From positions 1-28,473 of the IMG/VR virus record IMGVR_UViG_3300012944_000050: a DNA stretch of 28,473 bases, one strand, 5' to 3'. Shown here piece after piece: positions 1 through 28,473 of the stretch. Both the position numbers and the translations under genes were made by a program. The DNA comes from a virus. The notes beneath the pieces were generated by a model. That model saw nothing but the letters and a program-made list of their open reading frames with translations. It searched no databases and was not told the DNA's origin. Each line of letters begins with the position of its first letter. Position 1 is the first letter of the stretch.

Positions 1-16
1 CAGCGGCAGCGTCATC

Positions 17-136
17 ATGGCGGCAATCAACATCGTCGTGTGGGCGTTCGTTGCGATCATCGTGATTTACATTTGCTTTGCGCTAATCGGATGCCTCCTA
101 TCGAGCGGCCACCTAGCCTTTCCCTCTCCGAGGTAA
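17..136 (+). CDS. small membrane peptide, or C-terminal end of a gene starting left of the window
   Basis: The reading frame is open from the left edge and stops at TAA 134-136. From ATG 17 it encodes 39 residues: a short start, a hydrophobic run of about 25 residues (NIVVWAFVAIIVIYICF and following), then a short polar tail ending SPR. That is one membrane segment. No convincing Shine-Dalgarno sequence precedes ATG 17, so this may be the end of a longer gene cut by the window. The stop lies 3 bases before the next start codon, as expected for an operon. Function is unknown. A holin-like role cannot be argued from one segment alone. Confidence 0.4.
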   Translation: MAAINIVVWAFVAIIVIYICFALIGCLLSSGHLAFPSPR

Positions 137-139
137 CCG

Positions 140-343
140 ATGGCCAAGCATTGGATGAAAGCAGCTTTCGCCGGAAGTCATGGGCAATTCAAAGCCAAGG
201 CTGCGAAGGCCGGCAAGAGCACGGCGCAATTCGCTAGCGAGAAGGAAGATGCGCCCGGCAAACTCGGCAAGCAGGCGCGCCTCGCCGAGGTCGGCATGAA
301 GGCTTCCAAAGGCAAGAAGTGGTACGACCACAAGTCCGGATAG
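140..343 (+). CDS. small Lys/Ala-rich phage protein, unknown function
   Basis: A 67-residue basic protein opening MAKHWMKAAF. It has many lysines and alanines in the first half and a polar, probably helical, second half. Short proteins opening MAKHWI/MKxA are frequent in phage genomes, but their job is not established. GAGG at 130-133 sits at a suitable distance from ATG 140. The gene abuts the next one: TAG 341-343 is followed directly by ATG 344. Its C-terminus (KKWYDHKSG) closely resembles that of the next protein (AKWYDKQKD), although the rest of the two proteins is unrelated. Basic charge would suit DNA or capsid-interior contact; that is a guess. Confidence 0.7.
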   Translation: MAKHWMKAAFAGSHGQFKAKAAKAGKSTAQFASEKEDAPGKLGKQARLAEVGMKASKGKKWYDHKSG

Positions 344-538
344 ATGGCGAAGTTTTCTCAGAAGGAAGTTCGCTACCAGAACAAACCGAGCGGCAAGGAT
401 AGTTGCCGCGGATGTAGACACTTCCTGCCGCCCGATGCCTGCCAAGGCGTTGCTGGCGTGATCAGTCCGGATGGATATTGCGTTCGCTTCGATTCGAAGC
501 CCCGCGGGGCTAAATGGTACGACAAACAGAAAGATTAA
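344..538 (+). CDS. HiPIP-like four-cysteine protein
   Basis: A 64-residue protein with four cysteines spaced C21-x2-C24-x8-C33-x12-C46 and the context CRGCRHF, then a valine- and glycine-rich stretch, then SPDGYC. This resembles the cluster-binding core of high-potential iron-sulfur proteins, where C-x2-C is followed by a third cysteine and a final G-[WY]-C. The spacing between the second and third cysteines is much shorter than in classical photosynthetic HiPIPs, so cluster binding is plausible but unproven; a zinc-bound knuckle is the alternative. There is no signal peptide, so the product is cytoplasmic. It starts directly after the preceding stop. Its KWYD tail is shared with the protein encoded at 140-343. 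Confidence 0.7.
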   Translation: MAKFSQKEVRYQNKPSGKDSCRGCRHFLPPDACQGVAGVISPDGYCVRFDSKPRGAKWYDKQKD

Positions 539-651
539 ACATGCGGTGGCCGTTCCACCATCATCCACCGCCATCCAAGGTTCCACCGAAGCCGGCTTTC
601 ATCAGGCGGCTCGATCTTCACCTCCGTTATAACCCGAGGAGTAAACAACCT

Positions 652-966
652 ATGGCTACCGCAACGATTACGATCGTCCTTCCGACCGCACGAACGGATG
701 GGACTTCTTTCGGTCCTGACGAGATCGATCACACCGATATCTTCGATCTTACGTCGCCGACTCCGGATGTGGCGATCGGCACTGTAAAGGGCGCCGGGAC
801 GAGTTTCACGACCGATATTCTCAGCGTCGGCGTTCACAACTTCGACGTGGTCGTAAACGACACGACCGGGCATATGTCGGCAGCTTCGAATGTCGCCTCT
901 GTAACGGTGCCGGCAGTTCTCGCCAACCCGAATCCGGCGACGATCACTGCCGTTCTCAATCCGTAA
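652..966 (+). CDS. small beta-sandwich (FN3/Ig-like) protein
   Basis: From ATG 652 the product has 104 residues (MATATITIVLP at the start), with alternating hydrophobic/polar strands and the FN3-like ending VGVHNFDVVVND followed by ASNVASVTVPA. The start was chosen because GAGGA at 636-640 is a good ribosome site. The same frame stays open up to ATG 541, which would add 37 residues rich in His, Pro and Arg, but that ATG lacks a clear ribosome site. The protein resembles the one encoded at 1957-2361 in its second half (LSVGVHNFDVVVND against LSAGTHTFVVQVND). Small Ig/FN3-fold proteins in phage structural clusters often decorate capsids or tails; that role is inferred from position only. Confidence 0.65.
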   Translation: MATATITIVLPTARTDGTSFGPDEIDHTDIFDLTSPTPDVAIGTVKGAGTSFTTDILSVGVHNFDVVVNDTTGHMSAASNVASVTVPAVLANPNPATITAVLNP

Positions 967-979
967 AGGACCCATAACC

Positions 980-1294
980 ATGGCCCTCCGCGATCACTAC
1001 GGAAAAAAAGACGGCAAGAAGGATGGCGGAGGTGGCCATTCCAACAACATGCACGAGCGGCACGCGCAGGAGCGTAGCGAAACTCATGGCCGTCACTCCA
1101 AGGCCCGCGATGCGCTCAACAAACAGCATGAGGAAGAACTCATGTCGATGGCGTCGCGTCACGACGACGAGATGGCCAATGCGCCCGGTGCCGGAGCTAT
1201 GGGGGGCCAGCCTGCGCCCGGTGCGATGAACCAAGCCGGCGCAGGCGCAGCAGCCGGCACGCCAGCCGCGGTCGCGCAGCCGAATGCGGCATAA
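980..1294 (+). CDS. charged helical protein with Ala/Gly/Pro tail, unknown function
   Basis: A 104-residue product. Residues 1-20 are Lys/Gly-rich (YGKKDGKKDGGGG). Residues about 21-68 are very polar and rich in His, Arg and Glu, probably helical (ERHAQERSETHGRH; NKQHEEELMSMASRHDDE). The last 35 residues are low-complexity Ala/Gly/Pro. AAGGA at about 966-970 precedes ATG 980 at a normal distance. I recognise no family. Such a charged helix plus flexible tail could be an assembly or scaffolding accessory, but nothing in the sequence proves it. The stop ends the first small-gene cluster and is followed by a 249-base gap. Confidence 0.6.
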   Translation: MALRDHYGKKDGKKDGGGGHSNNMHERHAQERSETHGRHSKARDALNKQHEEELMSMASRHDDEMANAPGAGAMGGQPAPGAMNQAGAGAAAGTPAAVAQPNAA

Positions 1295-1543
1295 GAATTC
1301 TAGCGGCGGCGTGGAAGGAACACGCTCCCAAGTGTGAGGCCGCAGGGGTTACTGTCGGGTTACTCGGCCATTTGCAGAGCCTGCTGGTTTGAAGATGTCC
1401 AGGCGAGTTTCCTGCGGTGGCAAAGTCCGGTCATACTGTTGCGGTGAGACCAGTTGAGGGGGATGGGACTGCGCTCACTGCTGATGGTCCCGCATAGCCG
1501 GTATCAAGCCCGGTCCGCTAGAACATTCATTTCGGAGAAAATA
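1295..1543. other. 249-base non-coding stretch with several hairpins
   Basis: No credible gene covers this interval; the frame from 1454 merely extends the next gene upstream. Plus-strand pairings include 1309-1313 with 1321-1325 (GCGTG/CACGC, 7-base loop), enclosed by 1303-1307 with 1339-1343 (GCGGC/GCCGC). There is also GGGAC/GTCCC flanking a 17-base loop at about 1465-1491, and CCGG 1498-1501 with CCGG 1510-1513. An 8-base direct repeat GGGTTACT lies at 1346-1353 and 1357-1364. It could be a structured leader or a small RNA placed before the staple-like gene. I see no clear promoter boxes and no intrinsic terminator with a T tract. Confidence 0.5.
1346..1364 (+). repeat. 8-bp direct repeat GGGTTACT
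   Basis: Two exact copies of GGGTTACT at 1346-1353 and 1357-1364, separated by GTC, giving an 11-base period, about one helical turn. They lie in the non-coding gap. This could be a protein-binding site or chance; nothing else supports an assignment. Confidence 0.4.
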
Positions 1544-1909
1544 ATGGTCAGCCTTGCCAGAACTCCCGCTGAGCAGCACGAAATGGGCTTGCCATCGATG
1601 GCGGTGCAATCATCTGCCCCGCAATATCCCTATGGCTGCTGCATCTGCCTCGACGATGAGCTGATCGAGAAGCTCGGCCTGTCTGGCGATATGCCGGCGC
1701 CCGGCGATTATATCGAGTTCACGGCAACTGCCATGGTCACCAGCGCGCACAAGGACGCGTCTACCGGCAAGTGCCGCGTCGAGCTGCAAATCATCGACAT
1801 GGATGTGACCGAGCAGGAAGACCCGGCTACGGAGGCCATGGAGCGTTCGGAGGCTAGGCGTGGCCGTTTCTATGGCGGCACCAGGGAAGAAGATGAAGAT
1901 GCCGCGTGA
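1544..1909 (+). CDS. capsid staple/stabilising-like protein
   Basis: A 121-residue product from ATG 1544, chosen because GGAG at 1534-1537 sits 6 bases upstream; the in-frame ATG 1454 would reach into the structured gap and has no better site. The diagnostic part is PQYPYGCCICLDDELIEKLG, followed by PAPGDYIEFTATAMVTS and a strand ending VELQIIDMDV. This YPYG-x-C-x-C-LDDE pattern matches small phage proteins annotated as capsid staple or stabilising proteins, as I recall the family. These brace contacts between major capsid subunits. The C-terminus is acidic and disordered (EEDEDAA). The position, in a small-gene cluster probably downstream of the capsid gene, agrees. Family membership is moderately sure. 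Confidence 0.65.
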   Translation: MVSLARTPAEQHEMGLPSMAVQSSAPQYPYGCCICLDDELIEKLGLSGDMPAPGDYIEFTATAMVTSAHKDASTGKCRVELQIIDMDVTEQEDPATEAMERSEARRGRFYGGTREEDEDAA

Positions 1910-1956
1910 CCCTGGCACGCGCATTATCAGATTGCGGAACAAAAGGAAGCTCAACT

Positions 1957-2361
1957 ATGTGGGAAACCCTGCGCTTAACTACGTTGTGCGCCCTTGGCCT
2001 CGCGATCAGTACCGCCGCCAACGCACACACCGTCACCCTGACGTGGACGTGGCCGACCCTGCGGCAGGACAGTACGGCGCTGCCGCTGACGGCGATCGGC
2101 GCTTTCGTCGTCTATGACGCGACGCTTCCCGTACCAGGGCAGCCTGGGACGATTGTTGCATGCCCAGTGACCGTACCGCCGACGACGGCAACTAGTGCCT
2201 GTACGACACCGACGCTGAGTGCCGGAACGCACACCTTTGTCGTACAGGTCAACGATAACTCAACTCCGGTCAATCCGGGTGCTGTCAGCGGTGGAGTATC
2301 CGTAACGGTTCCGGCATCTGGACCGGCCGCCGTCACCAACCTGACGCCCGGGCTTAACTAG
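1957..2361 (+). CDS. exported FN3/Ig-like small protein with signal peptide
   Basis: A 134-residue product from ATG 1957, with AAGGAAG at 1942-1948 as ribosome site. The upstream in-frame ATG 1906 would bury the signal sequence and is rejected. Residues 1-23 form a textbook Sec signal (MWETLRL, a hydrophobic core, cleavage after ANA). The rest is a predicted beta sandwich: HTVTLTWTWP, IGAFVVYDATLP, LSAGTHTFVVQVND, GGVSVTVPA. Two cysteines (VACPV and SACTT) could form a disulphide, which suits an exported protein. It resembles the protein encoded at 652-966, which lacks the signal. A secreted or envelope role is implied, unusual inside a virion gene cluster. Confidence 0.7.
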   Translation: MWETLRLTTLCALGLAISTAANAHTVTLTWTWPTLRQDSTALPLTAIGAFVVYDATLPVPGQPGTIVACPVTVPPTTATSACTTPTLSAGTHTFVVQVNDNSTPVNPGAVSGGVSVTVPASGPAAVTNLTPGLN

Positions 2362-2366
2362 CCGTC

Positions 2367-2735
2367 ATGTTCATTCTCATCCTGCGAACCTGCGTTATTG
2401 CTGGGTCGTTGCAGCCGGCCGGCACGACGCTTCAGGTCGCCGACAACTTTGTGCTCAACGGCAACGTGAAGGCGGTTGCGGCCCCCGTCGTTCCTGTCGT
2501 TATCCCGGTCGTCATTCCAACGCCAATCGCACCTGCAAGCGGAAGCGTGCGGCTGCTCACTGCCTCCAATATCGGCAATACGAACGTTCCGGCGGGAACC
2601 ATCCTGCCGCCCGGCACGCCGACGACTGCCACCCGCACGACCGCGATCTCCTCTAATGGCAGTAAGGGTACGGAACAAAGTCTCGTGCAGGTCTTCACCA
2701 ATGGCGTCTGGACAACCGTGAAGGTGAAATCATGA
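2367..2735 (+). CDS. hypothetical Val/Pro-rich phage protein
   Basis: A 122-residue product beginning MFILILRTCVIAGSLQPAG. It has a long Val/Pro/Ile stretch in the middle (VVPVVIPVVIPTP) and a Ser/Thr-rich C-terminal half ending WTTVKVKS. The first 15 residues are hydrophobic, but the pattern is not a clear signal peptide. No strong ribosome site precedes ATG 2367. The start follows the previous stop by 5 bases, so coupling is likely. Its end overlaps the next gene by ATGA. I recognise no family; a small structural or decoration role is only suggested by position. Confidence 0.55.
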   Translation: MFILILRTCVIAGSLQPAGTTLQVADNFVLNGNVKAVAAPVVPVVIPVVIPTPIAPASGSVRLLTASNIGNTNVPAGTILPPGTPTTATRTTAISSNGSKGTEQSLVQVFTNGVWTTVKVKS

Positions 2736-2974
2736 CTCAGACTTGCCGTCTTCGCGCCCGCGCCCAGATGCATGGCGAAATCCGCGAGCCCGGCTATGTG
2801 TTCCACCTCGATGATCACGAGATCGGGCCGCATCGCACCGTCGTTGCAGCGCATGAGGTAATCGACACCCTCAACGATAACGTGCGCAAGCCACCCGAAT
2901 GCGTCGACGAGCCGCTGTATCAAGTGCTGATCGGTGACGTGTGGCAGAAGCCGGTACTTCCGGCGAAGGAATAA
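2732..2974 (+). CDS. hypothetical 80-residue phage protein
   Basis: An 80-residue product starting at the ATGA overlap with the preceding gene, a typical translational-coupling junction. The composition is balanced and slightly acidic, without membrane segments. A recognisable stretch is EIREPGYVFHLDDHEIGPHR, followed by a helical region. The protein ends KPVLPAKE. The EPGYxFxL opening is reminiscent of small phage proteins encoded between capsid and tail genes, but I cannot name a family. The next gene's ribosome site (AAGGA 2966-2970) lies inside its last codons. Confidence 0.55.
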   Translation: MTQTCRLRARAQMHGEIREPGYVFHLDDHEIGPHRTVVAAHEVIDTLNDNVRKPPECVDEPLYQVLIGDVWQKPVLPAKE

Positions 2975-2979
2975 TTGAG

Positions 2980-3450
2980 ATGAATAAGACGGCTGCGAAG
3001 TTTGTTGGTGTTGGAGGATTTGCGGCGGGGCTCGGCATCACAGCCCTGATGGCCCAGATCAATTTCTATCCGCCGATCAATGCGGAATCGTTCAATTATT
3101 CCAGAACCATCACGACCGGATTGACCTATCAGATCATAATGCCGTTCGCGACAGCATCGCCGGCCATTCCGAATCCGCGACATTCGCTGACGATACAAAA
3201 TAATCAAATTTCCGGGACTGACGTTTGCTATGTCATATTCGGAAATAATATTCAGCCATCTATCACCCCTGGCACAACGACGACATCAAGCAACATTACC
3301 GTGCAAGGGCAGACCATAACGGTCGCTTCGGCGTCGATAGTCTTAAATCCAGGGCAAGCCTATACGCGCTATTTTCCGTTCGTGAATCAGGATGTCATCT
3401 TCGCGACATGCTCGACCACGGGAGACAGCATCTATGTCGATATTCAGTAG
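2980..3450 (+). CDS. beta-rich protein with N-terminal signal/membrane segment
   Basis: A 156-residue product from ATG 2980 (AAGGA at 2966-2970, 9-base spacing); the in-frame GTG 2941 lies inside the preceding gene and is rejected. Residues 1-25 (MNKTAAKFVGVGGFAAGLG and on to ALMAQ) form a signal peptide or membrane anchor. The remainder is predicted beta: HSLTIQNNQISGTDVCYVIF, then ASIVLNPGQAYTRYFPFV, ending ATCSTTGDSIYVDIQ. The pattern 'SLTIQNN ... IVLxPGxxYTRYxP ... C ... GDxxYVDxQ' recurs in small phage tail-associated proteins as I remember them, but no function is established. The gene overlaps the next by 17 bases, suggesting co-expression with the beta-helix protein. Confidence 0.65.
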   Translation: MNKTAAKFVGVGGFAAGLGITALMAQINFYPPINAESFNYSRTITTGLTYQIIMPFATASPAIPNPRHSLTIQNNQISGTDVCYVIFGNNIQPSITPGTTTTSSNITVQGQTITVASASIVLNPGQAYTRYFPFVNQDVIFATCSTTGDSIYVDIQ

Positions 3451-6181
3451 AATCCTGTTTTTTCTACTGCTGTCGGTATTGAGGGCTGGGGCCGTCGAGG
3501 TTCCGGGGCCGAGCGCTTCTCTGCTGGCCAATCCGACCTATAGCGGCGGGATTGGACTAATCTATAGTTGCGTCACCAACTATTACGTCGCGACGACCGG
3601 GAACGATGGCAACAACGGAAGCATCGGTGCTCCCTGGCTTACGATTCAACATGCTAATGCGCTCACCCGTTCCCCAGGCGATTGCATCAACGTCGCAGCC
3701 GGCACGTATGTTTGGACAACCGCATTTACGACCTCGCGGGGCGGCAATCTTGCTGCGCCGACGGGTTATGTCGTCTATCGCTGCCAGACGCTCAATGCCT
3801 GTTTGATCACCAATAGCGGTGGCGCGACTGGAAATTTCTGGGCCGTCACCGCGCCCTATGTCGTCATCGATGGATTCGACATCAACGGCGGAATCGATCC
3901 AAACTCATATTTCGGCGGAGCCGTGGCGTGCATCGTGTCCAGCATTCCGAGCACGACGACGCCAAGTCATCATCTGTGGATTCTCAACAACAAAATCCAC
4001 AATTGCAATCAGGCTGGAATCGGGCTTCAGGATAGCGAGTATTATTTTTCCATCCACAATGAAATATACAACAACGCGTGGCAATCCAGCTTCCAGGGCT
4101 CCGGCATCGGCTACGTCTCCCTGAAGCGTCTAGGCGACAACCTCAATCCGTATCCACCCTATACGCGTACCGCAGCCGACCTCACGATTGCGCCGTTCAA
4201 TAATATCGTGTCATTCAATTTTGTGCATGACAACGGTTGCCCGCTTTGCACCAGCTTTGCAGCATCGTTCACCACGACGGCAAGCACTCATTCCAATCTC
4301 ACGCTCGATACTTTGGCGTCGGCCGGAACGTCCGTTTCGTTCACCGGATCGATTGCCGGCACGACATTGACTGCCCCGGCTTCTCCGGCTCTCGTCGTGG
4401 GACAGGTGCTTAGCGGCGCCACATCGACGGCCGTCAGCCAGAGCACGGTAATAACCGGCGGTTCCGGCACGACCTGGACCATCAACAATTCACAGACAGT
4501 CGGCAGTCAGGCAATGACTGCGGCGACGCTCGTGCCGATGACCCTGATTGCAGGACCATGTGTTCAGCCGATGACGTATATCAGCTCAATCGTCGCCGGC
4601 ACTATTACGATGACGAGGCCAGCGACATGCACGCAAGCCGGCGGCACCTATATTTTCTATACAGAAAATGGAGGCCATTCTGACGGCAACGGCATCATCA
4701 TGGATACGTTCTGCGGCGTCTCCTGTGGCGGAACGGGAACGCAGGATTATAACTATGTCAATAACCAGACATTGGTCTCGTTCAACGATTCACAGTTCAA
4801 CGGCGGTCGTGGCGTCCATATGTTCGGGACGTACTATACGACGGTCGCGAATAACTCGACATATCACAATGGGCTTGATCTCAGCTTTCAGGGATTAGTC
4901 GCTGATCTTAGTCAATCCGGAACAATAAATGGAGCCTGGTACAGCAACGTCGCCTATGCAGTCGATACGATTAATCCGTACTGCTTCGGCGGCAATCAAT
5001 GCACAAATTCAATGATAGCCGGAAATGGCAGGTTGGTCGATACGAACCTCATATATTTCAATAATGTCATTTTTGGTTCAGGTGGACTTAAATTATTTAA
5101 TAATGATACGACGTATTGGGTTAATGCCAATAATAAGCCGAACAAGGACCCTTTTTACGTCGATGAAACGAGCGCGACAATCGGAAATTTGCATCTCCAA
5201 GCCACATCTCCCGCTATCGGTTATGCGTTTCCGAGCGCGTTTTTCTATCTCCCCAAAGGGACAAATGATGCCGGTGCCTACCAAAGCGGAAGTTCGGGAA
5301 TATTCTCCGTAAAGGCATTCGCCATCGCGCCACAGACGGGCGGCAACATCGCAAACTTTGATGGCGGTATCAGCACGGTCAGCAATGTATCGATTCCGAC
5401 GCCGCTTACATGTTCGCAGGCAACATCGTTTCTTGCCCGTACATCAGGCTTGGACAGGGTCCATATCGACGGGTATTCGAACTTCATTTGCGGCCTGGTC
5501 GTGGACGGCGTGTTCGCAAAGCTCGATGTGCTTTACATGTTTGCGACGCAAAATGCTCCGACCTCGCTCCTTAATCTTGTATCCGCGAGCTTTAACGGAA
5601 CTGCAAGCGGAAGCCCTCCGTGGGTTCAAAATAAAGGTTACACAGGAAACGATGCGGCAACGCCAACCCGGTTTATAGACACGGGATATATTCCGTCGAG
5701 TTCGGGTGGCCATTATGCGCAGGACAGCGCTCACTTGTCGGTATGGAGCTTGACCAATACGCAAGACAGCAGCGGCGGAGACGCCATCGGAACAGCTAAT
5801 GTCGGATTCACACGGTTAAGGCCGCGGCTTAATGACGATAATTTCTATGTTGATATCAACAATAGCGCGTTCAATTTTACAGTATTTGCCAATACGGATT
5901 CGACCGGTCATTATTTGGGCAACCGCACGGTATCGACGACGATGACGGGATACAAGAACGCCTCGCTGGCCATCACGGCAGCGGATACATCCGCGGCGCA
6001 GAATTTCAGTCTCTATGTGCTTGCAACAAATGATAGCGGAAATGCGATAAATGGCAGCGGCAAGCAGATTGCCATGGCAAGCATCGGTGGCGGCCTCACG
6101 CAAACGGACATCACCAATCTTTGCCACAGGACGAATATTTATCTGACGGCAGTCGGCGCAGCCGCCAGCGGGATTTGCTGA
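3434..6181 (+). CDS. exported right-handed beta-helix protein with lectin-like C-terminus
   Basis: A 915-residue product from ATG 3434, with GGAG 3421-3424 nine bases upstream; the longer frame from 3392 would hide the signal. Residues 1-20 form a signal peptide (FFLLLSVLRAGA). Residues about 45-280 and 400-620 show beta-helix features: YYVATTGNDGNNGS, IDGFDINGG, ILNNKIHNCNQAGIGL. Residues about 295-363 hold a small beta module (SIAGTTLT ... WTINNSQTVGSQAMTA) also present in the fibre encoded at 23152-25272. Residues about 623-915 look like a concanavalin-type binding domain (HIDGYSNFICGLV, FIDTGYIPSS). A polysaccharide-binding or -degrading role is likely. The signal peptide is odd for a tailspike. 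Base composition is more AT-rich than in neighbouring genes, suggesting separate acquisition. Confidence 0.75.
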   Translation: MSIFSRILFFLLLSVLRAGAVEVPGPSASLLANPTYSGGIGLIYSCVTNYYVATTGNDGNNGSIGAPWLTIQHANALTRSPGDCINVAAGTYVWTTAFTTSRGGNLAAPTGYVVYRCQTLNACLITNSGGATGNFWAVTAPYVVIDGFDINGGIDPNSYFGGAVACIVSSIPSTTTPSHHLWILNNKIHNCNQAGIGLQDSEYYFSIHNEIYNNAWQSSFQGSGIGYVSLKRLGDNLNPYPPYTRTAADLTIAPFNNIVSFNFVHDNGCPLCTSFAASFTTTASTHSNLTLDTLASAGTSVSFTGSIAGTTLTAPASPALVVGQVLSGATSTAVSQSTVITGGSGTTWTINNSQTVGSQAMTAATLVPMTLIAGPCVQPMTYISSIVAGTITMTRPATCTQAGGTYIFYTENGGHSDGNGIIMDTFCGVSCGGTGTQDYNYVNNQTLVSFNDSQFNGGRGVHMFGTYYTTVANNSTYHNGLDLSFQGLVADLSQSGTINGAWYSNVAYAVDTINPYCFGGNQCTNSMIAGNGRLVDTNLIYFNNVIFGSGGLKLFNNDTTYWVNANNKPNKDPFYVDETSATIGNLHLQATSPAIGYAFPSAFFYLPKGTNDAGAYQSGSSGIFSVKAFAIAPQTGGNIANFDGGISTVSNVSIPTPLTCSQATSFLARTSGLDRVHIDGYSNFICGLVVDGVFAKLDVLYMFATQNAPTSLLNLVSASFNGTASGSPPWVQNKGYTGNDAATPTRFIDTGYIPSSSGGHYAQDSAHLSVWSLTNTQDSSGGDAIGTANVGFTRLRPRLNDDNFYVDINNSAFNFTVFANTDSTGHYLGNRTVSTTMTGYKNASLAITAADTSAAQNFSLYVLATNDSGNAINGSGKQIAMASIGGGLTQTDITNLCHRTNIYLTAVGAAASGIC

Positions 6182-6185
6182 TCCT

Positions 6186-7016
6186 ATGACCAGCCCCGTT
6201 GACCTTTGCAGCATGGCCCTCGGCCAGCTCGGACGCTCGGGGACCCCGGGCATCGCCAGCATCACGAGCATCAGTCCGCCATCGCCTCCGAACAGTGTTG
6301 CTGCCGCGACGGCCGCGCTCTACTATCAGACGCAGACGGACGCCGTCTTTCGGGCCGCGCATTGGAATTCCGCCCGTGTGCAAGTAGCGCTGACCTTGCT
6401 GAAGGCCGCCACTGGAACGCCTGAGAATCCCGCCGGCACGACGCTGCCGCTCCCGCCGATCCCTTGGCTTTATGAGTATGAGTATCCCGACGATTGCCTC
6501 TTGCTGCGTTTTGTCATGCCGCAACCGCGGCAGTTTACCGGCTCCGTCACCACAGCACTGATGACGAACCTCGGGGCAATCAATATGCCCCTCGTTACCA
6601 CATCCATGCCGTTCGTTCCCGCCATCGACAGGGACATGGACGGAAATCCGGTCAAGGTCATTCTCACCAACGCTCAGCTTGCCCAAGGGGTCTATACGGC
6701 GCGCATCGCCAACCCCGATCTATGGGACGCGAGCTTGCAGAATGCCGTCATCGGCACGCTTGCAGCATGGTTCGCGCTACCGATCACGGGTGATAAAGCT
6801 CTCACATCCATGCGGGTGCAACTCGCGGTGGGGCTGATCAACGCCGCCAGGATGTCTGATGGCAATGAGGGGATTACAACCAGCGATATCCGTGTGGATT
6901 GGATGGAGGCCCGCAATGTCGGGGCTGGCTGGAGCGGTCTCTTCTCTGGAGAGACAAGCGGTCCATTCATTGCGAATTGGGCGGCGATCGGCATGCCTGA
7001 CGGAATTTCCTATTGA
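6186..7016 (+). CDS. tail tubular protein A-like (T7 gp11-type)
   Basis: A 276-residue product. The N-terminus (VDLCSMALGQLG), then ATAALYYQTQTDAVFRAAHWN, then YEYPDDCLLLRFV match the layout of podovirus tubular/adaptor proteins: an N-terminal helical bundle with a conserved 'HxWNxA', then a 'YxYPxDCLRL' strand. In T7 this family forms a ring below the portal and starts the tail tube. The protein is longer than T7 gp11 (196 residues) because of insertions around residues 110-160. It starts 4 bases after the preceding stop with no strong ribosome site, so reinitiation is likely. The stop overlaps the next gene's TTG start. Confidence 0.8.
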   Translation: MTSPVDLCSMALGQLGRSGTPGIASITSISPPSPPNSVAAATAALYYQTQTDAVFRAAHWNSARVQVALTLLKAATGTPENPAGTTLPLPPIPWLYEYEYPDDCLLLRFVMPQPRQFTGSVTTALMTNLGAINMPLVTTSMPFVPAIDRDMDGNPVKVILTNAQLAQGVYTARIANPDLWDASLQNAVIGTLAAWFALPITGDKALTSMRVQLAVGLINAARMSDGNEGITTSDIRVDWMEARNVGAGWSGLFSGETSGPFIANWAAIGMPDGISY

Positions 7017-10000
7017 CGGTCACCCTAATAAAATCCTCCTTTAGTAGCGGCGAGCTTTCGCCCAGTACTTGGGGAAGGGTCGAAGCGCAGAAAGTACAGC
7101 AAGGCTGTTCCGTCATGCGGAACTGCTTCGTCTCGTACAAGGGACCAGGATCGTCGCGCGCTGGCTTGGCATGGGTTGGTCAATCTCTCACTCCGGCCTC
7201 TCCGTCCTCGTTGCCGCCAGTTCTAAAGACATTTCAATTCAATATCTTCCAGTCCTACATTTTGGAATTTGGCGTCGACGTCAATGGCACACCCTATATG
7301 CGGGTGATTGCTAACGGCGGCTTCGTTCTCGAAACGCCGAAGGTCGTCACCAATGTCACCCAGGCGAATCCTGCGGTCGTCACATCGGCTGCCCATGGCT
7401 TCGTAAACGGAGATTGGGTCTTCGGGAACGGCTTCGTCGGCATGACGCAGCTCAATTCCAGGACATTCGTCGTCGCGGGCGCGACGACTAATACGTTCAC
7501 GCTTAATGGCCTCTTCAACAATCCGATCAATTCTATCGGCTTCGGAGCCTACGTCTCAGGAGGCACCTTCGCTCGCCTCTTCACCAATCGGCAGATTCCT
7601 TATGCGCTTCCAGACCTGCAATATCTCAAGGTCGTGCAATCCGCAGATGTGATGACGCTATGCTGCGTTAATCAGGCGACCGGTACTGAATATCAGCCGG
7701 CCGATCTTTCGAGGTTAGCAGCCAACAATTGGAATTTCGTCACCACCACTTTCGCATCGGCGATCGGCGCGCCCACCTCGTGCGTCGCTGTGCCTTCGAC
7801 CACCGTAGCCAACAACGGGACTGGCAACGCCTTTAACGTGCCTGCCGCTCAATATGCCTTCTGCGTCACCGCGATCGATATCAATGGCGAGGAAAGCATT
7901 GCATCGCCCATCGCCTATACACCCAATGGCACAAACGCCGTATCATCGGTCGATATTGCCATTACGGCCGGATCAATTACCGTGACGTGGGCTGCGACAT
8001 CCGGTGCCGTTTCCTACAACGTATACAAAGCGCCAGCCGCGGTGTGGAACACAGGGCCAACGCCGGGTAATAATCCACCCCAGAGTGTTCCGATCGGATC
8101 AGCATTCGGCTTCGCCGGTTCTGCGGTCGGTACGCAGTTCGTTGACAATAATGTGTCGCCGGATTTTACGGTCACGCCGCCGCTTCATCTTAATCCGTTT
8201 TCGCGCGGCCAGATCATAAGCGGTACGGTCACGGCCAACGGCACCGGCTATACTCAGGCGACCGTATCCGCGTCGATCACCACGGCGACCGGCTCCAATG
8301 CAATCATCATTCCAATCATCGTTTCTGGCGAAGTCGTGGGTTTCATCGTGGAGAATCCAGGCGGAGGCTATTTGCCAGGAAACGCCCTCGTTATCTCCGA
8401 TTCCGGAGGAGGAACGGGCGCGACAGGTTTCGTCACCATCGGTCCGCAAACCGGTACCTACCCCGGAGTCCCCGGCTATTTCCAGCAGCGGCGCATTTAT
8501 TCCGCTACGCTCAACAATCCGGACACGATGTTCTTGTCTCAGACCGGCGCATTTACGAACATGGATTCATCCGATCCGCCGATCGATAGCGATGCGATTG
8601 TGATGACACCCTGGGCGCAACAGGTCAACACGGTGCAATGGACGCTGCCAATGCCTGGGGGCTTGATCGTCGCTACCGGCTTGGATGCGTGGCAGGTGGC
8701 CGGAACGTCGGGCGCAGGCTCGCCGCTCACGCCCGCCTCCGAGAGCGCGCAACCGCAGGAGTCCTATGGCTTCTCCCCGCGCGTGCCACCGATCCGAGCC
8801 GGCTACGACATCCTCTATGTGCAGGAACTCGGCTACACGGTCCGCGATCTTCAATACAATTTCTTCTCCAACGTGTACGCCGGCAACGACCTCTCCGTCC
8901 TCTCCAATCAACTATTCGAAGGTTTCCAGATCATCTCATGGGGATGGTCGCGCATACCTTGGAAAATCGTTTGGGCCGTGCGCGACGACGGCAAGGCTTT
9001 GTCTTTGACATACGACAAGGAGGAACAGCTTGCCGGCTGGGCGAGACATGATACCAACGGCCTCTTTCAAAGCGTCGCCATCGCCAGCGAACCGCCCGTC
9101 GATGTGCCATATTTCGTGGTGAAGCGCTTCATTCCCGGAAGCGCCTCGGTGCCGATCGGCCAATGGGCCTATTACATCGAGCGGATGGACAATCGTTTCT
9201 GGGATGGCCCTGAGGCGCCGTGGTGCATCGACGCCGGCCTGGCGCTTGGACAGCCAGCCCCGAACGCTACGCTATCAGTAGCCACCGCAGTGGGGCCGGG
9301 AAACATTACCGGAGGCTTCGTCTCCAATGGAGGGCAAGGCTACACGAATCCATCAGGCCAGATCATCGATCCGGCTGGTACGGGAACGGGCGGTCAGATC
9401 GCCTTTACACAAGCCGCTGGTGTGGTGAATGGCTTCACGATCGTAGCGCAGGGCCAGAACTATTCGCCGAGCACCTTTGTTATCATCAACGATCCGACCG
9501 GCGCCGGTGCAAACTTCGTGCCATTCGTCTCGCAGAACGTGCTTTTCAATGCTTCTGCGCCGGTCTTTGGCAACACAACTGCGGGCGATGTGATCCGTAT
9601 CGGAGGCGGGCAGGCGACCGTCAGTGCGGTCAATACGCCCTCCCAAGTGCTTGCCGCCATCACGGTGCCGATCGTCAAGACGATTCCGAACGATCCGAAC
9701 AAGCTTCCGATTCCCGCCTCTTCCGGAAACTGGACGATCACCACGCCCGTCACCGTCATCACCAATCTCAATCACTTGGAGGGAATGCAGGTCACGGGAT
9801 TGGCGGATGGGCAAGTGATTCCGCTCACCACCGTCGTAAACGGAACCGTTACGCTCGGAACGGCCGCTTCCTCGATCAAGATCGGTCTGCCCTTCGTGGC
9901 GCAGTTGCAGGCGCTTCATCTTGAGGAAGCTTCGCAAGGCTCGATCCAAGGCAAGCGGAAGGTGGTGAAGGGCGTCACGGTGCGGCTGGAAGCAAGCCGT

Positions 10001-10288
10001 GGCGTTCAAGTCGGGGCAAATCAGCCAGTGGCCTCGACGCTCGACTTCCAGCAGGAAATCCCATGGTCGAACATGACGGATTTGCCGGAAGTGCCGAATG
10101 CGGGAATTCCCACGGCCGCGCTGCCGCTGTTCTCCGGCGACAAGTTCATGCCGATCGGTGACGATTGGGCCAATTGGGATGGCTGGCAAGCGAGCCCAGG
10201 AATGGTTGCGGCACAGCAGCTTCTACCTCTCCCTATGAACATAGCCGCATTTGTTCCAACCTTCGAAGTGGGCGACCAGAACGGATAG
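7013..10288 (+). CDS. tail tubular protein B-like (T7 gp12-type nozzle protein)
   Basis: A 1091-residue product with the family opening IKSSFSSGELSPSTWGRV and, at about residues 490-560, the conserved core YFQQRRIYSATLNNP followed by DAIVMTPWAQQVNTVQW. These mark the podovirus nozzle protein that closes the tail tube; T7 gp12 has 794 residues. Extra material includes an FN3-like domain at about 279-343 (YAFCVTAIDINGEES; AVSYNVYKAP) and two copies of a Gly-rich beta module at about 401-476 and 753-833 (NGTGYTQA; NGGQGYTNP). The start is TTG 7013, overlapping the preceding stop (TTGA); no ATG fits the conserved N-terminus. Confidence 0.8.
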   Translation: MTVTLIKSSFSSGELSPSTWGRVEAQKVQQGCSVMRNCFVSYKGPGSSRAGLAWVGQSLTPASPSSLPPVLKTFQFNIFQSYILEFGVDVNGTPYMRVIANGGFVLETPKVVTNVTQANPAVVTSAAHGFVNGDWVFGNGFVGMTQLNSRTFVVAGATTNTFTLNGLFNNPINSIGFGAYVSGGTFARLFTNRQIPYALPDLQYLKVVQSADVMTLCCVNQATGTEYQPADLSRLAANNWNFVTTTFASAIGAPTSCVAVPSTTVANNGTGNAFNVPAAQYAFCVTAIDINGEESIASPIAYTPNGTNAVSSVDIAITAGSITVTWAATSGAVSYNVYKAPAAVWNTGPTPGNNPPQSVPIGSAFGFAGSAVGTQFVDNNVSPDFTVTPPLHLNPFSRGQIISGTVTANGTGYTQATVSASITTATGSNAIIIPIIVSGEVVGFIVENPGGGYLPGNALVISDSGGGTGATGFVTIGPQTGTYPGVPGYFQQRRIYSATLNNPDTMFLSQTGAFTNMDSSDPPIDSDAIVMTPWAQQVNTVQWTLPMPGGLIVATGLDAWQVAGTSGAGSPLTPASESAQPQESYGFSPRVPPIRAGYDILYVQELGYTVRDLQYNFFSNVYAGNDLSVLSNQLFEGFQIISWGWSRIPWKIVWAVRDDGKALSLTYDKEEQLAGWARHDTNGLFQSVAIASEPPVDVPYFVVKRFIPGSASVPIGQWAYYIERMDNRFWDGPEAPWCIDAGLALGQPAPNATLSVATAVGPGNITGGFVSNGGQGYTNPSGQIIDPAGTGTGGQIAFTQAAGVVNGFTIVAQGQNYSPSTFVIINDPTGAGANFVPFVSQNVLFNASAPVFGNTTAGDVIRIGGGQATVSAVNTPSQVLAAITVPIVKTIPNDPNKLPIPASSGNWTITTPVTVITNLNHLEGMQVTGLADGQVIPLTTVVNGTVTLGTAASSIKIGLPFVAQLQALHLEEASQGSIQGKRKVVKGVTVRLEASRGVQVGANQPVASTLDFQQEIPWSNMTDLPEVPNAGIPTAALPLFSGDKFMPIGDDWANWDGWQASPGMVAAQQLLPLPMNIAAFVPTFEVGDQNG

Positions 10289-10291
10289 CGG

Positions 10292-10741
10292 ATGTACCTC
10301 ATCCGTGAAGCCGAGATCGCTGATATCTACCGTCTCGCCCGCAATCTCCGCGACGGCGATCGCCTTGAAGTCACAAGCCTTGGAACGACGCCGGCCGAAG
10401 CCCTGCGGAAGTCTTTCAAGCACGCGATCTTCCGCCGCACCGCGCTGATCGAAGGGCAGATCGCGGCCGTCTGGGGCTTGGGCGGTTCGATGCTGGGCGA
10501 CATCGGCTATCCGTGGCTCTTGACCGCGCCGATCATCGAGACGCTTCCGCTGTCTTTCGTTCGTGAGGCCCGAGGGCAAGTCTGGGACATGATGAGCAGG
10601 AAGCGCCGACTGGAAGGACTTGTGGCGGCTGATTATCGCTGTGCTTGCCGATTTCTTCAGGTGCTAGGATTTACGTTGGACGAACCGCAAGCGACACCGC
10701 CGCATAACGTGAAATTCCGCAAGTTTTGGATGGCTGTCTGA
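10292..10741 (+). CDS. T7 gp13-like protein, GNAT-related (DUF2833 type)
   Basis: A 149-residue product beginning MYLIREAEIADIYRLARNL, with a central FRRTALIEGQIAAVWGLGG, then GYPWLLTAP, and ending NVKFRKFWMAV. This is the pattern of gp13-like proteins, acetyltransferase-fold (GNAT) relatives encoded just before the internal core proteins in T7-like phages. Length agrees with T7 gp13 (138 residues). In T7, gp13 is needed for normal virion assembly; enzymatic activity is not shown. Residues around 55-70 correspond to the GNAT strand that normally precedes the CoA-binding turn, but a clear acetyl-CoA signature is missing. Position between gp12-like and gp14-like genes strongly supports the call. 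Confidence 0.75.
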   Translation: MYLIREAEIADIYRLARNLRDGDRLEVTSLGTTPAEALRKSFKHAIFRRTALIEGQIAAVWGLGGSMLGDIGYPWLLTAPIIETLPLSFVREARGQVWDMMSRKRRLEGLVAADYRCACRFLQVLGFTLDEPQATPPHNVKFRKFWMAV

Positions 10742-10742
10742 A

Positions 10743-11330
10743 ATGGGCATTGATCCGGTTTCGATGGCTGTCATAGGTGGGCTGGGAGTTGCGACCTCAG
10801 CATACGGCCAGTATGAGAGCGGCCAAGCCGCCTCGGCCGCAGCAGCTTATCAGGCGCAAGTCGCGGCCAATAATGCAAAGATCGCTCGGCAAAATGAAGT
10901 CTGGGATGCTCAGGCCGGAGAGGCTGCGGCCGTCAATCAGGGCCTCAAGACGCGGGCTATCATCGGCAAGGAGAAAGCCTATGCGGCGGCTTCCGGAGTC
11001 GATGTGGGCACCGGATCAACGACCGCAGTGCGTGCCGGAACCCAAGAAATGGGCATGCTGGACAATCTGACGATCCGGTCGGATTCAGCGAAGAAAGCCT
11101 ATGCCGACGAAGTGCAAGCCGGGAATTTCACAGCAGAATCGCAACTCGATACGATGAAATCGAAACAAGCGGAAATTGCGGGAGATATTGGCGCGGCCGG
11201 CTCGTTGCTATCTGGGGCTAGCACAGTCGGCGGGAACTATTTGAAATGGCAAAATAGTTTTGGCGGCAGCGGAGGATCAGACTTCTTGCCGTCCGCGTCC
11301 TTTGTCGACCACGGAATGGATTGGGGATAA
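10743..11330 (+). CDS. internal virion protein, T7 gp14-like
   Basis: A 195-residue product, almost exactly the length of T7 gp14 (196). It opens with a hydrophobic Gly/Ala segment (SMAVIGGLGVATSAYGQYES), then a long Ala-rich helix (AAAYQAQVAANNAKIARQNE), then a conserved-looking KTRAIIGKEKAYAAASGVDV. The C-terminus is Gly/Ser-rich. In T7 this protein sits in the internal core and is ejected first, forming the outer-membrane part of the DNA channel. The Gly/Ala helix fits membrane insertion. It starts one base after the preceding stop and is followed by the gp15-like gene after 3 bases. Confidence 0.75.
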   Translation: MGIDPVSMAVIGGLGVATSAYGQYESGQAASAAAAYQAQVAANNAKIARQNEVWDAQAGEAAAVNQGLKTRAIIGKEKAYAAASGVDVGTGSTTAVRAGTQEMGMLDNLTIRSDSAKKAYADEVQAGNFTAESQLDTMKSKQAEIAGDIGAAGSLLSGASTVGGNYLKWQNSFGGSGGSDFLPSASFVDHGMDWG

Positions 11331-11333
11331 GAG

Positions 11334-13784
11334 ATGGCCGGCTATCCGATCAATCTTGATAGTGCATTGCTGCCATCGCGCGATCCGACCGGCGCTCCGG
11401 GAGGTGATTTCGAGAATATCCACGCCGATTCCGATATGTTCGGTGGTGCCGTTGCGCGCTCGCTGGAAGGCTTTGGTCAAAGTGTCGAGAAAGTCAGCAA
11501 CGAAGGCTTTCAGATCGCTCGTCAACAGAGAGAGATAGAAGACCGCACCCGTGCATCCGACTTGCATTCCACGTTTACGAATCAGGCAACCGATCTCAGC
11601 AGTCAGTTCCTTCAGCTTCAAGGCGCTGCTGCCCAGCGTGCCCTTCCGGAGCATAAGAAAAACCTGGAAGGCCTGTACAACGACGCAATTGCTAACGCCC
11701 CCGATCCCTACACCAAGCAGATGCTCATGCAGGAGACGCGGCGTTCTCTGGATGAGCAATATAAGCTCGCTTCATCGCACGCCGCATCTCAGGAAAAGAC
11801 CTACCAGAAGAACACGGCTACGCTTTCTGAGCAGGCTTTCGGTAACGAGGCGGTTCTATTCGCGTCAAATGGCGACATAATCACTGCCAAGCAAAAGCTT
11901 TTCAGGGCCGGTCTTGAGGTGCGCAATCAAGCGGAGTTGCAAGGCTATGAAGGCCCGGCACTCGATCAGCTTGTTGCGAAAGGGCGCGGCCATTATGCCG
12001 AGGAGATCACTAAGGCCATCGCCAACAAAGAAGGACCGGGAGGCGGTTATATCGCCGCTGCGCAATTCTACCGCTCCGAGATGGGCGATATCGATGCGGA
12101 AAGCCGTACCAAGATAGATGCGTTTCTGCGAAGCGGTCTCACTGCGGCGGCAGGCCGAGCGCGAGGCGAAGAAGCCTACGGGCATGGAACGCAACACCTC
12201 TCATCGACCACGACAGCGGTCAAGAATGACGCCGCGGCGGCGCTTGAAAATGTCGGCGTGCCTCTCAGGGTCACCTCGGAATATCGCTCCCCAGAACACA
12301 ACGCTGCGGTCGGAGGCGCCCGCGGTTCTCAGCACCTGCATGGCAATGCGATAGATGTGTCCCTTACGGGACTAAATCCGGATCAGCAGAAAGCCGTCGT
12401 CAGTCAGTTCCTCTCCGATCCGCGCGTCGGCGGATTCGGCTTTTATCCACGATCGAATTCCATTCATGTCGATGTACGTCAGGGCGACCGGGCCGCCTGG
12501 GGAACGGATTATCACGGGACCAGCGTCGGGGAAGGCTGGCCTTCGTGGCTGACACAGCAGGTTCGTGCATGGCAGGGAGGGCAGGGAGCCTCGGCCGCTG
12601 GAGTTCAGCCAACGCAAGGCGCGCCAGAACGCGTCATGCCAGCGAGCTTTCAGCCTTCGACAAGCGCTCAGACTGAAGCGCCAACCGCCGCAGCTTTTCC
12701 GGTCATGCCGCAGAGCAATCTGCCGACCGCCATCATGCCGTCATGGCAAGAGAAGCGGGCCGTCGCGCTTCAGCGCCTCATGGACGATCCCGATTTGCGC
12801 GATCGGCCGCAGCTATTCAATGCCGCGGTCGCGACGGTCAACCGGATGGCCGAAATCGAACATGCGGGAGTGATCGACGACAGCGCCGCCGAGAAAGCGC
12901 AAGAGAAGGCCGCCAAGATGGCCTCGGATGCGCGTACACTTGAAATCTTAGGTGATTTGAATAGCCCAAATCCAAGAATTACAGCGTCACAAGTAGTCGC
13001 TGATGGGCAAAAAGGTCTTCTCACCCGAGAAGCGGTTGAGAAACTTTTGACATATCTTCCTAAGCGGCCCGACATGGCCCACGATACACAGACGTACGGT
13101 CCAGGCTTCTACGAAGCATTTAATGCCGTTAATCTACCGCAGGGTGACCCCGGAAAGATAACCGATCCAAGCAAGCTCTTGCCGATGGTAGGAAAAAGTC
13201 TAACCATTTCTGGTTACGACAAGCTCTCCGCGGAAATCTATAAGCCGAAGAATCCGGAGACAGAAGCCGAAAACATAATGAAAAAGCGGGCTCAGGATTA
13301 CGCCTATCGTCATATCAGCGGCAAGGACGATCGCTACGGCATAAAGGACGAGCGCGGCGAAGAATTGTTCATGCAATGGCTTCCGCACTTCTTTGAAGCC
13401 TACGACAAGGGCAAAAAAGAAGGCCGCACGCCCTCTGAATTGCTATCGATAGATAGTCCGCATTCGGTCCTTAACTCAATCAATAGTTTCAAGCGCTCAC
13501 AGCAGGAGATTGCCGCCGATCTCAAGCATGACAATCCGTTTGGCAATGAAGAAAAGCCAGCAGAACCCGGCTTCTTCAGCCGCATGTTTTCCCGGCAGAA
13601 ATTCGATATCGGCACGGCGAAAAGCGCGGATGAGCTAAAGGCCGCCCTCCATAGGGGCGACATAACCTATGATCAGGCAATGGAGGCTGGCATTCGGAAC
13701 GGATGGATTAGGGCGATGCCACCGGCCGCGCCCGCCGCTCCGGTGGCTGCTCCCGAAGAAGTTCACGTCCCGGTATCGCGATAA
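11334..13784 (+). CDS. internal virion protein, T7 gp15-like, with M15 peptidase domain
   Basis: An 816-residue product. Residues 1-270 are mainly helical with N-terminal disorder (GAVARSLEGFGQSVEKVS), as in gp15-type ejection proteins (T7 gp15: 747). Residues about 300-390 carry a D-Ala-D-Ala carboxypeptidase/endopeptidase (M15) domain: TSEYRSPEHN, then the zinc motif SxHxxGxAxD as S332, H334, G337, A339, D341, then H378-V-D380. This domain should cut peptide cross-links in peptidoglycan during DNA ejection. Residues 400-470 are a Pro/Ala/Gln linker, and the rest is helical. In T7 the wall-degrading activity is a transglycosylase on gp16; here it is on the gp15-like protein. The stop overlaps the next start (TAATG). 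Confidence 0.8.
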   Translation: MAGYPINLDSALLPSRDPTGAPGGDFENIHADSDMFGGAVARSLEGFGQSVEKVSNEGFQIARQQREIEDRTRASDLHSTFTNQATDLSSQFLQLQGAAAQRALPEHKKNLEGLYNDAIANAPDPYTKQMLMQETRRSLDEQYKLASSHAASQEKTYQKNTATLSEQAFGNEAVLFASNGDIITAKQKLFRAGLEVRNQAELQGYEGPALDQLVAKGRGHYAEEITKAIANKEGPGGGYIAAAQFYRSEMGDIDAESRTKIDAFLRSGLTAAAGRARGEEAYGHGTQHLSSTTTAVKNDAAAALENVGVPLRVTSEYRSPEHNAAVGGARGSQHLHGNAIDVSLTGLNPDQQKAVVSQFLSDPRVGGFGFYPRSNSIHVDVRQGDRAAWGTDYHGTSVGEGWPSWLTQQVRAWQGGQGASAAGVQPTQGAPERVMPASFQPSTSAQTEAPTAAAFPVMPQSNLPTAIMPSWQEKRAVALQRLMDDPDLRDRPQLFNAAVATVNRMAEIEHAGVIDDSAAEKAQEKAAKMASDARTLEILGDLNSPNPRITASQVVADGQKGLLTREAVEKLLTYLPKRPDMAHDTQTYGPGFYEAFNAVNLPQGDPGKITDPSKLLPMVGKSLTISGYDKLSAEIYKPKNPETEAENIMKKRAQDYAYRHISGKDDRYGIKDERGEELFMQWLPHFFEAYDKGKKEGRTPSELLSIDSPHSVLNSINSFKRSQQEIAADLKHDNPFGNEEKPAEPGFFSRMFSRQKFDIGTAKSADELKAALHRGDITYDQAMEAGIRNGWIRAMPPAAPAAPVAAPEEVHVPVSR

Positions 13785-16700
13785 TGCCTGACGAACTTCC
13801 CACCGCTGAAGAAGCCTTCGGCCCCAGGCCGCTTCCGACAGCCGAAGAAGCCTTCGGTTCCCGTCAGGATGATGCGGTGCGCCGTCAACGCCAGATCAAC
13901 ACGGGCTCAAACGTCGCTTCTCCGATTCAGGATTTCTTGTTTTCCAATGATGGGCCGGTCGGAACCGTATGGCATTCGGCCGGGCGCGTGCTCGATGCCT
14001 TCGGACATGGCGCCAATGATGTTGGTCCTGCCACGCCGACAAGCAAAGAGGAGGAAGCAAATCTGAAGAAATGGGTTGGATTTGACGATTGGTCGGAGCG
14101 TTCGAAGAGCATTGCAAGGGCCGCCAACATCGCCCTTTTGAGGCCCGCTGCTTATTATTGGACCCTAGGCGCTCATGCGATGTCTGGCGCTCTTGCTGGC
14201 AGCCAAGCCGCAGTTGCACAATTGGGGCAGGAATTGCCAGATATCCAAGCTAAGGAGCATCCAGGCAGGATTGGATTTGGCGGCACTTACGGTCTCGGCA
14301 GCACAAAACAACTGTTTGGCGAAGTCGCGGCCGTCCCGGAGGCGTTCCCAACGTTCGAATTCCGCGGCGGAATACCGTCCGCCGCCATAGCAGAACTACA
14401 ACGCGCTCGTGAGCTTGGCGTAATCGGCCCGGGAGGCGAAGCGGCATGGAAGGGCGTGGCACCACTGGCTGAGGAAGGCGCCAAGCCTACGGGTGTCGAG
14501 CCTCCGACCGCGGCAGCCCCGGCGGAGACTGTCGCAGTCCCGCCGGGGCCCACTGCGGAAGTGCCTGGAATATCTAGAGAACCTGCCGCGCAAGGCGCTC
14601 AAATGCCACCTCCGGGCCCGACCGATATCCATGCCGTTGCCCGCCAGATCGATCCTGATACCTTCAAGGAATACGATGCACTCACCCAGCGCCGCGATAC
14701 CTTCCGCCGCTGGATCGATGAATTGCAAGAAGGCCGAGACGAACGCGTAGCCGCCGAGGCTCCGCACGCCGAAGAAATCGCCGATCTTCGGCGCCGCATT
14801 GCCGATCCTGACACCACAAACCGCCTTCGTAAGAAATACGAGGCGCGCCTTCCTCCTCTTCTGGAAGAAAACCAAGCCTACATCGCTGAGCATACGGCGG
14901 CGCAGTCTGCGGATATGGGCAAGATTCGCCAGCGCCTGCAAGAGACGGACTACGCGATGCGTGACCTCGCCCCGAAGGTCTCAGCGGCCTATAGGGGCGC
15001 TCAGGAGCGGTTCCCGGAGTTGGCTCCGCAGGAGGCGGCCCGCGCCTCGGAAGCCGCACCGCAGGCCGCGGCAGAGCCGCCCGTCGCCCCTGGCATGGTC
15101 CGCATGTATCACGGCGGCGAGCCCGAGAGCTTTGATCATCCGTTGTGGTTTTCATCGAACCGAAAATACGCGGAAAATTGGCGCGATGGCAATTCAGTCT
15201 GGTACGTCGACATTCCCGAAGATCATCCGCTGATCAAACCGGAATACCCCGAGCAATCAGTTAAGCACGGATTCACGTTCAATCGCGAACTGCCCACAGA
15301 GATTGCCAGTCAGCGAAAATTGCTGAAGTCGGGCGCAACCGCAGCGGCGGCACCAGAGAACGTTAACCGCGCCAATACCGTCCCCTACGTCGCGGGTGCC
15401 AGCAACACGCCTTCCGGACTGCCGGTCAATATCGACCATCGCGTTCCGGCGGAAATGATCGTCAAGGGCAAGACCTTCGCGCCCGACAAGTACCTGACGA
15501 TCCACGAGCTCGACGAACACCAGCGCATGATGCGCGGCGAATCCTATGAGACCGCCCATCGCGAAGCCCTGAACGCCGAACAGAGAGCCGTCGAAGCCGA
15601 TGGCATCGACTGGAATGGCTACCAGGATCAGATGCATGTTCTCGCCGAGCGCATCGAGAAAGAACCGCACGATAATCCGCCGCCCAATCTCTACACTGAC
15701 CCCTATCCGCACAAGGAAGCCGAGTTTCTGAAGCGAGAGGCCGAGCATGCCAAACCTACCGCCCCCGTCGCCCCCACGGAAACCGAGGCGCCGCCTGTCG
15801 CCGCGCCCGCAGGTGAACCACGCCCACCTGTCGAAGCGCCCGAACGAGCCGTTGCACCTGGCGAGCCACAGCCTGCACCCGCACCCACATCAGCCCGCAC
15901 GATTGAGCAACAGCGCGTCTTCATCCGAGAAGACGTAGCCCGTCAGCTTATGCGCGCTGGCCGTCCGAAGGAGGAAGCCGAAGCCGCAGGCGCGCTCATC
16001 GCCGCCCGCTATGAGACCAGGGCCGCACTCTTCAAAGGCGCCCGTGGGACTGCTGAAGACCTCTACCGCGAGGAAGGCGCAGAAATCCTCGGTCAAGGCA
16101 TGCGATCGAAGCAAGGTCCATTGCCGCCGCGCATCAAAACGCCCAGGAAGGTGAATGAGGAAAAGCTTTCGCTGTTGCAGTTCCTCGCCCATCGCGGCGG
16201 CTTGAAGGAAACGGCAGACCTCCGCGCGACCCTTGATAAGGAAGACTTCGTTCCCGGATTCGGTCGCCTCTTCCGCGAAGGAGGCATGACGGAGGATCGC
16301 GCCCGCGAGGCTGCCTCTGAAGCCGGCTACCTCGCAGAGAACGTCGAACGTACCGGCAAGCAGGCCACAATCAAAGAACTGCACGAAGCCATTGCGGATG
16401 AAGCCCGCGGGCGCAAGCGCTATCGGCAAGGCTATGAGCCGAAACCGGAAGAACTTGACGAGGCGGAGCAGGAATATTTGAGGGAGTCACACGAGCGTGA
16501 GCTGACGCAGGCTCAACCAGCCAAGGGATTGGCACCGCAGGCGGTCGAGCGCGCATGGAACGATCCGAAAGTCCTCTCCGCCACCATGCGTCGAATGAAA
16601 TTCGGGTCAGCCGCCGAGGATATCGGCCAAGTTATTAACGATTTATCCGAATCTGTCGGCACGATCCGGGGGCATGAGGCCGATATCGCTGCGATCACTC

Positions 16701-19700
16701 CGGAGCAACGCGCGACGCTCAAACCCGATGAGGTATTCAGTGCAGAGGCAGATATCGAAGATGAACGCGCGAATGCCGCCGGGCACGCGCAAACCTTGCG
16801 GGAGCAGATCGCCAAAGTGGCCAACCGCGCCGGTAATATGCTCGGACGCGAGGAAATTCCATCTCTAGATAATCCAGCCGCAGAACTATCGGCCGATGGA
16901 GCGGAGGCGGTTGAGAGGGCCGTATCGCGGCAAACGGATCAGGGTAAAGTCATCAAATGGGGTATCGACGATCTTGCTCAGGACGTTCACGACACGGCGG
17001 TCGAACTTGCCGAGGAAAGCGAGCCGGAGCGTATCGCCGAACTCAAACAGGAGTTGAGATCGAAGATTGAAGCGCTGCACGATGGTGCAAAGAAGGTTCT
17101 GGAAGAGATCGATTCGCGGCTTACCGAAGGCGGCGCAACGTTCGAACAATCCGCCCGCGGCAAGATCAACCTCATCGAAGGCCGCCGTCCCATCATCACC
17201 TTGATGCGGGACGCCAATGCCTCGACTGCCATTCATGAATTCGGCCACGATTTCCTTGAGCAGATGGCCAAGGATGCCCAGCACGAAGCTGCCCCCGATC
17301 AGCTCAAGGCAGACATGGCGACGACCCGCCAATGGCTTGGCGTCAAGGAAGGCGACAAGATCACCACTCGCGCTCACGAGAAATTCGCCCGTGGCTTCGA
17401 GCAATATCTGAGAGAAGGCACGGCGCCGTCGAAGGAACTAGCCTCTGTCTTTGCTAAGTTCAGCGATTGGCTTCTGAAAATCTACCAGACCATCAAAGGG
17501 TTGGGGGCGTATATCAATGAAGACATTACCCATGTCTTCGATCGTATGCTAGCGGCTCAACCTGAGCGCGCGAGAACGGTGATTGTCCCGGAACGGGAAG
17601 CTCCGCAAAGCCTTGGCACGCAGCGGCTGGCGGAGGCCGATACAGTCCCTCCGGAACATGCTGCGGCCACTGCACAAGCTGTTGAACAAGATATCGGTTC
17701 CGTTGCGGCCAAAAATCTGTTACCGGAAGAGCAGAATGCCCTCATCGGATCAGAAAATCGCCCACCATCATCGGCAGATCGCGCACCATCGGCGGAACAT
17801 CCCGAAACTCCAGGTGGAGGCGTTGGACCCGAAGCACCAACCGGAGAAGGCGGTGGCGCTGCGGGAACTCGAATTGCTGTCGAGAGCGGCGGTGAAGCTC
17901 CACCTGAAAGCGTTGGCGCACGAACGGGAAAAGCAGCGCCAGCCGTAGCGAGCGAGCCGCCGGCCACTGCTAACGCCCCATTCACCGGCCCGAAATCTGC
18001 CCTCATCGACAAGGCTGGCAATATCCGGCTCGATAAGCTTCAGACCCCCGATGACGTGACGAAGGTCATTAAGGACGCTGCCGCGGCCAATGACCAATTC
18101 ATGTCCGAGCGCCGCGGCGTCTTATCCGACATTGAGACGCTACAACTTGCCGACGCCATCGGCATGGACCCGGCCTATCTTGAGCGCAAGAAGATCGGGG
18201 AAGCCTTCAGCGTGGAGGAAATCCGCGCCGCCCGGCGCTTGCTCGTCCAATCCGCGACTGCTGTTCGCGATGCGATGATCGCGGCCAAAGACGGCTCGAT
18301 CGAGGCCGTTAAAGCGATGGCCGAAGCAATCTCGACCCATGAGATGATTCAGTCCAAGGTCGCCCAAGCGACCTCAGAGGCGGGACGTTCGCTGCGCGCT
18401 TTCCGGGAAAACATCCCCGGCCAAGAAAACGTCGCTTTGCTTGATTCCTTCTTTAAGGAGAACACCGGCCGTACGCTGTTCCAGCTTCAAGAGATGGCCC
18501 GCCTAGGCTCGAACCTGCGAACTCCGCAGCAGGTCGGCCGCTTTATCGAAGATACCCGATCTGGCAAAATCAAGCAGGCGGTCATCTTCTATTATGTCAA
18601 TGCCTTAATTTCAGGGCCTATTACGCATTTGCGTTATGCGGTTGGTAACGCCTTAACAGCGCTTTGGACGCCGTTGGTCAAGATTCCCGCCGCTGCCGCG
18701 TATGGCCGCACAAGAGAGATGATAGGTTATGAACGCGATGCGGAACGCGTCTACATGGGCGAGGCTGGCGCTCAACTCTACGCATGGGGAAAGGGATCAC
18801 GAGAAGGTTTGCGAGCTGCCCTCGAAGGCTGGCGCACCGGGACCAATCCGCATCTGCCCGGCGAGACTGTGCCCGACATGTTCGGAACGCAACCAGTTAT
18901 GCCGCCGATTCCCGGGAAAGCCGGCTATATCCTCGGTCTTCCTGGTAAAAGCGTCGGCGCGATTCATGGCTTCTTTTCCGCCCTGCGCTACGAACAGGAA
19001 ATCCACGGCATGGCCTATCGAGAGGCGATGAAGGAAGGATTGAGCGGCGACGCCTTCACCAACCGTGTGACCGAGGCCTCTGACCGTCCGACACAAAACA
19101 TGATGGAGAAAGCCTCAACCCAGGCCCGTAAAGACCTCTACATGGCCCCAACGGATTACAACAGCATTGAAGGTGACCTCAGCCGCTTCAGTAATCGCAA
19201 CGTCGCAACTAAAATCCTCCTTCCGTTCGTCAAGATTGGAACGCAGATCGTCCGAACCGGCATCATCGAAAGCACACCGCTTGGATTATTCGAGAAAAAG
19301 GTAAAAGCAAATCTGAGGGGAGAGAACGGCAATGCCGCCCGCGAAATGCAGGCCGGCCAGATCATTGCCGGAACAGCTCTGATGGGCGTTATGTCCGGAA
19401 TGGTGCTGGATGGCATGGCCACCGGCGATGGTCCCAGCAACCCGGAAAAGCGAGCTGTGTGGCTTCTCAATCATCACCCGAACAGCATCCAGATCGGTAA
19501 CGTTTCGCTGAATTACGCCCGCCTCGGGGCGCTTGGCATCCTCATGAGAACCGCCGCCAATATGACGGAAACCGCGCGCGGATGGGGCGATGAGCAAGCC
19601 CATGTGATCGTTATGGATTTTATGTATGGCGTGGAACGTGCCATCCTTGAAGAAAGCTTTCTGACGGGAGTCAAGGATTTCATCGATGCCATCTATCATT

Positions 19701-20281
19701 CTGATGAATATGGCGCGCGCTATCTGTCCCAGATGGTCACAAATTGGGTTCCTTTTTCTGTCGGACTCGGACAAGTAGCAAAGCTATCTTGGATTGATCC
19801 ATATCGACGCGATGTCCACGGCAGCAATTTCCTCGATTCAATGTGGAAGGAAGTCGAAGCCAAGGTTCCGTGGATGTCTGAAAGTCTTATGTCGCAGCGC
19901 GACATGTTCGGAGAGCCGATTCCGCAGCGCGGGCCAGTGCAGAACTACGAGAACGATCCTGTCGTAAAGGCGATGAATGAACTCCACATGGGTGTCGGGC
20001 GTCTACCGCGCAAAGTCGTCGGTATCGAGCTGACAGATCAGCAATACGATGAATATGCACAGGTCGCGGGCAGGTATGCCAAATGGCAGCTTAACGCCTT
20101 TGTAAACTCACCGGCCTTCAACGCACAACCCCCCGGTATGCGCGTCGAGCGGATGCACAAGATCATCGCTGACGCCCGCCAAATGGCTGCTTCCATGCTC
20201 AAGGCCCAGAATTGGGACACGATTGTCAGACCCGCGATGGAAGCAAAGACGATAAAGCGATTTGGCGAGCCCGCGCATTAG
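13784..20281 (+). CDS. giant internal virion/polyvalent protein (gp16 position)
   Basis: A 2165-residue product in the gp16 position. The N-terminus has a tandem LPTAEEAFG repeat (residues 5-13, 17-25). Residues about 438-520 look like an ADP-ribosyltransferase-type domain (MVRMYHGGEPES, PLWFSSNRKYAENW, VWYVDIP, LPTEIA). Residues about 545-660 hold a second conserved region (PVNIDHRVPAEM ... LYTDPYPHKEAEFLKREAE), then a Pro/Ala linker. Residues about 1125-1265 contain a zinc metallopeptidase motif H1151-E-F-G-H1155 with ARGFEQYLREGTAPS, as in phage polyvalent proteins. At about 1600, YYVNALISGPITHLRYAVGN matches the LPD38-like C-terminal region; a hydrophobic segment follows at about 1855-1880. 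Expected role: ejected with DNA and acting in the host. No transglycosylase motif was seen. Confidence 0.75.
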   Translation: MPDELPTAEEAFGPRPLPTAEEAFGSRQDDAVRRQRQINTGSNVASPIQDFLFSNDGPVGTVWHSAGRVLDAFGHGANDVGPATPTSKEEEANLKKWVGFDDWSERSKSIARAANIALLRPAAYYWTLGAHAMSGALAGSQAAVAQLGQELPDIQAKEHPGRIGFGGTYGLGSTKQLFGEVAAVPEAFPTFEFRGGIPSAAIAELQRARELGVIGPGGEAAWKGVAPLAEEGAKPTGVEPPTAAAPAETVAVPPGPTAEVPGISREPAAQGAQMPPPGPTDIHAVARQIDPDTFKEYDALTQRRDTFRRWIDELQEGRDERVAAEAPHAEEIADLRRRIADPDTTNRLRKKYEARLPPLLEENQAYIAEHTAAQSADMGKIRQRLQETDYAMRDLAPKVSAAYRGAQERFPELAPQEAARASEAAPQAAAEPPVAPGMVRMYHGGEPESFDHPLWFSSNRKYAENWRDGNSVWYVDIPEDHPLIKPEYPEQSVKHGFTFNRELPTEIASQRKLLKSGATAAAAPENVNRANTVPYVAGASNTPSGLPVNIDHRVPAEMIVKGKTFAPDKYLTIHELDEHQRMMRGESYETAHREALNAEQRAVEADGIDWNGYQDQMHVLAERIEKEPHDNPPPNLYTDPYPHKEAEFLKREAEHAKPTAPVAPTETEAPPVAAPAGEPRPPVEAPERAVAPGEPQPAPAPTSARTIEQQRVFIREDVARQLMRAGRPKEEAEAAGALIAARYETRAALFKGARGTAEDLYREEGAEILGQGMRSKQGPLPPRIKTPRKVNEEKLSLLQFLAHRGGLKETADLRATLDKEDFVPGFGRLFREGGMTEDRAREAASEAGYLAENVERTGKQATIKELHEAIADEARGRKRYRQGYEPKPEELDEAEQEYLRESHERELTQAQPAKGLAPQAVERAWNDPKVLSATMRRMKFGSAAEDIGQVINDLSESVGTIRGHEADIAAITPEQRATLKPDEVFSAEADIEDERANAAGHAQTLREQIAKVANRAGNMLGREEIPSLDNPAAELSADGAEAVERAVSRQTDQGKVIKWGIDDLAQDVHDTAVELAEESEPERIAELKQELRSKIEALHDGAKKVLEEIDSRLTEGGATFEQSARGKINLIEGRRPIITLMRDANASTAIHEFGHDFLEQMAKDAQHEAAPDQLKADMATTRQWLGVKEGDKITTRAHEKFARGFEQYLREGTAPSKELASVFAKFSDWLLKIYQTIKGLGAYINEDITHVFDRMLAAQPERARTVIVPEREAPQSLGTQRLAEADTVPPEHAAATAQAVEQDIGSVAAKNLLPEEQNALIGSENRPPSSADRAPSAEHPETPGGGVGPEAPTGEGGGAAGTRIAVESGGEAPPESVGARTGKAAPAVASEPPATANAPFTGPKSALIDKAGNIRLDKLQTPDDVTKVIKDAAAANDQFMSERRGVLSDIETLQLADAIGMDPAYLERKKIGEAFSVEEIRAARRLLVQSATAVRDAMIAAKDGSIEAVKAMAEAISTHEMIQSKVAQATSEAGRSLRAFRENIPGQENVALLDSFFKENTGRTLFQLQEMARLGSNLRTPQQVGRFIEDTRSGKIKQAVIFYYVNALISGPITHLRYAVGNALTALWTPLVKIPAAAAYGRTREMIGYERDAERVYMGEAGAQLYAWGKGSREGLRAALEGWRTGTNPHLPGETVPDMFGTQPVMPPIPGKAGYILGLPGKSVGAIHGFFSALRYEQEIHGMAYREAMKEGLSGDAFTNRVTEASDRPTQNMMEKASTQARKDLYMAPTDYNSIEGDLSRFSNRNVATKILLPFVKIGTQIVRTGIIESTPLGLFEKKVKANLRGENGNAAREMQAGQIIAGTALMGVMSGMVLDGMATGDGPSNPEKRAVWLLNHHPNSIQIGNVSLNYARLGALGILMRTAANMTETARGWGDEQAHVIVMDFMYGVERAILEESFLTGVKDFIDAIYHSDEYGARYLSQMVTNWVPFSVGLGQVAKLSWIDPYRRDVHGSNFLDSMWKEVEAKVPWMSESLMSQRDMFGEPIPQRGPVQNYENDPVVKAMNELHMGVGRLPRKVVGIELTDQQYDEYAQVAGRYAKWQLNAFVNSPAFNAQPPGMRVERMHKIIADARQMAASMLKAQNWDTIVRPAMEAKTIKRFGEPAH
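13796..13858 (+). repeat. tandem LPTAEEAFG repeat at the N-terminus of the giant protein
   Basis: Two in-frame copies of LPTAEEAFG at residues 5-13 and 17-25, separated by three residues. The DNA copies differ at several third-codon positions, so the repeat has been kept at protein level. It could be a short docking or packaging peptide; that is inference. Confidence 0.6.
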
Positions 20282-20626
20282 TCATTCGCAAGTTGACCAC
20301 TGCTCATTGCGAGGTTTTTCAAGATTCTTGAGCATGCATAGGGCCTGATCAGCTGTAATTCTGCGATCAATAATTACCGGCTCTCTGGGCTGAAGATGAA
20401 GTTGTTCCTTCCGCATTTCTTGTATCTCCCGTTGCATCTGTTGTCGCTGTTCCTCCAACTGACGCTTCATTTCAAGCATCTGACGCCAATGCTCTAGTTC
20501 TTGACGACTTTGTTCCCGCCTAAGCGAATCGCAAACAGTCCCAAAACTGCAATCTTGCGCGCTGGCCATCGATGCCCGCGCAATGGCCCCCAGCACTACG
20601 CACGTCAGTAGCAGAATAGCTCTCAT
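20282..20626 (-). CDS. secreted coiled-coil protein, minus-strand insert in the virion cluster
   Basis: A 114-residue product read on the minus strand from ATG 20626, chosen because AGGGAGGT (20631-20638) sits 4 bases upstream and the first 24 residues are a clean signal peptide (MRAILLLTCVVLGAIA ... SAQ). Longer versions starting up to 21046 would run antisense into the tailspike gene. After cleavage comes DCSFGTVCDSL, then a long Glu/Arg/Gln coiled coil (residues about 35-80), then PREPVIIDRR and a C-terminal region with two cysteines. There is no lipobox, so it should be periplasmic. Its stop directly abuts the giant gene's stop, and its start diverges from the tailspike start 24 bases away. 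Family unknown; a moron or spanin-like part is possible. Confidence 0.65.
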   Translation of the reverse strand: MRAILLLTCVVLGAIARASMASAQDCSFGTVCDSLRREQSRQELEHWRQMLEMKRQLEEQRQQMQREIQEMRKEQLHLQPREPVIIDRRITADQALCMLKNLEKPRNEQWSTCE

Positions 20627-20630
20627 CTCA

Positions 20631-20638
20631 ACCTCCCT
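20631..20638 (-). promoter_or_regulatory. strong ribosome-binding site of the minus-strand secreted protein
   Basis: Read on the minus strand, AGGGAGGT is followed by TGAG and then ATG. It fixes the start at 20626 and is one of the strongest Shine-Dalgarno matches in the window, arguing that this oppositely oriented gene is real. Confidence 0.7.
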
Positions 20639-20650
20639 GGAATTCTTCTC

Positions 20651-22792
20651 ATGACCGTCAACACGGCCAGCAATAAAACCATCGTCTCCGGCAACGGAGC
20701 ACAGACCGTCTTCACCTTCGGCTTCATCGGAGTCGCGGCACAATATATTACCGTCATCTTCACGGACGCAAGCGGCAACCAGACTACGCTTAGCCAAGGC
20801 TCCGGAGCGACGCAATACCAGATCAATCTCAATGCGCCTGTACAAGGCGCCATCTGGGGCGTCGGCGGGACCGTCACCTACAACCCAAGCGGCACCCCGA
20901 TCGCCCTTGGAACCACGCTTACGATCTTCCGTACGCTGCCGCTCACGCAGGCAATCAGCCTGCAAAATCAGCTTTCCACTCAAACACTCGGAGCTGGCAC
21001 AGAAACAGCGATCGATGAATCCGTAATGGAGATTCAGCAGGTCCAAGAGGCGCAGAACCGCGTCCTGTCAGCTCCGATTGTCGATCCGTCTACCATCAAC
21101 TTGACGCTTCCGCCCGCGGCCCAGCGCGCCAATACGGGACTTGCTTTCGACGGCTCGGGCAACGTCATTGCGGGAACGACTCCCGCAACCGGGCTCATAT
21201 CGAGCGCGATGCAGCCGGTCGTGGATGCATCGACAATCGCCGTAGCGCGCTCGCTTCTCGGTCTCGGCAGCGATTATGTCAATGTGACGGCCTTCGGTGC
21301 GGTTGCCGATGGCGTGACCGACAATACCGTGGCGATCACGGCCGCGATGACATCTGCCGCAAGCACAGGACGGGGAATCTATTTTCCGGCCGGAATATAC
21401 GCGACGGATGTGCTGACCATACCCGCCGCATTGTCGCGGTTCTTCGGAGAATCGCGCGGCGCGGTATTGAAATTTACCCGCCGCGCCTACGGCGGCGGCA
21501 GCGCATTGATATCGATCACCAATAATACGGCGAATCTTCAGATCGATACGCTTGGATTCGATGTCAACAACGTCTTGTTCAACAATACTTTGACGATTGT
21601 TTCTTCCGGTTCCAATAATCTGACCATCGCAAATCTTCTAATGACTGGAGAAGCCGAGATCGCGATTCGCGTTTCGTTTGCCACCAACGTGATCGTTCGC
21701 GATGTGACATGCGTCGGCACTAATGATGGTTTTAATGTCTGCATCCAAGGTGATGATACCGGCGGAAATCTCAGCAGAATGCATGTTGAGGATTGCGACT
21801 TTACGGGTGTCCACACATACGGCTGCGAGCTTATCAACGGCGATGGATTGATGATCAATAATTGCCGTTCCAAGGGAAACACTGGAGCTGGCTTTGCCTT
21901 CGGCCTCTCAGGCGCGACCTATTCGGAAATCTCCGGCTGCTATTCGCTCGATTCTTCGCATGAGGCATTCCAGCTTACCGACTGCTCTTATTCTTCGATC
22001 ATCGGCAATCATGGCGCCTGGGTAACTCTCGGAACAGACTTCGGCATATCCATCAACGGGACGGCAATTACCGCGACCTTCAACAAGATCGTCGGCAACA
22101 CGCTCATCAACTCATACTCGTCCGGCATTGCTCTGGCCGACTGGTCTCAAGGCACTATCGTTGCCGACAATGTGTTACGCAATTGCGCTGTCCGTGCAAC
22201 AACGGCCGCCATTCCCAATGTTGCTGATATGATTTGCTACACAGTCACGGCGGGCGCGCAAAACCACAATAATACGTTCACAAATAATACCGCGATCAGC
22301 GAAGGCGGAACGACGACATATGGCTTCCTTGAGAACAATGGCGGCGGCGGTGGTTCCGTTGTCGACAATAATTTTTGTAAAGACAATCTAATTTCTGGAA
22401 TAACCACGCAATTCCTGCTTTCCGGGGCGAATTCCAAATTTTATGACCTCAATTTTCAGACTTACGTGCCGGTGGTTACCTCCGGCAGCGGTACGATCAC
22501 GTCGTACACGATCAACGTGGCCGCCTATCTCTTGCGAGGCAAGGCGATTGAACTTCAGCTTGACATCACGATCACGGACCATGGCACGGGAGGCGGCGCG
22601 CTCATTGTGACGCTTCCGATCGCTGCTGCCACCAACGGCGGGGCGCTTTCCGGTCGCGACATAGTCAACTCCGGCAAAGGAGTGGACGGTGCCTGTAGCG
22701 GCAGCACTGTGCAGCTTTTTCTCTCCGATGTGGCATCGCCGGTCACTGATACTACCCGCGTCGTTGTTTCTGGCGTCTACCGAACGAACTGA
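20651..22792 (+). CDS. tailspike with T7-type attachment region and pectate-lyase-like beta helix
   Basis: A 713-residue product. Residues 1-150 resemble the N-terminal virion-attachment region of T7-type tail fibres (IVSGNGAQTVFTFGFIGV; TLTIFRTLPLTQ), ending in a helix (ESVMEIQQVQEAQNRVL). Residues about 210-600 form a right-handed beta helix of the pectate-lyase type, starting VNVTAFGAVADGVTDNTVAI and GIYFPAGIY, with Asn-rich coils (SIIGNHGAW, KIVGNTLIN). Residues about 598-713 look like a terminal beta sandwich (YVPVVTSGSG; IELQLDITITDHGTGGG). It probably binds and may cleave host surface polysaccharide; no catalytic residues could be assigned. No signal peptide. The ribosome site before ATG 20651 is weak. 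Confidence 0.8.
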   Translation: MTVNTASNKTIVSGNGAQTVFTFGFIGVAAQYITVIFTDASGNQTTLSQGSGATQYQINLNAPVQGAIWGVGGTVTYNPSGTPIALGTTLTIFRTLPLTQAISLQNQLSTQTLGAGTETAIDESVMEIQQVQEAQNRVLSAPIVDPSTINLTLPPAAQRANTGLAFDGSGNVIAGTTPATGLISSAMQPVVDASTIAVARSLLGLGSDYVNVTAFGAVADGVTDNTVAITAAMTSAASTGRGIYFPAGIYATDVLTIPAALSRFFGESRGAVLKFTRRAYGGGSALISITNNTANLQIDTLGFDVNNVLFNNTLTIVSSGSNNLTIANLLMTGEAEIAIRVSFATNVIVRDVTCVGTNDGFNVCIQGDDTGGNLSRMHVEDCDFTGVHTYGCELINGDGLMINNCRSKGNTGAGFAFGLSGATYSEISGCYSLDSSHEAFQLTDCSYSSIIGNHGAWVTLGTDFGISINGTAITATFNKIVGNTLINSYSSGIALADWSQGTIVADNVLRNCAVRATTAAIPNVADMICYTVTAGAQNHNNTFTNNTAISEGGTTTYGFLENNGGGGGSVVDNNFCKDNLISGITTQFLLSGANSKFYDLNFQTYVPVVTSGSGTITSYTINVAAYLLRGKAIELQLDITITDHGTGGGALIVTLPIAAATNGGALSGRDIVNSGKGVDGACSGSTVQLFLSDVASPVTDTTRVVVSGVYRTN

Positions 22793-22807
22793 TAGGGATA
22801 TAGACTG

Positions 22808-23152
22808 ATGGTCGCCTTCAACGCTCCATTGCCGGTTGCACAGCTCCGCCTTGATGTTCCGATCACGTCGCCGGTCGGTTCTCTCGTTCTTGTCGGCAAC
22901 TCCGGCCAGACGACTGCCATCGGTCCGAATCAGAATCGCCGCGGCATCATTTTCATAAATCCGGGCACGATCAGGATCACCCTTGTGCCGGCAAATCAGA
23001 CGGCCGTCGCCGGTCAGGGCGTTATCGTTCTGCCCAATGCCCAGGTGGCGTTTTACAACAATCCCGATTCAAATGTTCAATTCAATTGCGGCTGGAATGC
23101 CATTGCCGATACCGGCAGCAATAATCCATTGCAAATCCTGGAGCTGGTCTGA
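22808..23152 (+). CDS. small beta-structured tail-associated protein
   Basis: A 114-residue product with AGGGA (22794-22798) nine bases before ATG 22808. The sequence is almost all predicted beta: LRLDVPITSPVGSLVLVGN, then QNRRGIIFINPGTIRITLVP, then NAQVAFYNNPDSNVQFNCGW, ending LQILELV. The 'NRRGIIFxNPG ... VPANQ' pattern occurs in small proteins encoded beside tail fibres of alphaproteobacterial phages as I recall; function is not known. It starts 15 bases after the tailspike stop and overlaps the next gene by TGATG, so the three are probably co-translated. A spike cap, fibre adaptor or receptor-binding accessory are possible roles. Confidence 0.65.
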   Translation: MVAFNAPLPVAQLRLDVPITSPVGSLVLVGNSGQTTAIGPNQNRRGIIFINPGTIRITLVPANQTAVAGQGVIVLPNAQVAFYNNPDSNVQFNCGWNAIADTGSNNPLQILELV

Positions 23153-25272
23153 TGCGCGGATCGCTTGCGATATTCCTCTTGCTCATCGGGCTGGCATCAC
23201 CAGCATATGCGCAAGGCTGCGGCGATCAGAATCCGAACTGCATCGTTCCGACGAGATCAAGCGGCGATAGTAGCAACGCTGCCGCTTCCACAACTTTCGT
23301 TGGGACAGCAATCGGTCAGGCGGTCCCGCCAAATCCGATACAGAATCCGCCGTGGACAACGCCACCGAATACGCTGTCCGGAAATTTCGGCGTTCCGACC
23401 ATGTCGGGTAATCCGACATGGTCGGGCACAGGCCATATCTCGGGAACGACGCTCACGGTCGATTCGACCATAAGCGGCTCGTTGACGGCCGGCATGACGC
23501 TGGTCGGTAACAAACTCCTGCCTGGTACGGTGCTGGTATCTGGCGGCCCGATCAATTGGACGATCACTCCGTCTTACGGGTCTATCACGACTGAAGCGAT
23601 GACCGCGGAGGGCGTCTATAGCTGCGCCGGAGCCTCCTGCGTCAGTGGCGTCACCAACAATAAATTCGTGACCGGCGCCGGCGTAGCGCGCTCGATCGGC
23701 ACGCTTTCGCAGGCTCCTGACGGGCAGAGCATTCCGGGTGGTCTCAACAGCGGCGACATTCCATGCTGCATGATTGTTCCATCGTTCCTCATGGTCGCGG
23801 CCGATACGTCGGGAGGCGGCTTGCCGAATTATGGGCTGCTCAATCTCGCCAATGGGCAGAATGCAAAAACCACGTTTCTGGTCAGCCAAAACGGCTCTGG
23901 CGCATTCAGCATCGGCTACAATGCTGATGCATTCATAGGTAACAATGGTGTTTTTCCGCATTACGGCATTCTACTTCAGCGTGATCAGGAATTACCGACG
24001 CAGTTCCAATCCAGCGTCGGAGGGGCTTTCACTGCGATAGCCGCATATGGCCGCTGTACGTCGAATGGCACAATCCCAGCTAATAACTCGACGCTCAACG
24101 TCGGCGGCACGACCGTCACCTTCGTGACCGGGGCGCCTGGCGCCAACCAAGTACAGATCGGCGCGAACATGCGCGTCACGCTGGCGAATCTGTGGACGTT
24201 CCTTAACGCATCCGCCGATGTCAATATCAGTAAGGCGGCCTGGATTAACGACGGCGAGATGACGTTTACTGGTAGCTCTAAGCTGATTGGTAGCGTTGCC
24301 AACAGCTATGTTCTCTCGACTGCCGGCGGTTCTAATTTCACCTGTCCGGGAACGTTTGCCGGCGGCGGTGGCAATGGGCTCAACGTCACCGGCAATACGA
24401 CTTTTTCCCAGAATACCGATCTCAGCACGACGCAGGTCAACTTTGCCAACGGCGTTCCAGTGAATTTTGGCACGAGTGGATTTGCGTCGACCGGGTCGGG
24501 TGCAACGGCTGGATTCACTAACACCGGCACCTTCACTTCAATTGGTAGCGGTATTATCACCAGCGGAAGCGGCTCCGGCTTCGTAGGGAATCGACGGGAC
24601 AATAACAATGCGGCCTTCGATCTCTTTAGCGCGTCCGGAGAAGTTGGTCTTTTTCATACAGGCTTTGGCGCTAACGCTTGGACGGTCAATGCCGCGGGGA
24701 CCAACACAGCTTTTGCCGGTACGATTACATCTGGCATCAACAGCGGAACTGGCGGATCACTGACGCTTAACGGTGCGACGAGTGGAAGCGGTGTGCTTTC
24801 AGCGCTAGCCACCGGCGGTACTGTTCAGGTCAGCAGCGGACAATCATCGGCAGCGCTGCCTCTTTATGCAGCCGACACGGCATCAGGAAGTTCCGTTACG
24901 GTAGGCATACAAAATCTTGCCAGCGCCACGTCTACAAGTGCCCGATTCCAACTCCTCACTGGTCTTGCCAATACGAGTACTTTTTTCGCAGTTAACCAAA
25001 CCGGCGCATCGGCAGCTCAGGCGAGCATATTGTGGTCTTCTGCGGTAACCGGAGGTCTTCTGTTCTCTAACAACGGAACGCCTGTCGGAGTTGTTAGCAA
25101 TGGCTGGCAGATCGGTGCTCCGACTGGAGGCGACAAAGGTTCCGGCACAATCAATATCCAAGGCACCATCTGGACGAATGGAACGCAGGGGCTTGCCAGT
25201 AAATCTTGCGTGACTGCGGCCGCAACTATTACGATAACGAACGGTCTGATCACGGCAACGTCAGGATGTTGA
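23152..25272 (+). CDS. tail fibre-like protein with N-terminal signal peptide
   Basis: A 706-residue product. Residues 1-20 form a classic Sec signal (MRGSLAIFLLLIGLASPAYA), followed at once by QGCGDQNPNCIVPT, a cysteine pair that could form a disulphide. Residues about 94-153 contain the small module shared with the beta-helix protein encoded at 3434-6181 (HISGTTLTV ... WTITPSYGS ... EAMTA). Residues about 300-370 (GTTVTFVTGAPGANQVQIG) resemble another module common in phage fibres. The rest is Gly/Ser/Thr/Asn-rich repeated beta strands up to residue 706. There is no clear chaperone or triple-helix tail domain. A fibre or host-surface protein is likely. The start overlaps the preceding stop. 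Confidence 0.7.
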   Translation: MRGSLAIFLLLIGLASPAYAQGCGDQNPNCIVPTRSSGDSSNAAASTTFVGTAIGQAVPPNPIQNPPWTTPPNTLSGNFGVPTMSGNPTWSGTGHISGTTLTVDSTISGSLTAGMTLVGNKLLPGTVLVSGGPINWTITPSYGSITTEAMTAEGVYSCAGASCVSGVTNNKFVTGAGVARSIGTLSQAPDGQSIPGGLNSGDIPCCMIVPSFLMVAADTSGGGLPNYGLLNLANGQNAKTTFLVSQNGSGAFSIGYNADAFIGNNGVFPHYGILLQRDQELPTQFQSSVGGAFTAIAAYGRCTSNGTIPANNSTLNVGGTTVTFVTGAPGANQVQIGANMRVTLANLWTFLNASADVNISKAAWINDGEMTFTGSSKLIGSVANSYVLSTAGGSNFTCPGTFAGGGGNGLNVTGNTTFSQNTDLSTTQVNFANGVPVNFGTSGFASTGSGATAGFTNTGTFTSIGSGIITSGSGSGFVGNRRDNNNAAFDLFSASGEVGLFHTGFGANAWTVNAAGTNTAFAGTITSGINSGTGGSLTLNGATSGSGVLSALATGGTVQVSSGQSSAALPLYAADTASGSSVTVGIQNLASATSTSARFQLLTGLANTSTFFAVNQTGASAAQASILWSSAVTGGLLFSNNGTPVGVVSNGWQIGAPTGGDKGSGTINIQGTIWTNGTQGLASKSCVTAAATITITNGLITATSGC
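23395..23425. repeat. 13-bp perfect inverted repeat (hairpin) inside the fibre gene
   Basis: CCGACCATGTCGG (23395-23407) is the exact reverse complement of CCGACATGGTCGG (23413-23425), with a 5-base loop GTAAT. Each arm is itself a smaller dyad, CCGAC-N3-GTCGG. The segment lies 240 bases into the fibre reading frame and encodes a local repeat (PTMSG, then PTWSG). It could form a strong RNA hairpin or a double operator-like site. Confidence 0.7.
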
Positions 25273-25292
25273 TAAAGGAGTGGAAACTACAC

Positions 25293-25514
25293 ATGATGGA
25301 GCGTATGATTATTTTTTTAGCTTTGCTGTCTACGCCGGCTCTGTCACAGCAAATTCCAGATGCCTCAAAGCTTGCCCCCATCTACCAGCAGCAGCGCAAT
25401 CTCTACGCCGATGGGATGGCTCAATGCTACGTACAGGTGACCGATCTGCAAGCGCGCATCGCCGAGCTTGAAAAGCAGCTCGCGGCAGCTAAGGCCGCGA
25501 GCGAGCAGAAGTGA
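25293..25514 (+). CDS. small secreted coiled-coil protein
   Basis: A 73-residue product from ATG 25293; AAAGGAG at 25274-25280 is a strong ribosome site although slightly far, and the next in-frame ATG (25296) is almost as good. Residues 1-18 form a signal peptide (MIIFLALLSTPALS), followed by a short linker, one cysteine, and a coiled coil at about 48-70 (LQARIAELEKQLAAAKAA). The plan, signal plus short coiled coil, is like the minus-strand protein encoded at 20282-20626 and recalls parts of spanin systems, but no lipobox or partner is visible. It is the last gene of the plus-strand cluster; its stop is one base from the convergent gene's stop. Confidence 0.65.
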   Translation: MMERMIIFLALLSTPALSQQIPDASKLAPIYQQQRNLYADGMAQCYVQVTDLQARIAELEKQLAAAKAASEQK

Positions 25515-25515
25515 T

Positions 25516-25731
25516 TCACCTTGGCGCAAACCCCGCTTCCGCAAGCTCGCGCTGCAACATGCATACCGCCGCCCACATGACATCGGCTTCGCAACGACCG
25601 TCGTACTTCTTATGACGGTCCGCCAGTCCGACGCAGTCATTGTAGCCGATGCGCTTGACGAGCTGGGCCAGAGCGGCGGCTTCGTCGCGGGGAAGTTCCA
25701 AGGGAATCGTGATAGTGTGGTCGGTAGCCAT
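25516..25731 (-). CDS. small conserved phage protein (DUF7706-like), unknown function
   Basis: A 71-residue cytoplasmic product with AGGAG about 11 bases upstream on the minus strand. It runs TITIPLELPRDEAAALAQLV, then KRIGYNDCVGLADR, a short acidic insert, and a C-terminal helix ending LQRELAEAGFAPR. The pattern 'LPRDEAxALAQxxKRxG ... LQRxLAEAGFAPR' matches a family of short phage/prophage proteins of unknown function (I recall DUF7706; not checked). It is the last gene of the minus-strand operon, separated from tnpB by 121 bases containing a hairpin. Confidence 0.6.
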   Translation of the reverse strand: MATDHTITIPLELPRDEAAALAQLVKRIGYNDCVGLADRHKKYDGRCEADVMWAAVCMLQRELAEAGFAPR

Positions 25732-25767
25732 TGTGACTCTTTCTCCTGGTTAGAGTTGCGATGGTTA

Positions 25768-25802
25768 GGGCCGCTTTGGTGTCGCAAGCACCTTGGCGGC
25801 CC
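25768..25802 (-). ncRNA. GC-rich hairpin downstream of tnpB: candidate omega-RNA part or processing element
   Basis: On the minus strand, GGGCCGC pairs perfectly with GCGGCCC (outer arms 25796-25802 and 25768-25774). A 3-by-3 internal loop (CAA/AAA) and an inner GGTG/CACC stem follow, closed by a 7-base loop. It begins 51 bases after the tnpB stop and ends before the next gene's ribosome site. TnpB guide RNAs normally overlap the 3' end of tnpB and run downstream, so position and direction fit. No T tract follows on the minus strand, so an intrinsic terminator is less likely. A plain mRNA stability hairpin remains possible. No guide segment or element end could be identified. Confidence 0.35.
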
Positions 25803-25852
25803 GCTTTCCGGATCAGTCCTCTTACTCCGCTGCTTTGGCTGCTCCTGGAACC

Positions 25853-26899
25853 TCAGACTCCTCCTGCGAGCGATTGCAGCCCCAATCGGAGAATGTTCTT
25901 GGCGGCGTTTACGTCGCGATCGTGAGTCGTTTCGCAACCGCTACAAGTCCACTCTCTTATTCCAAGACCTGCGAGACCTTTCGGTCGCGACGACGGAAGT
26001 GCTCCGCACGCTGAGCAGGTCTGGGAAGTCCACGCCTCGGAGACCTCAAGCGTGCTGCCGCCATGCATAAGTGCCTTGTACGCCAGCATTTGCTTGAAGT
26101 CCGCCCAGCCGGCATCGAGCACACTCTTTGCTAGTCGGGTCTTGGCGAGCTTCGATGGACTCACATCGCCTATGATGATGAGCCCGTATTCGTTGGCAAG
26201 TTTTGTGCTCGCCTTGTGCAGGAAATCCTTGCGCCGATTAGCGATCTTGGCGTGAATTGTGCGTACTCGCTTCGGGGTCTTGCGCGCTCGCTGTGCCGTT
26301 GCGAGTCGCTCCTCGCTCTTGCGGTAGAATTGAGGAATTTCGATTTTGTCGCCGTTGGACAGTGTCGCGAGGTCTTTAAGACCCAGGTCGATACCGGTAT
26401 GGATAACCGGCGCGCGGTCAGCGCATTCCAGTTCGACAGGGCAATTGAGATACCAGCGCCCACGGGTATCCTGGTTGAAGTTTCCGGCGAGTATCTTGAT
26501 GTTGGGCTTGAGAACATCCCGCAGATGCATCGTCTCATAACGGACGCCGCGGAACGTGAAGCATTCGCCGTCGAAGCTGACGTGACCCGTACTGAATGGC
26601 ACCCAACCCAACGATTTGCGGTGACGCCACCGCAGCCACGGCTTGCGGTGTATGCGGCGCGCTGTGACATAAGCATTGCAGACGCGCTTGATCGTGTGGG
26701 CGTGAATATCGAGTTCCTTGCTGCTGCCGGCCGTAAGATATTGCAGGTCGTATTTCGACAGCCAGCGGTCCCAGCGAAGAACATGCCGTTGCGCTTCGTT
26801 GCAGTAGTTCCAAATGAAATTGACGGCGCGGGCCTGCCGATTGAGTTCCGATGCGTGACGATCTCGCAACCGTAATTTAATGGTTATGTTCGCTTTCAT
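25853..26899 (-). CDS. tnpB: TnpB-family RNA-guided endonuclease (RuvC, zinc ribbon)
   Basis: A 348-residue product from ATG 26899; the longer frame to 27001 runs inside the preceding gene and is rejected. N-terminal and helical RNA-binding region: residues 1-160 (VNFIWNYCNEAQ; LGWVPFSTGHV). RuvC-I: TGIDLGLKDLATLS with D171. RuvC-II: IIIGDVSPSKLAKTRLAKS with D245 where most TnpBs have Glu; E285 and E288 lie 40-43 residues on. Zinc ribbon: C295-S-A-C298 and C319-S-G-C322. RuvC-III: HDRDVNAAKNIL (D327, D329). Length is normal to slightly short for TnpB. No tnpA is nearby. The start overlaps the preceding gene's stop (ATGA), so it is built into a phage operon. It may cut DNA guided by an omega-RNA, aiding mobility or competition with other phages; activity is unproven. 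Confidence 0.88.
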   Translation of the reverse strand: MKANITIKLRLRDRHASELNRQARAVNFIWNYCNEAQRHVLRWDRWLSKYDLQYLTAGSSKELDIHAHTIKRVCNAYVTARRIHRKPWLRWRHRKSLGWVPFSTGHVSFDGECFTFRGVRYETMHLRDVLKPNIKILAGNFNQDTRGRWYLNCPVELECADRAPVIHTGIDLGLKDLATLSNGDKIEIPQFYRKSEERLATAQRARKTPKRVRTIHAKIANRRKDFLHKASTKLANEYGLIIIGDVSPSKLAKTRLAKSVLDAGWADFKQMLAYKALMHGGSTLEVSEAWTSQTCSACGALPSSRPKGLAGLGIREWTCSGCETTHDRDVNAAKNILRLGLQSLAGGV

Positions 26900-27345
26900 T
26901 CCGCTGCTTCCAAATGCTGATGGGGAGGATTGCCGCCGAGTGTGCAGTCCCATGCGGTGGCAATATAGTTGATCGTTTCCGTGAGCTTCTGAGGCTCGCA
27001 ACGGCCGGCGGCGATGTAAGCCGTCAGGACCTCCGAGACGAATAGCTGTTTGGGCGTGCGGAAGACAGCTCCAGCCGGCGGCGCCGAAACAGGACCAGCT
27101 TGCCGATAAGTCCCTGAAACAAAAGGCTCGGAGCTTGGCGCCGGAAGACCCATGGTCACCCGTTTGGCGCTGACGATGTTGGTGCCAAAATCGTTATCGA
27201 CCGTTTCGACGTTATAGCTTGCGCCCTGTTCAATTTGCCACTTGGCAAGCTTGTCGTTGAAGCAGCCGAGACGGCGCCCTTCAGTGGTGATGATCTTACT
27301 TTTCTTAGGTCCAGTGTCGATCGATGCTACGGTGATCATGGGCAT
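26896..27345 (-). CDS. OB-fold/ssDNA-binding-like phage protein
   Basis: A 149-residue product with a perfect ribosome site (AAAGGAGG, 27354-27361) 8 bases before ATG 27345. Residues 10-60 look like a small beta barrel (KSKIITTEGRRLGCFNDKLA, then WQIEQGASYNVETV). Residues 65-105 are a Pro/Ala/Ser linker, and residues about 108-145 form a conserved helical tail (EVLTAYIAAGRCEPQKLTET, INYIATAWDCTLGG). This plan, barrel plus linker plus helical tail beside recombination-type genes, suggests a single-stranded DNA-binding or OB-fold accessory protein. Direct homology was not verified. Its stop overlaps the tnpB start. Confidence 0.5.
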   Translation of the reverse strand: MPMITVASIDTGPKKSKIITTEGRRLGCFNDKLAKWQIEQGASYNVETVDNDFGTNIVSAKRVTMGLPAPSSEPFVSGTYRQAGPVSAPPAGAVFRTPKQLFVSEVLTAYIAAGRCEPQKLTETINYIATAWDCTLGGNPPHQHLEAAE

Positions 27346-27348
27346 GGC

Positions 27349-27624
27349 TCAGTCCTCCTTTAGGGCAAGGACGATGGCGGCTTCAACGGCCTCTACTTGT
27401 GCCGTTGAGAAATGGCCGTCGCCAGTATCATGCTCATGGCGCATCTCCCGCTGGATTGCCTTCAATGCCTTCAGCATAGGGCCATAGGAATTGACGGCAC
27501 GGAGAATGAATACAGCGTCTGTAAGGCCATGGGCTGTTGCGGGACAGACCTCTATCGGCCCTTGTCGTCCACGAAGATCATGGCCGACGCGATACCAAGG
27601 GGTTGGTGTATGCTCGGTGCTCAT
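27349..27624 (-). CDS. small phage protein of the 'HTPTPW' type
   Basis: A 91-residue product opening MSTEHTPTPWYRVGHD, then a strand-rich part (GPIEVCPATAHG), then DAVFILRAVNSYGPMLKALKAI and a C-terminal helix. The HTPTPW start followed by 'AxFIxRAVNSxxxxxxALKAI' is a very common signature of small early phage/prophage proteins of unknown function. The start overlaps the preceding gene's stop by ATGA; its stop is 3 bases before the next start. Real and conserved as a type, but without assigned activity. Confidence 0.7.
   Translation of the reverse strand: MSTEHTPTPWYRVGHDLRGRQGPIEVCPATAHGLTDAVFILRAVNSYGPMLKALKAIQREMRHEHDTGDGHFSTAQVEAVEAAIVLALKED
27354..27361 (-). promoter_or_regulatory. consensus ribosome-binding site for the OB-fold-like gene
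   Basis: AAAGGAGG on the minus strand, 8 bases before ATG 27345. It decides that start over the next Met codon (27339) and implies strong translation of the OB-fold-like gene and, by coupling, of tnpB. Confidence 0.7.
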
Positions 27625-28388
27625 AGCGTGCGCTCCGTTTCAACGTGAATACCGGCTGGAAGTTGGTCGAAGGCCTTCCGGTAAGCCCTGGCGGCCGTCA
27701 GGATCGCATCTGAGATGACGGCGGGAAGCTCTCCGTCGTCGGTCATTTCGCTGATGGCGGCCTTCCAGTCGGTCACGGTGAGGATTTCCTTGTTCCGCAG
27801 AGTGGAGACCTTGCCGAAGCATCCTCCGATCCGGACCCGCCTTTCCCGTTCCGCCAACTGGAAAGCCCGATTGGCTTTTCCGAAGTCCCGGAAAGCTTGG
27901 TTGGCCTCCCGAGAGGCGGCGGCGATATCCACGTCACAGACGCCCGCGGCGGTCGTAGCGGCGGCTTCCCGTTCGCGTTCCTCGGCTTCGCGGGTTTTGC
28001 GCTCGGCTTCAACGGCGGCTGCACGGGCGGCCTCCGCAGCGGCTTGGCGCTCGGCTTCAAGCTTGCGGGCGAAGACGGTCAGGCGGGACCGCAGCTCGAT
28101 CAGAAGCTTGTCCCAAACGCCTGACTTGCTGCTCGCGTTGTGCCAGCGGTGATATTCGGCGTTGATCGCTGTCACTTGCTCGTTGAGCGGGCCGACTTTG
28201 GCCTTGCGCTCGTCATCGATCGCCTTCAGGGCGGCTGCCATGCGGTCCAGGTGAGGCTTTGCCTCCCTTGCCTCCTCCTCATTGGCAATGACGGGAAAGT
28301 CTTTGAGGAACTGGCTCAGGGCCTCGATGGTGGGTTCGGCGAGCTCGATAGCGCCGGGGGGATTGTTATGGCCGACGAGAGCGTTCAT
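27621..28388 (-). CDS. coiled-coil phage protein of the recombination/early region, unknown function
   Basis: A 255-residue product from ATG 28388, which has GAGGAG at a 7-base spacing; an alternative start at 28403 adds five residues and lacks such a site. Opening MNALVGHNNPPGAIELAEPT; residues about 45-95 helical (LKAIDDERKAKVGPLNEQV); residues about 100-150 a long Ala/Glu/Arg coiled coil (AAAVEAERKTREAEERERE). Residues 190-255 contain RIGGCFGKVSTLRNKEILTV, TDWKAAISEM and an ending similar to nuclease-module partner proteins of phages (GKxxTLR ... VTD ... A.RA). The 'GHNNPP' opening is common in phage proteins near DNA-recombination genes. I cannot assign a biochemical role. Confidence 0.6.
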   Translation of the reverse strand: MNALVGHNNPPGAIELAEPTIEALSQFLKDFPVIANEEEAREAKPHLDRMAAALKAIDDERKAKVGPLNEQVTAINAEYHRWHNASSKSGVWDKLLIELRSRLTVFARKLEAERQAAAEAARAAAVEAERKTREAEEREREAAATTAAGVCDVDIAAASREANQAFRDFGKANRAFQLAERERRVRIGGCFGKVSTLRNKEILTVTDWKAAISEMTDDGELPAVISDAILTAARAYRKAFDQLPAGIHVETERTL

Positions 28389-28473
28389 TTTCGATCTCCT
28401 CAAGCTGGTCTAAAAGGTCGTCGACCGCTTCCTGCTTGGTGCGGCCATAGCCAATTGGCGAGCCGAGGTCGTA
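28366..28473 (-). CDS. C-terminal end of a small phage protein (cut by right edge)
   Basis: The frame is open from the right edge and stops at TAA (28366-28368). The visible 35 residues read YDLGSPIGYGRTKQEAVDDL, then a charged helix ending ENERSRRP. The 'GSPIGYGRTxxEAVxDL' ending is familiar from short phage proteins of unknown function. It overlaps the next gene's start by 23 bases, so the minus-strand operon continues beyond the window. Confidence 0.6.
   Translation of the reverse strand, partial: YDLGSPIGYGRTKQEAVDDLLDQLEEIENERSRRP

What the first reader, a model, noticed from the sequence alone, without database searches (positions are those of the whole stretch)
25853..27345. tnpB translationally coupled into a phage operon without tnpA
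The tnpB start codon overlaps the stop of an OB-fold-like phage gene (ATGA), which itself has a perfect ribosome site. A freshly inserted IS605-type element would carry its own left end, and none fits. This suggests an RNA-guided nuclease taken into the phage's early-expression programme, possibly for phage-phage competition, homing or regulation.
Basis: partly seen in the sequence, partly recalled or inferred. Interest (0 to 1): 0.65.

Follow-up and report, generated by a model that had tools for sequence, protein, structure and literature searches.

The report
Immobilised TnpB nuclease in phage operon
A phage has kept a gene for an RNA-guided DNA-cutting enzyme from a jumping gene, wired it into one of its own operons and lost the parts needed to jump, while the enzyme's active site and guide RNA look intact; the same thing seems to have happened several times in related phages.

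Summary
TnpB (25853-26899, minus) starts on the ATGA that ends an orphan 149-aa gene with a strong ribosome site. No left end and no tnpA are present. Relatives at 57-69% identity, mostly in phage contigs, show the ancestral form: IS605-like elements with hairpins at both ends, inserted 3' of TGAN. In the window copy the left end and the right-end hairpin are gone, and the tail that ends GTCAC in mobile relatives reads GCCAA. The omegaRNA scaffold survives: 38 of 43 pairs of a consensus made without the window form here, which none of 5000 synonymous recodings matched. The RuvC triad (D171, E288, D329) is intact. The missing canonical glutamate is the family-wide 'alternative glutamate' state, so this is not a nuclease-dead TldR by sequence. 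End-less, GCC-tailed copies are polyphyletic (AU p about 1e-6), so immobilisation recurred. In two relatives clearly, and weakly here, 10-13 nt of the guide also stand upstream of tnpB, perhaps a scar of TnpB cutting an empty allele and one-sided repair. Best reading: an immobilised, nuclease-competent TnpB-omegaRNA unit, most likely a homing or allele-exclusion nuclease. Target, expression and activity are untested.

The parts
25853..26899 (-). tnpB, 348 aa: TnpB of the alternative-glutamate class (D171, E288, D329; G244 at the canonical Glu position; Cys 295/298/319/322)
   Evidence: PF07282 82.8 bits, PF01385 60.1 bits; phrog_506; alignments A1 and A4; AlphaFold2 mean pLDDT 85.5 and Foldseek best hit TnpB 8h1j
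26896..26899 (-). ATGA: stop of the upstream gene overlapping the start of tnpB
26896..27345 (-). Orphan 149-aa gene upstream of tnpB
27354..27361 (-). Shine-Dalgarno AAAGGAGG of the 149-aa gene
   Evidence: sequence
25835..26024 (-). omegaRNA scaffold: 3' part of tnpB plus 18 nt after its stop
   Evidence: covarying consensus of 14 sequences; retained in the window beyond coding constraint
25835..25845 (-). omegaRNA 3' tail GGAGCAGCCAA (GGAGCAGTCAC in most mobile relatives)
25815..25834 (-). Predicted guide AGCAGCGGAGTAAGAGGACT
   Evidence: position directly after the tail, by alignment with relatives; inference
26900..26909 (-). AAGCAGCGGA, direct repeat of the tail/guide junction, directly before the tnpB start codon (possible target stub)
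25516..25731 (-). Downstream gene, 71 aa, DUF7706
   Evidence: PF24806 61.1 bits
27349..27624 (-). 91-aa gene of the same operon
27621..28403 (-). 260-aa exonuclease-like gene (phrog_10477) of the same operon

Best explanation
The window carries an immobilised descendant of an IS605-type tnpB element that now works as a phage operon gene. Shown by sequence: it lies in a co-directional phage operon, tnpB starting on the ATGA of the preceding gene; the left end, the right-end hairpin and the GTCAC end of the mobile relatives are gone; the omegaRNA scaffold and the RuvC triad are kept. Inferred: TnpB binds an RNA cut from its own transcript and cuts DNA that carries the guide AGCAGCGGAGTAAGAGG next to a TAM. 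Because a TnpB guide records the sequence next to its own insertion site, the natural target is the tnpB-less allele at the 3' end of the upstream gene in co-infecting relatives. Cutting it would favour copying of the tnpB allele (homing) or exclude the rival genome. The 10-nt repeat before tnpB may be a stub of such a cut target that was repaired from one side.
For: Relatives with both ends: LE HMM hits of 21-43 bits in nine elements, none in the window. TGAN lies 10 nt before the left-end motif in seven of seven elements that keep its GCGAGCGC-like start, so target = TGAN. omegaRNA: 94.5% of cells paired, 16 pairs changed on both sides, 0 of 500 shuffles as high; 38 of 43 pairs of a consensus made without the window form in it, synonymous recoding mean 27.7, maximum 36, 0 of 5000 reach it. 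Active site: E288 lies six residues before the zinc-finger Cys, the Ealt position of PMC10711439. Third-position divergence about twice that of positions 1 and 2. Copies without a left end and with a GCC tail are not one clade (AU p 1.1e-6; at least 3 changes forced by supported branches). Upstream repeats of the guide start: 12 nt in L012 and 13 nt in L021, 10 nt in the window and L018. In L012 the repeat follows a perfect ATGAC, and the sequence behind it aligns with the left-end-proximal part of L176. TnpB cuts 15-21 bp from the TAM and homing was proposed by its discoverers (PMC8612924).
Against: No empty-site relative could be found: the upstream gene is an orphan and the 20-nt guide has no exact match in viral contigs. 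The window's own repeat is short, and 10-nt matches also arise between unrelated loci (2 of 342 cross comparisons); the sequence before it (TTGGA) is not a perfect TGAN. One further GCC-tailed locus, L198, has no repeat. Purifying selection may predate immobilisation, because the divergence to every relative is large. Expression and cleavage are untested.
Confidence: 0.55

Rival explanations
1. Neutral relic: a tnpB-only insertion that lost its ends by chance and is on the way out, kept only because it does no harm at an operon junction.
For: Many relatives sit at junctions where neighbouring genes stay readable; ends are lost repeatedly; no target is known.
Against: The 348-codon frame is intact with all catalytic and zinc residues; the omegaRNA keeps pairing far beyond synonymous expectation, including compensated changes in stem 148-165; tail and scaffold persist in several independent end-less lineages.
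Confidence: 0.2
2. Phage weapon or defence: the guide targets another phage, a plasmid or the host genome rather than the allelic empty site.
For: Guides differ between loci; several copies lie in operons with recombination or methyltransferase genes.
Against: In relatives the guide is simply the flanking gene (GcrA, methylase and GP46 continue right behind the right end); no exact 20-nt target in viral contigs.
Confidence: 0.12
3. RNA-guided regulator: TnpB binds without cutting, using a short (9-13 nt) seed match near its own promoter or the upstream gene, for example for autoregulation.
For: Seed-length repeats upstream of tnpB in four GCC-tailed loci and in none of ten GTC-tailed ones; TldR precedents (PMC13418256).
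Against: The triad is intact, unlike TldR; only L012 has a perfect TAM before the repeat; two of the four repeats are only 10 nt long, a length that also turns up by chance; the other GCC-tailed loci have none.
Confidence: 0.1
4. A recent mobile IS insertion whose left end was merely overlooked.
For: Close relatives do have clean ends.
Against: tnpB begins on the stop codon of the upstream gene, leaving no room for a left end; HMMs find neither end; the tail lacks GTCAC.
Confidence: 0.03

Closest known systems
TnpB of IS200/IS605 elements (ISDra2 TnpB, PDB 8h1j, 8exa)
   Same: Fold, RuvC and zinc ribbon, omegaRNA made from the 3' end of the gene, guide directly behind the RNA tail; relatives insert behind TGAN, compared with TTGAT for ISDra2
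   Different: Window copy lacks tnpA, left end and right-end hairpin; the RuvC-II glutamate is at the alternative position
Ealt TnpBs (D-Phi-G plus alternative Glu clade, Yoon et al. 2023, PMC10711439)
   Same: DLG motif, Glu six residues before the zinc finger, canonical Glu replaced by Gly
   Different: Those are described as transposon-borne; this one is immobilised in a phage operon
TldR, TnpB-like nuclease-dead repressors of prophages (PMC13418256)
   Same: tnpB lineage kept by phages outside a transposon, guide RNA retained
   Different: The RuvC triad is intact here and no partner gene such as fliC is seen
Group I intron homing endonucleases and TnpB 'homing' or gene drive (PMC8612924, PMC11870625)
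   Same: Proposed way of working: cut the empty allele so that the occupied one is copied
   Different: RNA-guided, no intron; activity not shown here

Membership tests
TnpB (RNA-guided nuclease) | OrfB_IS605 and Cas12f1-like TNB domains above the curated cut-offs | tested here: met
   60.1 bits (cut-off 30.5) and 82.8 bits (cut-off 26.3)
TnpB (RNA-guided nuclease) | Complete D-E-D RuvC triad and zinc ribbon | tested here: met
   D171, E288 (alternative position), D329, C295/C298/C319/C322 invariant in 26 sequences; alternative position as defined in PMC10711439
TnpB (RNA-guided nuclease) | omegaRNA from the 3' end of the gene | tested here: met
   Covarying structure, retained in the window; transcript itself not tested
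TnpB (RNA-guided nuclease) | RNA-guided DNA cleavage | not testable with these tools
   needs biochemistry
IS200/IS605 mobile element | Left and right ends with hairpins | tested here: not met
   no HMM hit for either end in the window, hits in relatives
IS200/IS605 mobile element | tnpA (Y1) in the element or in trans | tested here: not met
   none in the record; the record may be a fragment, and trans supply cannot be excluded
TldR | Loss of RuvC catalytic residues | tested here: not met
   canonical Glu is Gly, but this is family-wide and compensated by E288
Homing nuclease of phages | Occupied and empty alleles at one locus, with the target spanning the insertion site | tested here: inconclusive
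   no tnpB-less relative found

The most novel reading that the evidence does not exclude
Phages repeatedly and independently turn mobile Ealt TnpB elements into fixed operonic homing nucleases. The conversion is made by TnpB itself: it cuts the empty allele, and one-sided repair joins a 10-13-nt TAM-proximal target stub to the element, deleting the left end, after which the GTCAC end drifts to GCCA while the omegaRNA is kept.
Probability: 0.25. Interest if true: 0.78.

Novelty: new variant of a known kind. Interest (0 to 1): 0.52.

Why it matters
The phage TnpB exaptation described in the papers I could read is nuclease-dead (TldR). A recurrent, apparently nuclease-competent, end-less form would show a second route from transposon to phage gene, would give natural test cases for RNA-guided homing in phages, and would explain how these compact nucleases persist without a transposase. 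The stub hypothesis would make DNA scars of TnpB cleavage readable in genomes.

Tried and rejected
TldR was considered because the canonical RuvC-II Glu is Gly; rejected because all 26 aligned relatives share it together with E288. A hidden left end upstream was tested with an HMM and not found. A relative with an empty site was sought with the upstream gene (viral contigs, phages, 13 related records), the downstream gene and the guide 20-mer; none found (the downstream gene has one distant phage match). A search for relatives of the phage by its internal virion protein gave none. The one-clade hypothesis for end-less copies was rejected by the AU test. The long downstream ORF in another frame (25365-25937 minus) was taken as spurious because the DUF7706 match is to the overlapping 71-aa gene. 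A pattern scan for more GCC-tailed copies gave one new locus, L198, without an upstream repeat. Rfam found nothing in the window.

Full report
WHAT IS THERE. The minus strand of the window's right part is an operon: a 260-aa exonuclease-like gene (27621-28403), a 91-aa gene (27349-27624), an orphan 149-aa gene (26896-27345), tnpB (25853-26899) and, after a 121-nt gap, a 71-aa DUF7706 gene (25516-25731). The tnpB ATG overlaps the stop of the 149-aa gene as ATGA; the 260- and 91-aa genes overlap in the same way, so this is the operon's normal style. There is no Y1 transposase in the record.

THE PROTEIN. P0001 matches OrfB_IS605 and the Cas12f1-like TNB domain and, by sequence, ISDra2 TnpB. Where ISDra2 has its RuvC-II glutamate, P0001 has Gly244. 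All 26 aligned relatives have Gly there and Glu at position 288, six residues before the first zinc-finger cysteine. That is the 'alternative E' arrangement described for Fanzors and a class of TnpBs (PMC10711439), with DLG in RuvC-I. So the missing canonical Glu is not inactivation. The AlphaFold2 model (mean pLDDT 85.5) matches TnpB-omegaRNA-DNA structures best (8h1j, E 7e-21).

RELATIVES. Viral contigs hold about eighteen distinct copies, and genome contigs two, at about 57-69% identity. Among 384 other alphaproteobacterial genomes sampled across the class, none has a close copy (one weaker match at 44%). The different search patterns used for the two collections make the phage bias suggestive only. 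In L002, L013, L014, L016, L019, L027, L090, L136 and L176 the gene lies in an element with a left-end hairpin (GCGAGCGCAAGCCCCGTCCTTCAGGGCGGGGATAGCGAG type) and a right-end hairpin ending GGAGCAGTCAC or close to it. TGAN stands ten bases before the left-end motif in L013, L014, L016, L019, L090, L136 and L176, which fits an IS605 target; ISDra2 uses TTGAT (PMC8612924).

A SIDE FINDING ON INSERTION. In most of these elements the target TGAN belongs to a gene's start (ATGAN). The host start codon reads in frame through the left end into tnpB in seven of nine cases (L002, L013, L016, L019, L027, L054, L136), and an ATG overlapping or just before the tnpB stop, preceded by an AAGGAG-like site, reads through the right end (M...KPRPSGRGAVT) into the rest of the interrupted gene: GcrA in L013, an N6/N4 methylase in L014, phage GP46 in L054, an alanine-racemase-like protein in L090. 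L178 shows the same leader without tnpB. The hairpin is stop-free in all three frames, so selection on insertions may explain this without special design.

LOSS OF MOBILITY IN THE WINDOW. HMMs of both ends find the relatives but not the window. The tail reads GGAGCAGCCAA instead of GGAGCAGTCAC. The same T-to-C change is seen in L012, L015, L018, L021, L024 and L198, and by eye in L017 and L023. The left-end HMM finds no convincing left end in any of the eight such copies in the tree (L023 has a 2.9-bit match), and in L015, L017, L018, L023 and L024 the tnpB frame runs through the tail. These copies are not one clade: the tree needs six changes, supported branches force at least three, and the AU test rejects one clade (p 1.1e-6). 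The label was chosen after looking at the sequences, so this shows recurrence rather than a rate.

THE omegaRNA IS KEPT. The 3' 200 nt of 14 relatives fold into a consensus with 94.5% of cells paired, 16 pairs changed on both sides and 0 of 500 shuffles as high. Stem 148-165 is CGAUUG/CAAUCG in the window and CGUGUC/GACACG in many others. A consensus made without the window gives 43 testable pairs; the window forms 38. Random synonymous recoding of its coding part gives 27.7 on average, at most 36 in 5000 trials. Of the consensus, the right-end hairpin is what is missing.

THE GUIDE AND A POSSIBLE SCAR. The guide should be AGCAGCGGAGTAAGAGGACT (25834-25815). Ten nucleotides at the tail/guide junction, AAGCAGCGGA, also stand directly before the tnpB start (17-nt match at 82%). 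They encode the end of the 149-aa protein (..EAAE, then TGA; downstream GAG TAA in the same frame). L012 and L021 have 12- and 13-nt repeats that start at the same place behind the tail, L018 a 10-nt one; ten GTC-tailed loci have none over 7; across loci, matches of 10 or more occur in 2 of 342 comparisons. In L012 the upstream copy follows a perfect ATGAC, and the sequence behind it aligns with the part of L176 that follows its left end (score 47, shuffles at most 37). This is what one-sided repair after TnpB cut an empty allele would leave. It is an inference: the window and L018 repeats are short, their TAMs are imperfect, and a new GCC-tailed locus has none.

HOW IT PROBABLY WORKS. TnpB guides record the flank of the insertion; homing by cleavage of the empty allele was proposed for ISDra2, and a gene drive of this kind was reported in plasmids (PMC8612924, PMC11870625). 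An immobile copy in a phage operon would thus act on tnpB-less relatives during co-infection. Cleavage, RNA processing, expression time and target are not shown. A neutral relic remains possible, but the RNA and protein constraints speak against long decay.

NOVELTY. TnpB, Ealt TnpB, TnpB homing and phage TldR are known. The end-less, GCC-tailed, apparently nuclease-competent phage form, arisen more than once, is to my knowledge undescribed; the literature search was limited to open-access papers, and two central papers (Wiegand 2024; Altae-Tran 2023) were not held.

Noticed in passing
L013 3926-5604, L014 2665-3690, L019, L027, L054, L090, L136, L002, L016: Mobile relatives sit 3' of TGAN at gene starts (ATGAN). 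An ATG overlapping or just before the tnpB stop reads in frame through the right end (M..KPRPSGRGAVT) into the interrupted gene, so the element may restore translation of its host gene.
   Followed up: partly
L178, RE end at position 3963 of the reverse complement: A tnpB-less, MITE-like derivative with the same right end and the same in-frame leader into a downstream gene.
   Followed up: no
25762-25804 minus; L012 3910-3955; L022 3908-3950; L176 about 615-665: A hairpin motif GGGCC..GGTG..CACC..GGCCCTAACC stands before the DUF7706 gene here and between left end (or its former place) and tnpB in L012, L022 and L176; no Rfam match in the sources searched. Window similarity is marginal (39 against a shuffle maximum of 35).
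   Followed up: partly
L003 3573-6453: A more distant relative (54%) has tnpA overlapping tnpB, followed by a second tnpB in tandem.
   Followed up: no
L024 5041-5089, L018 5079-5104, L015 4235-4256: In these end-less copies the tnpB reading frame runs through the omegaRNA tail and guide and overlaps the next start codon as ATGA, so the guide is also coding sequence.
   Followed up: partly
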